Assembly: GCF_900100185.1 (NCBI RefSeq)
Contig: NZ_FNEN01000008.1
Location: forward strand, 72,659-136,658
Direction: 5' to 3'
DNA: 64,000 bases
Source: Natribacillus halophilus
GTDB taxonomy: Bacteria; Bacillota; Bacilli; Bacillales; Marinococcaceae
Part shown: one piece after another, positions 1 through 64,000 of the stretch
Position numbering within the stretch: position 1 is the stretch's first letter
How the letters are laid out: each line of letters opens with the position of its first letter
Notes under the pieces: generated by a model
The model's database searches: none
What the model was told of the DNA's origin: nothing
The model's input: the letters and a program-made list of their open reading frames with translations, nothing else
Made by a program: the position numbers and the translations under genes

Positions 1-120
1 AGTGGAGCCGGCCCGAGAGGGATCAGAAAGGCTCGGTGATCCCTCAAAAGACAGTGGAGCCGGCCCGAAAGGGATCAGAAGGGCTCGGTGATCCCCCAAA
101 TGCCAGTAGAGCCATACCGA
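1..120. repeat. 52-bp tandem repeat, left-truncated
   Basis: Two near-identical units begin at 1 and 53 and a decaying third begins at 105, all spaced exactly 52 bp. Each unit carries GGGATCA and TGATCCC as an inverted pair and GGCTC/GAGCC as a second pair, so each copy could fold into small hairpins. The array runs off the left end of the window, so its length is unknown. It lies just beyond the queF terminator and does not look coding. Confidence 0.8.
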
Positions 121-124
121 AAGT

Positions 125-156
125 GAAAAAACAGGCCGGATCTCTCCAGGCCTGCG
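125..156 (-). terminator. Rho-independent terminator of the que operon
   Basis: Read on the minus strand, CAGGCC and GGCCTG flank a short loop and are followed by TTTTTT. It starts a few bases after the queF stop codon. Confidence 0.75.
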
Positions 157-161
157 TCTCA

Positions 162-650
162 TCACCGATTCGTAATCGTTTCCGGATAAAGATCATGGTA
201 GAGCAAGCGTTGCTCTGCCATTTGCTCGTATTTGCTTTCCGGCTTACCATAATTGACATACGGGTCGATCGATATCCCGCCGCGGGGCGTGAATTTGCCC
301 CATACTTCAATATATCTCGGCGCCATTGCCTCGACGAGGTCGTTGACGATAATGTTGATGACATCTTCATGAAAGTCCCCGTGATTGCGAAAGCTGAACA
401 AGTACATTTTCAGCGATTTGCTTTCCACCATTTTCTCGTCGGGGATGTAGCTGATATACAATGTCGCGAAATCCGGTTGCCCCGTAATCGGACAGAGAGT
501 GGTAAATTCCGGGGTGTTGAATTTGACAAAATAATCCCGATAAGGATGTTGATTGTCAAACGTTTCTAGCAATCCGGGGTCGTATTCAAAGTTGTACTGC
601 GTTCCTTCATTTCCGAGCTGCGTTAACTCGGCGTGGTTTTCTTCTGTCAT
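162..650 (-). CDS. queF: NADPH-dependent 7-cyano-7-deazaguanine reductase QueF
   Basis: QueF reduces the nitrile of preQ0 to the amine of preQ1, the last free-base step of queuosine precursor synthesis in the cytoplasm. The 162-residue product is the usual short single-domain (YkvM-type) length. The catalytic cysteine is Cys53 in [10 protein letters not shown], with Asp60 after it, and the QueF signature ESKSLKMY lies at 76-83. The start has AAGGAG seven bases upstream and lies 12 bp after the queE stop, so it is the last gene of the operon. Confidence 0.96.
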
Positions 651-662
651 TTGAATGCTCCT

Positions 663-1385
663 TCAAACGCCTTGTTTATTTCCCCATAACAGGGCATGAA
701 TTTGCGGCAACACGCGCACGCGATTGAGTTCGGGGTCTGCCATCACCCGGTCTACGAGCCATTCATACTTCTCCAGCAAATGATCGCGGAGCCGGGCAGG
801 ATCTTGATTGTCCAGGTCATCATTTCCAACTTGCAAATACAAAGGCACGTCCGGGTAACGCCCGTGTACCTGCTTCGCATATACCAAATCTTCTTCGTCA
901 AAAATCACGATTTTCAGGTTATGATTCCCGTCCCGGCGCGCGGATAACCGCATCATGAATGTATCGAGTCGTGACCAGTCCGTTGTCATCTCCGAGCTCG
1001 GCGGTTTCGGAGAAATCGTGACATCGTCCACATTCAGCAGCCAGTCTTGCCAAAAAGACCCTTGCGTCTCCACCGCCGATGCAATACCTTTTTCCTGAAA
1101 ACGTTCAATCAGCTCAGCAATGCCGACATGAAGCGCCGGATTCCCCCCGGAGATCGTCACATGCGAAAAACGACCGCCGCCGGTCTGCTCAAGCTTGGCC
1201 ATAATGTCATCCGCCGTCATCGGCGTTGCTTTCTGGCTTCCATCCCATGTAAACGCCGAATCACACCATGCGCAGCGATAATCACAGCCACCGGTGCGAA
1301 CGAACATCGTTTTCTGGCCGGCGACCATCCCTTCCCCCTGAATTGTAGGACCAAAAATTTCTAAAACTGGAATTTTGCTACTCAT
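663..1385 (-). CDS. queE: 7-carboxy-7-deazaguanine synthase QueE
   Basis: Radical SAM enzyme converting 6-carboxytetrahydropterin to 7-carboxy-7-deazaguanine. The cluster-binding cysteines are Cys34, Cys38 and Cys41 in the CX3CX2C spacing characteristic of QueE rather than the usual CX3CX2C-less variants, preceded by the IQGEG motif at about 15-19. An upstream in-frame start at 1457 would overlap queD deeply; the ATG at 1385 forms an ATGA overlap with the queD stop and gives the expected 240 residues, so I prefer it. Translationally coupled to queD. Confidence 0.95.
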   Translation of the reverse strand: MSSKIPVLEIFGPTIQGEGMVAGQKTMFVRTGGCDYRCAWCDSAFTWDGSQKATPMTADDIMAKLEQTGGGRFSHVTISGGNPALHVGIAELIERFQEKGIASAVETQGSFWQDWLLNVDDVTISPKPPSSEMTTDWSRLDTFMMRLSARRDGNHNLKIVIFDEEDLVYAKQVHGRYPDVPLYLQVGNDDLDNQDPARLRDHLLEKYEWLVDRVMADPELNRVRVLPQIHALLWGNKQGV

Positions 1386-1807
1386 CGATGGTCGCCTCGC
1401 TTCGGACGATAAATCGCATAACTCGTCGGCGTCTCGCGGACGAGCACTTGCAAGCAATACGGACGGTTTTCCCGGGCAGCCAATCGTTCGTCCACTTGCT
1501 CCCAGAACACGCGCGCCACCACTTCTGTCGTCGGCAAACCTTCTGCAAACCGGGGGTGGTCGTTCAAAAGCGTGTGATCATAGGCGCCGTGAATCTCATC
1601 CTTCAACGTCTTAAAATCGACGAGGAATCCGGCATCATCAAGTGCGTCCCCCGCGATCGTAATATTTATAAAATACGTGTGGCCGTGCGTATCCCTGCAA
1701 CGGCCTGCGTCTTGATGGTCAATAAAATGGGCCGCCGCCATCTGCATGTCTTTATTCAATTCATAACGATAATCATGAAAGACTTGCGGATAAAATTGTT
1801 GCAGCAT
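1382..1807 (-). CDS. queD: 6-carboxy-5,6,7,8-tetrahydropterin synthase QueD
   Basis: Converts dihydroneopterin triphosphate to 6-carboxytetrahydropterin, the second step of the queuosine precursor pathway. The family's zinc-binding histidines are His27, His41 and His43, and Cys37 sits in the CRDTHGH motif expected for QueD. Length is 141 residues, normal for the family. Its ATG overlaps the queC stop (TAATG) and its own stop overlaps the queE start, showing tight coupling inside the operon. Confidence 0.95.
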   Translation of the reverse strand: MLQQFYPQVFHDYRYELNKDMQMAAAHFIDHQDAGRCRDTHGHTYFINITIAGDALDDAGFLVDFKTLKDEIHGAYDHTLLNDHPRFAEGLPTTEVVARVFWEQVDERLAARENRPYCLQVLVRETPTSYAIYRPKRGDHR

Positions 1808-2469
1808 TAAGCATCCCTGTCCTTGCTGGTTAAATATGTCTCAAGCCCTTGTCTACGCAATTGACACGCCGGGCATTCACCGCAGCCAGCGCCGATCACT
1901 CCATGATAACATGTGAGCGTGCGTTCCCGGACATATTTTAACTGCCCCAAATCATCAGCCAATCTCCACGTCTCAGCTTTATCCAGCCACATAAGGGGCG
2001 TGTGCAGTACGAAGGTGTCATCCATCGACAAATTCAGCGTGACGTTCAACGACTTCACGAACCCGTCCCTACAATCCGGATAGCCACTATAATCCGTCTC
2101 GCACACACCGGTCACGATATGATACGCACCGCGCTGCTCGCCAAAAATCGAGGCAAAAGAAAGAAACAGCAAATTACGCCCGGGCACGAACGTACTCGGC
2201 AATTCCCCGTCCTCGCCTTCGCTTACTTCGATATCGTCGCGTGTGAGCGCATTCGGCGCCAATTGATTGAGCAAGCTCATGTCGAGCACCGTATGTTCCA
2301 CGCCGACATCATGTGCGATCTCACGAGCCACCTCTATTTCTTTATCGTGGCGTTGCCCATACGCAAATGTAACCGCGTATACTTTTTCAAAACGTTCCAA
2401 CGCCCAAAATAAACAAGTCGTGCTGTCTTGTCCACCGCTGAATACGACAACGGCGCTCCCTTGTTTCAT
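1807..2469 (-). CDS. queC: 7-cyano-7-deazaguanine synthase QueC
   Basis: ATP-dependent ligase that turns 7-carboxy-7-deazaguanine into preQ0. The N-terminal PP-loop is SGGQDS at residues 11-16. The C-terminal zinc site is Cys187, Cys196, Cys199 and Cys202 (CX8CX2CX2C). AAGGAGG lies nine bases before the ATG. It is the first named enzyme of the que operon; no preQ1 riboswitch is visible directly upstream, where a small membrane-protein gene sits instead. Confidence 0.96.
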
Positions 2470-2494
2470 GACCGAAATCCTCCTTCGGTTTTAT

Positions 2495-2881
2495 CTATTG
2501 AATATCGTAATTTTCATAAACGACGGCGAATGTCCGCCTATCTTCCAACGGCGTCACTTGCTCCACCGTACGATGGTCCTGTTCGACCTGAATTAAATAA
2601 TACCCTTCTCCATTGTAGGCGAGGTAGAAATACGGATTCCCTCCCCAGCTATAGTTTGATCCACTGCCAATATATTCATATAAAAATGTGTGCCAGTCCG
2701 TTTCCGCTTGAATATTCGACTCAAGCGCCTGTCCCTGGCTTATATCGCCCATATAATTCAAGGAAAAAAAGATCGTCACCACGATAATAGAAAAAAAGAT
2801 TCCAAATGTATAGAACTTGCGTTTTAATCTTTTACGGTGAATCTCCTTGATCGTTTTCACCCGCATAGATCCTTCTTCCAC
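2495..2881 (-). CDS. Small membrane-anchored protein of unknown function
   Basis: Not recognised. The product is about 128 residues: a basic N-terminus, one hydrophobic segment near residues 25-45 (FGIFFSIIVVTIFFSL), then an extracellular domain rich in Tyr, Gly and Asn. The GTG at 2881 is chosen because AGGAGG lies nine bases upstream; an ATG at 2866 and a TTG at 2926 are alternatives. It is 25 bp upstream of queC on the same strand, so it may be the first gene of that transcript, but nothing in it suggests a queuosine role. Confidence 0.6.
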   Translation of the reverse strand: MEEGSMRVKTIKEIHRKRLKRKFYTFGIFFSIIVVTIFFSLNYMGDISQGQALESNIQAETDWHTFLYEYIGSGSNYSWGGNPYFYLAYNGEGYYLIQVEQDHRTVEQVTPLEDRRTFAVVYENYDIQ

Positions 2882-2948
2882 AGCGATCATCCTCCTGGAT
2901 TGCGAGAGTATCCCTTCTAATAGCAAATCTATGAAGGATGATCAGTCG

Positions 2949-3521
2949 TTATTCTTCCCATTTGGACCGCAGCTGTGGACGTTGATAGGACGCCATTTTT
3001 TCTAGTAGCTTTCGTGGTGAGGCATCGACATTGAGCAATTCCAGATTATCTTTCTGGGAAAAACCTTCTTGAACACTATGTTCAATCATTTTCATAAGCG
3101 GCCGGAAATAGTTTTCTATATTTAAAAGGCCGATAGGCTTTTCATGAATGCCGATTTGCGCCCAGCTATAAATTTCAAACAATTCTTCAAACGTGCCGGC
3201 GCCTCCGGGTAACGCGATAAAACCATCGGAGAGATCACTCATTTTTGCTTTGCGCTCATGCATGCCCCCAACCTCAACGAGAGATGTTAATGAGCGGTGC
3301 ACCACTTCGCCACGAAATAACCCCTCCGGCATGACACCGATGACTTCACCCCGGGCACTGAGCATCTCTTCAGCCACCTCACCCATCAAGCCGACACGGG
3401 AACCGCCGTAAACGAGGCGGATATTCTTTTCTATAAACAGTTGTCCCAGTTGCTGAGCTGCATGAGCATAAGCTTCTTGCTTTCCGGGACTTGAACCGGC
3501 GAATACACAAATCGTGTTCAT
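2949..3521 (-). CDS. LOG family protein (TIGR00730)
   Basis: Member of the LOG/YvdD family, cytosolic Rossmann-fold proteins, some of which cleave nucleoside 5'-monophosphates to base and ribose 5-phosphate (cytokinin-activating phosphoribohydrolases). The diagnostic PGGAGTFEE motif lies at residues 105-113 with the MHERK segment upstream. The ATG at 3521 is preferred to a TTG six bases earlier because GAGGG is eight bases upstream of it. About 190 residues, normal for the family. Its real substrate in bacilli is unproven. Confidence 0.88.
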
Positions 3522-3568
3522 TGTCAATGCCCTCGCTTAGAAATTTATGCGTTCAAAAAGTTGATTTT

Positions 3569-3598
3569 TTAACACACATCCTGTACCTTCATTATAAT
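3569..3598 (+). promoter_or_regulatory. Sigma-A-type promoter of the methyltransferase gene
   Basis: TTAACA and TATAAT are separated by 18 bp, 35 bp before the start codon at 3633. Confidence 0.6.
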
Positions 3599-3632
3599 AA
3601 AGATACCATATCATCGCTTTTGAAAGGAGTGT

Positions 3633-4424
3633 ATGAGTTTGACAGAACAACAGCAAGTGGCGGCCAAAATATGGGACCCCACCCTTTATGACAATACAGC
3701 CCAATATGTTCTCCACTACGGGGAAGATGTATTAAAATGGCTAGCCGCAAAAGAAGGCGAGCACATTATTGATCTGGGCTGCGGGACCGGACAGCTTACT
3801 TCGCGAATTGCAGAGTCCGGTGCCAAAGTGACCGGCATCGACCATTCAAAAGCGATGATCGAAGAAGCAAAAAAACAATTCCCGGCTATGACTTTCATTG
3901 AAGCCGACGGCACGGATTTTCAAGTGGACACCCCTGTTGATGCCGTCTTTTCAAATGCGGCTCTTCATTGGATGACCGATCCGCAAAGCGTTATTGCTTC
4001 CGTGTCCAAAGCGCTGAAACCGGGAGGAAGGTTCGTCGGCGAAATGGGCGCCAAAGAAAATATCGCCACCATTATCGCCGCGATTAATATGGCCTTCGTC
4101 GAAATCGGACAGGAGCCGATGCCCGACATATTTCCATGGTACTTCCCAAGTTTAGCAGAATACGCTACGTTACTCGAAAAAAATGGCTTCACAGTTGAAC
4201 AAGCCGCACAATTTCAACGCCCGACTCCATTGAATAACGGTCCGGAAGGCCTTAAGTCCTGGATGAAAAACTTCGCTGACCCCTTATTGGATCCACTAAG
4301 CGAAGAAGACCGGGAATTTGTGCTTGAACGCACGATTACTTTCGCCGAACCCGCCCTTGTCGATGACGATACCTGGTTCGCCGATTATGTCAGGCTACGG
4401 TTTGTAGCGGTGAAGGAAGATTAA
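3633..4424 (+). CDS. Class I SAM-dependent methyltransferase
   Basis: Soluble Rossmann-fold methyltransferase of 263 residues. The SAM-binding motif I is DLGCGTG at residues 47-53, followed by the acidic residue in TGIDHS (motif II) and the FSNAALHWM segment typical of trans-aconitate methyltransferase-like enzymes. GAAAGGAG lies just upstream of the ATG. It stands alone between a LOG gene on the other strand and tRNA-Ala. The substrate cannot be deduced; Tam-like small-molecule carboxyl methylation is only a family guess. Confidence 0.85.
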   Translation: MSLTEQQQVAAKIWDPTLYDNTAQYVLHYGEDVLKWLAAKEGEHIIDLGCGTGQLTSRIAESGAKVTGIDHSKAMIEEAKKQFPAMTFIEADGTDFQVDTPVDAVFSNAALHWMTDPQSVIASVSKALKPGGRFVGEMGAKENIATIIAAINMAFVEIGQEPMPDIFPWYFPSLAEYATLLEKNGFTVEQAAQFQRPTPLNNGPEGLKSWMKNFADPLLDPLSEEDREFVLERTITFAEPALVDDDTWFADYVRLRFVAVKED

Positions 4425-4452
4425 AAAGAATCGACAAAATCTCCATTCCTTC

Positions 4453-4482
4453 TTGACGCTCGTCAGCGATTCCTGTTATATT
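4453..4482 (+). promoter_or_regulatory. Promoter of tRNA-Ala
   Basis: TTGACG and TATATT are separated by 18 bp, about 20 bp before the mature tRNA 5' end. Confidence 0.65.
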
Positions 4483-4504
4483 ATGAATTGTTGCCGATAG
4501 GATT

Positions 4505-4580
4505 GGGGCCATAGCTCAGTAGGGAGAGCGTCGCGCTGGCAGCGCGAAGGTCAGGGGTTCGAGCCCCCTTGGCTCCACCA
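4505..4580 (+). tRNA. tRNA-Ala(GGC)
   Basis: Full cloverleaf: acceptor stem GGGGCCA pairs with TGGCTCC, D stem GCTC/GAGC, anticodon stem TCGCG/CGCGA, T stem AGGGG/CCCCT with the TTCGAGC loop. The anticodon loop CTGGCAG gives GGC at 4538-4540. Discriminator A and an encoded CCA end the gene at 4580. Confidence 0.97.
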
Positions 4581-4601
4581 TTTACATAACCGCGTGAACC
4601 C

Positions 4602-4640
4602 ACGCAGTTCCTCAATCGGGGGGGCTGCGTTAATTTTTTT
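4602..4640 (+). terminator. Terminator after tRNA-Ala
   Basis: ACGCAG and CTGCGT flank a GC-rich loop, followed by TTAATTTTTTT. The csaA open frame begins at the end of its T-run. Confidence 0.75.
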
Positions 4641-4991
4641 ATGGAAAGGATGATCACTATCGCAACCATCGAGGATTTCACGAAATTGGACATCCGCATC
4701 GGCACCGTTTTAAAGGCAGAACATCTCACCGGCGCGAAGGTTCCCGCTATCACCCTTGAGATCGATTTCGGGGAAGAGATAGGCGTCAAGGCATCGAGCG
4801 CACAGATTACAAACCGTTACGAACCTGATCAACTCATCGGCGAACAAGTCGTAGCCGTCGTCAACTTCCCCCCGCGTAAAATTGCCGGTTTCACATCGGA
4901 AGTCCTCGTTATCGGCGGCGTTCCGGAAAAAGAAGATGTCGTTTTGCTCAAACCGGATATGCCGTTGCCGAATGGGACGAGTGTTTCCTAA
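4641..4991 (+). CDS. csaA: Export-related chaperone CsaA
   Basis: CsaA is a small cytosolic homodimeric protein of the tRNA-binding (OB-fold) family proposed to act as a chaperone for secreted preproteins in Bacillus. The sequence LDIRIGTVLKAE near the N-terminus, SSAQITNRY and VNFPPRKIAG are strongly conserved with it; length is 116 residues. The start is unclear: ATG at 4641 has no ribosome binding site, and ATG at 4650 directly abuts AAAGG. No promoter is visible between the upstream terminator and the gene, so read-through may be needed. Confidence 0.9.
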   Translation: MERMITIATIEDFTKLDIRIGTVLKAEHLTGAKVPAITLEIDFGEEIGVKASSAQITNRYEPDQLIGEQVVAVVNFPPRKIAGFTSEVLVIGGVPEKEDVVLLKPDMPLPNGTSVS

Positions 4992-5004
4992 TGTTGGTCG
5001 TTCT

Positions 5005-5165
5005 ATGGACGATTATTACGGACAATTTTTGCAGCTTTCCCTCTCGATTTGTCCAAAATAAACCCTCTTTCGGACATTTTTTGCCAAGCGACGCTGGGTG
5101 TGTCCGAATGAGCCTATCATTCGGAAAATTTTTGCTGATCAGCCCCTTCTTTTGTCCGAATGGAC
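5005..5165 (+). repeat. Interspersed element, copy A
   Basis: About 160 bp of non-coding sequence built from scattered GGACA/TGTCC words. The reverse complement of 42609-42772 aligns along its length: both share, in order, ACGGACAATTTTTG, CTTTCGGACAT, GGGTGTGTCCGAATGA and CATTCGGA. The rest of the 4992-5253 gap shows nothing else recognisable. Confidence 0.75.
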
Positions 5166-5240
5166 GACTTTCTAACAGTTTTGAAGGTTATTCGAGGTCA
5201 TCATTGGGCTGTTTCTCCTCCAGACAGGTAAAATCCCGGG

Positions 5241-5263
5241 CTTGCCTTGATAATCATGGCAAG
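5241..5263 (-). terminator. Weak hairpin over the stop codon of the 5254-5658 gene
   Basis: CTTGCC and GGCAAG flank an 11-base loop that includes the stop codon. The following T-run is poor, so terminator function is uncertain. Confidence 0.35.
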
Positions 5264-5658
5264 GGAACCGTAAAGCTTTGCTTCAAAATTCGGCCATCGG
5301 CCTCCTCTTGCCAGAGGATCAATACCTCAATGTCTTCGACACGATCATGAACGGGGAGAGGGCTGAAATTCAGAAATTCCGCCCTCTCGAGCGTATCTTG
5401 TTCATCCATGGTCAATCCGTAATCATGCATTTTTCCGTCTTCCTTGCGAAACGTATGCACCGTAACGTTTTCTTTGTTACCCCCTGTATTCTCAAGTTTT
5501 AAAGCGTACATATCCGTTTGGCCCGGTTGGCAGAGATTATCAGCAAACTCAGGCACATCAATGTTCAAACGCCATTCGCCAGATTCCAAATCCATTGGCA
5601 GTTCGGGGGATAAAAATACGATCATAAACGATATAACAAAAAATATCTGCCGCACCAT
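5254..5658 (-). CDS. Secreted protein of unknown function
   Basis: Not recognised. The 134-residue product opens with a short basic stretch and a hydrophobic signal-like segment (IFFVISFMIVFL) and has no lipobox cysteine. The remainder looks like a beta-rich extracellular domain (ESGEWRLNIDVPEFADN, then MYALKLENTGG). The ATG at 5658 has GAGAGG about six bases upstream; a longer frame to 5721 would run into a repeated hairpin element and is rejected. It stands behind pbuG on the same strand. Confidence 0.6.
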   Translation of the reverse strand: MVRQIFFVISFMIVFLSPELPMDLESGEWRLNIDVPEFADNLCQPGQTDMYALKLENTGGNKENVTVHTFRKEDGKMHDYGLTMDEQDTLERAEFLNFSPLPVHDRVEDIEVLILWQEEADGRILKQSFTVPLP

Positions 5659-5685
5659 GATGAACCTCTCTCTCCGGGTTTTTTG

Positions 5686-5733
5686 GCAACTAAGGCTTTC
5701 GCCAGGTTGGCGATAAGCCAAGTTTTCTTTATA
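5686..5733 (+). repeat. Interspersed hairpin element, copy 1
   Basis: GGCTTTCGCC and GGCGATAAGCC form an imperfect stem, followed by AAGTTTTCTTTAT. The same core recurs at 19309-19378 and 28018-28090. It lies between pbuG and the secreted-protein gene, with its T-rich side facing against their direction of transcription. Confidence 0.75.
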
Positions 5734-5742
5734 CTTTTACCT

Positions 5743-7050
5743 TCACAGGAAGAATATATACCCGGCAAATACGAAGAAAAGCACGTACATAATCGGATGA
5801 ACGCTTTTGCCTTCCCCTTTTAATAGCATGGTGATCGGATAAAACATAAAGCCAAGTGCAATGCCGTTCGCGATGCTGTACGTCAGCGGCATCGCCACGA
5901 CGGTAAGAAAACTCGGCAGCGCGATTTCCAGTTTGTCCCACTCGATCAATCTCAGAGCCGAAGCCATCAGTACGCCAACGATGATCAACGCAGCTGCTGT
6001 CACAGCTTCCGTTACGACGGCAAGTAACGGGGAGAAAAAAAGCGAGACGAGAAACAAAACGGCGGTCACGAGCGAGGTGAATCCCGTTCGCCCGCCGGCG
6101 GCCACTCCGGAGGTTGATTCAACGAAAGCGGTCGTCGTTGACGTCCCTAAAACCGCGCCGACAGACGTCGCAGAGGCATCCGATAAGAGCGCACGACCGG
6201 CGTTGGGCAGCCGGTTATTTTTCACAAAACCTGCCTGGGTGGCTACCGCGTAAAGAGTTCCTGCCGTGTCGAAAAAATCGACGAATAAAAAGGTTAGAAT
6301 AACGACAATTAATTGCATAGTTAGCGCCGCCGTCCATTCCACTTCCATTAATCCCGTAAACGCCGCACCGAATGTCGGCGCGAGGCTTGGAATGGTATCG
6401 ACGATGGCTGAAGGCATGTCCACCAAGCCGGTGATGATCCCCGCAACAGCTGTTAGGATTATACCATAAAATATACCGCCGCGAGCTCCCAGCACCAAAA
6501 AGATCGTCGTCACGACAAGGCCAAACACGGCCAGCAACGTCGTCGGAGACGTCATATTCCCGAGCGTGACATAAGTGGATTCATCAGGGACAACGATCCC
6601 CGCGTTCTGCATGCCGATAAACGCGATATACAGCCCGATCCCGCTCGCCGCGGCATATTTAAGCTCCGCCGGGATGGCGTTAATAATCACTTCCCGGATT
6701 TTAAAAAGGGTGATAAGAATCATAATAATTCCGGACATAAAAACGCCAAAGAGCGCTATCTCCCAGTCAATCCCCATACCTATGACGACGGTATAAGCGA
6801 AAAAAGCGTTCAATCCCATCCCGGGAGCCAAAGCGATGGGATATTTCCCCCATAAGGCCATGACCGCTGTACCGATGGCAGCCGCGATCGCGGTAGCCGA
6901 GAAGACCGCGTTCATGTCCATGCCCGCGTCACTGAGAATTTGCGGATTTACGAAAAGGATATAGGCCATGGCCAAAAACGTCGTGAGCCCGGCAAGGGTT
7001 TCTGTGCGATAATTCGTGTTTCGTTCTTCGAAACGAAAATAATTTTTCAA
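5743..7050 (-). CDS. pbuG: Hypoxanthine/guanine permease, NCS2 AzgA type
   Basis: Polytopic membrane protein of 435 residues that imports purine bases, most likely hypoxanthine and guanine by proton symport. It has the AzgA/PbuG hallmarks: APGMGLNAFF at about 75-84, a DFFDTAGTLYAV segment and the VGAVLGTSTTTAFVES motif. Translation starts at a TTG with AGAGGAGG seven bases upstream. The leader carries its own promoter, a guanine-class riboswitch and a terminator, as expected for pbuG. It follows guaA in the order seen in B. subtilis, with one extra gene between. Confidence 0.95.
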   Translation of the reverse strand: MKNYFRFEERNTNYRTETLAGLTTFLAMAYILFVNPQILSDAGMDMNAVFSATAIAAAIGTAVMALWGKYPIALAPGMGLNAFFAYTVVIGMGIDWEIALFGVFMSGIIMILITLFKIREVIINAIPAELKYAAASGIGLYIAFIGMQNAGIVVPDESTYVTLGNMTSPTTLLAVFGLVVTTIFLVLGARGGIFYGIILTAVAGIITGLVDMPSAIVDTIPSLAPTFGAAFTGLMEVEWTAALTMQLIVVILTFLFVDFFDTAGTLYAVATQAGFVKNNRLPNAGRALLSDASATSVGAVLGTSTTTAFVESTSGVAAGGRTGFTSLVTAVLFLVSLFFSPLLAVVTEAVTAAALIIVGVLMASALRLIEWDKLEIALPSFLTVVAMPLTYSIANGIALGFMFYPITMLLKGEGKSVHPIMYVLFFVFAGYIFFL

Positions 7051-7072
7051 CGTTAAGCCTCCTCTGCGAAAC

Positions 7073-7107
7073 TAAAAAACGGCCGTTGCCCATAGGCGAA
7101 ACGACCG
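7073..7107 (-). terminator. Riboswitch-controlled terminator of pbuG
   Basis: On the minus strand CGGTCGTT pairs with AACGGCCG around a small GC-rich loop and is followed by TTTTTT. It lies between the aptamer and the pbuG ribosome binding site, so it is the likely expression platform. Confidence 0.85.
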
Positions 7108-7123
7108 AGAGATATACATCTAT

Positions 7124-7196
7124 CGATCATAGGCGGAACATTTACGGTGTTCCGGTAGAGACTCGTGAGCCATATTCCCACGATTATATGAAGCAT
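7124..7196 (-). promoter_or_regulatory. Purine (guanine-class) riboswitch aptamer
   Basis: Minus-strand sequence shows the conserved elements TTCATATAATC, GAATATGGC, a TCTCTACCGG core and CCGTAAATG, then GCCTATG. The base at the specificity position just before TATG (position 74 in the B. subtilis xpt numbering) is C, which pairs with guanine or hypoxanthine rather than adenine. It lies in the pbuG leader upstream of a strong terminator. Confidence 0.93.
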
Positions 7197-7214
7197 TTAT
7201 TTTTGACGAATATC

Positions 7215-7243
7215 ATTTTACGATGCCGGCAGATCCGTGTCAA
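7215..7243 (-). promoter_or_regulatory. Promoter of the pbuG leader
   Basis: TTGACA and TAAAAT separated by 17 bp on the minus strand, just upstream of the aptamer and just after the stop of the DsbA-family gene. Confidence 0.8.
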
Positions 7244-7250
7244 TTACGCC

Positions 7251-7943
7251 TTAACACGTTTCATCCGTACAACTTTCTCCTTGGCTGACAATATTAACCT
7301 TGTTTTCACTTTCTTCTTCGTGAACTTTCTCCATGACTTCGAGAAAAGCTTTTGGTGGCTGCGCGCCGGATACTGCGTATTTGCGGTTAAAGACGAAAAA
7401 CGGTACGCCTTGAACGCCGATGTCTGCCCCTTCCTGCATCTCTTCCCGCACAATATCTTCATACCGATCACTTTCCAACATGGCACGGGCAGCTTCTCCA
7501 TCGAGCCCGACTTCTTCTGCAAGCGCAGCGAGTGTATCGTGATCGCCGACGTGTTTTCCTTCTGTGAAGTACGCCTTTAACAACCGTTCCATCATCGCTT
7601 CCATCTTGCCTGCTTCCCTGGCAAAATGGCTAAGACGGTGAGCATCCTTCGTATTTGTCAGTACGGATGATTCAAGCTGATAGTCCAAGCCGACCTCTTT
7701 TGCCTGTTCAGTGACCTGTTGATTCATTTCTTCAGCCTTTTGCAGAGACATACCGTACTTGTCCGCAAGCATTTCCGCGGTCGATTGCGATTGTTCTTTT
7801 TCCGCGTAAGGATCCAGCTGAAAACTTTTAAACGTTACATCGACCTCATCCCGGTGTGGAAATTGTTGCAGACCGTCCTCGAATTTTCTTTTTCCGATAT
7901 AGCAAAACGGACAGGCGATGTCCGACCAGATTTCGACGTTCAT
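7251..7943 (-). CDS. DsbA-family oxidoreductase, FrnE-like
   Basis: Cytosolic thioredoxin-fold protein of the FrnE group, presumed to act on thiols or disulfides. The CPFC active site is at residues 11-14, the cis-Pro loop reads GVQGVPFFVF at about 176-185, and a second cysteine pair (CTDETC) closes the C-terminus. AAAGGGGG is upstream of the ATG. It follows guaA by 19 bp and is inserted between guaA and pbuG, which are neighbours in B. subtilis. Substrate unknown; such proteins are linked to oxidative stress. Confidence 0.88.
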   Translation of the reverse strand: MNVEIWSDIACPFCYIGKRKFEDGLQQFPHRDEVDVTFKSFQLDPYAEKEQSQSTAEMLADKYGMSLQKAEEMNQQVTEQAKEVGLDYQLESSVLTNTKDAHRLSHFAREAGKMEAMMERLLKAYFTEGKHVGDHDTLAALAEEVGLDGEAARAMLESDRYEDIVREEMQEGADIGVQGVPFFVFNRKYAVSGAQPPKAFLEVMEKVHEEESENKVNIVSQGESCTDETC

Positions 7944-7962
7944 TTCTTTTGTCCCCCTTTAA

Positions 7963-9504
7963 TTATTCCCATTCAATCGTGGATGGCGGTTTGGAGGTGA
8001 TATCATACACGACACGGTTCACCTGGGGCACTTCGTTGACGATCCGCGTCGAGATCGCCTCCAGTACTTCATGGGGAATGCGTGCCCAGTCTGAGGTCAT
8101 ACCATCCGTCGACGTGACCGCGCGGACACCGACGGTGTAATCATAAGTGCGGGTATCTCCCATCACCCCCACGCTTCGCATATCGGGCAAGGCGGTAAAA
8201 AATTGCCATATATCCTTGTCCAGTCCGGCTTTTTCCAGCACATCATGCAGCACGGCATCTGACTCGCGTACGATCTCAAGCTTTTCCGGTGTGATTTCTC
8301 CAAGCACCCGTATGCCAAGACCGGGACCCGGGAACGGCTGCCGCCACACAAAGCTTTCCGGCAAGCCCAGCTCAGTGCCTAACGCGCGCACCTCATCCTT
8401 AAACAGCGTGTTCAATGGTTCAATTAAATCCAGTTTCATATCCTCGGGAAGACCACCCACATTATGGTGGGATTTGATCGTCTCCGCTGTTGCCGTTCCG
8501 CTTTCAATCACATCCGTATATAACGTTCCCTGCGCGAGAAAGTCCATATTTTCCAGCTTCGAGGACTCCTCTTCAAACATATAGATAAATTGATTGCCGA
8601 TGATCTTACGTTTTTGTTCCGGGTCGGAGACGCCTTGCAATTTCGCTAAAAAGCGTTCGGAGGCATCGATTTTCATAACGTTAATATCGAATTCACCCTC
8701 GAACATTTCCATCACACGCGTGCCTTCATCTTTACGCAACAAGCCGTGATCGATAAAAATACAGGTGAGCTGATCCCCGATGGCCCGATGCACGAGCATC
8801 GCGGTGACCGAGGAGTCGACCCCGCCGCTCAGGGCACAGAGCACGTGGCGATTCCCTACGTTCTCACGAATTTTTTCCACCTCATGATCAATGAAATTCT
8901 CCATCGTCCATTCGCCCCGGCAGCGACAGATGTCATATACGAAATTATGAAGCATGTCGTCGCCATGAACCGTATGACGTACCTCCGGATGAAATTGTAC
9001 GCCATAAAGGTTCATCTCTTCGTTGCTCATCGCCGCGACCGGGGTCATCGGATTGGTGGCATCGGTCTGAAAGCCGCGCGGAGGCGCGGTGATCAAATCG
9101 CCATGACTCATCCAGACCGATTGCTCGCTCGCCAACCCTTGAAATAACTTCGCGGATTCGCTCACCTCAAGCACCGCTTTCCCATATTCACGATAATCCG
9201 CGGCCTCGACATTACCACCGAAATGATGGGTGAGCAATTGCATGCCGTAACAGATGCCGAGAATGGGCACGTCGAGATCATAAAGGGCAGGATCGCAGTT
9301 TGGGGCTCCTTCGACGTAGGCACTGCCGGGCCCGCCTGAGAATATGATCCCTTTAAGGTTGAGCGCGCCTAACTCTTCGGCGCTTACAGTGTGAGGGTAG
9401 AGTTCACTATAGACACCCAAATCACGAATGCGACGCGTGATTAATTGATTGTATTGTCCGCCAAAGTCAAGGACGGCAATCGTTTCATTGATTTCTTTAT
9501 CCAT
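7963..9504 (-). CDS. guaA: GMP synthase (glutamine-hydrolysing)
   Basis: Converts XMP to GMP with ATP and glutamine in purine synthesis. The N-terminal amidotransferase domain has nucleophile Cys85 (GICYGMQ) with His172 and Glu174 (FHPEV). The PP-loop SGGVDSS is at 226-232, and the C-terminal dimerisation domain ends with the conserved PPSTIEWE. At 513 residues it is full length. GAGGTG precedes the ATG. No riboswitch is visible in the 60 bp between yebA and guaA, so it may be transcribed with yeaC-yeaD-yebA. Confidence 0.97.
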
Positions 9505-9565
9505 GGGACGGCACCTCGAATTTTTATAATAACGGTGATTATTTTACAGTCCTCGCCAGAGCCGG

Positions 9566-11740
9566 TCAATGATCTGATATCTTCTCGATCAACTGCAACC
9601 ATCGTTCTTCTGTATCGGTTGGCAACTGTGGAAGCTCCTGATTTCCGTAATAATATTCTTCATAAAGCGCGGTTAAAGACGACATATTTTTCGTGTCAAA
9701 GCGATCATCGACACGCTTGGCAAATTCCCGTGGCGTTTCGTGCCCGGCTCTTTTCAAACCGATCCAGCCAAGATACCAAAGCAATGCTTCGTAGGCGCGC
9801 GCGAACACCGATCCGCTCGTCATGCCCCGGTAGCGCCTTTGCATCCACTTCCTTATAAGTTTGCCACGGAAGACAAAAGTAATCACTCCGGCCAGAAATA
9901 ATCCGGCCCCCATGCCCCCGAGCAAGCCTAAAGGAAATTCACCCTCATCTTCATCGCTCGCTTGTGCCCCAGCATCCGTTTCTTCATCGCTTTCCTCTTC
10001 TTCAGGCATCATGTCGTCCATGTCTTGTTCGAATTCCTGCTCTAACTCTTCTTCGTCTATGTCATCCCCTTCGACATCTGCCATAGCAAAGTCCGTTTCA
10101 TTCGAGAAGCCCGGCGTCGGTTCAAACGGGACCCAACCGACGTCAGGAAAATAAACTTCGGCCCAAGAATGGGCATTTTCATTGGTCACTTCATATTCGC
10201 TGTAACCATCATCCTCTACTGCTACTTCTTCCCCGGAGGTAAAACCTTTCACCCAGCGGGCGGGGATATCAACAGAACGCAACATGACAACCATCGCCGT
10301 GGAGAAGTTATCGCAGTAACCGATTTGTGTCTCAAACAAAAACTGATCCACATAATCCTGGCCCTCTTCAGGAACAGGCACATCGCTCGTTTCGTATTCA
10401 AAGTCGGGGCCGGTGAGGTAGCTTTCAATCGCGCGCGCTCGGTCGTAGCGGTTATCTTCTCCATCCACCACGTCTTCAGCAAGCTCCCCGACCCTGTCCG
10501 GCAATTCCTCCGGCAGTTGCAGATGCCTATCGGTGATCGCTTCCGGGTCACTATGCCCATCATCCTCATGGTCCACTTCCTGCATACGTTCAATCGGGAA
10601 CTCGGGATTGTCATACGTGAGCGTCAATGCCAGCGTATCCTCAACGTCCTCCCCGCCCCAAAATTCGGCGCGCCCATTTTCATCATTAATGAAAATGGAA
10701 TGCTCTTCATCCAGATCGGCACTCGCGTCCTGTAGCGCTCCTTGACTAAACAATACATCTCCTTCACCCGAAAGGGGCTCATGAAAGGAAACATCCGCTT
10801 CAAGTGTTTCTGTTTCGGTCGCCTCTTCGTATAATGCCGCTTGTCCTTCGAGTTGCTCGGTCATCTCCGGACCAACGTCAGGCTCTTCAACATCTCTCCA
10901 ACCGTGGCCGGTATATTCGTGTTTCGATTCTCCTCGCCAGTAATCGGACGTCTCTGATCTGGCCGTAAACACTTCGACATCATCCATAACAAACCCGCCG
11001 CCGAGCCGTTCATCATTTTCGCCATAGCCAATTCTACGTGTCTGTTCGCCTTCCCCCCACCCCGTCGTGTCAATCCCTGTGGCTTCCTCGACATAAGGGA
11101 GCGGGTCCGGCCATTGCTGGGCATACTTGGGGGCTTGCCAACCGACGAGGACGGCCAGGGCCATAACCGTCAGGGCAACGGCCAAAAAACGCCCCCAATG
11201 CCCCGCCCGTACATTCGGATAGCGCAGATTCATCTTCGAAAGATAGATACAGGCAAACAGCAAAAAGCCAAAAATGAACAAGCGAATAACGGCCAGCGAA
11301 CCGTCATAAGCCGTAAATACGTCGAGAATCCCGATATATACGACACTCGCTATGATAAAAAAAAGAATCTGCTGGGCGATAACGACCCAGTAATAAGTGA
11401 GATAACTGACCATCGCCAACAATATAAAGAGTAACAAACTCCGGTAAAACTCACTTAACTGTAGCCACTCTCCGCTAAACACACGGCCACTCTGCTCCCA
11501 TACTTCCGTTATAAACAATGACCACCACCCGAAAGACAAATACGTTTCCTCTATAAAAATATAATCAAGGCTAAATGTAATCATAATGGCAAAAATGAGG
11601 AAGCGAATGAGCCAATGCATAGGGATCGCGATGATGATAAAGAAAATCGCGGTGACAAACAGAAATAACGGCATAAAAGCCGTGTCACTCATATACGGTA
11701 ATGGATACAACCATTCTGCAACCACTAAAAAGGCAAGCAT
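9566..11740 (-). CDS. yebA: Membrane transglutaminase-like protein, TgpA/YebA family
   Basis: Large membrane protein with several N-terminal transmembrane helices (to about residue 190), an extracellular transglutaminase-like domain with Cys476 (IGYCDNF), His524 (NAHSW) and an acidic residue at about 540 (PFEPTPG), a very acidic linker, one more membrane helix near 610-630 and a C-terminal DUF4129-like region. The first conventional start is the ATG at 11740, but it cuts into the first helix; in-frame codons continue to an ATT at 11791 placed eight bases after AGGAGG, which is probably the real start. Third gene of the yeaC-yeaD-yebA operon; its substrate is unknown. Confidence 0.88.
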   Translation of the reverse strand: MLAFLVVAEWLYPLPYMSDTAFMPLFLFVTAIFFIIIAIPMHWLIRFLIFAIMITFSLDYIFIEETYLSFGWWSLFITEVWEQSGRVFSGEWLQLSEFYRSLLLFILLAMVSYLTYYWVVIAQQILFFIIASVVYIGILDVFTAYDGSLAVIRLFIFGFLLFACIYLSKMNLRYPNVRAGHWGRFLAVALTVMALAVLVGWQAPKYAQQWPDPLPYVEEATGIDTTGWGEGEQTRRIGYGENDERLGGGFVMDDVEVFTARSETSDYWRGESKHEYTGHGWRDVEEPDVGPEMTEQLEGQAALYEEATETETLEADVSFHEPLSGEGDVLFSQGALQDASADLDEEHSIFINDENGRAEFWGGEDVEDTLALTLTYDNPEFPIERMQEVDHEDDGHSDPEAITDRHLQLPEELPDRVGELAEDVVDGEDNRYDRARAIESYLTGPDFEYETSDVPVPEEGQDYVDQFLFETQIGYCDNFSTAMVVMLRSVDIPARWVKGFTSGEEVAVEDDGYSEYEVTNENAHSWAEVYFPDVGWVPFEPTPGFSNETDFAMADVEGDDIDEEELEQEFEQDMDDMMPEEEESDEETDAGAQASDEDEGEFPLGLLGGMGAGLFLAGVITFVFRGKLIRKWMQRRYRGMTSGSVFARAYEALLWYLGWIGLKRAGHETPREFAKRVDDRFDTKNMSSLTALYEEYYYGNQELPQLPTDTEERWLQLIEKISDH

Positions 11741-11793
11741 ATAAGCGATTCCATACTGGGGATGTTTTAAAAAAGAGGTTGATTGTGAAATGA

Positions 11794-12945
11794 CTATCGC
11801 CTCCTTCCTCTTTTGGTCGGCATCGCAATCGTTTTGACCCTCATTTGTTTCAAGGGGAGCTGTGCGGTCTCCCGGTCGCTGTACAAAACAAATAACTCGT
11901 GTCTTTGTTGCATCTGCCTGATTTCTTTCATAGCGGAATCACTCATCTCGGGAATCATATAGATAACGCTCGGCAAGAAACGAAACGATGTAGGGAATGG
12001 GTCCCGCTCATCTGTTGATGAAGGTTCCACCCTTGCCAACGCGTTCATGACTTTCCGCACGTGCGTACGATCATTGCCCGCTGAGAGAACCGTCATTCCC
12101 GTTCCCAGGCATGCAAAATTGACCGGGGACTGTTGTTCATGGATGTTATGGACGGCTGCAGCCGCCCATTCTACGGCCTCTTCAAATGCCTGGCGATCAT
12201 TCACCCGCCCGTCGAGCAAAATCGTGAAGCCCTCGCCCTCTTCCGTATCAAATTCTTTCGTTGCCAGCCTTCCGAGACGGGCAGACACTTTCCAGTCAAT
12301 GCTCGTTAGACGGTCGCCGGCTTCGTATTCGCGGACACTCGAAAAATTTTGCGTTTCCTCGTGACTGAAGCGTTGAACACCGGCACGATCGGTTGTCGAT
12401 TTTTTGCTACGAATATTCTGTAGCTTGAATGGCAACTTTGTAATGCGCGGGTAGACGAGCACCTCACTTTTGACCGGCAATTTTCTCTCTCTTTTCCAAA
12501 AGCCAAAAGGGTCTCCGGTTTCCACGTTTACGTGCTCATATGTGTACGAGCCGCGTTTTTCAGCTTTTATGAGATAGCTATATTCTATTTGTTTCGAAAA
12601 CAACATCAAAAAGAACGCGCCCGGGTGACTCTCGATTTGTAACCCCGATGGCACCCGGTCGCGAACGCCCAAAAACAAAAGCGGCCACCAACTCTTTTTA
12701 GATATGTTTACATAGACTTTTGTCGTCTCCCCGTGAGCCAATTGACGATTCGCCATCACACGTTCGACATTTAAAAACCGAAGGGGGAAAACGATAAAAA
12801 GCAGGCCTACGAATAATAATACGGACACGCTATAGAAGAGAAACCAACTGACAAATCCCCCCTGGACCATGGCATAGGCAAACAGAACCGCGAGCAACAA
12901 AAGTACGGCGAAAACGCGTAAGCCCTGCCGCCATCTGATCCTCAT
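11794..12945 (-). CDS. yeaD: DUF58 domain protein (YeaD-like)
   Basis: Two hydrophobic segments near the N-terminus (about 10-30 and 35-55) anchor a cytoplasmic DUF58 domain. The family signature REYEAGDRLTSIDWKVSARL is at about 209-228. DUF58 proteins usually pair with a MoxR AAA+ ATPase and a transglutaminase-like protein, as here; the system is thought to assemble or modify envelope proteins. Its ATG overlaps the MoxR stop (ATGA), and the next gene begins two to three bases after its stop. Confidence 0.9.
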   Translation of the reverse strand: MRIRWRQGLRVFAVLLLLAVLFAYAMVQGGFVSWFLFYSVSVLLFVGLLFIVFPLRFLNVERVMANRQLAHGETTKVYVNISKKSWWPLLFLGVRDRVPSGLQIESHPGAFFLMLFSKQIEYSYLIKAEKRGSYTYEHVNVETGDPFGFWKRERKLPVKSEVLVYPRITKLPFKLQNIRSKKSTTDRAGVQRFSHEETQNFSSVREYEAGDRLTSIDWKVSARLGRLATKEFDTEEGEGFTILLDGRVNDRQAFEEAVEWAAAAVHNIHEQQSPVNFACLGTGMTVLSAGNDRTHVRKVMNALARVEPSSTDERDPFPTSFRFLPSVIYMIPEMSDSAMKEIRQMQQRHELFVLYSDRETAQLPLKQMRVKTIAMPTKRGRRR

Positions 12946-13898
12946 TTAACTATATCCTTTCTCGTCGCCGGTACCGATATCCGTGTGAGCATACGCTCGA
13001 TCAATTTATGCGCTTTTCCTTCAGAACTCAGCAGATCCGTTTCCAGTACAAGCCTGTGCCCCAGTGTATAGGGTGCGAGTAATTTCACATCATCGGGCCG
13101 GACATAATGAAAGCCGTTTATATAAGCATACGCCTGGGCAGCGCGCATCAGCGCAATCGATCCCCTCGGGCTCACTCCGAGCTCGATTTCGTCCATATTC
13201 CGCGTTTCCCGAACGATGGCGACGATATACTGTTTGACCGCGTCACTGACATAGACGTTCGGCACTTCGGCCTGCATCATCTGTAAATCCTTGACATGGA
13301 CGACCGCGGGCAATTCGTCAATCGGATGGCCGTGCTCGAGACGTTCCAGCATGTCCACTTCTTCCTCTCGCCCCGGATAGCCAAGCTTGATTCTGAATAA
13401 AAAGCGATCCAGTTGGGCCTCGGGAAGCGGGTAGGTCCCGCCGTGTTCAATCGGATTTTGCGTGGCCATCACAAAAAACGGATCAAACAAATCATACGTC
13501 TCGCCATCAACGGTTACATTCCCTTCTTCCAGCGCTTCCAAAAGAGCGGACTGGGTTTTCGGCGATGTACGATTGATTTCATCCGCGAGTAAAATATGGC
13601 TCATAACCGGCCCTGCCCGGAATTCAAATGTTTTCGTATGTTGGTTGTAAATCGAGATGCCTGTCACATCGGAAGGTAGCAAGTCGGGTGTGAACTGGAT
13701 CCGTTTAAAGTCTGCTCCCGTTGCACGAGCTATCGCCCTCACGAGCATCGTTTTCCCGACACCCGGAACATCTTCGATCAGCACATGACCACGGGCAAGC
13801 AGGGCGGTTAGTGTTAATGTAATCTCTTCCCGCTTGCCGACAACCACTTTTTCAACTGTATCAATAATGTCGCGAATTTTTTCAGCGTAATGACTCAA
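12942..13898 (-). CDS. yeaC: MoxR-family AAA+ ATPase (YeaC-like)
   Basis: Cytosolic ATPase with Walker A VPGVGKT at residues 44-50, Walker B LLADEIN at about 103-109 and a sensor region (MATQNPIEHGGTYPLPEAQL). It belongs to the MoxR group, chaperone-like ATPases encoded beside DUF58 and transglutaminase proteins. It starts at a TTG that has GGAGGAGG eight or so bases upstream. First gene of the yeaC-yeaD-yebA set; a TACAAT -10-like sequence lies in the 160-bp leader but a convincing -35 is not visible. Confidence 0.92.
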   Translation of the reverse strand: MSHYAEKIRDIIDTVEKVVVGKREEITLTLTALLARGHVLIEDVPGVGKTMLVRAIARATGADFKRIQFTPDLLPSDVTGISIYNQHTKTFEFRAGPVMSHILLADEINRTSPKTQSALLEALEEGNVTVDGETYDLFDPFFVMATQNPIEHGGTYPLPEAQLDRFLFRIKLGYPGREEEVDMLERLEHGHPIDELPAVVHVKDLQMMQAEVPNVYVSDAVKQYIVAIVRETRNMDEIELGVSPRGSIALMRAAQAYAYINGFHYVRPDDVKLLAPYTLGHRLVLETDLLSSEGKAHKLIERMLTRISVPATRKDIVK

Positions 13899-14058
13899 GT
13901 CGCGGTTCCTCCTCCGTTATCAGACCATCCTATTATGATTGTAGCACGAGATAGAGGAGAAACCTATGAAAACAATACGACGGATAAACTTACTCTAAAT
14001 CATATCGGGATCACATTTGACTATACCTTGCGAAGACTGGAAAAAAGTAAAGATTAAC

Positions 14059-15240
14059 TTATTTCAGTTGGCGAACGATTTCCTTCCCTATTTCAAGCGA
14101 CGCGGTAGCCGCCGGAGAAGGCGCATTACAGACATGAAGGCTTTTCTTTCCATAAATAAACATAAAATCATCCAAAAGTTGTCCGTCACTGGAGAGGGCC
14201 TGCGCCCTTACGCCGGCAGGGGCGGGGACAATATCTTCCGCTTGAACTTGCGGGATCAGCTTTTGCAACCCTTTCACAAATTTTTGCTTGCTGAACGAAC
14301 GTGTCATCTCGCCCACACCTGTTTTGGCATATTGGCGCGCGATTTTCCAGAAACCTTCATACATAAGGACTTCGGCAGTATCCTTAATGCTCACATCCCG
14401 CTTTCGATACCCTTCCCGCTTTAAACCCGGAATCGCGTTTGGCCCGGCTTCTACTTCCCCGTTGACCATGCGCGTAAAATGGACACCGAGAAAGGGAAAA
14501 TCAGGATTGGGAACGGGATAGATCAAGTTTTGAACAAGGTTCCGCTTCTCCGCCCTTAACTTATAATATTCCCCTCTGAAAGGCACGATCTTAACATCTG
14601 TGTGATACCCGGCCAGGCGCGCGATGCGATCACTATGTAGCCCTGCACAGTTAATCATGAACCTTCCTGTAAAAGAACCCTGAGGCGTGTCCACGGTCAC
14701 TTGTTTCTCATTTTCTGCGATAGCCGTCACTTCCGTGCCTAATTGCAAATGACCGCCGTTCTCCTGAAAGAGCGCCGCGAACTTTTCCGTAACGGTTTTA
14801 AAATTGACAATGCCGGCACTCGGCACCTGAATAGCCCCTAAACCGCGCGCGTTTGGTTCCACTTCCGCCAACTCCGCCGGAGTCAGTTTTTTCACGGCCA
14901 GACCATTCTGACGTCCGCGTTCATATAACCGTTCCATGGCGGCAACCTCTTCCGGTTCCGTCGCAACGATCACCTTCCCGCATTTTTCATAGTGAATGTC
15001 ATGCGCTTGACAAAATTCGGTCAACGACTGATTGCCAGCCGTTGCAAATCTCGCCTTGAGGCTCCCGGGCTTATAATAAATCCCCGAATGAATGACGCCG
15101 CTGTTATGGCCGGTTTGATGCGCGGCGACTTCCTGTTCTTTTTCTATAAGAAGAACGTTCGCTTTTGGATAACGTTCGTGGATGGCTTTGCTCGTGGCGA
15201 GGCCAACGATGCCTCCGCCGATAATGATGTAATCATACAT
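14059..15240 (-). CDS. lhgO: L-2-hydroxyglutarate oxidase
   Basis: FAD-dependent oxidoreductase of the DAO fold, 393 residues. The dinucleotide-binding motif GGGIVG is at residues 8-13, followed by HQTGHNSGVIHSGIYY, the diagnostic LhgO segment, and VNFKTVTEKF and GVRAQ further on. The family oxidises L-2-hydroxyglutarate to 2-oxoglutarate, feeding electrons to the quinone pool or oxygen. It is 11 bp downstream of a quinone-reductase-like gene on the same strand and probably shares its transcript. Confidence 0.92.
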   Translation of the reverse strand: MYDYIIIGGGIVGLATSKAIHERYPKANVLLIEKEQEVAAHQTGHNSGVIHSGIYYKPGSLKARFATAGNQSLTEFCQAHDIHYEKCGKVIVATEPEEVAAMERLYERGRQNGLAVKKLTPAELAEVEPNARGLGAIQVPSAGIVNFKTVTEKFAALFQENGGHLQLGTEVTAIAENEKQVTVDTPQGSFTGRFMINCAGLHSDRIARLAGYHTDVKIVPFRGEYYKLRAEKRNLVQNLIYPVPNPDFPFLGVHFTRMVNGEVEAGPNAIPGLKREGYRKRDVSIKDTAEVLMYEGFWKIARQYAKTGVGEMTRSFSKQKFVKGLQKLIPQVQAEDIVPAPAGVRAQALSSDGQLLDDFMFIYGKKSLHVCNAPSPAATASLEIGKEIVRQLK

Positions 15241-15251
15241 AATCTCTCTCC

Positions 15252-16256
15252 CTAGAAGTTTTCCAGTACAATTTTTCCTATCATTTTGCCGCTTTCGATT
15301 TTTTCATGGGCGTTCCGAAGATTTTCAGCGTTAATAGCGCCGCCATGCTCCGTTAACGTCGTGTGGATTTTCCCCTCGTCCACAAGCTTGCTCACTTCAT
15401 TCAGTAGACGGTGTTGCTCGATCATATCCTCGGTGCCATACATGGAACGCGTAAACATAAATTCATAAGAAAATGAAGCGCTTTTATTTTTAAGTTGATC
15501 GAGATTTTGTTTTTCTTTTGTTTCTACGATCGTCACAATATGGCCTTGGGGCGCTACTGCCTCCGCCATATTTTCCCAATGCTGATCGGTATTGTTGCAA
15601 CATAGGATGTAATCTACAGGTTCTTCCAATTGCGGCATAAACCGCTCATAATGGTTGATGGTTTTATCCGCGCCGCGGGATTTCGCCCAATCTATAGATT
15701 CTTTTCTGGAAGCGGTCCCGATCGTCTCGAGTCCCGATAACTTCGCTATCTGTGTGGCAATCGAGCCTACACCGCCGGCCGCGCCGATGATTAATATGCT
15801 ATTTCCTTTATTGGCATCCGCTTGCATCGATAAGTGCATGCGCTCGAAGAGGGCTTCCCAGGCTGTTATCGTCGTCAGGGGTAAGGCAGCCGCTTCCACA
15901 AAATCCAATTTTTCAGGCTTTTTACCGACAATACGTTCATCGACCAAATGAAACTCGCTATTGCCGCCGGGCCGGGTTACGCTTCCCGCGTAGTAAACTT
16001 CATCGCCGACATTGAAAAGTTCTGCTTCATTTCCAACTTCTTCGACGACACCGGCGACATCCCAGCCGAGGATTTTAGGTTCATTCCCTTCAGGATCGCC
16101 TCCACGGCGTTGTTTTGTATCCACGGGATTGACGGAAATCGCCTTGACTTTCACGAGTAAGTCTTTCCCTGCCGCTTGCGGCTTTTCCACTTCTACATCC
16201 TGTAAACTGTTCTCATCCGTAATCGGCAGACTTTGATAAAATCCAACAGCTTTCAT
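15252..16256 (-). CDS. Zinc-independent alcohol dehydrogenase/quinone reductase family protein
   Basis: MDR-superfamily NADPH oxidoreductase of the ZADH/adh_fam_1 group (TIGR02817-like). The GroES-like half has SVNPVDTKQRRG and GWDVAGVVEEVG; the Rossmann motif is GAAGGVGSIA at about 157-166. Structural zinc cysteines are absent. The ATG at 16256 has CAGGAG nine bases upstream and gives 334 residues; a longer frame to 16277 is rejected. It probably reduces quinones or reactive carbonyl compounds. Confidence 0.88.
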   Translation of the reverse strand: MKAVGFYQSLPITDENSLQDVEVEKPQAAGKDLLVKVKAISVNPVDTKQRRGGDPEGNEPKILGWDVAGVVEEVGNEAELFNVGDEVYYAGSVTRPGGNSEFHLVDERIVGKKPEKLDFVEAAALPLTTITAWEALFERMHLSMQADANKGNSILIIGAAGGVGSIATQIAKLSGLETIGTASRKESIDWAKSRGADKTINHYERFMPQLEEPVDYILCCNNTDQHWENMAEAVAPQGHIVTIVETKEKQNLDQLKNKSASFSYEFMFTRSMYGTEDMIEQHRLLNEVSKLVDEGKIHTTLTEHGGAINAENLRNAHEKIESGKMIGKIVLENF

Positions 16257-16407
16257 GATCGCACACTCCTGTTCCATCGATATAGGTTCTCTTACGACAT
16301 ACCCGAATCACGATGACACAAAACAAACCGTGGCTGTTGTGATAAACCAAAGCTTGCGTTAAAATAATAAAGTTATCCATTATTTACATTAAAGAAGGTT
16401 GAACATC

Positions 16408-17547
16408 ATGAATTTTCGCGTCTTCGTCCTTGCTATATCGGCATTCGTCGTCGGCATGGTTGAATTGATTATCGGCGGTATTTTACCGTTAATCGCTGAG
16501 GATTTACAGGTTTCCGTAGGAGCGGCGGGTCAGCTCATTACCGTTTTCGCCCTCGTGTTCGCTGTCTCCGGCCCCGTGCTACTCTCGCTCACATCAAAAA
16601 TAGAGCGTAAAAGGTTGTACTTATCTTCTCTGGCGGTTTTCTTTTTTGCCAATCTGCTTGCCTACGCAAGTCCGAATTACGAAATGTTGATCGTTGCACG
16701 CGTGATCACGGCGATGAGTGCCGCTTTAATTATCGTTTTATCGCTTACGATCGCGCCCAAAATCGTCGAACCCGCTTACCGCTCTCGCAGCATCGGCATT
16801 ATCACAATGGGTGTCAGTTCAGCGTTAGTGTTGGGTGTACCGATCGGGGTCCTGCTCGGTAATGCCTTTGGATGGCGTATATTGTTTTTATTAATCGCCT
16901 TTTTAACATTGATCGCGGGGGTGATCATCTTTTATTTTCTGGAACCGATCACCCCCGGACATGTTACATCACTTCGACAGCAAATCACATCGTTAAAAAG
17001 CGGAAAAATCTTCACTGCCCATCTCGTCACGTTACTCATCCTCGCGGGCCATTATATGCTGTATGGCTATTTTGCCCCCTTTCTGGAGACAACTATGCAA
17101 CTGGAACCGTTTTGGATAAGTGTCGCCTTTTTCGTCTTTGGCATCTCCGCGGTAACCGGTGGCGGTGTAGGGGGCTGGCTCACGGATCGCATCGGGGCAA
17201 AACCGACCGTCATTACTTTTATTATCCTGTTCGCGCTTATTCTACTCATCCTGCCGTCAGCCACATCCTTCCCCTTGCTTTTTCCATTCGCTCTCGTGAT
17301 CTGGGGAATGTTAAGCTGGTCCATCGCCCCGGCCCAGCAAAGTTATCTGATTCAAACGGCACCGGAGACATCGGATATCCAGCAAAGTGTGAACACTTCC
17401 GCCTTGCAGTTCGGGATCGCCACCGGATCCGGTCTCGGCGGGGTCGTCGTCCAACAAACGTCGGTCGTCGCCACGTCGTGGGCAGGGAGTGTGCTGGTTT
17501 TGCTGGCTCTCGGCTTCGCCCTATATTCCTTCCGAAAACCGGCTTAA
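16408..17547 (+). CDS. MFS transporter, DHA1 family
   Basis: Twelve-helix membrane protein of 379 residues resembling AraJ/YdhP-type drug and sugar efflux carriers. It shows the loop 2-3 segment SLTSKIERKRLYL and GWLTDRIGAKPT between the halves. The ATG at 16408 with AGAAGG nine bases upstream is preferred to a TTG at 16399. Efflux of small toxic compounds is the family guess; no substrate can be stated. It faces away from the quinone-reductase gene. Confidence 0.88.
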   Translation: MNFRVFVLAISAFVVGMVELIIGGILPLIAEDLQVSVGAAGQLITVFALVFAVSGPVLLSLTSKIERKRLYLSSLAVFFFANLLAYASPNYEMLIVARVITAMSAALIIVLSLTIAPKIVEPAYRSRSIGIITMGVSSALVLGVPIGVLLGNAFGWRILFLLIAFLTLIAGVIIFYFLEPITPGHVTSLRQQITSLKSGKIFTAHLVTLLILAGHYMLYGYFAPFLETTMQLEPFWISVAFFVFGISAVTGGGVGGWLTDRIGAKPTVITFIILFALILLILPSATSFPLLFPFALVIWGMLSWSIAPAQQSYLIQTAPETSDIQQSVNTSALQFGIATGSGLGGVVVQQTSVVATSWAGSVLVLLALGFALYSFRKPA

Positions 17548-17559
17548 AAATAAGCTTGA

Positions 17560-17739
17560 AAAAAGAATTATTGTTCCCTTATCTATGAAAAGCGTTTTAA
17601 CCAATTGGAACAATCCGTAAAAGAAATCAACAACATCACAAAAAACATCGAACAAAAGCAAGAGAATCAGGAAGCGGTCATTGATTTATTGTCCCGCCGC
17701 TCCATCGATCTTGAGGTGGGCTTGAAAAAAGTACGCTAA
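17560..17739 (+). pseudogene. Coiled-coil gene remnant
   Basis: An open frame without a start codon encodes RFNQLEQSVKEINNITKN and ends with SRRSIDLEVGLKKVR and a stop. This looks like the tail of a small coiled-coil protein whose 5' end is lost. It follows the MFS gene directly. The family is not identified. Confidence 0.4.
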
Positions 17740-17751
17740 GTAAGATAGAGA

Positions 17752-17797
17752 AGAGGAGATGACAGGTTCTCTCTCTCATTAATCTCCTCTATATTTG
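17752..17797. terminator. Bidirectional hairpin between convergent genes
   Basis: AGAGGAGAT and ATCTCCTCT form a perfect 9-bp stem around a 21-base loop, between the MFS region and eutH. T-runs are weak on both sides. Confidence 0.5.
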
Positions 17798-17798
17798 T

Positions 17799-18869
17799 TC
17801 AATCTCTTACACTCACAAATGCCAACAACACCGCCGCCAGTCCACCGGCAAGTTTTCCAACCACCATCGCGAATACGTAATTGGCATCGACCCCTGCGAC
17901 AAACCCGAGGTGTCCGCCTAAGGCAAAGCCCCCGCTGACACAAAACGCAGCCACGATGATTTTCCCGCGGCGATTCATTTCCGAAAACATCGCGAAAGCC
18001 GGGATCGTGTGAGCGAGGGCCGCGAGTAAACCGGCGCTGGCTTTTGCATTCATGCCAATGTGTTCACCGACACGACTCAATGGACGCTCCAGCAGCCGGG
18101 TCAATACATAGACGAGGGGAAATGCCCCGGCCAAAACAAGCACGATTTGACCGACGATAGTGATCCCTTCCGATAAAGACGCAAGCCCGGGAATGGGCGG
18201 GAACGGCGTAAGTGCTTCAACGCCAAGAAGGATGATACCTATAACAGCTATCGCTGTAACCGTTTTTCCTAGATATGTAAAAAGTGTAATCGTTTGCGCT
18301 TCATAAAAAAGGAGTCCCGCGCCAATGATGACAGATAAAAACAAAGCAGGCATTAAATTTACGAGCATCATGCCTAGGGAAAAGCCGGCAACGAGGCCGC
18401 CAATGACACAGCCTAGAGGCGCGCAAACGAGACCTAGTAAGATGCCTCGTGTGAAACGGGGCACATCTTCTTTTTTCAGCAGGCTGATCGCGACCGGCAC
18501 CGTAAACGATATGGTCGCCCCATAACTCGTTCCGATGAACACCCAGGCAAACACAGCCGCTGCTTCACTTTCGCCCAACTCAACGGCCAACGCGTGACCG
18601 CCCATATCCAGGGCCAGAAACGTGTTGATCAATGCCGCCGGATCAATCCCGAATCTTTCATGGATCGGCTCGCTGACCCATTGAATACCCTCGGCCAAAA
18701 TGGGCGCGAGAGCCACGATCCCAACGATCACAAGGGCAAGCGGCCCCATCATCCGAAAAGCTTCGAAAAATTTTTCCCCGAGCCCCAGTTTCGACCCCGC
18801 GATGTAATCCAGGGCACTTACGATCAGGAAGCACGCCATTATAAATAAGATGACTTGATTAATATCCAT
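17799..18869 (-). CDS. eutH: Ethanolamine permease-like protein EutH
   Basis: Polytopic membrane protein of 356 residues matching EutH, the ethanolamine facilitator of eut operons. The segments FLALDMGGHALA, YGATISFTVPVAI and HTIPAFAMFSEMNRRGK are typical. It is full length. No other eut gene (ammonia-lyase, microcompartment, regulator) is in the window, so here it is an orphan and might carry ethanolamine or another small amine as a nutrient. A TATAAT at 18908-18913 on the minus strand may be its -10. Confidence 0.9.
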   Translation of the reverse strand: MDINQVILFIMACFLIVSALDYIAGSKLGLGEKFFEAFRMMGPLALVIVGIVALAPILAEGIQWVSEPIHERFGIDPAALINTFLALDMGGHALAVELGESEAAAVFAWVFIGTSYGATISFTVPVAISLLKKEDVPRFTRGILLGLVCAPLGCVIGGLVAGFSLGMMLVNLMPALFLSVIIGAGLLFYEAQTITLFTYLGKTVTAIAVIGIILLGVEALTPFPPIPGLASLSEGITIVGQIVLVLAGAFPLVYVLTRLLERPLSRVGEHIGMNAKASAGLLAALAHTIPAFAMFSEMNRRGKIIVAAFCVSGGFALGGHLGFVAGVDANYVFAMVVGKLAGGLAAVLLAFVSVRD

Positions 18870-18932
18870 TGCTTATGCGGTCCTTAAAATCTGAAAATAA
18901 TGCATTTATTATAGCATAATGAATCGCATTAA

Positions 18933-18967
18933 AATAGGCAAGCCACCGTATTAAAACGATCACTTGC
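18933..18967 (-). terminator. Terminator of tlp
   Basis: GGCAAG and CTTGCC close an imperfect stem just after the tlp stop; TATTTTAAT follows on the minus strand. Confidence 0.55.
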
Positions 18968-18983
18968 CCTGTTTGAAAGGTTT

Positions 18984-19214
18984 TTAAGAGCGCCGTTGGT
19001 CCTGAACCTCATCTTCAATCTCGTCTCGCATGGCCTCAATGCTTTCTTCGCGCCGCTCGTTCTTCTCTTCGATTTGTTGTTTTTCTTCTTCACTCAGTTC
19101 TTCGTCGTGAGCTTTTAGGTAATCCTCGGCCTCATTGTGGTTTTGCAGCGTGTGTCCGATATTCCTTTCGATTCTCTCCGGGTTGTCGGAACGGTCGTCC
19201 GGTTTTGCCATCAT
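18984..19214 (-). CDS. tlp: Small acid-soluble spore protein Tlp
   Basis: Short, highly charged helical protein of 75-76 residues. KPDDRSDNPERI near the N-terminus and EEKNERREESIEAMRDEI near the C-terminus match the Tlp (thioredoxin-like, SspT) family, a minor spore-core protein made late in the forespore. AAGGAGG lies upstream of tandem ATG codons (19214 and 19211), and a near-perfect sigma-G promoter precedes it. This is direct evidence that the organism, or its recent ancestor, makes spores. Confidence 0.93.
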   Translation of the reverse strand: MMAKPDDRSDNPERIERNIGHTLQNHNEAEDYLKAHDEELSEEEKQQIEEKNERREESIEAMRDEIEDEVQDQRRS

Positions 19215-19238
19215 ACCTACCTCCTTTGCAATTAGCCG

Positions 19239-19268
19239 TAGTATGCCACTATAGAAGGAAAATATTCA
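19239..19268 (-). promoter_or_regulatory. Sigma-G-type promoter of tlp
   Basis: TGAATA, 17-bp spacer, CATACTA on the minus strand, matching the forespore sigma-G consensus, about 25 bp upstream of the tlp start. Confidence 0.8.
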
Positions 19269-19308
19269 CCTCGACACCAGAGCTTTTTTGGCAGGTAAGA
19301 AAGTATAA

Positions 19309-19378
19309 GCTTTCTTATCCTGCATAAGTGCAACTAAGGCTTTCGCCATGATTGGCGATAAGCCAAGTTTTCTTTATT
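19309..19378 (+). repeat. Interspersed hairpin element, copy 2
   Basis: Contains CTGCATAAGTGCAACTAAGG, then the GGCTTTCGCC/GGCGATAAGCC stem and AAGTTTTCTTTAT. A further stem (GCAGGTAAGAAAG with CTTTCTTATCCTGC, 19291-19323) overlaps its left side. It lies between tlp and the penicillin-binding protein gene. Confidence 0.75.
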
Positions 19379-19451
19379 GCTTTTTCTGCCTGTTTCAGCT
19401 TAAAATAAGTTGATCTTAAAATAATTTTTAAAAATTATGAGAGGGGAACAA

Positions 19452-21866
19452 ATGGCTAATTACCAATCACGGATGGACAGACGCCGTGCTGAAGACGCGA
19501 AGTCAAGCGGGAAAAACAACAAACGACCCAAGTTTAAAAAAGTGTTGATCAGCATAATGATCGTCCTGTTGATAGGCACGATGGCAGGAACGGCCACAGC
19601 TGCTGCATATATTTGGGATGCTCCTCCGCTGGACCCCGATGAACTCCTGTTTTCCGAAGGAGCGACGATTTATGATATGAACGACGAGGAGGTCGGTCGT
19701 TTACAGGGGACGGAAAACCGCTCTTATCGCAATATTTCCGAAATGCCGGAGCATCTTAAAGACGCTTTTATCGCTGTGGAAGATTATCGTTTTTATGATC
19801 ATAGCGGCATTGATATCCGTCGGATCGGTGGCGCCGTTGTCGCGAATATTACTGACGGATTCGGTGCCGAAGGCGCGAGTACGATTACGCAACAGCTAGT
19901 GAAACAAGCGTTTTTATCGACCGACCAGACAGTCAAAAGGAAAGTGCAGGAACAATGGCTCGCCCTGCAGCTGGAACGGCAATATTCCAAGGATGAAATT
20001 CTGGAAATGTATTTGAACATCAGTTATTTCGACAGTGGCGCCTGGGGGGTCGGCGAAGCATCCATCCGCTACTTCAATAAAGAAGAATTAAATGAGCTCA
20101 CGATTGCGGATGCGGCTGTATTGGCGGCGATTCCGCGGCGCCCTGCCCACTACAATCCGGACAGTAATCCGGAGGCTGCCGAGGAACGGCGAGATTTAGT
20201 TATCTCCTTGATGGAGGAACAAGCGTTGATCACCGATGAAGAAGCAGAAGAGGCTCGGGAAGTCAGCATTGAGGATCAGCTGGAGTTCACACCCGCAGGT
20301 GACAATTTCGCCTATCAGTCGTTTATCGATCATGTCATGGAAGAAGTGGAAGACATCGATGGCATAGAAACCGTCGATTTATACGCGGCCGGTTTTGACA
20401 TTTATACAACCATTGAAATCGAGGCCCAGGATTACGCACGGGACGTCATCCAAAGCGATGACTATATCTCTCAATATCCGGATGATGAAGCCTTTCAGGC
20501 CGGTGTTACCCTGCTTGATACCGAAACCGGGGCCATTCGTGCCATGGTTGGCAACCGACAAGAAAGCGAAGCCGAAAGAGGGTGGAATCATGCGACCGCT
20601 GCCAGTGGTCAGCCAGGTTCTACCGTTAAACCGCTCCTTGATTACGGACCGGCTATTGACTATCTGCAATGGTCGACGGGTGAGACCATCGTCGATGAGC
20701 CACATGAATATTCGGACGGAACAGCGATTCGAAATTATAGCGGGAGTTATAGCGGAAGTGTTTCCATGCGCGATGCGCTGGTACGGTCCTTGAATATCCC
20801 CGCGGTGAAAGCCTTGCAGGAAGTAGGCCTTGCTGATGCGCAGTCATTTGCGGAAGGTCTTGGACTCAACTTTGAAAATGATATGACGGAGGGCTATGCA
20901 CTGGGCGGTTTTAGCGAAGGGATTTCGAGTTTGGATATGGCAGCGGCGTATGCTGCTTTTGGCAATGATGGTGTTTACAACGAACCTCACAGTGTTCGCA
21001 AGATCGTTTTTCGGGATGGCAACGAAATCGAGCTCACTCCTGACTCGGAGCGGGTGATGAATGATTATACCGCCTATATGATGAGTGATATGCTCAAAGG
21101 GGTATTGACAGATCCGGCCGGGACCGGCCAGCGTGCCAATGTCGACGGATTACCGCTCTCTGGCAAGACCGGAACATCGAACTTTACCGAAGATGAACGA
21201 CAAAATTACGGCTTCCCCGATGGCGCGGTGCCGGACATATGGTTCAACGGATACACGACGCGTTATACAGCTGCTGTCTGGACGGGGCATGAAGGGGAAC
21301 GCAGCAGCGGCTATTTAGCCAGTGGCGAAGAACAACAAATCGCAAGGGATATTTTCCGCCATATCATGGCCAACGTTCATGAGGGAGAGGGAACTGAAGA
21401 CTTCACTCGCCCTGATTCAGTATGCGGAAACGGAGAGCTCTATGTATGCGAGGGCGACCCGTCACCACAAACGGATGATTCTACAGATCCACAACCACGT
21501 GAAGAAGACGAAGCCGAGGACGACATCGAAGAAGTGCCGGAAGAAGAAGTGCAGGAAGAAGAAGCACCGGAGGAACCGATAGACGAAGCACCGGATGAAG
21601 AATCAACGGAAGAACCGGCCGACGAAGAAGAGACGCCTGATCCTGAGGAAGCGCCCGAAGAAGAAACGCCGGATGAAGATTCATCGGAAGATCCGACTGA
21701 GGAAGCACCGGATGATTCTGTGGAAGAGACACCTACTGAAGAGAACGTCGATGAACCCAGTGAAGACGCTCCTGAAGATGATAGCGGCGCTGACGAAGAA
21801 CAAGATGATGCCGGAGACGATGATAACGAGGATGATGGCGACGATGAAGATGATGCAGAGGATTAG
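19452..21866 (+). CDS. Class A penicillin-binding protein (PBP1A family)
   Basis: Bifunctional peptidoglycan glycosyltransferase/transpeptidase of 804 residues. A basic cytoplasmic start is followed by one membrane helix at about 31-53. The GT51 domain has catalytic Glu110 (EDYRFYDHSG) and GASTITQQLVKQ; the transpeptidase domain has Ser390 in STVK, the SLN motif and Lys572 in KTGTSN. The last 130 or so residues are an extremely acidic Glu/Asp/Pro tail. GAGAGGGG precedes the ATG at 19452; a frame start at 19437 lacks a site. It resembles ponA but lies outside the usual recU-ponA context. Confidence 0.93.
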   Translation: MANYQSRMDRRRAEDAKSSGKNNKRPKFKKVLISIMIVLLIGTMAGTATAAAYIWDAPPLDPDELLFSEGATIYDMNDEEVGRLQGTENRSYRNISEMPEHLKDAFIAVEDYRFYDHSGIDIRRIGGAVVANITDGFGAEGASTITQQLVKQAFLSTDQTVKRKVQEQWLALQLERQYSKDEILEMYLNISYFDSGAWGVGEASIRYFNKEELNELTIADAAVLAAIPRRPAHYNPDSNPEAAEERRDLVISLMEEQALITDEEAEEAREVSIEDQLEFTPAGDNFAYQSFIDHVMEEVEDIDGIETVDLYAAGFDIYTTIEIEAQDYARDVIQSDDYISQYPDDEAFQAGVTLLDTETGAIRAMVGNRQESEAERGWNHATAASGQPGSTVKPLLDYGPAIDYLQWSTGETIVDEPHEYSDGTAIRNYSGSYSGSVSMRDALVRSLNIPAVKALQEVGLADAQSFAEGLGLNFENDMTEGYALGGFSEGISSLDMAAAYAAFGNDGVYNEPHSVRKIVFRDGNEIELTPDSERVMNDYTAYMMSDMLKGVLTDPAGTGQRANVDGLPLSGKTGTSNFTEDERQNYGFPDGAVPDIWFNGYTTRYTAAVWTGHEGERSSGYLASGEEQQIARDIFRHIMANVHEGEGTEDFTRPDSVCGNGELYVCEGDPSPQTDDSTDPQPREEDEAEDDIEEVPEEEVQEEEAPEEPIDEAPDEESTEEPADEEETPDPEEAPEEETPDEDSSEDPTEEAPDDSVEETPTEENVDEPSEDAPEDDSGADEEQDDAGDDDNEDDGDDEDDAED

Positions 21867-21952
21867 TGCAAACCGACTAAAATGAAAGAATGATCACCAG
21901 TAGTTGAAACGCCGATAACACCCGAGATAGTCCGATCACCATCGTTGGTAAT

Positions 21953-22408
21953 GGCGCCCTAACGTGTGATAGCTAAAACCGTTAGGGTGTCATCTTTCGC
22001 TTTTGGCGACCTAATCCGCTATAGACAAAAACGTTAGGGCTTCATCACTCGCTCTTGGCGACCTAATCCACTATAGACAAAGACGTTAGGGTGTCATCTT
22101 TCGCTTTTGGCGACCTAATCCACTATAGACAAAGACGTTAGGGCTTCATCACCCGCTTTTGATGACCTAATCCACTATAGACAAAGACGATAGGGCTTCA
22201 TCACCCGCTTTTGATGACCTAATCCACTATAGACAAAGACGATAGGGCTTCATCACCCGCTTTTGATGACCTAATCCACTATAGACAAAGACGATAGGGC
22301 TTCATCACCCGCTTTTGATGACCTAATCCACTATAGACAAAGACGATAGGGCTTCATCACCCGCTTTTGATGACCTAATCCACTATAGACAAAGACGTTA
22401 GGGCGTCA
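21953..22408. repeat. 52-bp tandem repeat array, about 8.7 copies
   Basis: Units start at 21953, 22005, 22057, 22109, 22161, 22213, 22265, 22317 and 22369, each exactly 52 bp. The core reads CCTAATCCACTATAGACAAA then GACGTTAGGG or GACGATAGGG, TTCATCACCCGCTTTTGATG. CCTAA/TTAGG and TCATCA/TGATGA make each unit potentially fold into two hairpins. First units diverge; the 22161-22369 units are almost identical. It fills most of the 668-bp gap between two convergent genes, and no gene is visible in it. Confidence 0.92.
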
Positions 22409-22483
22409 ACGTGATGTATTGTGAGCCATTAGCGTGATTTCACCTGTATAACCCAAAAAACGCTTCGCCGTGGCCAGACATCG

Positions 22484-22518
22484 AAAAAATGAAGGTCCCT
22501 TTTCTATAAAAGGGGCCT
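22484..22518 (-). terminator. Terminator of the acyl-CoA degradation operon
   Basis: GGCCCCTTTT and AAAAGGGACC pair around ATAG and are followed by TTCATTTTTT on the minus strand. Confidence 0.85.
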
Positions 22519-22534
22519 CCTGTTGTTACGGGCA

Positions 22535-23680
22535 TCACAGCCCAAGGTTTTTCGCAATGATATTTTTCATGATTTCATTTGATCCAGCATAGATGGAGGC
22601 GACGGCAACGTCCCGGTATCTTCTCGCGATTTCATACTCTTCCATATACCCGTAGCCCCCGTGCAGTTGCATACATTCTGTCGCTACCTTTTGCGCCAGA
22701 TCCGTCGTCCACCATTTGGCCATCGATACCTCCGTCTCGACACCCTCCCCTGCCATATGTCTCTTGATAAGCTGATCGATAAATGTACGACCCAGTTGGG
22801 CTTCTGTTGCCATTTCCGTCATTTTAAACTGCGTGTTCTGGAACTTGCTGATCGGGCGGCCGAAAGCCGTTCGTTGTTTGACGTAATCCATCGTAATCTC
22901 GATCATTCTTTCCACACTGGCGATCGCACCGATCGCTACGATGAGTCGTTCCTGTTGCAACTTCTCCATTAAATAGTAAAATCCTTGATTCTCTTCACCC
23001 AGCAGATTTTCTGCCGGCACCCTGGCATCTTCAAAAATGAGCTCCGACGTATCTTGCGAGTGCTGACCAACCTTTTGTAGTTGTTTCCCTTTCGAAAAAC
23101 CCGGCGTTCCGTCCTCCACAACGATCAAACTGATGCCTTTATGTGCCGGGTCTGCTTTTGGGTCTGTTTTACAAACGACAACGACAAGGTCGGTGAGCAG
23201 CCCGTTGGTAATAAACGTTTTTTCGCCATTGATAATATAGTCGTCCCCGTCTTTGACCGCCGTCGTCTTAACGGCCGCGAGGTCTGAGCCCACACCGGGT
23301 TCGGTCATGGCAATCGAGGAGATCATCTCACCGCTAACCGCCTTCGGCAACCATCGTTGCTTTTGCTCCTCGTTCCCATATGTCTCAATATAAGGCATGA
23401 CAATATCATTATGAAGACCGATGCCGAGCAGCCCCCCGCCGACCTTTTCCATTTCCTCGTTAATAATCACCGCGTAACCAAAATCCGTGTTCAGTCCTCC
23501 GTATGCTTCATCGACTTGCGGACAAAGGTAGCCTTGTTCCCCCAACTTCCGCCAAAAATCGCGGGAGACTTGTTTGTCTTCTTCCCATTTATCGTAATAC
23601 GGCACAGCCTCTTTTTGTAAAAATTGCCGAAGTGAGCGCCGAAAAATGTCATGCTCTTCCTGCAAGTAAGGATGATTCAA
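22535..23680 (-). CDS. Acyl-CoA dehydrogenase
   Basis: FAD-dependent enzyme introducing the alpha,beta double bond into acyl-CoA in beta-oxidation. AMTEPGVGSDLAAVKTTA binds FAD and substrate, and the catalytic glutamate is in HGGYGYMEEYEIAR near residue 355; the protein ends with NEIMKNIIAKNLGL. I choose the TTG at 23680, whose product begins NHPYLQEEHDIFRRSLR and which follows GGAGGAGG; the ATG at 23701 coincides with that site. About 381 residues. Last gene of a TetR-thiolase-SDR operon. Chain-length preference is unknown. Confidence 0.92.
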   Translation of the reverse strand: MNHPYLQEEHDIFRRSLRQFLQKEAVPYYDKWEEDKQVSRDFWRKLGEQGYLCPQVDEAYGGLNTDFGYAVIINEEMEKVGGGLLGIGLHNDIVMPYIETYGNEEQKQRWLPKAVSGEMISSIAMTEPGVGSDLAAVKTTAVKDGDDYIINGEKTFITNGLLTDLVVVVCKTDPKADPAHKGISLIVVEDGTPGFSKGKQLQKVGQHSQDTSELIFEDARVPAENLLGEENQGFYYLMEKLQQERLIVAIGAIASVERMIEITMDYVKQRTAFGRPISKFQNTQFKMTEMATEAQLGRTFIDQLIKRHMAGEGVETEVSMAKWWTTDLAQKVATECMQLHGGYGYMEEYEIARRYRDVAVASIYAGSNEIMKNIIAKNLGL

Positions 23681-23712
23681 AACCTCACACACCTCCTCCA
23701 TTCATTGTAATA

Positions 23713-24480
23713 TCACTTCGGCTGCATCCGGATCGCCCCGTCGAGACGAATGACATCCCCGTTGAGCATCGGATTCTCAATAATGTTCCCTGCGAGTTGG
23801 GCGTATTCTTTTACATGTCCAAGCCGCTGGGGAAAAGGGGTCATGTCACCGAGAGCTGTTCTCGCTTTCTCCGGCAGCTCGGCAAACAATGGCGTGTCAA
23901 ACAGACCCGGGGCTATCGTCATCACACGGATGCCGTGTTTCGACAGATCCCTGGCGATCGGAAGGGTCATCCCGACAATGCCGCCTTTTGACGCGCTGTA
24001 AGCGGCCTGCCCGATTTGTCCCTCATAAGCGGCGACAGACGCCGTATTCACGATCACGCCCCGTTCTCCTTCTTCGTTTGCATCGTTTTCCGCCATTTTC
24101 TCCGCTGCCAGACGGATCACATTAAACGTGCCTATCAAGTTCACCTGAATGACATTGGCAAAAGAACCAAGATCATGCGGTCCCTTTCCGCTAACGGTTT
24201 TATCCGCGGCGCTTATTCCCGCACAATTAACAACGACATCAATCCTTCCAAAAGCTTCAATCGCTTCATTAACGGCTGCCTGCACACTGTCTTCACTCGT
24301 TACATCCGTTTTGACGAAACGAACTGGCTCACCGAGGTCTGCGGCCAGGCTTGCCCCTTTCTCCTCCTGCAGATCAAAAATAACCGCGTTGCCACCATCG
24401 GCAACCACCTTTCTTACCGTCGCTTCACCAAGGCCGGAAACACCGCCGGTGACGACCGCTGTAGAACCCTGCATTTGCAT
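23713..24480 (-). CDS. SDR-family 3-hydroxyacyl-CoA dehydrogenase (type 2-like)
   Basis: Classical short-chain dehydrogenase of 255 residues with TGGVSGLG cofactor motif at about 11-18, NCAG at about 85-88 and YSASK active site at about 160. [15 protein letters not shown] at the C-terminus is typical of the type 2 (HSD17B10-like) 3-hydroxyacyl-CoA or 3-hydroxy-2-methylbutyryl-CoA dehydrogenases. The ATG at 24480 has AAGGAG nine bases upstream. It lies between thiolase and acyl-CoA dehydrogenase, fitting a beta-oxidation or branched acyl-CoA role. Confidence 0.9.
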
Positions 24481-24505
24481 CTGGATCATCTCCTTTACGC
24501 TCATT

Positions 24506-25630
24506 TCAGTCTAGTCGTTCGATAATCGTGGCGTTTGCCATCCCATGCCCTTCACACATCGTCTGTAAGCCGTATCGCAACCCGGCTCGTTCCATTTCCG
24601 ATAACATCGTACATAGCAAGCGCGTGCCGCTGGCACCGAGCGGATGACCGATAGCAATCGCTCCGCCATTCACGTTTAATTTCTGCGGATCAGCCCCGGT
24701 TTCCTGAAGCCACGCCAATGGAACGGAGGCGAACGCTTCATTTACTTCAAAAATATCGATATCTGAGATGTTGAGCCCGGCTTTTTGCAACACCATGGAA
24801 GTCGCGGGGATCGGCGCCGTCAACATCAACGTCGGATCGTCACCAACAACAGAGCGAGCCACGACGCGAAAGCGCGGCTGCAGCCCAAGCGCTTCAGCTT
24901 TTTCCCTGGACATGAGCAAAACGGCTGATGCGCCATCGCTAATCTGGCTCGCATTGCCGGGCGTGATTTTTCCGTCTTCCTTAAAAGCCGGTTTCAATCC
25001 GTGAAGTTTTTCAAGATTTGTATCCGCGCGCGGTCCTTCGTCTTCTTTCGTTGTTGCAACGGGCATAAGCTCCCGCTCAAACCTTCCTTCTTTTTGGGCA
25101 ATCACCGCTTTTTCGTGGCTTTCCAGGGAAAATTCATCCAATTGATCTCGGCTGAAGCCCCATTTATCAGCAATTCGATCCGCGGACAAGCCTTGATTAA
25201 TCATTTCATAGCGGGATGTTAAAGCCTCACTAAAAGGTGTGCCCTTCATATTGGAACCTATGGGCACGCGCGACATATTCTCTATTCCCCCTGCGACGAC
25301 AACATCCATATCCCCGCTCAAAATCGCCTGGGCGGCAAAATGCACCGCCTGTTGGCTGGAGCCGCATTGGCGGTCAATGGTCGTGCCCGGGACTTGCGCC
25401 GGGTAATCGGCCATCAAGGCGGCCATGCGCGCAACATCAAAGGCTTGCTCCCCGACTTGCGACACACACCCGTATATGACATCCTCAATCTCACCCGCTG
25501 AAATGTCTGCCCGCTTCACGAGTTCTTTCAATGGTTCTGCAGCCAATTCGTCCGCCCGTATCCCGCTTAATCCGCCGTCCCGCTTTCCTACCGGCGTCCT
25601 GACCGCCTCTACAATCACGGCTTCCCTCAT
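24506..25630 (-). CDS. Acetyl-CoA acyltransferase (thiolase)
   Basis: Thiolase-fold enzyme of 374 residues that cleaves 3-oxoacyl-CoA. The acyl-accepting nucleophile is Cys89 ([10 protein letters not shown]), the histidine lies in [10 protein letters not shown], and the C-terminal acid-base cysteine in [10 protein letters not shown]. It lies 25 bp upstream of the SDR gene and 17 bp after the TetR gene. It probably completes the same degradative cycle as its neighbours; a biosynthetic acetoacetyl-CoA role is less likely in this setting. Confidence 0.93.
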
Positions 25631-25647
25631 TGGTTTCGACCTCTCCC

Positions 25648-26238
25648 TTATACAAGAATCCTTAATAAATAGTTTGACATCAGCTCGGCGATCTCCCTCT
25701 CATCCTTTTCCCCTCGCGGCGAATACCACTGGTTCACCCCATTCAAGGCAGGCAGAATAATCATCCTTACCATTTTTGTATCCAAAGAGGGGAAATCACC
25801 TGATGCAATGCCTTCAGCAATGAATTGATCGAAATACTTTTCATATTGGGCTCTCTTTTTCTTAACGTCTTCCAAATAGTGCGCAGATAACGACTGTTCC
25901 GGGTTGACCATAATGTTAAATAGCGATTTTTCCTGAATGGCAAATTGAATATGTTCCGTCATCGCTTTTTTCAGCTTATCCGCCGGTGACCCATCGGTTA
26001 GGGATATCTTTTCTATGCGCTCGATGCTTTGCTCGAGAATCATCGTATGACACTGATAAAGAAGATCTTCTTTGTTTTTAAAATAATAATAGATAGACCC
26101 CTTCGTCATTAAAAGTTCAGCTGCAATGTCTTCCATCGTCGTTTTGTGATCATCTTTTTCAGATAATAGCTTGGCGGCTGAACGTAAAATATCTTCCTTT
26201 TTCTTGGCAATCTTTCGCTCGCGTAGGGACAATCGCAT
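25648..26238 (-). CDS. TetR/AcrR-family regulator, FadR-like
   Basis: Transcription factor of 196 residues. The N-terminal helix-turn-helix spans about 14-60 (TTMEDIAAELLMTKGSIYYYF); the C-terminal ligand domain resembles the Bacillus FadR group that binds acyl-CoA. It is first in the thiolase-SDR-acyl-CoA dehydrogenase operon and likely represses it, releasing on acyl-CoA. A cre-like site in the leader suggests added CcpA control. Confidence 0.88.
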   Translation of the reverse strand: MRLSLRERKIAKKKEDILRSAAKLLSEKDDHKTTMEDIAAELLMTKGSIYYYFKNKEDLLYQCHTMILEQSIERIEKISLTDGSPADKLKKAMTEHIQFAIQEKSLFNIMVNPEQSLSAHYLEDVKKKRAQYEKYFDQFIAEGIASGDFPSLDTKMVRMIILPALNGVNQWYSPRGEKDEREIAELMSNYLLRILV

Positions 26239-26250
26239 TCACTTCCTTGC

Positions 26251-26264
26251 TGTAAGCGCTTTTA
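26251..26264. promoter_or_regulatory. Probable cre (CcpA) site
   Basis: TGTAAGCGCTTTTA on the plus strand matches 13 of 14 positions of TGWAANCGNTNWCA. It lies between the -10 and the TetR start codon, a position expected to block transcription when glucose is present. Confidence 0.6.
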
Positions 26265-26266
26265 TT

Positions 26267-26295
26267 ATTCTATCAATTTATTTTTTAAACTTCAA
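26267..26295 (-). promoter_or_regulatory. Promoter of the acyl-CoA operon
   Basis: TTGAAG, 17-bp spacer, TAGAAT on the minus strand, just upstream of the cre-like site and the TetR gene. Confidence 0.65.
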
Positions 26296-26417
26296 GTCAA
26301 TTTTTTCAACTTTACAAAATAAAATCGCCAACCATTTACGTTTAATGCCAATAGCATCTTGGGTATTTGGGTATCACAATACAGAAGTGTTCAAATCTTA
26401 GCGATGGAGGACTAAGT

Positions 26418-27974
26418 ATGAAAAGTAGCTCAAGCAACAAACGCTCGATTCTTAATAGTAAAATCTTTTTTCCTTCTTTGATCATCATTGGGATCGTCAG
26501 TGCACTTTTTGCCCTTTATACCGATGAATCGATGGCATTATTGGACAATATCTTTAATACGATTGTGGATTCTTTCAAATGGGGTTACATATGGTACGCC
26601 ATTTTCCTCGTTGTAGCCGGTTTTTACTTGTCTTTTTCCAAATATGGCAAGGTCGTTTTGGGAGAACCGGGAGAGCAGCCAAGATTTACTTTGTTTGAAT
26701 ATGCCTCCCTTCTCATTGCCATGGGACTGGGAGCAACGATTATGCGTACGGGGATGGTCCAGTGGACACAAGTCGCCTCCGATCCGCCTTTTGGGCTTGA
26801 AGCGGAGTCAATGGAAGCTTTGCTGGCAGCCAATTCCTATAGTATGTTTTTATGGACGTTCCAGACATTTGCCATCTTCGTCATGATCGCTCCTGCTATG
26901 GGTTACCTTATTCATGTTCGCAAAAAACCGAAAATGCGGATCTCCGAAGCCTGTCGGGTGTTGTTCGGCGATAAATTCACAGACGGTATCGGCGGCATTT
27001 TACTGGATATCCTTTTTATGATCAGTATACTTGCGGGCGCTGCCGTCACGCTAGGCTTAGGGACGCCGATTGTGACTTATAATCTTGCTGAACTATTAAA
27101 TATTGAAGTGACGTTTCCGTTTACATTGGCCGTTACCGTCATTTGGGTGTTGTTATTTTCGATAAGTGCTTACGTCGGTATAGATAAAGGCATCAAACGG
27201 CTAAGTACCCTGAATATGTATCTGGCGGGGATATTTTCGGTCTTTCTCCTTTTGGTTGGGCCCGGGTTATTTATCCTTGATTACTTTACAGACTCTATTC
27301 GTTATCTATTCTCAAATTATCTTGATTTCTCCCTTTATACGCACTCTTTAGATCTGGAGGGAGGCACCCACATTGAGAGTCATACGGTCTTTTGGTTTGC
27401 CTACAATGCGACATGGGCGATGCTGCACGGCGTATTCGCCGCCGTCATCTCCAAAGGCAGAACCATACAGGAAATGATTATGACCTACTTTTTGGCTCCC
27501 GCGGTCATCTCCTGGATAGCCACTGGCCTTCTCGGCGGGCTTGGCGTGCATAGATACCTGACCGGTGATGTTCAGGTCATGGATATTTTACAGGAACAGG
27601 GCGAGGATGCATTGATACCGGCGATCCTCGATACACTGCCGTTCTCAGCGATCATCATTGCTTTGTTTGTCGTCATGGCCACGATATTCATGGTCACCAC
27701 CATGGATTCAACAACCTACACCATCGCGACCTACACAACGACAAGAGACATGAGTAAACAAGCCCCTCCGAGAAATTTGCGCATCGTCGTCGCCATTGTC
27801 ATTACAGTGCTCGCACTCAGCCTCATGAACGTCGGCGGTTTAGAACCATTGGAAGTGCTTTCCGGTATTATGGGCATACCGATTATCGCTATTCAGATTA
27901 TACTCGTTTACGCGGCTAAAAAAATGATGGATCAGGACCGAGCATGGGTCCATAACGTGAGAAAACACGACTAA
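26418..27974 (+). CDS. BCCT-family transporter (divergent)
   Basis: Membrane protein of 518 residues with about twelve helices, of the betaine/carnitine/choline transporter family. The ATG at 26418 follows GGAGG by seven bases; an upstream frame start at 26367 is rejected. The fold-wide segment NATWAMLHGVFAAVISKGRT aligns with the family's helix 8 signature, but the usual glycine-rich GMGIG stretch of helix 4 reads GLGATIMRTGMVQW here. Such changes suggest another quaternary amine substrate or coupling mode. Osmolyte import would suit the apparent salt adaptation. Confidence 0.88.
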   Translation: MKSSSSNKRSILNSKIFFPSLIIIGIVSALFALYTDESMALLDNIFNTIVDSFKWGYIWYAIFLVVAGFYLSFSKYGKVVLGEPGEQPRFTLFEYASLLIAMGLGATIMRTGMVQWTQVASDPPFGLEAESMEALLAANSYSMFLWTFQTFAIFVMIAPAMGYLIHVRKKPKMRISEACRVLFGDKFTDGIGGILLDILFMISILAGAAVTLGLGTPIVTYNLAELLNIEVTFPFTLAVTVIWVLLFSISAYVGIDKGIKRLSTLNMYLAGIFSVFLLLVGPGLFILDYFTDSIRYLFSNYLDFSLYTHSLDLEGGTHIESHTVFWFAYNATWAMLHGVFAAVISKGRTIQEMIMTYFLAPAVISWIATGLLGGLGVHRYLTGDVQVMDILQEQGEDALIPAILDTLPFSAIIIALFVVMATIFMVTTMDSTTYTIATYTTTRDMSKQAPPRNLRIVVAIVITVLALSLMNVGGLEPLEVLSGIMGIPIIAIQIILVYAAKKMMDQDRAWVHNVRKHD

Positions 27975-27985
27975 AAAAAATGTAA

Positions 27986-28016
27986 AAACCCGCATTCAAT
28001 GGCAGGATGCGGGTTT
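27986..28016. terminator. Bidirectional terminator
   Basis: AAACCCGCAT and ATGCGGGTTT form a perfect 10-bp stem around 11 bases. On the plus strand CCTTTCTT follows; on the minus strand a run of eight T follows, so it serves both convergent genes. Confidence 0.85.
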
Positions 28017-28017
28017 C

Positions 28018-28090
28018 CTTTCTTACCCTGCATAAGTGCAACTAAGGCTTATCGCCTTAAAGGCTTGGCGATAAGCCAAGTTTTCTTTAT
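28018..28090 (+). repeat. Interspersed hairpin element, copy 3
   Basis: CTGCATAAGTGCAACTAAGG, then GGCTTATCGCC and GGCGATAAGCC, a perfect 11-bp stem, then AAGTTTTCTTTAT. Its right end overlaps the stop codon of the minus-strand gene at 28087. Confidence 0.8.
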
Positions 28091-29886
28091 CGAAAAAGGT
28101 CCAAAAAGCGTTCCCAAAAGCCTCTTTCTTCCTCTTCTTCATCAGTTGTGGTTTCCGGTTCTTCGCTTTCAATGCTTTCGGTTTCCAGCACGAATTGCAC
28201 AATCTCGACATCCTCATTTTCATCCGATACAAAAGAGGCAGGCTCAAAATCTGACGCATCGTATTCGTCCATCATTTCATCCACTTCTGACTGCATTTCG
28301 CCAGGCAAATCACTGGTCTCTTCCTGCAGTTCCTCGGTTCCGTCCTCGAGCTCACTTGCCCCCTCTTCCATAGCCGTCATTCCTTCATCGAATTCCTGAA
28401 TGCCGGTATCAAGTTCCTCATATGAATCCGCCAATTCACTGACACCATCGGTATATTCCACTAATCCATCATGAAACGCTTCATACTCGGAGGACATGGT
28501 GGATATCCCTTCTTGTAACTCCGCCAGGGCATCCAGTTCGTCCAGCTCATCCATATTTTCCATCGCACTCTCGATTTCGGCAGTCGTCGTTTCTATATTG
28601 TCGGCTGTCTCCCTTGTTGAGCCGGAGATTTGCTCCAATGTCCCCGTCACGGAAGTAAACGCTTCATTAACGGCATCATACGTTTCTTTGGCCTCGCGTG
28701 CAGCGGCATACGTTTCGACTAATTGATCTACCGCTTCCGGGTCCGCATCGCTTTCATATAACGACTCTATCTGTTCTTCACTGACATCATCGTCCGGAAT
28801 CCCCGTCATGGCTTCATCGAGTTGACCATAGGCTTCATCATAATTCTCTTTCAGTTCATCCAAACCGTCCGCGGCCTCATGTAAGCCATCTGCCAGTTCA
28901 CCAATCCCTTGCGGCAAAGCTTCAAGCTCGCTAACATCCGGCATGTCGGGTCCTTCCTGAACAGATTCGCTCACATCCTGCAAAGCATCGCGAATCTCTC
29001 GAGAGCCAGCAACCAGTTCCTCGGAAGATTGATCAAGTTCATCAATTCCGGCTTGATATTCACTGGAACCCTCGTTTAACTCTTCTGCCCCTGTATTAAG
29101 GTCGGAAATGCCGTTATTCAATGCGCTGACGCCATCATTCACTTCACTTATGGCATCGGAGAGGGACTGCATGTCTTCTTCCATGCCACCCAAATCAGGG
29201 TCATCCAACGGCATCGATGCCGGCGAGGCCGAAATGTCAATCGGGTCCATCTCTAAATCGGTGACATTAGCAGAGACTATAAATTCTTCTTCTTGTTCCG
29301 GCATGCCGGTAAACGTAATGAGTTGATTTTGACCTTCGGTTGCTTTCGTTCCTTCAGGCGCCTGAATATCAGCAAAAATTGAAGGATCCAGTGTCAGCGA
29401 TATTTGCAACATATAATTTTCGAAAAACAACGGATCAACATTCTCATTGGCGGAAGTGGCTATTTGAATTTCAAGGGAGCCGTCTTCCCCGGCTAAATCA
29501 TCCGGGGCGACTTCTTCTCCGTCCAATAAATAAGTGACGTTAATATCCCAGGGGAGCTCCTCGTCGTCCATTTCCCCTTGGTAATAAAATTCGCCTTCTT
29601 CAGCTTGAAAATGAACGGTGTCCTCGGCCCGTTCCATGTCAGCTAAATTCGTTAAATTCCGGATGCCGACGTAATCGCCGTGATCCACGAATTCACCGGC
29701 TTCTGTAACATGGAAAGTGTTCACCACATACATACCCTGCAGTGTGCCATCCGTCTCCAAGTTCCCATATACAGTTTCATCCTTGGAGGAATATTCGCCG
29801 GAATCTTCATTGGATGAAGCGGTGGTTGCAGGCAATGCGGCAAACATGAGAAAGGCACCCACCATAACGAATTTTAGAGCTCGCAC
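28087..29886 (-). CDS. Secreted heptad-repeat protein, YhgE-like partner of MMPL
   Basis: Acidic 599-residue protein with an N-terminal signal sequence (FVMVGAFLMFAALPATTA) and a long helical region of XXXLXXG-type heptads (EVNDGVSALNNGISDLNTG and similar, about 240-560). It lacks the C-terminal membrane helices of full YhgE/Pip proteins. The GTG at 29886 follows AAAGGGGGG by seven bases and is chosen over 29934. It starts one base after the MMPL stop, so the two are coupled. Probably an extracytoplasmic accessory of the transporter; function unproven. Confidence 0.8.
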   Translation of the reverse strand: MRALKFVMVGAFLMFAALPATTASSNEDSGEYSSKDETVYGNLETDGTLQGMYVVNTFHVTEAGEFVDHGDYVGIRNLTNLADMERAEDTVHFQAEEGEFYYQGEMDDEELPWDINVTYLLDGEEVAPDDLAGEDGSLEIQIATSANENVDPLFFENYMLQISLTLDPSIFADIQAPEGTKATEGQNQLITFTGMPEQEEEFIVSANVTDLEMDPIDISASPASMPLDDPDLGGMEEDMQSLSDAISEVNDGVSALNNGISDLNTGAEELNEGSSEYQAGIDELDQSSEELVAGSREIRDALQDVSESVQEGPDMPDVSELEALPQGIGELADGLHEAADGLDELKENYDEAYGQLDEAMTGIPDDDVSEEQIESLYESDADPEAVDQLVETYAAAREAKETYDAVNEAFTSVTGTLEQISGSTRETADNIETTTAEIESAMENMDELDELDALAELQEGISTMSSEYEAFHDGLVEYTDGVSELADSYEELDTGIQEFDEGMTAMEEGASELEDGTEELQEETSDLPGEMQSEVDEMMDEYDASDFEPASFVSDENEDVEIVQFVLETESIESEEPETTTDEEEEERGFWERFLDLFR

Positions 29887-29887
29887 A

Positions 29888-31891
29888 TCATTTCCCCCCT
29901 TTATAGAATTTCGGTTTCCACGTTGTTTTTTCAATCACTCGGTCAAGCATAAGCAGCAAGCCCGGCAGTAAGAGAACGACCATAAGAAACGCGAGTAACG
30001 CCCCTCTTCCCAACAAAAGCCCGATGGATGCAACGATGGGGTCTGTTGATGTTACCCAGAGGATAAAACCGACGCTGGCCAAGATGGCCGCAGACACGGA
30101 AATCGGGAAAATCTTTTCATTTAGACTTTTCTTAATCGCGTCCATCGCACTCATTTCTTTTCGATTTTCATTATAGTTTTCCGTTAATAATATCCCGTAA
30201 TCGACCGTTGCGGCCAGTTGAATCGTACTGATAATCAAATACCCTATATAGACGAGGGAGGAACCGGTAAAGTAGGGAATCGCCAAATTGATCCATACCG
30301 ACGCCTGAATCGTCAAAAGCAGGACGACGGGAAAAGAGATCGACCGGAACGTAATGAGCAGGATAGTCCCGATCACGATGATCGTCAAAGTATTCACAAG
30401 CGTATTATCTTGCTCGACGATATCTTTCATATCATAGAGGGTGGCACTTTCCCCGGTTAGATGATATTTATCACCATAATAGTCAGAAGCGATCCCCCTC
30501 ACTTCTTCCACAAAAGCAAATGCCTCGTCTCCTTCCGTATCGGTAGACGTGTTTAAAATCAGCTGGCTGTAATCATCGGAAAAGAACTGTTCAGTTTCCG
30601 ATTCGTCAAGATATTCGGGCGGTATGGCTGCCCCGACAGTGGTGACGTAGGAAATGATGCTGTCGACCACGTCGTAGTTATCAAGTTCCTCCACAAACGC
30701 TTCTTCCCGCGCGAGATCTCCAGTGGGTACCAACAAGACAACAGGTGTAAACTGACCGAACGCTTCTTCAATTTCCTCGGCATCACTCCCGGCTCGTGAA
30801 TCTTCCGGGTGATCTCCCATCCCGTAAATGAAATCGGTCTGACTCTGCGCCAGAAAAGCAGGAACAATCAAGAGCATTACGACGATAAGTGCGGGAATGC
30901 GTAATTTCAGAAGCTTTTGCCCGAATTGCGGACGGCTCGGCAGTAACGGTTTATGTTCTGTCTTATCAATCCATTTGTAAAACATTAACGTCAAAGCGGG
31001 GAGAAATATGATGACACTGATAAAACTGAAAAAGATCCCCTTGACAAGATTAAAACCCAGATCTGCGCCAATTTCAAAATCCATAAATATGAGCGCCATA
31101 AAACCGAAAAACGTCGTCGCCGCACATGCAGTAATGGCCGGAAACGATTCTTTCATCGCAAGCTGCATGGCTTTCGTTGGATCCTCTGTTTCTTTTCGAT
31201 AGTTAGAAAAGCTATGGAGCAGGAATATCGCGTAATCGAGTGACACGGCAAGCTGCAGAAGCGGAGCCACCGCCTGGGTAATAAAGGAAATGTCGCCGAT
31301 AAATATGTTCGTACCCAGATTGATCAACACGGAGACGCCGATGGCTGTCAGGTAAAAGACAGGTTCGATCCATGACCGTGTGGCCAGGGTTAGAATCACG
31401 ATAATCACGGGGATAAGAATAGCCGCGGCAAACATCGCTTCCTGCCCGGTCATCTCCTGTGATACCGCCGTATCCAGGGCATCACCTTCCATAGCGTTTT
31501 CTTCGCCGATCAGTTCGTAGATGGTCTCTGTTGTATCCACTTCTTCCCCTTCCTCAATATGGAAGGAAAAGAGCGCATGATCGTCCTGATAATACGTGTT
31601 GACAGTATCCTCGTCCGCCATCTCGATGGGTGTCGCCATATCCATTGCATCGTCAAGCCACATGACGTCAGTTACCCCATCAATCGCTTCCAGGTCCTCT
31701 TTATAGGTTAGTGCTTCCTGAATGCTTACGTCTTTAATCATCACGCGTGTATTGGTCACTTCTTCGTCAAATGCTTCATCCATGACGTCCATCGCTTCCA
31801 TAGACGGGGCGTCATCCGGCAGATAATCCATCATATCATGGTTGATCGGGACGGCAAACTGCACAACCGCGCTGATGAGAGCAAGGGCCAT
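29888..31891 (-). CDS. MMPL/RND-family transporter
   Basis: Membrane exporter with the duplicated RND layout: helix 1, a large extracellular loop, five helices, then the same again. The proton-relay Asp-Tyr pairs of MmpL-type pumps are visible in LAVSLDYAIFLLHS (first half) and ATVDYGILLTENY (second half). The first ATG at 31891 falls inside helix 1; in-frame codons extend upstream through KHRKSIVITF to a CTG at 31948 seven bases after GAGAGG, which is probably the true start. Likely lipid or hydrophobic-compound export, regulated by the divergent TetR gene. Confidence 0.9.
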   Translation of the reverse strand: MALALISAVVQFAVPINHDMMDYLPDDAPSMEAMDVMDEAFDEEVTNTRVMIKDVSIQEALTYKEDLEAIDGVTDVMWLDDAMDMATPIEMADEDTVNTYYQDDHALFSFHIEEGEEVDTTETIYELIGEENAMEGDALDTAVSQEMTGQEAMFAAAILIPVIIVILTLATRSWIEPVFYLTAIGVSVLINLGTNIFIGDISFITQAVAPLLQLAVSLDYAIFLLHSFSNYRKETEDPTKAMQLAMKESFPAITACAATTFFGFMALIFMDFEIGADLGFNLVKGIFFSFISVIIFLPALTLMFYKWIDKTEHKPLLPSRPQFGQKLLKLRIPALIVVMLLIVPAFLAQSQTDFIYGMGDHPEDSRAGSDAEEIEEAFGQFTPVVLLVPTGDLAREEAFVEELDNYDVVDSIISYVTTVGAAIPPEYLDESETEQFFSDDYSQLILNTSTDTEGDEAFAFVEEVRGIASDYYGDKYHLTGESATLYDMKDIVEQDNTLVNTLTIIVIGTILLITFRSISFPVVLLLTIQASVWINLAIPYFTGSSLVYIGYLIISTIQLAATVDYGILLTENYNENRKEMSAMDAIKKSLNEKIFPISVSAAILASVGFILWVTSTDPIVASIGLLLGRGALLAFLMVVLLLPGLLLMLDRVIEKTTWKPKFYKGGK

Positions 31892-31988
31892 AAAGGTGAT
31901 GACAATCGATTTTCTATGTTTTAAAACGCTTGCTCGATAATCAATCAGTGTTCATCCTCTCTTGCATCATCCATCCAAACACGCTAAT

Positions 31989-32034
31989 ATTATATAAGAC
32001 ACTGTGTTGGATTTACAACAAACAGTTTTATAAT
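31989..32034. promoter_or_regulatory. Divergent promoters with shared palindrome
   Basis: On the minus strand TTGTAA and TATAAT (18-bp spacer, -10 at 31989-31994) drive the MMPL operon. On the plus strand TTGGAT and TATAAT (16-bp spacer, -10 at 32029-32034) drive the TetR gene. Both -35 elements overlap the inverted repeat TGTTG-N6-CAACA at 32005-32020, a likely operator for the TetR protein. Confidence 0.55.
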
Positions 32035-32102
32035 ATACGTATACAAACCAACATATGATTAAAAAGTGTTGGCTACCTTCGCAAAGAGAGTGTGACGAAT
32101 TG

Positions 32103-32666
32103 GTGAACGAAAAACTCGACCGCCGAAAGAAATATACGCGTATGGTCCTCAAGGAGAGCTTAATGAGTCTGTTAAAAACGAAACAGCTCTCAGCCATCAC
32201 GGTCAAAGAAATCTGTGAACACGCCGATATCAACCGCTCCACTTTCTACGCCCACTACACCGATCCCTTTGATTTGCTGGAGCAAATAGAGGAGGAAATA
32301 ATCGCCGATGTAAACGCCTATTTAAGTCAATACAATTTCAGCCAGGAAGAGGAATCACTGCAAATGACCGAGAGGCTGCTGGCGTATATCGCCTCCAAGT
32401 ACGACATCTGCCAGACGCTTCTCAATGAAAATAGCGACCATTCCTTTGAGCGAAGAGTCATGGAAGTCGCGCGGACATTCCTAGTCAAAAGCTGGACGGA
32501 AAACAACAAAATGGACCCGGACATTTCCGAATACGCCAGCACATTTCTTATCGGCGGGAGCATTAACATCATCAAACAATGGCTGGCGAATGATATGGAC
32601 CAGTCACCCGAGCAAATCGCCCGGCTCATTAACAGCGTTGAAATCTGCTCAAAGCACAACGATTAA
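32103..32666 (+). CDS. TetR/AcrR-family regulator
   Basis: Regulator of about 188 residues. The helix-turn-helix is ITVKEICEHADINRSTFYAH, and the C-terminal part fits TetR proteins that control MMPL or YhgE exporters. The GTG at 32103 is proposed from protein alignment (NEKLDRRKKYTR); an ATG at 32055 has no ribosome binding site. It is divergent from the MMPL operon and shares its promoter region, so it is the probable repressor. Confidence 0.82.
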   Translation: MNEKLDRRKKYTRMVLKESLMSLLKTKQLSAITVKEICEHADINRSTFYAHYTDPFDLLEQIEEEIIADVNAYLSQYNFSQEEESLQMTERLLAYIASKYDICQTLLNENSDHSFERRVMEVARTFLVKSWTENNKMDPDISEYASTFLIGGSINIIKQWLANDMDQSPEQIARLINSVEICSKHND

Positions 32667-32672
32667 ATTTCC

Positions 32673-32855
32673 TCACATCAACAGTAATAAACTCACCGCC
32701 ATCACGGCCATTCCCAATACAAATCCGTAGATTGAAGAATGTTCCCGGTTATAAGCCTTGGCGGCAGGAATCAGGCTATCAAGAGAGATAAAGAGCATAA
32801 TGCCGGCAACAGACGCGAAAACAACCCCGAATAATACATCATTTAAAAAAAAGCA
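32673..32855 (-). pseudogene. 3' remnant of a ZIP-family metal transporter
   Basis: The minus strand reads [34 protein letters not shown] and [19 protein letters not shown] then stop, the last two helices of a ZupT/GufA-like zinc transporter. The rest of the gene is missing: it is cut where the IS200/IS605-type right end begins at about 32856. Confidence 0.7.
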
Positions 32856-33010
32856 GTGAACCTCTCCACCTAAATCAAAGATTTTGATGGAGCTTCCCTT
32901 TTCATAGACGATGGCTTTGTTCTATGTGAACCAAGTCTTACATCATCTCCCAGGGCTTTGTTTTATAGTGCTCGGACAGGACCTTGCCCTACAGTCGAAA
33001 TAATTTATTT
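32856..33010 (-). ncRNA. Right-end / omega-RNA region of an IS200/IS605-type element
   Basis: The 150 bp after the tnpB stop end in GAAGCTCC, an AT-rich loop, GGTGGAGAGGTTCAC. A closing hairpin followed by GGTTCAC is the usual end of the TnpB guide-RNA scaffold and of the element's right end. Sequence past 32856 would be the guide and belongs to the ZIP remnant. TnpB is truncated, so the RNA is probably inert unless another TnpB uses it. Confidence 0.5.
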
Positions 33011-33180
33011 ATTCAGTTGGACACAAACCCAGAAGATCCAGTCCAACTTTTTCAATATTGATGGCCGCATTATGGTCGCGATCTAAAACGGTCCTACATG
33101 ACTTGCATACATGCGTGCGAACGGACAAAGCCTTTTTCACACGCTTCCCGCAGCTGGAACAGTCTTGACTCGTATATCGT
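33009..33180 (-). pseudogene. tnpB: TnpB C-terminal fragment
   Basis: About 57 residues remain: the zinc ribbon (CSSCG and CKSC) and the last RuvC motif DRDHNAAINI, ending GLDLLGLCPTE. The 5' part of this RNA-guided nuclease gene is gone; an unrelated nuclease remnant begins at 33181 on the other strand. Confidence 0.85.
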
Positions 33181-33880
33181 ATGAACGCCACTCCTCTTGA
33201 GATCTCCTTACTTGATTACCATGATGTCATGATTCGCAGAGAGTGGAGAGATATAGATGTAGTGGCTGTGTCTGAAATGAATCGGTTTGTCATAGTTATC
33301 GAGAATAAAGTCTGGAGTACAGAATCAAATCATCAGTTACGTAAATATCGCAAGAGTATCCAAGAAGAGTTCCCTCATTACCGCCCACTCTTTATTTTTT
33401 TAACACCGGATGGGGCTTCCCCTAGTGACGAAGAGAATTGGCTAAGCTTTGATTACGACCATCTCATTGACATTATAGAAAAAGGGATGATCGTAAACGA
33501 AGAAAACTTAAGCCAGCGTATAAAACTATTCTTAGAGCAATACATAACAACGGTCAGGAGGTATATTGTGGACGATAGAGGGAATGGGTGGACTTCTTCC
33601 AAGCGCATCTTGTTATTCGAGTTTCAAAACAAAAACAATAAATTAACTCTGTATTTAAAAATTGGTCCAGGAGACCCAGCATTGAGGCAAAATCTCTAAG
33701 CTTTCCATTCAATACCCAACAATCTATACACGAGAATTCCTTCCCAAAAATTTTGAAGAAGAAAGCGACTATGAGAATATTTTTAAAACGATTAAAACCA
33801 AATTTTCCGCTTTTATGACCCATGATCTTGCCCCTATTCAGCAAACCTTGATGGATAACAAAGAACACCTTGATGAGTAA
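33181..33880 (+). pseudogene. PD-(D/E)XK nuclease-like gene, truncated and frameshifted
   Basis: The frame opens against the TnpB breakpoint without a true start and encodes RDIDVVAVSEMNRFVIVIEN followed by K, a PD-(D/E)XK core (Asp ... Glu-X-Lys). It stops at 33699, but the reading resumes one base out of frame (KLSIQYPTIYTREFLPKNF onwards) to a stop at 33878-33880. So it is both 5'-truncated and frameshifted. Related intact proteins occur in restriction and phage-defence settings, but none is here. Confidence 0.7.
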
Positions 33881-33893
33881 TGAACAAGACATC

Positions 33894-33934
33894 GACCTGC
33901 AAAAGAATCGCCAGCGCGAACTCTTTTGCAGGTC
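33894..33934. terminator. Strong hairpin after the nuclease remnant
   Basis: GACCTGCAAAAGA and TCTTTTGCAGGTC form a perfect 13-bp stem around a 15-base loop. T-runs after it are poor in both directions. Confidence 0.5.
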
Positions 33935-33958
33935 TTAGGTTCCGTCATCCATCAATAA

Positions 33959-34240
33959 TTAAAAAGGCAAATCCTCATCCGGGATGTGCTGATCTCCCTT
34001 CTTTTTACGATCCTGTGAGTAATTAGAGTTCTCATTCGAGAGTTGCCTCCCGAACTTTTCCTCATATAATTCACGAACCCATACCTTCACAGGTGCTTTC
34101 CACTGTTGTGAAGGCGAAGGGATGTTTTTCAACAAGCTTTTCGGTGTCATCCCCAGTTCCTTCGCCATTTGTATGTCAGCTTGATTCAGACGGCATCGTT
34201 TTTTGGCTTCTGCCCAAGTGGCATTCTTTTTCTTTCCCAT
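33959..34240 (-). CDS. Small protein with SSB-like C-terminal tip
   Basis: Not assigned to a named family. The 93-residue product is basic and helical at the start (GKKKNATWAEAKKRCRLNQ), with a possible helix-turn-helix in ADIQMAKELGMTPKSLLKN, then WKAPVKVWVRELYEEKFG, a polar linker and the ending IPDEDLPF. That ending resembles the acidic DDDIPF tip by which single-stranded DNA-binding protein recruits partners. The ATG at 34240 is preferred to 34249 because GAGAGG is ten bases upstream. It stands alone among gene remnants. Confidence 0.6.
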   Translation of the reverse strand: MGKKKNATWAEAKKRCRLNQADIQMAKELGMTPKSLLKNIPSPSQQWKAPVKVWVRELYEEKFGRQLSNENSNYSQDRKKKGDQHIPDEDLPF

Positions 34241-34551
34241 TGGTTTCATTCCTCTCTATCCCGATGATCCATCGACTTTAAAAGTGCATTGAACGATTCA
34301 CTCATGATCGGTAAATTGTACATTTTATCCTCTTAAAAATGTATAAGGAACGTCAAAGTCCATGGCCAATTTAACCAGGTTGATTAATTCCGGCGGCCGG
34401 GCTGGACAGACTTTCACTAAGAATTATCTCGTTTTCTTAAACAATAACGACTTTAAGCAGCCGCGAGATTATCAATGGCGTATGCACGGAGATGTGAAGA
34501 AACCGGTAATTTCCCCTCAGCAAATTCAAACCCTTTGCTTCCCGTATCAGG

Positions 34552-34658
34552 CTTTCAATCGGATCATCCCGTAAGCCAGTCATTTTTGATTTCAGCAAGT
34601 GGCTCCAAGGTAAAAAGTGATCGTCAAACCCTAAAAGGCGAACTTGAATATCATCGAG
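34552..34658 (+). pseudogene. Fragment of a C45-type hydrolase gene
   Basis: The segment reads RKPVIFDFSKWLQGKK then stop, and past a one-base shift continues as IVK and GELEYH. It matches the C-terminus of the intact gene ending at 42554 (RRPVVFDFAKWLQGDK) in protein and DNA. The rest of the 34250-34700 gap shows no other recognisable gene. Confidence 0.7.
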
Positions 34659-34700
34659 AAATCGATGTATTTTAACCGAATTTCTGTTAGAGTAAACGGT

Positions 34701-35834
34701 TTAGTCTTGTAACCTCTCTTTGACTGCTATCGCTAATGGATGTTTTTCATCCAATCCGGATATGCTGCGAAAAGTCTCATACATGCCTTTATCATTGATC
34801 ATGTTTTTCATTTTTTCACTTTCCGCATCATTCTCTGCATGAAAATGTAGCACATTTATGATCGTCCCGATCAAATACTCCGGGTTCTCCCCTTTTTCAC
34901 ATAACGCCTTCGCCGGTTTTACGAGGCGTTCATTTGCACCGAGCTTGCGAATTGGTCCGCGGCCTACGCGTGAGACAGTGTCTTGCAGATAAGGGTTTTT
35001 GTATCGCTCGATGATTTTCTCCATATACATCGCCTGCATACCTGCTTCAAAACCGTAATCATTGACAAGCAGGTTAGAGGTCTCCTTTAGCGCACCACGA
35101 ACATGGGCTTCGATCCTTCTATCTGCCAAAGCATCCAGAACGCTTTTCTTTCCTGCTCTATAACCTGCATAAGCAGCGACAGCATGACCGGTGTTGACGG
35201 TAAACAGCTTCCGAGCCAGATAAGCATCAAGGTCATCTACAAACATTGCCTTCCCAAGTTGTACATGATCACCGATTAATCCCGACTTCTCTACGATCCA
35301 TTCGTAGAATGGCTCAACGGTTACTTCAAGGACATCTTCCGACGCGACACTCGGCACGATCCGGTCAACAGCTGCGTCCGCAAATCCGACAACGCCTTCA
35401 AGTTCAAGCTTTTCATCATCTGACAAATACTGAAAAACCTCGTTTCGTAACGTTGATGTCGCTCGTATTGCATTCTCACAAGCAATTATGTTTACTAATT
35501 TTCCATCCGTACGACCTTTGATTCCTTTTGCAATGATCGGGGCAATCATCGGTAAAGCTGCCGGACCAACAGCGGTTGTGATGATATCAGCACTACGAAT
35601 TGCTTCAAAAACTTTTTTTTCCTCTGTTTTACTATTCAACCCATTAACAGCGTTCACTTCATACGATGATTGTTCATCGGATGCAACATGAACAGTGTAA
35701 CTACGTCTTTCCTTCAAAGCTTTAATCACTTCATCATTCACATCGACAAAAGTGACAGAATAGCCTGCCTGATGGAGGAGTAAACCGATAAAACCTCGAC
35801 CAATGTTTCCGGCACCAAAATGAACGGCTTCCAT
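34701..35834 (-). CDS. mtlD: Mannitol-1-phosphate 5-dehydrogenase
   Basis: NAD-dependent enzyme turning mannitol 1-phosphate into fructose 6-phosphate. The N-terminal nucleotide-binding motif is HFGAGNIGRGFIG at residues 5-17; KLFTVNTGHAVAAYAG carries the catalytic region of the polyol-specific long-chain dehydrogenases. Length is 377 residues, normal. Its ATG directly follows the mtlF stop, so it is the last gene of the mtlA-mtlR-mtlF-mtlD operon. Confidence 0.96.
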   Translation of the reverse strand: MEAVHFGAGNIGRGFIGLLLHQAGYSVTFVDVNDEVIKALKERRSYTVHVASDEQSSYEVNAVNGLNSKTEEKKVFEAIRSADIITTAVGPAALPMIAPIIAKGIKGRTDGKLVNIIACENAIRATSTLRNEVFQYLSDDEKLELEGVVGFADAAVDRIVPSVASEDVLEVTVEPFYEWIVEKSGLIGDHVQLGKAMFVDDLDAYLARKLFTVNTGHAVAAYAGYRAGKKSVLDALADRRIEAHVRGALKETSNLLVNDYGFEAGMQAMYMEKIIERYKNPYLQDTVSRVGRGPIRKLGANERLVKPAKALCEKGENPEYLIGTIINVLHFHAENDAESEKMKNMINDKGMYETFRSISGLDEKHPLAIAVKERLQD

Positions 35835-36263
35835 TTACGTATTCACCTCGGAAAAGAAGTTCAGTACCTCTTCTTCACTGTTTGATCGAAGCAAAGCACG
35901 TATATTTTCTTCTTCCGAACAGGCAATTGCAATCTTTGAAAGGATTTCAAGATGGTCATCATCTTTACCCGCAATGCCTATGACGAGCTGCACAGGATTA
36001 CCTCCCCAATCGATCTCCTGATCGAGAAGTAAAATTGAAAGACCGGATTCGAAAACCTCGTCTTTCGAGTTTTCTGTCCCGTGTGGAATCGCAAGTAAGT
36101 TCCCCATATAGGTTGATGTAACCTCTTCTCGTTCGAACATTTTGTTAACGTAATTCTTTTTTACATAACCTTCTTCAACGAGGATTTTCCCCGCTTCTTC
36201 AATCGCGCCCTCACTTGATTCAACGGATTTTTTTAGCTTGATGTTTTCAGGTTTTAAAATCAT
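35835..36263 (-). CDS. mtlF: Mannitol PTS EIIA component
   Basis: Soluble phosphocarrier of 142 residues. The phosphorylated histidine is His61 in NLLAIPHGT. It takes phosphate from HPr and passes it to the EIIB domains of MtlA. The ATG at 36263 has GGGGAGG seven bases upstream and overlaps the mtlR stop as ATGA; an upstream frame start at 36311 is rejected. Confidence 0.95.
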   Translation of the reverse strand: MILKPENIKLKKSVESSEGAIEEAGKILVEEGYVKKNYVNKMFEREEVTSTYMGNLLAIPHGTENSKDEVFESGLSILLLDQEIDWGGNPVQLVIGIAGKDDDHLEILSKIAIACSEEENIRALLRSNSEEEVLNFFSEVNT

Positions 36264-38314
36264 GATGGTCCCTCCCCTTTTTGAATAAACATCGTAAGAT
36301 AATCGCGGCATTCTTTTTCAAGCATTTGCTTAACTTCTTGTTGATTTCCTTTCTGGAATATATCAGTCTGTTGTTTCGATCCAATTAAAAGAGTACTGAC
36401 ATAACTGATAAATTCAAGTTTATAACGTTCCAATGACGCAGGTGCAACCATGAGAATAATGCGTTCAACCATTTCTTTTTTATCTGCCATCGACATGAGT
36501 TTCATCTCTTCTTCTAAATCAATCAGTAGAAAAAAAGGCGTGACTGCTGATTCGGAGCGGGCATGATAGAGTACCAGTCCAGTGTCCGGGATCGCCAAAC
36601 CACCGACTTTCTCCCTATTGCGAAGCGTAAGGGCAACGTCTTGCCAACGTGTAACGTATCCTTTTCCCTCAAGCCATTGCATACTTTTTTCAATGCCTTG
36701 CCATACAGCTTGTGAACTGAAGAGATGTATTGACTGCAAAAATGCTTTCATCATCGCACTTAACTCCGCAATATCATCGAACGGACTTCTCTCTATATAT
36801 TCAGGGAATTCCTCGATATCCGTAGGCCTTTCCACTTGAAGCGAATCGATAAATAAGCGAATGACCCGAACTTCTTCTTTTGTGAGTACCGGGCTCACGT
36901 GAAAAGCGTTCCTTTCGTTTTCCATCTTCACTGTTGAGATGATGAGGTCATAGTTGTTCATTTGGTATGAGCCCAGTTCAAACATAGATACATTTGTTAT
37001 GGAATTCACTTCAGGAAACTCCTGCTCAATCCGGCTTGCAAGCATCTTGGCCGAACCAATTCCACTCGGGCAAATAACAAGTGCACTTAGTTCCACAGAA
37101 CGCTTACTCCGTTCTAGAGTGGAACCAAAATGAAGTACGATAAAGCCAATTTCTTCTTCAGGAATCAACAGCGGCGAAAAAATGATCTCTGCCTGCCTTT
37201 TTGTCACATTGAATAGCTCTTCATAATTTTGTTTTAAGCGATCCAGCAACGGGTTTGCGATCTTCATTTCCTGCCTGATGCGATACAAGGCAGGCTTTAG
37301 ATGAGCAAATAAATCCTGAACCAACGAAGGGTCATATAACTTGACGTTCAGTTCCTCTTCCACCCCTCTGATCAATTGCTTAATTCGACCAATGAGTTCA
37401 GCGTTCACCTCTTCAAACGGAATTTCATTGGATCCGCTAATTCGTGCTCCACGTAAATGCATGACGAAATATCCTATTTCTTCAGGCGGAAGATCAATAC
37501 TGAATGCCTCTTCCAGTGCTCGTCCGAGTTTAACCGCAAGCGTGTATTCCTCCATTTGTTCCAGTGCCTCAAGCTGATCTTGATCCATATAGATTGGCTC
37601 ACCCTGGCGCAACCGTTCAATTACAAGGGTCGCATGAACAATGAGGGCAATCAGCGACTGGTCGACCATGTGCGGAAAATTTTCTTCTTTCACATGCCTG
37701 ACGGTAAGTAGAACATCTTTGATCATCGCAGTATCAACGATGTTCAACAACCGCTCGATTATTTGACCCTGAACCTCATTATCATACACCGCTTCATAAA
37801 TAGCCTCTTCCGTTAAATGACTCGATAAAACCCCACTCATTGCCCTCCGCTTATTCGTTTCCAAACCCTGTATTTCAATTCCATAACCACGTTTTCGAAT
37901 GATTTCAAGGCTGTACGTCTCAAGCCACCGAGATGTTTTATCGAGATCTGCACTTACTGTAGCCGTTGTCACTCCGAGTTCTGAGCCGAGCGAAAACAAC
38001 TTAATAGGTTCTTTTGAATTAAGCAACCTTACGAGCAGTAATCCTTGCCGCTCCTCTGTCGTATATTCTGTCGTTTCCATCGACTGTAAATAATTCAGCA
38101 ATTCCTCCTTATTCCCCTGTAGAGAAATCGTTTGATCTTTATTTCGAATAAGATTGAGTCCAAAGAACCGAACGGTACGCTGCAATCCTTTAAGATCGCG
38201 TTGAATGGTGCGAACACTAACAGAAGTGGCTTCAGCGAGCTGCACATGCGAGACGTCATAAGATGCATGGACAAGTATTTCCAGCAAAATGCGTTCTCTG
38301 GCTGTGATGTACAT
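36260..38314 (-). CDS. mtlR: Mannitol operon activator MtlR
   Basis: Multi-domain regulator of 684 residues. N-terminal helix-turn-helix domains (VSVRTIQRDLKGL near 31-43; TATVSADLDKTSRWLE near 115-130) precede two PTS regulation domains (about 190-400), a Gat-type EIIB-like domain (ICPSGIGSAKMLASRI near 411-426) and an EIIA-like domain with a histidine in GLVLYHARSES. Phosphorylation by HPr and by MtlA/MtlF tunes its activity in Bacillus and Geobacillus. It sits between mtlA and mtlF, as in G. stearothermophilus. Confidence 0.95.
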   Translation of the reverse strand: MYITARERILLEILVHASYDVSHVQLAEATSVSVRTIQRDLKGLQRTVRFFGLNLIRNKDQTISLQGNKEELLNYLQSMETTEYTTEERQGLLLVRLLNSKEPIKLFSLGSELGVTTATVSADLDKTSRWLETYSLEIIRKRGYGIEIQGLETNKRRAMSGVLSSHLTEEAIYEAVYDNEVQGQIIERLLNIVDTAMIKDVLLTVRHVKEENFPHMVDQSLIALIVHATLVIERLRQGEPIYMDQDQLEALEQMEEYTLAVKLGRALEEAFSIDLPPEEIGYFVMHLRGARISGSNEIPFEEVNAELIGRIKQLIRGVEEELNVKLYDPSLVQDLFAHLKPALYRIRQEMKIANPLLDRLKQNYEELFNVTKRQAEIIFSPLLIPEEEIGFIVLHFGSTLERSKRSVELSALVICPSGIGSAKMLASRIEQEFPEVNSITNVSMFELGSYQMNNYDLIISTVKMENERNAFHVSPVLTKEEVRVIRLFIDSLQVERPTDIEEFPEYIERSPFDDIAELSAMMKAFLQSIHLFSSQAVWQGIEKSMQWLEGKGYVTRWQDVALTLRNREKVGGLAIPDTGLVLYHARSESAVTPFFLLIDLEEEMKLMSMADKKEMVERIILMVAPASLERYKLEFISYVSTLLIGSKQQTDIFQKGNQQEVKQMLEKECRDYLTMFIQKGEGPS

Positions 38315-38329
38315 GAAACCCTCCTTTTC

Positions 38330-40039
38330 TTATTTTTGCAAGCGTTCGACAAGATCTCCATATTTCGGACTGTTTAAGAAGTTATCGACGGACATGTGCT
38401 CTGCGTCCGGTTTTTGTTCTCTCGCTCGATCAGTAAGGTCTTTATGCGTTATAACAAGATCCGCATCATCGGGGATTTCACTTATTGCTGTATTCGAAAC
38501 CTGAATCCCGGTGAGACCGGCTTTCTTGAATTTATCTTTCAAAAGCGAGGCACCCATTGCGCTTGAACCCATCCCTGCGTCACACGCAAAAACGACCTTA
38601 TTGATCTCTTTTTCTACAGTTGAAGTGTGCTCTTCCTCTTGTTCATCACTGGTCAAGCCTTCAATAATTTCATTGTAATGAGGACTGTTCATAAAGTTTT
38701 CGACGGATACGTGAATAGCATCCGGTTTTTGCTCTTTCGCACGCGTTGTTAAGTCTTTATGCGTAATGACGAGATCAGCACTCTCGGGAATATTACTGAT
38801 TGAAGTGTTCGTTATCTCTACACCTTCAATTCCCGCTTTCTTGATACGGTCTTTCATAATCGAAGCACCCATCGCGCTTGATCCCATTCCTGCATCACAT
38901 GCGAAGATAATGGATGAGATGTCATTATAATTTTTTTGTTCCGGAGCAGTAACAGAAATAGCGTCTTTTTCACCTTTCATATCTTCCATTTTTGTTTGTG
39001 CTTCTTCAATGTTTTCCTCTTTGCCCTTGCGATCAAACTTAAGAATCGGTGCAGCAATAGCAAAAGATACAGCAGCCGCAACGAGTACAGCTAGGATTAC
39101 TCCGAGATGACTGCCACTAGAAGCAAAAGCCAGTATCAAAAATATACTTCCCGGTGCCGGCACACTTGTAAGGCCAACTTCCAATAGTGTAACCATGAAC
39201 ACCCCGCTCATACCGCCTGCGATCAGTGCTACAATAAGTAATGGCTTCATCAAAACATACGGGAAATAAAGTTCATGAATCCCGCCGAAGAATTGAATAA
39301 TCCCAGCACCATAGGAAGAAGCCTTCGCTGCTCCTTTCCCAAATATCATAAACGCAATTAAAATCCCAATTCCCGGTCCAGGGTTTGCTTCGAGCATGAA
39401 CAGCATTGATTCTCCGAATTCAGCCACCTGACTGGTTGCTATCGGACTGATAATGCCATGATTAATCGCGTTGTTTAAGAATAGAATCTTTGCAGGTTCA
39501 ATAAAGATAGAGACAAGTGGTAGAGCGCCGATGGCAATCATCGCATCCACCCCAGCGCCAAGGGCGGCTGTAACACCTTGAACGACAGGACCAATTCCAA
39601 TTGAACCAATCAATGCAAGAATGGCTCCGATAATCCCTGCGGAAAAGTTATTGACTAACATTTCAAATCCAGTTGGAGTTTTATCCTCTATAGCCTGGTC
39701 AAATTTCTTTATGACATAGCCACCGAGAGGTCCCATTACCATCGCTCCGATAAACATCGGGATATCAGCCGCAACGATCACCCCCATTGCAGCGGTTGCT
39801 CCGACGACACCCCCGCGGAAATCATGAAGCATTCGCCCTCCGGCAAATGCAATTAGCAAGGGCAATAAATACATGACCATCGGATCGACAAACGCTTCCA
39901 ACATGCCAATTTCGGTTGGCACAGCAATTGCCGTTAATATCCCCCAAGCAATAAATGCACCGATGTTAGGCATAATCATGCTGCTCAAGTTACTTCCAAA
40001 CCGTTGAACACGTGCACGCACACTCTTTTTGTCAGACAT
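38330..40039 (-). CDS. mtlA: Mannitol PTS EIICBB with duplicated EIIB
   Basis: Mannitol permease of the phosphotransferase system, 569 residues instead of about 470-480 for a Bacillus EIICB. The EIIC membrane domain covers about 1-345 (SNLSSMIMPNIGAFIAWG near the start; GGIHELYFPYVLM later). Two EIIB domains follow, each with the phosphocysteine loop FACDAGMGSSAMGAS: Cys381 and Cys486, 105 residues apart, joined by a short acidic linker. The ATG at 40039 has AAGGAGG eight bases upstream. It leads the mannitol operon. Confidence 0.95.
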   Translation of the reverse strand: MSDKKSVRARVQRFGSNLSSMIMPNIGAFIAWGILTAIAVPTEIGMLEAFVDPMVMYLLPLLIAFAGGRMLHDFRGGVVGATAAMGVIVAADIPMFIGAMVMGPLGGYVIKKFDQAIEDKTPTGFEMLVNNFSAGIIGAILALIGSIGIGPVVQGVTAALGAGVDAMIAIGALPLVSIFIEPAKILFLNNAINHGIISPIATSQVAEFGESMLFMLEANPGPGIGILIAFMIFGKGAAKASSYGAGIIQFFGGIHELYFPYVLMKPLLIVALIAGGMSGVFMVTLLEVGLTSVPAPGSIFLILAFASSGSHLGVILAVLVAAAVSFAIAAPILKFDRKGKEENIEEAQTKMEDMKGEKDAISVTAPEQKNYNDISSIIFACDAGMGSSAMGASIMKDRIKKAGIEGVEITNTSISNIPESADLVITHKDLTTRAKEQKPDAIHVSVENFMNSPHYNEIIEGLTSDEQEEEHTSTVEKEINKVVFACDAGMGSSAMGASLLKDKFKKAGLTGIQVSNTAISEIPDDADLVITHKDLTDRAREQKPDAEHMSVDNFLNSPKYGDLVERLQK

Positions 40040-40138
40040 ATCTGAACCCTCCTTATTCATTCCATTTACCTTAAGTGTAGAGCGCTCGTTCATTCAGAAC
40101 AACAAAAGGAAAATTCAATTCTGTCGCAGGTTTGACGA

Positions 40139-40155
40139 CAACATTTCATTTGTTG
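40139..40155. promoter_or_regulatory. Small inverted repeat upstream of mtlA
   Basis: CAACA and TGTTG flank seven bases about 100 bp upstream of the mtlA start, a candidate protein-binding site. No further gene is seen in 40094-40473; the rest of the gap holds a terminator and unrecognised sequence. Confidence 0.3.
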
Positions 40156-40246
40156 AGGAGACAGGTGGGTAAAGTCAAAGAATAACTATTATAACCTTTA
40201 TGTGACGCAACCATGAGAGGGATCAAAAGCGGTGGGCATGGAAAAA

Positions 40247-40277
40247 CCTAGCTTGGGAAAACCGCGCCCAAGCTAGG
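40247..40277 (-). terminator. Rho-independent terminator
   Basis: CCTAGCTTGGG and CCCAAGCTAGG make a perfect 11-bp stem around 9 bases, followed on the minus strand by TTTTTCC. It terminates the decayed SDR gene upstream and insulates mtlA. Confidence 0.8.
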
Positions 40278-40473
40278 TTATCACTACCTGCCCATTAACC
40301 TGCACTCATAACCGCGAATACATGAGACAACAAATCTACATGGTACATTTATATCTTTTTAACGTCGGTCAGGGCCCCAGAAAGCCTTCATAGAGATCTA
40401 CATAATTAAGCAATGCATTTTTCATAAACTAAATTATCCATCATTAGAAAATATCCCCTACACCGAGTGTTTA

Positions 40474-41214
40474 TCAAAGAGCAGTCCAGCCGCCGTCAAT
40501 CACCATTTCTGATCCCGTCATGAAGGAAGACTCATCAGACGCCAAATAAAGAACTCCGTAAGAAATATCTTCCGGCTTACCTAAACGAGGCAATTGGGTT
40601 AGGGCCTTAAAATATTCTTTCGATTGTTCGTCAAGGTGTTCCTCAATCATCGGGGTCAAAACAATGCCGGGATGAACAGAGTTGACCCGGACATTTTGTT
40701 TCGCATACTCACGCAGCTTTCGATAACGAGCGCAACGCTCCTTTTGCTGCGGTGTATGGGCTGGTTCCGGTCATACCAACAAGACCGCCGATTGAGGAAA
40801 TATTGACGACAGAACCTCCGCCCGCTTTTTGGATCTCGGGAATTGTATATTTCATTCCTAACACACAACCGTTCAGGTTAATGTCCATTACCTTATTCCA
40901 CTCTTCCATAGTCATATCCAGTATGGTTCTAGGCTCACTCACCCCGGCATTATTTACAAGAACGTCAACCTTGCCGTACGCTTCCACTGTTCTTGAAACG
41001 ACTGATTGCCATTCTTCCTCTGATACTACATTATGTTGTATGGCCATTGCATCTCCGCCATTTGATTGGATTTCATCCACAACTTTTTGCAACGGCTCTT
41101 CCTGTAGATCCGTCGCGACTACTTTAGCTCCTTCTTTTGCAAACAAGACAGCTTCTGAGGCCCCTTGCCCATTAGCAGCGCTTGTAATAATGGCCACTTT
41201 TCCTTTGATAAGTT
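40474..41214 (-). pseudogene. Short-chain dehydrogenase, frameshifted and 5'-truncated
   Basis: Reads KGKVAIITSAANGQGASEA near its start (the glycine-rich cofactor motif), then VDVLVNNAGVSEP and the YTAAKGA active site, but hits a TGA at 40709-40711. One base later the frame resumes as EYAKQNVRVNSVHPGIVLTP and ends with SFMTGSEMVIDGGWTAL. No proper start is visible; the sequence stops matching at about 41214, where a regulator remnant on the other strand begins. Confidence 0.85.
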
Positions 41215-41228
41215 TTTTAAGGTCGTTT

Positions 41229-41488
41229 TGGCAGAAAAAAGGATGCCTCATTTCACATCCCGTATGATGGATGTTATCGAGGAATTTGTTTCGGAAGGCA
41301 TTTACGTGATTGCACCTGATGAAAATCAACTTGCGGTTCCCAAAGAAATCCTGATTGCGTATATTGTTTCAGCTTTTTGGGGCGTCATTGGATGGTGGCT
41401 GGAAAAGGACATGCCATATTCCCCAAAGTACATGGCTACAAAACTCATGCGCTTGGCTATCAAGGGACCCTATAGGAATGAGTTTTAA
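41229..41488 (+). pseudogene. TetR-family regulator, C-terminal remnant
   Basis: The frame encodes SRMMDVIEEFVSEGIYVIAP, KEILIAYIVSAFWGVIGWW and SPKYMATKLMRLAIKGPY, the ligand-binding end of a TetR-type regulator. The DNA-binding half is missing. It probably once controlled the adjacent SDR or C45 gene. Confidence 0.65.
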
Positions 41489-41510
41489 TATACACAGAGA
41501 AATGAATATA

Positions 41511-42554
41511 ATGAAACAGTTTTATAGCGATGTCATCCAATATAGAGGCACCCACTATGATTTCGGTTACTTCCAGGGTGAACGGCTTAAAAGCTCTCCC
41601 ATCTTGCCTAACCGTGAAAAACAATGGGAGCCGAGGAAAAATCGTCATTTCTTGATCAATCCGGAAGCATATAAAGAGATCATGTCAACATTTGCACCAG
41701 CTATACTGAACGAGATCCACGGCCTTGCCGACGCCCTTCACATGGATATGGAAAAAGCATTCCGGCTCTTTGGCGGTTATTATTTGCAATATAATCGAAG
41801 TGGCTGTTCCATTTTCACCGATACCAACTTTATGGTTTGTAATTACGATAGTCATCCCCGGGGATATGAAGGACGTTATATATTATATGAGCCAACCGAC
41901 CAAGGCCTTGCCGTCATCGGCCCGTCCATGCAAATAACCGGGCGCATTGATGGCATGAATGAAAAGGAACTCGTCATGGGCTATAATTTCACACATAGCA
42001 AAAAATCAGGTGACGGGTTTCTGTGCAATATGATTGGCCGACTTATTTTGGAGACTTGCGCAAGCGTAGATGAGGCCATTGCCTTGTTAAAAGACATTCC
42101 GCATAGACATTCGTTCAGCTACGTTCTTTTGGATCCTTCCGACGCATCCTATGTCGTCGAAGCTTCACCCAGAGAAGTCGCGGCACGAAGATCGAATGTT
42201 TGTACGAACCACTTTCACTTGCTGGAAGAAGAAAATCGTTATCGCCAGGAAGAAACACGTCACCGCGAACAAACGATACAGAAGCAGCAACAACATGCCA
42301 TGAACCCCTATCAAGCTTTTAAAGTAATGAACGATCCAACTCACGGTGTCTTTTCCAAAAAATACGACGCAGACGCCGGGACCATTCACACGTCCATGTA
42401 CTTTCCAAACGAATTAAAGGCATGGTTCGTCATTGGCCCCGATCGAAGACCCGTCGTTTTCGACTTTGCCAAATGGCTCCAGGGTGACAAAGTGATCGTC
42501 AAACGAATCAAAGGCGAACTTGAGTATCATCAGCCGTTTGTCAATATGGAGTGA
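41511..42554 (+). CDS. C45-family autoproteolytic acyltransferase/hydrolase
   Basis: Ntn-fold amidohydrolase related to acyl-CoA:6-aminopenicillanate acyltransferase. The product is 347 residues; the predicted self-cleavage nucleophile is Cys99 in RSGCSIFTDTN, preceded by the family segment THYDFGYFQGERLK at about 14-27 and followed by MGYNFTHSKKSGDGF. The ATG at 41511 is favoured by alignment; ATG 41502 is an alternative. The true substrate is unknown, probably an N-acyl amide. A damaged piece of a close copy lies at 34552-34658. Confidence 0.87.
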   Translation: MKQFYSDVIQYRGTHYDFGYFQGERLKSSPILPNREKQWEPRKNRHFLINPEAYKEIMSTFAPAILNEIHGLADALHMDMEKAFRLFGGYYLQYNRSGCSIFTDTNFMVCNYDSHPRGYEGRYILYEPTDQGLAVIGPSMQITGRIDGMNEKELVMGYNFTHSKKSGDGFLCNMIGRLILETCASVDEAIALLKDIPHRHSFSYVLLDPSDASYVVEASPREVAARRSNVCTNHFHLLEEENRYRQEETRHREQTIQKQQQHAMNPYQAFKVMNDPTHGVFSKKYDADAGTIHTSMYFPNELKAWFVIGPDRRPVVFDFAKWLQGDKVIVKRIKGELEYHQPFVNME

Positions 42555-42608
42555 AATTTATCTTGTCTTTAAGATTATGAGATATTATTATAAACTGTTC
42601 GCACGTCT

Positions 42609-42772
42609 CCATACGGACAAATCCAATGGATGAATAGTCAAATTGTCCGAATGGGAAGGTCATTCGGACACACCCGGGAGCGATCCGCAAAAATATGTCC
42701 GAAAGAGGCGTTCATACGGACAAACCGACTGAGTAAACGCCAAAAATTGTCCGTAAAAAGCGTCCATCGATG
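42609..42772 (-). repeat. Interspersed element, copy B
   Basis: About 160 bp matching 5005-5165 in inverted orientation, with the same ordered words (ACGGACAATTTTTG, CTTTCGGACAT, GGGTGTGTCCGAATGA on the minus strand). It fills the gap between the C45 gene and the dioxygenase gene and has no open frame of note. Confidence 0.75.
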
Positions 42773-42820
42773 TTGGCCCGAAACCAGATAGAGATAATTC
42801 TAACAATGGAGGAATAGACC

Positions 42821-43804
42821 ATGGAACATTTGAAAGGAATGCATCACGTTACAGCCATTACGAGCAGTGCCGAGAAGATTTATGAATTTTTTACGTATGT
42901 TTTAGGTATGCGTTTGGTTAAAAAAACAGTGAATCAGGATGACATTCAGACTTATCACCTATTTTTTGCGGACGATGAAGGAAGTCCGGGCACAGACATG
43001 ACATTTTTTGATTTCCCGGGGATTCCAAAGGGTGCCCATGGTACGAACGAGATTTTCAAAACGTCCTTCCGTGTGCCGAGCGATCAAGCATTGGACTATT
43101 GGGAGAAACGTTTTGATCGTCTGGAAGTCAATCACAAAGGCATCAAAGAGCAATTCGGCAAAAAGACGCTTTCATTCGTCGACTTTGATGACCAGCAATA
43201 TCAGCTGATTTCTGATGAACACAATCAAGGTGTTGCTTTTGGCACCCCGTGGCAAAAGGGGCCGATCCCTGTGGAATATGCGATTACGGGGCTGGGACCA
43301 CTCTTTGTACGCGTTGATAACGTTGAATATTTCAAGGAAATGATGGAGAAGATCCTATTATTCGAAGAAATTGATAAAGAGGATTCATATCGTCTATTTG
43401 AAGTGGGCGAAGGCGGCAACGGCGCCCAAGTCATTGTGGGGTACAACACCGTTCTTCCGCAAGCACGGCAAGGATACGGAACGGTTCACCACGCGGCTTT
43501 CCGCGTCAATGACCGCGCGCATTTGGATGAATGGATGCAACAATTGCAGACATTCAACTTGCCGAATTCCGGATATGTGGAACGCTATTATTTCGGATCA
43601 TTATATGCGAAGGTTGCTCCGCATATATTGTTTGAATTTGCCACCGATGGCCCCGGATTCATGGGCGATGAACCGTACGAAACGCTTGGAGAAACGTTAT
43701 CGTTACCGCCATTCTACGAATCCCAACGTGAAGACATTAAAAAACAGGTCCGTCCCATTGATACAGTAAGAAGTACGAAGGAATTTAAAAAGGAATATGA
43801 ATAA
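42821..43804 (+). CDS. Ring-cleaving dioxygenase, VOC superfamily (MhqO-like)
   Basis: Cytosolic metalloenzyme of 327 residues with two vicinal-oxygen-chelate modules (about 5-130 and 150-290). Likely metal ligands are His9 in GMHHVTAI, the histidines in GTVHHAAFRV and the glutamate in ILFEFATDGPG. It resembles the MhqA/MhqO group induced by quinones and catechol in B. subtilis. No MhqR-type regulator is adjacent. GGAGG lies upstream of the ATG. Confidence 0.9.
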   Translation: MEHLKGMHHVTAITSSAEKIYEFFTYVLGMRLVKKTVNQDDIQTYHLFFADDEGSPGTDMTFFDFPGIPKGAHGTNEIFKTSFRVPSDQALDYWEKRFDRLEVNHKGIKEQFGKKTLSFVDFDDQQYQLISDEHNQGVAFGTPWQKGPIPVEYAITGLGPLFVRVDNVEYFKEMMEKILLFEEIDKEDSYRLFEVGEGGNGAQVIVGYNTVLPQARQGYGTVHHAAFRVNDRAHLDEWMQQLQTFNLPNSGYVERYYFGSLYAKVAPHILFEFATDGPGFMGDEPYETLGETLSLPPFYESQREDIKKQVRPIDTVRSTKEFKKEYE

Positions 43805-43867
43805 TAAACTCTTACAATAAAAAGGTTATAAGACTGCCTACTTCTCTGGTTGGCCAAATCTTTTCAT

Positions 43868-44785
43868 TTACCTGTTAATCGAACCCGCCATCCGGACGTA
43901 TGTATGTCTTTTCCCGCGAATCGCTATTGAATAATCCATAATATTTTCCGGTACAGCCATGCCATGCTCCCCGGCGTCGCCGATATGATGAATATCAGCA
44001 CCGGCCATTTTATTTTGCAGAGCGATTTGTTGAATCGTTTCCCTCGTCGCTCCCTCCTGGCTTGTGCCGATAGCTGTTAACGCCAGTGCGCCTTGTTCGT
44101 GGGCAGCTTGCACGAACGCCTCTGTCTTGGCAAGTGTCGTCCCCGGCACACTGCCGACAGCCGGAAGCAGGATAACGTCAGCACCCGCTTGCGCGAATTC
44201 TGCTGCCGCATTCTTACTTACGACCCCATCGCCTGACTCATTTCTCACACCGGCACCATGCATCTTGCCGGCAATGATCATGATGCCATCCCGGAAAATA
44301 TCTTTTGCCTCTCTGATTGATTTTAAAATAGCTGTGTTTGTCACACCTGTTTTCGGATTGCCGGTCAAGCAGACAAAATCCACACCGAGTTCTTTCACCT
44401 TTTCCAATGATTCTCTGACTGCCGTTCGCCCTTTTGGCAAGGCGTTAAGCGTCTCCAAATGATCGGCGGCGGGATCAATCGGTTCCAAATTAATTCCGAC
44501 CGGCCTGCCAACCGCTTTTTTCAACTCCGTGATCACATGCTGCGGGTTGTCCACCGAAAGCCCTTGAATGTTCGGTTGATCAACGTCAAATACGTTCAGT
44601 AAAATCATATCCGCACCGAAAGCTGCCGCATATTCCGCATTCGTCAAGCCGGGATATAATGGCGTTGTAGCACCAATCACCTCAGATAACATCACCCTGC
44701 CTTCTGAAGCTTCTATCGCTTGTCTTAACTGCGCGCCATTCATCTCAGCAAAATCTGAAGCCGTGCAATCCAGTAATCGTTTCAT
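43868..44785 (-). CDS. Conserved TIM-barrel-like protein (DUF7916-type)
   Basis: 305-residue cytosolic protein belonging to a conserved family once labelled haloacid-dehalogenase-like; I recall it as DUF7916 but cannot check. It opens KRLLDCTASDFAEMNG and has repeated strand-like stretches (ADMILLNVFDVD, GRPVGINLEP, VDFVCLTGNP, GIMIIAGKMHG, ADVILLPAVGS), suggesting a beta/alpha barrel resembling phosphonomutase- or QueT-type folds. AAAGGATG is upstream. It is single and divergent from the next gene; no function can be assigned. Confidence 0.7.
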   Translation of the reverse strand: MKRLLDCTASDFAEMNGAQLRQAIEASEGRVMLSEVIGATTPLYPGLTNAEYAAAFGADMILLNVFDVDQPNIQGLSVDNPQHVITELKKAVGRPVGINLEPIDPAADHLETLNALPKGRTAVRESLEKVKELGVDFVCLTGNPKTGVTNTAILKSIREAKDIFRDGIMIIAGKMHGAGVRNESGDGVVSKNAAAEFAQAGADVILLPAVGSVPGTTLAKTEAFVQAAHEQGALALTAIGTSQEGATRETIQQIALQNKMAGADIHHIGDAGEHGMAVPENIMDYSIAIRGKRHTYVRMAGSINR

Positions 44786-44855
44786 ATTCCCCAGACATCC
44801 TTTCTATTGCCCTTCCTGTTTATGTTATTATAATATAGATACTGAGGTGTTCATA

Positions 44856-45719
44856 ATGTATGCGCATATCAATGGAATTAAATTATATTTCGATGTGGAT
44901 GGCGCAGAATACGAAGTTTCTGGCCGGGAACTCAGGCACAAACCCGCTTGCTTTGCCATCCACGGGGGTCCCGGCGGAAATCATGTTGCTTTCAAGCCTT
45001 ACCTCGATGAATTAAAACAGACCATGCAACTCATATATATCGATCAGCGTGGCTCCGGTTTCTCGGAGGAAGCAGATCCAGATACATATACAATGGAACA
45101 AAATGTCGAAGACATTGAAAGTCTCCGGCAATACCTTGGTTTGGAAAAAATATGGATATTGGGGCATTCTTATGGTGGAATGGTGGCACAAAGCTATGCG
45201 GCTCAATATGAGCAGAATCTCTATGGATTGTTGATTGTAACTTCAGCAGCCACCGGCAAATTTCTGGCGCTAGCCAAAAAATTTGTTGAAACGCACGGCA
45301 CAACAGAGCAAATCGCTATTTCTGAAAAACTCTGGGCCGGAGATTTTCAGAGCGATGAGGAAGTGGCTGAGTTTTACAGGCTAATGGGACCCTTCTACTC
45401 GGTGAAAGTTCAAAAAGAAGGCACGGAACCAAGACCGGATACGAAAAGGTCTTATTAAGCCTTAAACAAAGGCTTCAACGGTTTTATGCGCGAGATGGAT
45501 CTGATCCCGGGTAACAAGCAAGTCACCGTTCCCGTCCTTGTCATTGCGGGAAAATACGATTGGATCACGCCCCCAAAAGCCAATGAAGAAACGGCTGAAT
45601 CTTTTCCAAATGCATCGTACCTTCTCTTTGAACACAGCAGTCATAGAGTTATGAAAGATGAACATGAACGTTTTATTCGCGAGATTAACGATTTTGTTTC
45701 CCAACATCATCACTATTAA
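44856..45719 (+). pseudogene. Proline iminopeptidase-like alpha/beta hydrolase with nonsense codon
   Basis: Reconstructed length is 287 codons. Nucleophile Ser105 (GHSYGG) and the oxyanion segment AIHGGPGGNH are before the break; codon 201 is TAA where homologues have Glu in RSYEALNKGF, a change explained by one G-to-T substitution. In the same frame the gene continues with Asp235 (AGKYDWITPP) and His263 (EHSSHRVM). The truncated product lacks both, so activity should be lost unless the stop is read through. GAGGTG precedes the ATG. Confidence 0.85.
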
Positions 45720-45769
45720 AACATAAAGTGCGGCCAACAGAGCACGCCTCCGTGACATCTCGTTATACA

Positions 45770-46054
45770 TCACATCATGCGCTTCATGACATCCATCAAT
45801 TCCTCAATGCTTTCTTCCTTGTTGCCTTTTTCGATCGCATTAGCGACACAGTGATGGGTGTGATCTTCCATTAGCACAACACTCACCTTTTTCATTGCCG
45901 ATTGAATGGCTGTGATTTGGTGAAGGATATCCACGCAATACTTATCATCATCAATCATTTTTTGTACGCCACGCACTTGACCTTCGATGCGCTTCAAACG
46001 ATTGAGTAATTCTTGTTTGTTCGGCTGAACCGTTCCTTTTTCCTGTGTTTGCAT
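45770..46054 (-). CDS. csoR: Copper-sensing repressor CsoR
   Basis: All-helical repressor of 94 residues that releases DNA on binding Cu(I). The ligands are Cys40 (KYCVDIL), His65 and Cys69 (HTHHCV), in the same spacing as B. subtilis CsoR. LNRLKRIEGQVRGVQKMI is the DNA-facing helix. Last gene of the copper operon; three matching palindromes lie upstream of copA and copB. Confidence 0.95.
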   Translation of the reverse strand: MQTQEKGTVQPNKQELLNRLKRIEGQVRGVQKMIDDDKYCVDILHQITAIQSAMKKVSVVLMEDHTHHCVANAIEKGNKEESIEELMDVMKRMM

Positions 46055-46116
46055 AAATATTTTCTCCTTTCAATTAGTGAATAGAGGTTGTGCATACATG
46101 CACAACCCCACTCCTG

Positions 46117-46323
46117 TTAACCTACGTCATATCCTTGATCTTCAATCTCTTCCGTAATGGTGTCTAAATCTACAGTGGCCGAATCAAAAGAAACGTCTAC
46201 TTGCCCTTCATTTAGATGAACTTTCACACGGTCGACGCCATTGAGGTTGCCGACATTGCCTTCAATGGAACTCACGCAATGGCTACAAGACATTCCTTTA
46301 ACATTTAACGTTGTTTCCTGCAT
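46117..46323 (-). CDS. copZ: Copper chaperone CopZ
   Basis: Single heavy-metal-associated domain of 68 residues with the Cu(I)-binding motif GMSCSHC at about 10-16. It shuttles Cu(I) to the CopA N-terminal domains or to CsoR. The ATG at 46323 follows AAAGGAG by eight bases; the frame start at 46347 is rejected. Between the glutaredoxin-like gene and csoR. Confidence 0.94.
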   Translation of the reverse strand: MQETTLNVKGMSCSHCVSSIEGNVGNLNGVDRVKVHLNEGQVDVSFDSATVDLDTITEEIEDQGYDVG

Positions 46324-46411
46324 GATACTTGCTCCTTTCTTGATCATGATTTGTATTTGAAAGAGTGCTGTTACAGATGACCACCTACATAACGATCCCT
46401 CCTTTTAAAAA

Positions 46412-46684
46412 TCACATCTTTTGAATCAGTGTTTTGATTGCAGACGCATTGCGCTCAAACCCTGTAAAGACGAGTGGTTTTTTCATTTTTCCCAGCAGTG
46501 ATTTTTGGCTGAAAACAAAACCCGGCACAATTTTCGATCCGGTCTGTTTTTTTAAAGCTTCTTCTTTCTCGGGTGCCTTGCTTACGTCATATTCCGTGTA
46601 AGCCACATTTTGTTCGTTCAAATATGCTTTACTTTCCTTGCAATCCGAGCAAAGGGGATGGGTATACAGTTCGAGTTCATACAT
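46412..46684 (-). CDS. Glutaredoxin-like thioredoxin-fold protein
   Basis: 90-residue protein starting YELELYTHPLCSDCKESKA, with a CSDC active site at residues 12-15 and a TGSKIVPGFVF cis-Pro region. It overlaps the end of the upstream secreted-protein gene by 8 bp and follows AGGGGG. Placed within a copper operon it may keep copper-site thiols reduced or bind Cu(I); both are inferences. Confidence 0.8.
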   Translation of the reverse strand: MYELELYTHPLCSDCKESKAYLNEQNVAYTEYDVSKAPEKEEALKKQTGSKIVPGFVFSQKSLLGKMKKPLVFTGFERNASAIKTLIQKM

Positions 46685-47480
46685 GGTGGTCCCCCTCTCC
46701 TTCGTCTACCTGAAAGGTAAATGGAAAGGCGATAACACCGGTATCTTCATATTTAAATTCTGCCCATGCTTTATACAGCCCCGGCTGATCAATATGAGTT
46801 TCGAAAGTGGTGGCATGATCCGAAGTCGGGTGAACATGAATAAATGTCTCCGCGTTTTCATCAAGAATAACGACATGGCCAAGCGCACCCAAATAGGGCT
46901 CCGGCTCTTCACCATGCAAATCAAAATCAAGGTTCGCTGTATCGCTCGTGCTCAATCCTTCGGTCTCGAGGGTGACTGTCTTTCCATTGATCTCTTGTGT
47001 CAGATCTTCACTCGCCGAGAGAGAAGCCGAGGGACTGACCTGCTCTCCCTCGCCTACCTGAAGGTCATTAGGCTGAACAACATAGTTCCGATCTTTCGGG
47101 GCCATATCGACAAAGGCTTGGTAATGGCCGTTCTCAAGGTCTGTCGGCGCAGTATAGATGCCGTCCTCCGCGCGTTCCGGATGGAGGTGGATATAGTCTT
47201 CCAGATCATTGGAGACGATGATCAAATGCATCTCTTCTTCGTGGGTTTCTTCCAGCTCCGGTACAGTTCCGTGTATATCTTCCAGCTGAACACGTACCTC
47301 ATCATCGTTATAGGTAACGTCGGTATGAACGTCAGATGCTTCGTCTGTTTCTTCAGCATTAGCATGGTCTGTATGCATATCAGTGCTCTCTAACGGGTTC
47401 TCACCCGTGATGGCCGTGTAACCGCCAATAACCACCGCTACATACAACACCCCCACGAGCGCCCAATATTTGATTTTCAT
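46677..47480 (-). CDS. Secreted copper-island protein of unknown function
   Basis: 267-residue membrane-anchored protein: one N-terminal hydrophobic segment (YWALVGVLYVAVVIGGY), then an acidic, histidine-containing stretch (MHTDHANAEETDEASDVHTD) and two beta-sandwich-like modules with conserved histidines (YIHLHPERAEDG and FIHVHPTSDHATTFE) and a DHHV-like ending. Repeated HxHP motifs suggest metal binding outside the membrane. It lies 16 bp after copA and 8 bp into the next gene. Family not named; a copper-binding role is inferred from context. Confidence 0.7.
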   Translation of the reverse strand: MKIKYWALVGVLYVAVVIGGYTAITGENPLESTDMHTDHANAEETDEASDVHTDVTYNDDEVRVQLEDIHGTVPELEETHEEEMHLIIVSNDLEDYIHLHPERAEDGIYTAPTDLENGHYQAFVDMAPKDRNYVVQPNDLQVGEGEQVSPSASLSASEDLTQEINGKTVTLETEGLSTSDTANLDFDLHGEEPEPYLGALGHVVILDENAETFIHVHPTSDHATTFETHIDQPGLYKAWAEFKYEDTGVIAFPFTFQVDEGEGDHHV

Positions 47481-47495
47481 GGTCTTTCCTCCTTG

Positions 47496-49916
47496 TTATC
47501 GGCTTAACTTCAACCGTTGCAAACGCAAGGCATTCAAGACGACGGATACCGAACTGAAGGCCATCGCCGCCCCGGCTACCCATGGGGCAAGCAGACCGGC
47601 TGCAGCCACCGGGATGGAAGCCGTATTGTAAAAGAAGGCAAAGAACAGATTCTGCCTAATGTTACGGAACGTTTTCGTACTGAGCTGAACGCTGTCAGCC
47701 ACGCTGTGCAAATCACCGCGCATAAGTGTAATATCGGCGGCTTCAATCGCCACATCCGTCCCTGTTCCGATCGCCATTCCAATATCGGCAACCGCGAGTG
47801 CCGGTGCATCGTTAATACCGTCGCCAACCATCGCGACTTTTTTGTCCTGGTTCTGGATTTTTTTGATTTCTTCGGCTTTTTGTTCCGGGACGACTTCCGC
47901 AATCACACGGTCAATCCCGACTTGCTTGCCGATCGCTTCTGCTGTTTGCTGGTTGTCTCCTGTTAGCATCGCCACTTCCAACCCAAGGTCATGCATCCGC
48001 TCGATCGCGTTTTTGGATGTTTCTTTCACCGTATCGGCAACGGCAATCATGCCGGCATACGTGCCGCCTATGGCAATGAGCATCGCTGTCTTCCCTTCTT
48101 TCTCAAGAGCGGACATCTCTTCATCGGCAGATCCAATCGTAACAGATGATTTCTGCATGAGTTTTCGTGTGCCGACGAGAACTTCTTCTCCACCGACAAC
48201 GGCACGAACACCAAACCCTGGCAGTGCTTCGAAATCTTCAGCCTCTCTCAAAGCAATCCCTTTTTCTTCAATGCCTTTGACCATCGCTTCTGCGAGGGGG
48301 TGTTCCGAGTTTTTCTCCACGGCACCGACAATCGCAAGCACCGTTTCTTCACTGAAATCGGGAGCCACTTCAACATCTGTCAATGCAGGTTCGCCCTTTG
48401 TCACCGTGCCCGTCTTGTCAAGCACGATCGTTTGGACGCCACGGGTGCTTTCCAGGTGTTCACCACCCTTAAAGAGTACACCATTCTCAGCAGAACGACC
48501 CGTACCCGCCATAATAGAAGTTGGTGTCGCTAATCCAAGCGCACAGGGGCAAGCGATGACAAGGATCGTAATGAGGGGCACTAACGCTGAACGTAATTCT
48601 CCGGGGTCGATCATGAAATACCAGACAATAAACGTCGCAATGGCAACCAACACAACGACGGGAACAAAAATCCCTGACACTTTATCAACCGTCCGTTGAA
48701 CATTCGCCTTGCTTCCTTGCGCTTCTTCTACCACTTTCACAATTTGCGAAAGCGCCATATCTTTCCCGACTTTCGTCGCTTCGATTTTAAGAAGGCCATT
48801 TTTATTGATCGTTGACCCGATGACCTCGTCTCCTTGTTTCTTGTCAATCGGAATACTTTCACCTGTGATCATCGATTCGTCCATGGCTGATTGCCCTTCA
48901 TGAATCATTCCGTCCACCGGCACTTTCTCTCCTGGGCGCACCATAACCGTGTCTCCCACAAGCACTTCTTCAATCGCGACTTCCATTTCCTCGCCATTTC
49001 GAATGATGCGTGCCGTTTTCGCTTGCAGACCGAGCAACTTTTCTATCGCTTTGCTCGTGCGACCTTTGGCACGTACTTCAAACAATTTCCCGAGGAGCAC
49101 GAGTGTAATAATCACGGCTGCCGTTTCAAAGTAAAGCTCCGGCATCCCTTGTTGCCCAGTGACATACCATTCCCAACCCAGGAAGATGCTGTAGAAAAAG
49201 GCCGCCGTCGTTCCAAGCGCAATCAATACGTCCATGTTGGCACTTTTGTTTTTCAAGGCTTTGTAGGAGCCACTATAAAACTGGGCGCCAACGAAAAACT
49301 GTACAGGGGCTGCCAGAGCCAGCTGCACCCATGGGTTCATAAACATATCCGGCATATACAGGAAGGATGTAAACTCAAAGTGAGCCACCATCGTCCACAA
49401 CAATGGCAACGTTAAAATTGCCGCAAAAACAAATTTGCCGGTTTGCTTGCGTATTTCTTCGTCTTTTCTACTCACCGTTTCTTCCCGTGACTGTTGCGGT
49501 TTTAAGGTATATCCCAATTTGCGGATCCCTTCCATCATATCTCCGACGGTGACTTGGCCTTCATCATATTCGACGGAAACATTCTCCATGGCAAAGTTAA
49601 CCGTTGCCGAAGAGACCCCATCCATTTTCGATAGCTTTTTTTCAATTTTTGTCGCACAAGCCGCACAGGTCATGCCCGAGATGTCAAAGGTTTGTTGTTC
49701 ATGAATCACGTTGTAGCCAAGTTTATCAATTTTCGCTTCAAAATCCTGGACATCCGTTTGCTCGGGATCATAAATGACATTGGTTTTTTCCATCGCAAAG
49801 TTCACATTTGCTTCACTAACGCCATCTATTTTTGCCAGCCCTTTCTCAATTTTCGACGCACACGCTGCACACGTCATGCCGGAAATTTGCAAGGAGGCTT
49901 CTTTCTGCGTTCCCAT
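47496..49916 (-). CDS. copA: Cu(I)-exporting P-type ATPase CopA
   Basis: P1B-1 ATPase of 806 residues that pumps Cu(I) out. Two N-terminal metal domains each carry GMTCAAC (Cys16/Cys19 and about Cys84/Cys87), the membrane site is CPC in ACPCALGLATP, the phosphorylation site is DKTGT, and SEHPLAEAM and GDGINDAPAL complete the set. The ATG at 49916 follows GGGAGG by nine bases. First gene of the minus-strand copper operon under a CsoR-type promoter. Confidence 0.97.
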   Translation of the reverse strand: MGTQKEASLQISGMTCAACASKIEKGLAKIDGVSEANVNFAMEKTNVIYDPEQTDVQDFEAKIDKLGYNVIHEQQTFDISGMTCAACATKIEKKLSKMDGVSSATVNFAMENVSVEYDEGQVTVGDMMEGIRKLGYTLKPQQSREETVSRKDEEIRKQTGKFVFAAILTLPLLWTMVAHFEFTSFLYMPDMFMNPWVQLALAAPVQFFVGAQFYSGSYKALKNKSANMDVLIALGTTAAFFYSIFLGWEWYVTGQQGMPELYFETAAVIITLVLLGKLFEVRAKGRTSKAIEKLLGLQAKTARIIRNGEEMEVAIEEVLVGDTVMVRPGEKVPVDGMIHEGQSAMDESMITGESIPIDKKQGDEVIGSTINKNGLLKIEATKVGKDMALSQIVKVVEEAQGSKANVQRTVDKVSGIFVPVVVLVAIATFIVWYFMIDPGELRSALVPLITILVIACPCALGLATPTSIMAGTGRSAENGVLFKGGEHLESTRGVQTIVLDKTGTVTKGEPALTDVEVAPDFSEETVLAIVGAVEKNSEHPLAEAMVKGIEEKGIALREAEDFEALPGFGVRAVVGGEEVLVGTRKLMQKSSVTIGSADEEMSALEKEGKTAMLIAIGGTYAGMIAVADTVKETSKNAIERMHDLGLEVAMLTGDNQQTAEAIGKQVGIDRVIAEVVPEQKAEEIKKIQNQDKKVAMVGDGINDAPALAVADIGMAIGTGTDVAIEAADITLMRGDLHSVADSVQLSTKTFRNIRQNLFFAFFYNTASIPVAAAGLLAPWVAGAAMAFSSVSVVLNALRLQRLKLSR

Positions 49917-49950
49917 TGTTTTCTCCCTCCCGTTCATCATTTATGTTACG

Positions 49951-49967
49951 ATACCTTTGTAGGGTAT
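49951..49967. promoter_or_regulatory. CsoR-like palindrome 1
   Basis: ATACC-TTTGTA-GGGTAT, an imperfect palindrome in the copA leader, resembling the CsoR operator. Confidence 0.5.
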
Positions 49968-50034
49968 TTCAAGAGCAAAATCTTTACTTGTTACATTCAC
50001 TCCCTCCAAAATCCTGATCATGGTGTCTGTAAAT

Positions 50035-50064
50035 AATATACCATACCCCCATAAGGTATGTAAA
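50035..50064 (-). promoter_or_regulatory. copA operon promoter with CsoR operator
   Basis: TTTACA and TATATT with an 18-bp spacer on the minus strand. The palindrome CATACC-N7-GGTATG (50042-50060) fills the spacer, the arrangement expected for CsoR repression. Confidence 0.7.
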
Positions 50065-50198
50065 GGCTTAAATTGTTTTCCGAACATAAATATTCACCCT
50101 TTGAATGATCCCATGCGTCGCCATGATAGTTTCCAAGCGCAGGTTATAAAAGTTTGACCCATGGTGAAATCTATACAGACAGGATGAAATAAGCATGT

Positions 50199-50228
50199 TT
50201 TACATATACCCTACACGGGTAATGGTAT
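50199..50228 (+). promoter_or_regulatory. copB promoter with CsoR operator
   Basis: TTTACA is followed 18 bp later by a poor -10 (TGGTAT). TACCC-TACAC-GGGTA at 50207-50221, a perfect palindrome around five bases, lies between them. Layout mirrors the copA promoter. Confidence 0.6.
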
Positions 50229-50254
50229 TGTGTGCTTGTAAGGAGGGAGATACA

Positions 50255-52366
50255 ATGTCCGATAAAGATCATCACGAACAAGGACATCACCATCACAATG
50301 AGCATGACCACCATGCTCACCACGACGAAAGCCATCACGAACACCATGAACACCATGGGCATGACGATCATGCTCATCACGGCGGCCATGGTGGCCACTC
50401 CGGGCATGGTCACCACGGGCATGGCGATCACGGAGATATGATGGCCGACTTTAAGAAACGTTTTTTCGTTACGGTTATTCTGGCTATCCCGATTGTCATA
50501 TTGTCCGATATGATCCAGATGTTTTTTAATTATACGGTTGCCTTCCCCGGCGATACGGCCGTTGAACTCATCTTGGCAACCATCGTTTTCATCTACGGGG
50601 GCTGGCCATTTTTAACGGGGCTTGTCAGCGAGATCAAGGATAAAGCCCCGGGAATGATGACCCTCATCGGGTTTGCCATCACCGTTGCGTATGTCTACAG
50701 TGCCGCTACGGTCTTTGGGCTTGAAGGAATGGACTTCTTCTGGGAACTGGCCACGTTGGTTGCCATCATGCTTCTCGGTCACTGGATTGAGATGAAATCC
50801 GTGATGAAAGCTTCCGATTCCCTTGAATCCCTGGTCGAAATGATGCCCCAGGAAGCGAATAAACTGGATGACGACGATCAGGTTACATCTGTCTCCGTAT
50901 CCGAGCTTAAAAAAGGCGACCGTCTGCTTATTAAGCCGGGCGAGAAAATACCGGCGGACGGACAAATTTTAAGTGGAAAATCTTCCATCAATGAATCGAT
51001 GCTTACCGGGGAATCCGAGCCTGTTGAAAAAAGTGAAGGGGAAGAAGTGATTGGCGGAGCCATCAACTCTTCCGGATCTTTGACGATCGAAGTGACCAAG
51101 ACGAGCGATGAGGGGTATCTATCGCAAGTGGTGCAGCTCGTCAAGGAGGCTCAGGAAAGCAAATCAAAAACACAGATGCTTTCGGATCGCGCCGCCAGTC
51201 TGCTGTTCTACGTCGCTGTTGTGGCCGGCATCGTAACCTTCAGCACTTGGATGGCCCTTGGTGTGGACACAGAATTCGCGGTCACTCGGATGGTCACCGT
51301 TCTCGTCATTTCTTGTCCCCACGCCCTCGGACTCGCGATTCCGTTAGTGGCGGCCCGTTCCACGGGGATTTCGGCTCAAAAAGGGTTGTTCATTCGCAAC
51401 CGCATCGGATTTGAAAGCGCCCGAAGGGTCGACACGATGATTTTTGACAAGACCGGAACCTTAACGCATGGAGAATTCGGTGTTACAGATGTTCTCCCGG
51501 AAGAGAGTGTATCCGAAGAGGAGCTTTTAAAGCTGGCCGCTTCGCTTGAGTCACAATCGGAGCATCCAATTGCTGCCGGTATTGTAGCGAAAGTCAACGA
51601 AGCGAACATCGACATCCCCCAACCGGAAAACTTTGATTCAATGACAGGAGCAGGCATTACCGGAAACGTTGATGGCAAGATTATTTCGGTCGTCAGTCCG
51701 GGTTATCTGCAAAGAGAAGGGATCAGCTATGACGAGCAGCATTTATCGAAGCTCTCGGAAACAGGCAAAACCGTTGTTTATGTCCTTCAGGAGCAGACTT
51801 TACTCGGTGCCATTGCCTTGGCTGATGCTGTGAAAGAATCCGCAAAAGAAGCTGTTGAGCGCTTGCATCAAATGAGAATCGAAACCGTGATGCTAACCGG
51901 AGACAACGAGAAAGTCGCCCATGAAGTCGCCAAACAGATTGGCATCGATCAAGTCATTGCCGAAGTTCTCCCGCATGAAAAGGCGGAAAAAGTTAAAGAA
52001 TTGAAGAAAGACGGGGAACGTGTCGGGATGACCGGGGACGGCATCAATGATGCACCCGCACTCGCCAATGCCGATCTCGGCGTTGCCGTCGGCGCAGGCA
52101 CGGACGTTGCCATGGAGACGGCCGATGTTGTACTCGTCAATAGCGATCCGCTCGATATTGTATCGATTGTCGATCTGTCAAGGGTCACTTATCGCAAGAT
52201 GATCCAAAACCTCTGGTGGGCTGCTGGCTACAACATCGTCGCGATTCCACTCGCGGCAGGTGTGCTTGCCGGGTGGGGATTTCTGCTTGATCCCGCCGTC
52301 GGTGCGGTGCTTATGTCACTAAGCACTGTTATTGTCGCCATCAATGCCCAAACACTTAGAATGTAA
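50255..52366 (+). CDS. copB: Copper P-type ATPase CopB type
   Basis: P1B-type ATPase of 703 residues. The N-terminus is an extraordinary histidine-rich tail (about residues 5-60) instead of HMA domains. The membrane metal site is CPH (SCPHALGLAIP), the CopB signature, with DKTGTLTHG, SEHPIAAG and GDGINDAPAL. CopB pumps export copper or silver. The ATG at 50255 follows AAGGAGG; the frame start at 50195 is rejected. Divergent from copA and driven by its own CsoR-type promoter. Confidence 0.95.
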   Translation: MSDKDHHEQGHHHHNEHDHHAHHDESHHEHHEHHGHDDHAHHGGHGGHSGHGHHGHGDHGDMMADFKKRFFVTVILAIPIVILSDMIQMFFNYTVAFPGDTAVELILATIVFIYGGWPFLTGLVSEIKDKAPGMMTLIGFAITVAYVYSAATVFGLEGMDFFWELATLVAIMLLGHWIEMKSVMKASDSLESLVEMMPQEANKLDDDDQVTSVSVSELKKGDRLLIKPGEKIPADGQILSGKSSINESMLTGESEPVEKSEGEEVIGGAINSSGSLTIEVTKTSDEGYLSQVVQLVKEAQESKSKTQMLSDRAASLLFYVAVVAGIVTFSTWMALGVDTEFAVTRMVTVLVISCPHALGLAIPLVAARSTGISAQKGLFIRNRIGFESARRVDTMIFDKTGTLTHGEFGVTDVLPEESVSEEELLKLAASLESQSEHPIAAGIVAKVNEANIDIPQPENFDSMTGAGITGNVDGKIISVVSPGYLQREGISYDEQHLSKLSETGKTVVYVLQEQTLLGAIALADAVKESAKEAVERLHQMRIETVMLTGDNEKVAHEVAKQIGIDQVIAEVLPHEKAEKVKELKKDGERVGMTGDGINDAPALANADLGVAVGAGTDVAMETADVVLVNSDPLDIVSIVDLSRVTYRKMIQNLWWAAGYNIVAIPLAAGVLAGWGFLLDPAVGAVLMSLSTVIVAINAQTLRM

Positions 52367-52376
52367 GGATGATAAA

Positions 52377-52408
52377 GGGTTCCCAGGCAATATTGGGAAC
52401 CTCTTTTC
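52377..52408. terminator. Terminator between copB and cueP
   Basis: GGTTCCCA and TGGGAACC pair around eight bases with TCTTTTC after them on the plus strand; CTTTATC on the minus side is weaker. It separates convergent genes. Confidence 0.75.
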
Positions 52409-52411
52409 ACA

Positions 52412-52933
52412 CTAAGATAACTGAATGGTTGTTATACAAGTCGCGTCTCCTTCAAACGTAGATATTTCCGCTTCCGCTGTTTTACCTTCATACTCTATTT
52501 GAACTTGATATGTTTGGTCGCGAGGTAACCATAAATCAATGAACCCATTTGCCAACGTAGTCATCGTTTCGTCAACAACGACATGACCATCTTCATCCTG
52601 AATATGTACATCGAATTCCTTCTCCGGCAATTCCCCTTGGCAACCAGTTAGACTATGATCGGTACAAGGGTGTGTTGTATCAATATACGGTGCCATCGAC
52701 ACAAAGAATTCATCATTCGGGAGATCATACGCGGTATCGTTATTATTACTGTCAGTGACAAGCAGTTCTTCCGAAGTAATGGAGGCAGACACATCAGCAA
52801 AACTCCCAACACTGTACTCTTGCACCATTTTCTTGATATTCTCCGGTTCTCCTTCGTTTATTGTACTTTCGTCACAAGCTGCAACGGTTAAGATGAGTAT
52901 TAGTTGAAGTACCGCCAATGAACCTTTTTTCAT
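52412..52933 (-). CDS. cueP: CueP-family copper-binding lipoprotein
   Basis: 173-residue lipoprotein; the lipobox is LTVAAC with Cys20 as the lipidated residue. MAPYIDTTHPCTDHSLTGCQ and LANGFIDLWLPRDQTYQV, plus the terminal ATCITTIQL, match CueP, an extracytoplasmic copper-binding protein of Salmonella and Gram-positive relatives. The conserved cysteines in HPCTDHSLTGC and ATC are retained. It adjoins copB, giving the island export and extracellular binding. Confidence 0.88.
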   Translation of the reverse strand: MKKGSLAVLQLILILTVAACDESTINEGEPENIKKMVQEYSVGSFADVSASITSEELLVTDSNNNDTAYDLPNDEFFVSMAPYIDTTHPCTDHSLTGCQGELPEKEFDVHIQDEDGHVVVDETMTTLANGFIDLWLPRDQTYQVQIEYEGKTAEAEISTFEGDATCITTIQLS

Positions 52934-53081
52934 ATATTTTTCTACCCCTTTTTCACCTCATCACTTGGACTTGAATCTTAATATATAAAAAGTGCAAAAT
53001 ATATGATCCTGGTCACAGGATAGCCAACAAAATAAAAAACCAAAACACCGTAAAATGATTTAAAAAAAATAAACTCATCGG

Positions 53082-53112
53082 TTGACCTAGAGTTAACTAT
53101 AAGTAGTAAGCT
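53082..53112 (+). promoter_or_regulatory. Probable MerR-type promoter of the aldo/keto reductase
   Basis: TTGACC and TAAGCT are separated by 19 bp, the long spacer that MerR-family activators overcome. The near-palindrome TAGAGTTAACTATA fills the spacer. It lies in a 372-bp gap with no gene; a small hairpin (CGTATT/AAATACG, 53163-53183) is the only other structure seen. The regulator is not in the window. Confidence 0.5.
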
Positions 53113-53305
53113 TATTGTGTAAGAGAAAACGCAGGGAATGACTTATTTAAATTCGCGGCAAGCGTATTCTCTTGAAAATACGGTTTAAAAGAGAGACAGT
53201 ATTATGGTATCAAAATAAAGCAGGTATTATTCCAGGTCAGTGAGCTAAAGTTGTTGGTGATTAAAGGCTTACCTTAATTACAATTAAACGAAAGAGGGTC
53301 ATTAG

Positions 53306-54181
53306 ATGATATTAAATGAAACGTATGCATTATCAAATGGCGTTAAAATTCCAGAAATGGGTGCCGGCGTCTGGATGATCGATAACGAGACAGTTGTTCA
53401 AGTTGTGAAAGACGCTCTTGACTCAGGCTACCGTCATATCGACACGGCCGCAGCTTATCTTAATGAAGAAGGCGTAGGGCGTGCTATTCGAGAATCTGAT
53501 GTTGATCGTGACGATGTTTTTGTTACTACAAAGCTTGAAGGCGGCATCAAAAATTATGACGAAGCTGTCAAAGCCATTGATGAATCACTGAAACGCCTGG
53601 AAATGGATTATGTCGATTTAATGCTTATTCATAGTCCGCAACCTTGGGAAAATTTCCGTGATGAGAATAACCATTACTTCGAAGGGAATTTAGAAGCATG
53701 GCGCGCATTGGAAGAAGCTTATGAAGCAGGGAAACTACGAGCAATCGGTGTTTCCAACTTTGAACAAAAGGATTTGGAAAATCTAATTAATCATGGCAAA
53801 ATCAAACCAATGGTCAATCAAATCCTCACGCACATTACAAATGTTCCTACCGACGTCATTGATTACAGTCACAGTCAGGACATTGTTGTCGAAGCCTACT
53901 CACCAATCGCTCACGGTGCAATTCTTGACCATCCTACTGTAAAAGACATTGCCAAAAAATACGATGCTTCACCTGCTCAATTAAGTATCCGCTATGTCTT
54001 GCAATTAGGTACAGTCGCATTGCCGAAATCCACCAACAAAAACCATATAAAAGATAATACTGCCGTAGACTTTACTATCTCTGACGAAGACATGAAAGCC
54101 CTCAATGATCTACCCCTTATCGAAACTTATGGTGAAGATGAGGATATGCCCGTCTTTAGTTCACAATACAAAAATAAGTAA
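53306..54181 (+). CDS. Aldo/keto reductase
   Basis: NADPH-dependent (alpha/beta)8-barrel reductase of 291 residues. The catalytic tetrad is Asp46, Tyr51, Lys76 and His109. VQVVKDALDSGYRHIDTA and GVSNFEQKDLENL are standard signatures. Likely reduces methylglyoxal, aldehydes or similar carbonyls. The promoter layout suggests MerR-type control by aldehyde stress. Confidence 0.93.
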   Translation: MILNETYALSNGVKIPEMGAGVWMIDNETVVQVVKDALDSGYRHIDTAAAYLNEEGVGRAIRESDVDRDDVFVTTKLEGGIKNYDEAVKAIDESLKRLEMDYVDLMLIHSPQPWENFRDENNHYFEGNLEAWRALEEAYEAGKLRAIGVSNFEQKDLENLINHGKIKPMVNQILTHITNVPTDVIDYSHSQDIVVEAYSPIAHGAILDHPTVKDIAKKYDASPAQLSIRYVLQLGTVALPKSTNKNHIKDNTAVDFTISDEDMKALNDLPLIETYGEDEDMPVFSSQYKNK

Positions 54182-54191
54182 GTCATACATG

Positions 54192-54222
54192 TTAACCACT
54201 CAGTGATTCACTGAGTGGTTAA
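54192..54222. terminator. Terminator of the aldo/keto reductase gene
   Basis: TTAACCACTCAGTG and CACTGAGTGGTTAA form a perfect 14-bp stem with a 3-base loop. T-run is short. Confidence 0.7.
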
Positions 54223-54241
54223 TGTTATCAGATATTACTTA

Positions 54242-54364
54242 TTATAACCTTGTTTGGTCATTTACAGCTTTAATCATCGCAGACCAGTCGAGATCACTCA
54301 AACCGTTTTGTTTACCATATTCAAAATGCTCATTTGCTACATCAGCCACCGGCATTTTCCGATG
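54242..54364 (-). pseudogene. Dehydrogenase C-terminal remnant (tentative)
   Basis: The minus strand reads MPVADVANEHFEYGKQNG, LSDLDWSAMIKAVNDQTRL then stop, resembling the end of a 6-phosphogluconate/3-hydroxyisobutyrate-type dehydrogenase. Nothing upstream continues the gene. Confidence 0.4.
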
Positions 54365-54474
54365 CGCCCTTTTCGCTGCCGCTCTTTTATTCTTAATTTA
54401 TCTTACTCACATACCATAACGAATATTATATGCATGCGCAAACAATTTTTAAGATTAATTTCTATAACTAGCCA

Positions 54475-54574
54475 CAGACTCAAGATGCAGGATGTATATT
54501 TGCATGTCACAAATTCCCATAAAAAAGAAGCCGCTGATAAATTCAGCGACCTCGTGAAAAGGATGCAAAATTGA
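54475..54574 (+). pseudogene. Tyrosine integrase C-terminal remnant
   Basis: QDVYLHVTNSHKKEAADKFS, DLVKRMQN and stop look like the tail of a phage-type tyrosine recombinase. Followed by a repeated TATGCCA word (54591-54608). The catalytic residues are gone. The rest of the 54182-54672 gap shows no other gene. Confidence 0.5.
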
Positions 54575-54672
54575 TTTTCTGAGAAAAAGTATGCCAAAAA
54601 TATGCCATTTGGCTACTTTTTATGGAGTTTAAAGGCTGTATGGTGCGGTGTAACAGGGTTTTTAAAACCTCG

Positions 54673-56361
<1,689 letters not shown>

Positions 56362-56374
56362 CTACGAAACGTTT

Positions 56375-56659
56375 TTACCCAACGACCGCGAGAATATCAC
56401 TTTCACGCAAAATCAGGTATTCTTTTTCGTTGTATTTCACTTCCGTGCCCGCGTATTTGGAGAAAATGATCGCGTCGCCTTCATTCACTTCGGGAGCGAC
56501 TTTTTCACCATTATCGGTTACCCGTCCACTTCCGACAGCAACGACTTTCCCTTCTTGCGGTTTCTCCTTCGCGGAATCAGGAAGGACAATGCCACTTGCT
56601 GTTTGTTCTTCTTGTTCCACTTGCTCGATGACAATTCGATCACCTAATGGCTTCAACAA
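56375..56659 (-). CDS. groES: Co-chaperonin GroES
   Basis: 10-kDa lid of the GroEL chamber, 94 residues, starting [19 protein letters not shown] at 56659 lies nine bases after AGGAGG, giving the canonical N-terminus; the GTG at 56668 abuts that site. The mobile loop is [14 protein letters not shown]. First gene of groES-groEL. Confidence 0.97.
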
Positions 56660-56703
56660 GGAAAACACCCTCCTTTAAAATAAATTGTGAACAGTTCTTC
56701 TTG

Positions 56704-56730
56704 TTAGCACTCGTCATCATCGAGTGCTAA
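56704..56730. promoter_or_regulatory. CIRCE element (HrcA operator)
   Basis: TTAGCACTC-N9-GAGTGCTAA, an exact match to the CIRCE consensus, just upstream of groES. A -10-like TATCAT at 56742-56747 (minus strand) is adjacent. Confidence 0.98.
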
Positions 56731-56896
56731 CGCCACTTACAATGATAAAAGGTTCGCGCTTCTTTTGCAAGCCCCGTCCGTTGAAAATTTTTTCTGTTGA
56801 TCTTCGTAGCTATGACATGAATTTGAACTTTCTGCGTGTTAGCCTTATGCTATGATACAATGTAAAAAGCCATTTTAATAAAAGGAGTCGTGCTTT

Positions 56897-57619
56897 TTGA
56901 GTTTACGATATTGGTTAGTGATTGTCACTTTTATAGCCGTGCAATTATTGGGCGGCCTTCTCGCGCTCCCGCTGATGGCATTCGGTTTCTCCTGGGATAC
57001 GGCTACGACAACGGCTATTATTATTAGCTTTACGATCGGTTTAATTGTGATATGGTTTCTCATCCGCAAAGAACCTGATCCGTTGCGTAGCAAGCAAGCT
57101 CCTTTAAATGCAGGCTTGTCTATCCTTTTGGTCATCGGTGGTTTTTTTGTCGCGCTTATTGCTCAAGTCGTCATCATTGAATTTCAAAGTTCAGTCCTCG
57201 GAATCCAGCCGGAATCCGAAAACACAGAACTGATTCTCGATATTATGAGCGAGAACATTTGGATGATCGTGACCGTTGCCTTGATCGGCCCCATTATTGA
57301 AGAAATAGTGTTTCGGCAGGCGATCTTCGGACATCTTTATAGAAAGATGAACTTCTTTTGGGCCGGACTTATCAGCTCGGTGATCTTCGCCGTGATTCAT
57401 CTGGATTTTTCGCACATGCTCGTATACATGGTGCTAGGCTTTCTGTTTGCCTATTTATACGCCCTATCAAAACGGATTATCGTTCCGATTCTTGCCCATG
57501 TGCTGATGAACGCATTTGCCTCCCTTCCCGTTCTCCTTGGTATTGACCCCGAGGATGTCGAACAAATGGAAGAGAGTCTGCAGATGATTACCGGGCTGTT
57601 GGGAGCCTTGATTCCATGA
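56897..57619 (+). CDS. ydiL: CPBP-family intramembrane metalloprotease (YdiL-like)
   Basis: Membrane protein of 240 residues, with Abi/CAAX-protease motifs EEIVFR (Glu135, Glu136, Arg140), FAVIH (Phe164, His168) and HVLMN (His201, Asn205). Starts at a TTG after AAAGGAG. The position next to groES matches B. subtilis ydiL. Substrate unknown; the family includes prenyl-protein proteases and bacteriocin self-immunity proteins. Confidence 0.9.
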   Translation: MSLRYWLVIVTFIAVQLLGGLLALPLMAFGFSWDTATTTAIIISFTIGLIVIWFLIRKEPDPLRSKQAPLNAGLSILLVIGGFFVALIAQVVIIEFQSSVLGIQPESENTELILDIMSENIWMIVTVALIGPIIEEIVFRQAIFGHLYRKMNFFWAGLISSVIFAVIHLDFSHMLVYMVLGFLFAYLYALSKRIIVPILAHVLMNAFASLPVLLGIDPEDVEQMEESLQMITGLLGALIP

Positions 57620-57798
57620 TAATGGGATTTGCCTATACTTTTGTCGGAACTTTGTTTGTCGGCTTCGCGATCATTCATGTCCAGCTGCAGGGCTGGGGCA
57701 TCATTCCTTACCTTTTTCTCGGCTTGGCTGCCCTCGACTATATCATTGCCTGGAACACCTTTAAAAAAAGGACGAACGACAAGCAAGGCCAACAATAA
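57616..57798 (+). CDS. ydiK: Small membrane protein YdiK (DUF4305)
   Basis: 60 residues with two hydrophobic segments. The ATG overlaps the ydiL stop (ATGATAATG; a second ATG at 57622 is possible). The synteny with B. subtilis ydiK between tatCy and ydiL supports the name. Function unknown. Confidence 0.75.
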   Translation: MIMGFAYTFVGTLFVGFAIIHVQLQGWGIIPYLFLGLAALDYIIAWNTFKKRTNDKQGQQ

Positions 57799-57810
57799 AG
57801 CGAAGTAAAT

Positions 57811-57853
57811 AAAAAAGAGTGTCGAGGAGTTGAATACCTCACACTCTTTTTTT
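57811..57853. terminator. Bidirectional terminator between ydiK and tatC
   Basis: AAAAAAGAGTGT and ACACTCTTTTTT form a 12-bp stem, T-run on both strands. Confidence 0.9.
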
Positions 57854-57855
57854 AT

Positions 57856-58617
57856 CTACATCTGATTTTCCGCCATCTCCCTTTGCCTGGCGGCATCTTC
57901 TCTCATCCGCTTCCTAAACGCATAACGGGAGATAACGACACTCAGTTCATACAACAAAAATAACGGCACCGTAACAATCAGGTGTGACACAAGTTCAGGC
58001 GGGGTAATGAAAGCCGCGATCACAAGCAATGCAAAATAAGCGTATTTCCGAATGCGAGTTAAGAACATGGGCGTTATCAGCCCTAGTCGAGTAAGAAACA
58101 TCACAACAACCGGGAGTTGAAAAATAAACCCAAACGGCAATGTCAGGCGAAACAGGAAGGAAAAATATTCATTAATCCCATATTGCTCTGTAATGTTGAG
58201 GCGCTCGGCAAGATCCCCGAGAAAATCCATAATATATGGCAAAAGGACATAAAAAGAAAACGCGATCCCTCCCAAAAACAGTACCGTTGCTATTGGAATA
58301 TAGGAAAGCGTGATCTTTCGCTCTTTTTCAGCAAGCCCCGGGGCTATAAACGCCCAAACCTGATATAAAATCACCGGCAGCACAAGAATGATCGAGATAA
58401 AGAAAGCAAAATTTATATACACTCGCAACGGATCCGTTAATTGAAACGCGTTCATCGGAAAATCCTGCGCTTCCGGAATGCTTTGCAAGTATTCTACGAC
58501 CGTCGGTGCCAGGAAAAACCCGACACCCAAGCCCACTACAAGAAATAAGGCGCTAAAAATCAATCGTTTCCGTAACTCTTCAAAATGGGCACGGAACGTC
58601 ATATCCCGTTGATTCAT
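57856..58617 (-). CDS. tatC: Twin-arginine translocase subunit TatC
   Basis: Six-helix membrane protein of 253 residues, the receptor for twin-arginine signal peptides. FRAHFEELRKRLIFSALFLV at the N-terminus, FIAPGLAEKERK and the FQLPVVVMFL region are typical. Follows tatA by 12 bp. Equivalent of B. subtilis tatCy. Confidence 0.96.
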   Translation of the reverse strand: MNQRDMTFRAHFEELRKRLIFSALFLVVGLGVGFFLAPTVVEYLQSIPEAQDFPMNAFQLTDPLRVYINFAFFISIILVLPVILYQVWAFIAPGLAEKERKITLSYIPIATVLFLGGIAFSFYVLLPYIMDFLGDLAERLNITEQYGINEYFSFLFRLTLPFGFIFQLPVVVMFLTRLGLITPMFLTRIRKYAYFALLVIAAFITPPELVSHLIVTVPLFLLYELSVVISRYAFRKRMREDAARQREMAENQM

Positions 58618-58629
58618 CGAATACCCATC

Positions 58630-58818
58630 CTATCTATCGTAATCCTTGTTCTCTTTCTTCTCTTCAGAATGATGGTCTGTCAGTCCTTTTGTGGCACTTT
58701 TGAATTCCCGCAACGTCTTCCCGGCGACTTTTCCCATTTCCGGTAACTTATTCGGTCCGAACAGGAACAGCGCGACGATGATGATTAAAATAAGGCTCGG
58801 TCCGCCTATACCACCCAT
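58630..58818 (-). CDS. tatA: Twin-arginine translocase subunit TatA
   Basis: 62 residues: an N-terminal helix ([16 protein letters not shown]), the [10 protein letters not shown] hinge and an amphipathic helix. Oligomerises to form the Tat pore. Between rex and tatC, as in the B. subtilis tatAy-tatCy pair. Confidence 0.95.
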
Positions 58819-58835
58819 TGTGAATGCCTCCTTAT

Positions 58836-59468
58836 CTATAGTGGATAATGCTTTAGGAAATAAACGAGCGATTGCAATTCAACCGATAAATCAATGTGAT
58901 GTACCCGTATATGTGGGGGTACAGTTATACGGGACGATGTAAAGTTTAAAATCCCTTCAACCGGTGTATGCGCAAGCTGATCGGCCACCACTTGTGCAGC
59001 TGATGACGGAACGGCGATAATCGCCACCCGTGTCGACTCGTCCACTTCCGTTTTCAACGCGTCCATATCCATGACGGGCACCCCGCCGATGTCTTTCCCG
59101 ACTATCGTCTCGTTCGTATCAAACGCTTTGACGATATGGATATTATTGTTCTTGGCGAAATTATAATTCAGCAGCGCTTTTCCCAGATTCCCAACCCCGA
59201 TGAGAATAACGGGGGTTACCTCATCCTGGTCCAACGTTTTTCGAAAAAAAGCGAGCAGACGCTGGACATCATATCCATACCCTTTACGTCCGAGTGCGCC
59301 AAAATGGGAAAAATCTCGACGAATCGTCGCGGAGTCAATTTTGACAGCGCGGCTCAATTCGGTTGACGACACTCTCATCTTACCCGAAGTGTATAAATAT
59401 TCCAGATAACGATAATAAAGCGGCAGCCTTTTCGCGGTTGCCTGCGGAATTTTTTGCTGTCCGTCCAT
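58836..59468 (-). CDS. rex: Redox-sensing repressor Rex
   Basis: 210 residues: N-terminal winged helix ([20 protein letters not shown]) and a C-terminal NAD(H)-binding domain with [13 protein letters not shown] at about 87-99 (glycine-rich loop). Senses the NADH/NAD ratio and represses fermentation and respiration genes. Just 17 bp upstream of tatA on the same strand. Confidence 0.96.
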
Positions 59469-59542
59469 GAAAAGCCTCCACTTTTTCTACCTTTCTTTAG
59501 TATAACATGTTTGCTACACTTGTCATTACCGGAGCGTAAAGG

Positions 59543-61489
59543 ATGAATCCAATGATTATTTTACAATGTGATCGCATAACGAAATCTTTTGGTGCAGAAC
59601 AGATTTTACAAGATATAAAGATGGAAATCAAAAACGGGGAGCGGGTTGCGCTCGTCGGTCGCAACGGGAGCGGGAAAACAACATTGCTTAACATTATGAC
59701 CGGTCAGGAACCCTACGACAGCGGCTCTATCATGATGCCGAAATCACACACGATGGGGTTTCTCGCCCAGGATACCGGCCTTGAATCCACCCGTACGATC
59801 TGGAACGAACTGCTGACGGTCTTCTCGTCTCTTCGCGAGATCGAAGCGGACATCCGCGAGCTGGAAATGAAGATGGCCGACCCCTCCGTCTATGAAAACG
59901 ATAAAATATATGAATCCGTCGTTAATGAATACGATGAAAAGCTTGAATATTTCAGGGTCTCCGGCGGCTATCAGTACGAGGCTGATATGCGCGGTATCCT
60001 TTCGGGGCTGAATTTCGATCATCTCTCCTATGACTTGCCGGTCTCGTCATTAAGCGGCGGTCAGAAGACGCGTCTCGCCCTCGGGAAACTATTACTTTCC
60101 AAACCGGACCTTCTTATTCTGGACGAGCCGACCAACCATCTGGACATCGAAACGTTAACATGGCTGGAAAATTACTTGAACGGTTATGAAGGCGCCGTCT
60201 TGATCGTCTCCCACGATCGCTACTTTTTGGATAAAATCGTCACGAAAGTGTACGAAATCGCTCATACGAAAGCCACGTTGTATCACGGCAACTACAGTCA
60301 ATTCCTGGAGAAACGGGCTAAAGACGTGGGGCTCCAGCAGAAGGCGTATGACAAACAACAAGATGAAATTGCGCAAATGGAAACGTTCATTGCCAAAAAC
60401 ATCGCCCGTGCTTCTACGTCAAAACGGGCGCAAAGCCGGCGCAAACAGCTGGAAAACATGGAGCGGGTCGAAGCGCCTCTCGCGGATCCCAAAAGCGCGT
60501 CGATGTCTTTTGAAATCGCACAGGCGAGTGGTAACGACGTGCTTTCCGCGCATAGGCTTACATTTTCTTACCCCGGGAATGATCCTCTGTTCAGTGATAT
60601 CGACCTGGCTGTGAACAAAGGAGAAAACGTCGCGATCATTGGCCCTAACGGCACAGGTAAAACGACTTTCCTTAAAATTCTCGGCGATCGACTCGAAGCT
60701 TCTGCAGGAGAGGTTCACTACGGAAGCAAAGTCACCGTCGGCTATTATGACCAGGAGCAAACGCAGCTCAACCCGAAAAAGACAGCGCTCGATGAATTGT
60801 GGGATGAGCACCCACGCATCATAGAAAAAGAAATTCGCGCGGTGTTGGGACGGTTTCTTTTCAGTGGAGAGGATGTGTATAAACTTGTCCACAATCTCAG
60901 CGGCGGTGAAAAAGCGCGGCTCACCCTTGCCAAACTGATGATGCAAAAAGCCAACCTGCTCCTTTTCGATGAACCGACGAACCACCTCGATCTTGATAGC
61001 AAAGAAATTCTGGAAGGGGCTCTTCTTGAGTATCCGGGGACGATGGTGTTCATTTCACATGACCGGTATTTCCTAAACCGGATGTCCACACGCACCATCG
61101 AATTTTCCCGGGAGCAACAATTGCATACCTACCTCGGCAACTACGATTACTATTTGGAAAAGAAAGCGGAGGAAAAGGAACGGGCTCTCCTGCAAACCGA
61201 ATCAACAAAAGCACCTGCCACCGAAAGTTCGGATAAAAGCGCATTTGAACAGGACAAAGAGGACAAAAAAGCGGCGCGCAGGCGCCGCCGGGACATCGAA
61301 GCCACCGAGGAAAAGATCAGCCAACTCGAAGAAGAAACGGAAGCCCTGCAATCATCACTGCTTGACCCTGATATCTACGAAGACTTCCCCCGTGCCGCCC
61401 GTATTCAGGAAGACATCGAGGAGAAGGAAGCGGAATTGGAACGACTCATGGATCACTGGGAAACATTGCAGCTAGAGGACTCCGAATGA
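59543..61489 (+). CDS. ydiF: ABC-F family ATPase (YdiF-like)
   Basis: Soluble twin ATPase of 648 residues with no membrane domain. Two nucleotide domains carry Walker A GRNGSGKTT (about 38-46) and GPNGTGKTT (about 367-375), signatures LSGGQKTRLALG and LSGGEKARLTLA, each followed by DEPTNHLD. The C-terminus is a charged coiled coil. ABC-F proteins act on ribosomes in translation or antibiotic protection. Start 59543 or 59552. Confidence 0.92.
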   Translation: MNPMIILQCDRITKSFGAEQILQDIKMEIKNGERVALVGRNGSGKTTLLNIMTGQEPYDSGSIMMPKSHTMGFLAQDTGLESTRTIWNELLTVFSSLREIEADIRELEMKMADPSVYENDKIYESVVNEYDEKLEYFRVSGGYQYEADMRGILSGLNFDHLSYDLPVSSLSGGQKTRLALGKLLLSKPDLLILDEPTNHLDIETLTWLENYLNGYEGAVLIVSHDRYFLDKIVTKVYEIAHTKATLYHGNYSQFLEKRAKDVGLQQKAYDKQQDEIAQMETFIAKNIARASTSKRAQSRRKQLENMERVEAPLADPKSASMSFEIAQASGNDVLSAHRLTFSYPGNDPLFSDIDLAVNKGENVAIIGPNGTGKTTFLKILGDRLEASAGEVHYGSKVTVGYYDQEQTQLNPKKTALDELWDEHPRIIEKEIRAVLGRFLFSGEDVYKLVHNLSGGEKARLTLAKLMMQKANLLLFDEPTNHLDLDSKEILEGALLEYPGTMVFISHDRYFLNRMSTRTIEFSREQQLHTYLGNYDYYLEKKAEEKERALLQTESTKAPATESSDKSAFEQDKEDKKAARRRRRDIEATEEKISQLEEETEALQSSLLDPDIYEDFPRAARIQEDIEEKEAELERLMDHWETLQLEDSE

Positions 61490-61498
61490 ATGATCGGG

Positions 61499-61703
61499 CT
61501 TTCCACAGTTTCCACAGAGTTATGCACAAATGATCCCCTGATCAGGCGGTTATCCTAGGGCTTTACCCACAGAACAGCCAAATGATCCACAGTTTGGCTG
61601 TTCACAAGTGCAGCGTTGTTGGCAGTGGATAGGGGCGATTTATCCCCAACGTGCACAATTTTATTTTCCACATCACTCAAACAAATGCTTTACTTTTTCC
61701 ACA
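61499..61703 (+). promoter_or_regulatory. DnaA-box cluster
   Basis: Consensus boxes (TTWTNCACA): TTATGCACA at 61520-61528, TTTTCCACA at 61664-61672 and 61695-61703. One-mismatch boxes: TTACCCACA 61563-61571, TGATCCACA 61583-61591, TTATCCCCA 61640-61648, plus two TTTCCACA words at 61500-61517. All point the same way. It spans the gap between ydiF and the penicillin-binding protein gene and runs slightly into the latter's 3' end. Confidence 0.65.
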
Positions 61704-63646
61704 GTATATGCACTGCCGCCACGGTCAGCGACATCTTCGATCATCATGGAAACGAGCAGGCCTTCGTCTTCATAATCATATGCCACGAACCAGCCATTTT
61801 GTAAGTCCTCTGTGTTTTCATCTTCCTGGGAAGTCTTCAGCTCCGCTGTCCCTGTTTTCCCGGCAATCGTGATATCATCCATGACCGGTTCATATGCAGA
61901 GCCTTGGTCATCTTCAACAACGCCGCGCAACCCTTCGGTAATGATGTCAATATCTTCAGATGGCGTTACCGACTCGTGCCAAATCTCCGGGGATTCATCC
62001 TCAACTTCCAGCGTCGGCGCTAACATATCCCCATCATTCAGGAATGGTGTGAATGCTGCGGCCAAATGAAGCGGAGACATCAGCATTTCCCCTTGGCCGT
62101 AACCGGTATCGGCGAGCAGCATATCCTCATCCAGGCCATTGTCGGCGAGCTCGGATTCACTGACCGGGAATTCATACGGTACATTTTCTTCAAACCCAAA
62201 ATGTTGCATGCCCTCCGCAAAGTCACTGCTGCCCGTATCAAGCGCAGCTTGTGCAAAATAAATGTTGTCGGACGTTATCAATGCATCCTCCAGATCAACT
62301 TCCGTTAATCGATCGGATACGCGCGTCACTTCGTATTCACCCCAACTGTCATCCGGTTGCCAACTTTCGCCTTCAATATTTTTTACTTCTTCAGCATCCA
62401 GGCTATCATCCTCCAGAGCAATCGAAGCCGTCAGCGGCTTGATCGTAGAACCGGGAGAGTACAGATTGTTAAAATTTGCCGAAAAAGGCGATTCCGGATC
62501 TTCATTGGCTTCCTCGAACGCTCCTTCCGGCCAGCCAAACACAAAATGATTCGGATCATACGTCGGGGTACTCACCAGACCAATGGTTTCACCCGTTTCA
62601 GGGTGCAGGGCTACACCGGCCCCGGAGTCGCCGTCCATCTCCGAAAACATGCTCTCCTGAAAATCAGCGTCAATGGTTGTCACCACATCCTCGCCGTCTT
62701 CGACTTCTTTTTCGGCAATCACTTCTTCACTTTCCGGAATGATAATCTCCCAGCCGGTAGATCCCCGCAACGTCTCTTCATAAACATTTTCCAGGCCACT
62801 GCTTCCTACAACGGAACCAGCGTCGTATTCATCCGACGGCAATTCCTCTAAATCGTCGGCATTCACTTCACGAATATAACCCGTGATGTGGGCAGCTTCT
62901 TCAGCAAGCGGATAATAGCGCGATGTGGATTCCTGAATCATCACGCCGTCACTTTCCAGAAGCGCTTCGACGGTGTCACCCTCGCCTGGCTGAAGCTTGG
63001 TTACAGGTACAAACGTTTCGTCCCCAACCCAGTCAGCTTCAAGTTCAGTTTCGATGTCCTCTTCGGATACGTCTGTAATCTCGGATACCTCTTCAACGGT
63101 ATCTTCGTCCATTTCACCGGGCACGAGCCCGACTTCATCCACGGACGTATTGACAGCAAGACCGTCTTCATCCTGATCGAGAATTTCCCCGCGCTCAGGT
63201 TCTTCAGATATCACTTCTACGGTATCCCCATCCTCAAGTTCCGGAAAAATAAACGACGAATCCCAGTTTATTTTCCACATATCGCCATCCTCGGTCTCTT
63301 CTTCAACGAAATCGGCTTCACCGTCAAAAGCAACCTCCCCCGCGACGGTTTGCATGGAAACTTCATACGGACGGGGCGCTTCTTCCTCCTCTTCCTCTTC
63401 GGGAATGGCGGTTGTTGTAACGCTTAGATCCTCGGCTTCAACGCTTTCATAAATCGTTTCATAACGTTCCACAAATGTTTCCTGATCTATGTCATCCTGC
63501 GTCTCTTCCGAAATATATGTATACATTTGTGCAAAATCCCGTTCATTCCACGCATCCACAAATTCGTCCATCACTTCATCCGGCGTCGGCTCCTGTGAGC
63601 AAGCCGCCAGACTCACGAAAAGAAAAGGCAGTAGATATTTTTTCAT
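61673..63646 (-). CDS. Penicillin-binding protein 3 / MecA-like transpeptidase
   Basis: Class B transpeptidase lipoprotein of 657 residues; lipobox FVSLAAC gives lipidated Cys16. An NTF2-like MecA_N domain (about 22-150) precedes the dimerisation domain and transpeptidase with Ser400 in STIK, SDN (SDNIYFAQ) and KTGTAE. The extracellular part is highly acidic. MecA-type proteins resist some beta-lactams, but B. subtilis pbpC is a housekeeping relative. It is convergent with ydiF. Confidence 0.93.
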   Translation of the reverse strand: MKKYLLPFLFVSLAACSQEPTPDEVMDEFVDAWNERDFAQMYTYISEETQDDIDQETFVERYETIYESVEAEDLSVTTTAIPEEEEEEEAPRPYEVSMQTVAGEVAFDGEADFVEEETEDGDMWKINWDSSFIFPELEDGDTVEVISEEPERGEILDQDEDGLAVNTSVDEVGLVPGEMDEDTVEEVSEITDVSEEDIETELEADWVGDETFVPVTKLQPGEGDTVEALLESDGVMIQESTSRYYPLAEEAAHITGYIREVNADDLEELPSDEYDAGSVVGSSGLENVYEETLRGSTGWEIIIPESEEVIAEKEVEDGEDVVTTIDADFQESMFSEMDGDSGAGVALHPETGETIGLVSTPTYDPNHFVFGWPEGAFEEANEDPESPFSANFNNLYSPGSTIKPLTASIALEDDSLDAEEVKNIEGESWQPDDSWGEYEVTRVSDRLTEVDLEDALITSDNIYFAQAALDTGSSDFAEGMQHFGFEENVPYEFPVSESELADNGLDEDMLLADTGYGQGEMLMSPLHLAAAFTPFLNDGDMLAPTLEVEDESPEIWHESVTPSEDIDIITEGLRGVVEDDQGSAYEPVMDDITIAGKTGTAELKTSQEDENTEDLQNGWFVAYDYEDEGLLVSMMIEDVADRGGSAYTVEKVKHLFE

Positions 63647-63802
63647 CCGGATCGATCTCTCCTATGTTCATTACATTTTGCATGCTACCATTGTATCAGA
63701 AAAAGAAAGCCAAAATATACCGATATTTGCAATTATGTGATAAATATTGTACTTAAGTTGGATATCTGTGCTATACTGACAAAAAACGAAAGGAAGTGGG
63801 CG

Positions 63803-64000
63803 ATGAGAAAAATTAAAGAACGCGAGCCGTCTGCCGAATTGAAAATTTTGCGATTGTTGCATCCGCGTATGCAGCTCCCCGACCGGCAATATTATTTGCA
63901 TCTTGAAAAGGGGTATGCCGGTGAGTTACAGATGGACGCCTGGATTGAGCAAGGGCTTGTCAACGATTGCCTTGTCGTCAACGATCTGTTGCTCGAACAC
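63803..64000 (+). CDS. NERD-type protein, 5' part (cut by window end)
   Basis: 66 codons, starting RKIKEREPSAELKILRLLHP and including YYLHLEKGYAGELQMDAWIE. This resembles the N-terminus of Bacillus nuclease-related-domain proteins. The catalytic region is outside the window. GAAAGGAAG lies upstream, and TATACT at 63772-63777 may be the -10. Confidence 0.6.
   Translation, partial: MRKIKEREPSAELKILRLLHPRMQLPDRQYYLHLEKGYAGELQMDAWIEQGLVNDCLVVNDLLLEH

Follow-up and report, generated by a model that had tools for sequence, protein, structure and literature searches.

Immediately downstream of ydiF in Natribacillus halophilus lies an array of same-strand DnaA boxes which, on the evidence of sequence and gene order, is the counterpart of the gcp/ydiF DnaA-box cluster of Bacillus subtilis. 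It is a further example of this known type of cluster, and the surprising part is its fixed geometry. By analogy with B. subtilis, we consider it likely that the array binds DnaA, above all ATP-DnaA, in a cooperative manner, holds it from oriC, and limits early re-initiation. The array would then probably be a real replication brake.

DnaA boxes downstream of ydiF

The window, i.e., the whole stretch of 64,000 nucleotides analyzed here (C15:72659-136658 of a 3.30 Mb genome in 47 contigs), contains at positions 61499-61703 eight matches to TTWTNCACA with at most one mismatch, all of them on the + strand. Three are exact (starts 61520, 61664, and 61695) and five have one mismatch (starts 61499, 61508, 61563, 61583, and 61640). 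This recount agrees with an earlier note on the same DNA, which had listed three exact and about five one-mismatch boxes in one orientation within 205 bp. The box counts of that account stand, but it had missed the fixed spacing of the boxes and the location of the last exact box within a coding sequence.

On the + strand, the array starts with slot 1 (CTTTCCACA, 61499-61507; one mismatch), which is retained in the five closest relatives, and slot 2 (GTTTCCACA, 61508-61516; one mismatch), which abuts slot 1 and is present at 10 of 18 independent loci. Slot 3 (TTATGCACA, 61520-61528) is exact and occurs in 14 of the 18 loci. Slot 4 (TTACCCACA, 61563-61571; one mismatch) is located 43 bp past slot 3 and is followed by slot 6 (TGATCCACA, 61583-61591; one mismatch); no equivalent of the slot 5 seen in other families exists here, and the array is shorter by ~11 bp, one helical turn. 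Farther downstream are a weak box (CTGTTCACA, 61598-61606; two mismatches), whose position is retained in most of the closest relatives, a one-mismatch box (TTATCCCCA, 61640-61648), a weak slot abutting the latter (ACGTGCACA, 61649-61657), which reads TTGTGCACA in two of the closest relatives, and the exact box TTTTCCACA (61664-61672), the last one of the homologous array. The same exact match, TTTTCCACA, recurs on the + strand at 61695-61703 within the C-terminal coding end of a penicillin-binding protein (PBP) gene and is probably incidental. Since it is PBP-coding and no counterpart was found in the closest relatives, we took 61499-61672 as the homologous array, which also includes the two conserved but weaker slots that start at 61598 and 61649.

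Among all 205-bp stretches across the 64 kb, 61499-61703 has the highest box density. The same-strand maximum was eight boxes at the cluster vs. three elsewhere in the window, where other stretches held at most four boxes on both strands together, and 300 dinucleotide shuffles of the window reached a same-strand maximum of five at most and usually of three. For exact boxes, the maximum per 205 bp was three at the cluster and no more than two in the 300 shuffles. Genome-wide, where box density was taken from pattern searches and model searches, 352 exact TTWTNCACA matches compare with 289 matches of the reversed control pattern; as the motif is only slightly over-represented, the clustering at 61499-61703 is local. 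By arithmetic, three exact same-strand boxes in 205 bp are expected ~0.02 times per genome. The comparison with the whole-genome background, as proposed in the earlier note, supports a cluster beyond chance. A chance cluster or a composition effect would be in line with the one exact box in the PBP coding sequence, itself probably a chance match, but this explanation is rejected by the shuffles and reversed-pattern controls as well as by synteny, strand, and box-versus-spacer conservation (see below). We regard its probability as practically nil, the comparative sequence data having already refuted it.

In this draft genome, dnaA is located on a different contig (C37) from the array (C15). Instead of adjoining dnaA/dnaN, as the chromosomal oriC would, the array is a separate group of several boxes, denser than chance would allow and away from dnaA/oriC, in agreement with the earlier description of a cluster outside any obvious origin. 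The genome's own oriC box clusters lie on C37 on both sides of dnaA; they share the box consensus of the array, but are on mixed strands upstream of dnaA. The organism's own DnaA carries near its C-terminus the motif GGRDHTTVIHAH, which we take to be the DNA-binding signature.

Gene neighborhood and chromosomal position

The array begins (61499) just downstream of the stop codon of ydiF and is on ydiF's strand. The ydiF ORF (59543-61489, + strand) encodes an ABC-F ATPase with the Pfam domains ABC_tran (twice), ABC_tran_Xtn, and ABC_tran_CTD. On the other side, the convergent PBP gene (61673-63646, - strand; Pfam MecA_N, PBP_dimer, and transpeptidase) occupies the place of tsaD (gcp) in relatives. 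Hence, the array lies directly downstream of ydiF and between convergent genes like a gcp/ydiF cluster, whereas the PBP gene is found instead of gcp as the other neighbor. In most relatives tsaD, the gcp of B. subtilis, converges on the array and ydiF from the other side, and the array was at most 2 kb from the tsaD 3' end in 45 of the 48 relatives with both on one contig (median 271 bp, measured from the match nearest the ydiF/tsaD locus, which is not always the best match of the genome). We therefore read the missing tsaD neighbor as a local rearrangement. The window genome carries tsaD on contig C3 (G000:C3:9620-10552, L265), ~270 bp short of the contig end, and the gene order indicates that a rearrangement split tsaD from ydiF and that the array stayed with ydiF. 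The earlier suggestion of a conserved position beside ydiF with a changed other neighbor is thus borne out, and gcp as a neighbor is incidental to function, a gene-order marker. Because of its ydiF side, strand, and spacing, we filed the array as the orthologous gcp/ydiF site, with the spacing and the sequence model R1 (see below) both referring to relatives other than B. subtilis.

In many relatives, ydiF and the array are separated by a conserved gene for a membrane protein of roughly 700 aa, which is encoded on the other strand than ydiF. Loci with this arrangement include L250, L251, L252, L253, L254, L255, L258, and L268. Two of these proteins were scanned and neither matched a Pfam family; on visual inspection, the protein is similar to alkaline-phosphatase-like membrane proteins. 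If the boxes regulated transcription of neighboring genes via DnaA, the location of the array upstream of the ~700-aa gene in many relatives could be explained, and other B. subtilis clusters are indeed found at promoters (sda, ywlC, and vpr; PMC4447404). However, the array is also present in genomes without the ~700-aa gene. It is no ordinary promoter element of ydiF or the PBP gene, because both genes have their 3' ends at the array, an arrangement shared with B. subtilis, and a promoter scan of the array boxes revealed no promoter-like site. We consider such transcriptional control very unlikely.

In each of 24 complete or near-complete genomes, the distance between the array and dnaA amounted to 6-29% of the chromosome (some chromosome lengths are rounded). 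The box strand was opposite to the fork direction in all 24 genomes, five of them with the array on the left arm. This orientation would suit a polar fork barrier formed by bound DnaA, but the constant box strand is a consequence of how ydiF and tsaD are invariably oriented, and separate selection on it need not be assumed. Sitting between two convergent genes, DnaA could also act as a roadblock that ends transcription, in line with a terminator scan of 61300-61900 in which no intrinsic terminator was seen; in many relatives, however, the genes on either side of the array do not converge. A function as roadblock or fork barrier is highly improbable in our view.

Fixed spacing and helical phasing of the boxes

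Across families, the start-to-start distances from box 1 to box 6 are 9, 12, 42, 9, and 22 bp, and the extent from box 1 to two bases beyond box 6 is 104-105 bp. The window's own family lacks box 5 and has an extent of 94-95 bp, about one helical turn less. Downstream of box 6, the slots are more variable between families. Distances between pairs of boxes show a periodicity of about 10.75 bp, which places the boxes on one helical face (mean cosine of the helical phasing 0.525; highest value among 1000 sets with random spacing, 0.19). As the anchors of the 105-bp segment were chosen on an alignment, the spacing was re-tested in genomes outside this alignment. Of 18 loci located by boxes 4-6 alone, 14 had a box at a distance of exactly 42 bp upstream of box 4 and 10 had one at 54 bp, the background frequency of a box at a given position being 0.0013.

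Compared with five close relatives, the boxes of the window array are 84-94% identical and the spacers 40-44%; over all pairs among the closest relatives, the values are 89% for boxes and 48% for spacers. While spacer sequence drifts among close relatives, spacer lengths are kept within about 2 bp. Since the spacing is fixed across families and the spacers drift, we conclude that selection acts on the array site. Drifting spacers of kept length are the trace expected if both the DnaA boxes and their geometry are under selection.

Distribution of the array in related genomes

The ydiF 3' flank was examined in 61 genomes; 31 of these have six or more boxes within 205 bp there, most of them on the strand of ydiF. 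The earlier note had proposed this region for comparison with related genomes, many of which indeed contain the array with the same strand and spacing. An initial reading that many of the 61 relatives are array-less was rejected, as the model R1 found the array 0.6-4 kb farther downstream, often past an intervening gene.

The three-box search pattern TTWTNCACATTATCCACAN{10,15}TTATNCACA had 31 matches in 150 genomes of the order, where its reversed form had none; in its exact form it is too strict and misses the window's own family. In 25 of the 30 three-box loci retrieved, ydiF is located just upstream on the same strand, and this also applies to 18 of 22 loci in genomes that were not used to derive the pattern. 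One of the remaining loci is beside tsaD, three are by yfhD, and one is by an ORF resembling a gamma-type spore protein, which had no Pfam match. Of the three YfhD-like ORFs, the two that were compared with Pfam both match PF14151. The three-box pattern thus has a second site, seen in four genomes of the order (L151, L164, L170 with the array at about 1501, and L171): just downstream of the yfhD-like gene in three, and downstream of the small spore-protein-like ORF in the fourth.

R1 is a sequence-only model built from 19 arrays, with the window array left out. Searched against the window genome, it retrieved the window array as the best match by far (44.3 bits, E 4.6e-11), followed by a match of 17.6 bits; the own oriC box clusters matched only weakly, with about 10-13 bits (best about 13 bits). 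In a sample of the class, an R1 match (E ≤1e-4) was present at most 12 kb downstream of ydiF in 59 of 135 genomes with a ydiF orthologue, bearing in mind that R1 E-values are rough and related genomes are not independent samples. All 60 of 60 R1 matches near ydiF were on ydiF's strand. About 0.6 such matches would be expected by chance, as calculated for ~150 matches in genomes of ~3 Mb. Array matches were obtained in Bacillus sp. FJAT-49711, Amphibacillus, Paucisalibacillus, Halalkalibacter akibai, and Macrococcus, and a weaker one in Paenibacillus tianmuensis. Staphylococcus intermedius has a dense box cluster at the ydiF site with weak R1 matches. No clear array match was found in Marinococcus luteus or in the Ligilactobacillus and clostridia examined. 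Some lineages have lost the array, namely Marinococcus luteus (L062) and five of five genomes of the genus g11. At array-less loci (L261 and L062; G010, G017, G023, G027, and G028), ydiF and tsaD are directly convergent and about 120 bp apart. One genome (G053) has a strong second array match away from ydiF (57.7 bits; L182, G053:C2:625911-626014), followed by an ORF which by eye resembles a metallo-beta-lactamase-fold protein, and weaker array matches near ydiF as well.

Our literature search found no report of the conservation of this array, which may have been noticed earlier in Okumura 2012 or Ishikawa 2007. Okumura 2012 reportedly studied B. subtilis DnaA-box clusters outside oriC.

Proposed function of the array

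The B. subtilis cluster that the earlier note had mentioned beside gcp/ydiF exists: it is DnaA region 4, located downstream of gcp and of ydiF, with 10 predicted sites (PMC4447404). Like this cluster, the window array adjoins the 3' end of ydiF at a place where two genes converge. The two differ in box number (10 predicted vs. eight plus weak slots) and in the other neighbor (gcp/tsaD vs. the PBP gene), and DnaA binding has been seen in vitro for the B. subtilis cluster, whereas the window array is known from its sequence. In vitro, the B. subtilis site is among the strongest DnaA regions, with apparent Kd values of 0.15 uM for ATP-DnaA and 0.33 uM for ADP-DnaA, and at 55 nM 16-fold more DNA was recovered with ATP-DnaA (PMC4447404). 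According to PMC5295017, deletion of six non-oriC clusters in B. subtilis caused early initiation, which was partly relieved when one cluster was put back; a cluster shifted to the terminus had a weaker effect, as stated in PMC5010248. DnaA titration is the published reading of these clusters (PMC5295017, PMC13220808, PMC5010248).

Based on these binding and deletion data, we infer DnaA binding and retention from oriC for the window array too. Lined up along one side of the helix where ydiF ends, its approximately nine same-strand boxes would form a binding platform, on which DnaA, above all ATP-DnaA, would load cooperatively and be held away from oriC. As the array is oriC-near in relatives, it would be copied soon after initiation, whereupon free DnaA would fall and early re-initiation would be hindered.

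The window array resembles E. coli datA in being a non-coding DnaA-box cluster outside oriC; datA restrains initiation, as would be expected of the window array by analogy. However, datA has five boxes, depends on IHF (PMC5295017), and its place is unrelated to that of the window array. With IHF, datA stimulates the hydrolysis of DnaA-bound ATP. The E. coli elements DARS1 and DARS2 are likewise non-coding and act on DnaA via DnaA boxes. They reactivate ADP-DnaA to ATP-DnaA (PMC4585315), whereas no such activity is known for the window array.

Boxes alone would suffice for a passive sink, but the families share the spacing, the strand, and the helical face as well. This fixed geometry exceeds the needs of such a sink and suggests a cooperative assembly of DnaA on one helical face of the array. 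The array might even be a shaped DnaA machine, datA/DARS-like in its working, that changes the nucleotide or oligomer state of DnaA. In addition to the kept geometry, the lack of spacer sequence conservation across families and the 16-fold preference of the B. subtilis site for ATP-DnaA at 55 nM (PMC4447404) would fit such a machine. On the other hand, cooperative titration by itself could select the spacing, B. subtilis has no IHF (PMC13220808), the protein on which datA depends, and the B. subtilis clusters have been shown only to titrate, as stated in PMC5010248. This makes a machine of this kind possible but doubtful, and cooperative titration is the reading we prefer.

Only tentatively do we see in the ydiF/tsaD array an ancient element of DnaA control in the Bacilli, fixed in its geometry, in which stereospecific assembly of DnaA on one helical face, beyond mere binding, controls initiation. 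If this is true, the array, so far taken for a simple sink, would be a counterpart of E. coli datA/DARS that is independent of these elements. The natural losses in Marinococcus and the version in the window's family that is one turn shorter offer ready tests of spacing vs. mere box number.
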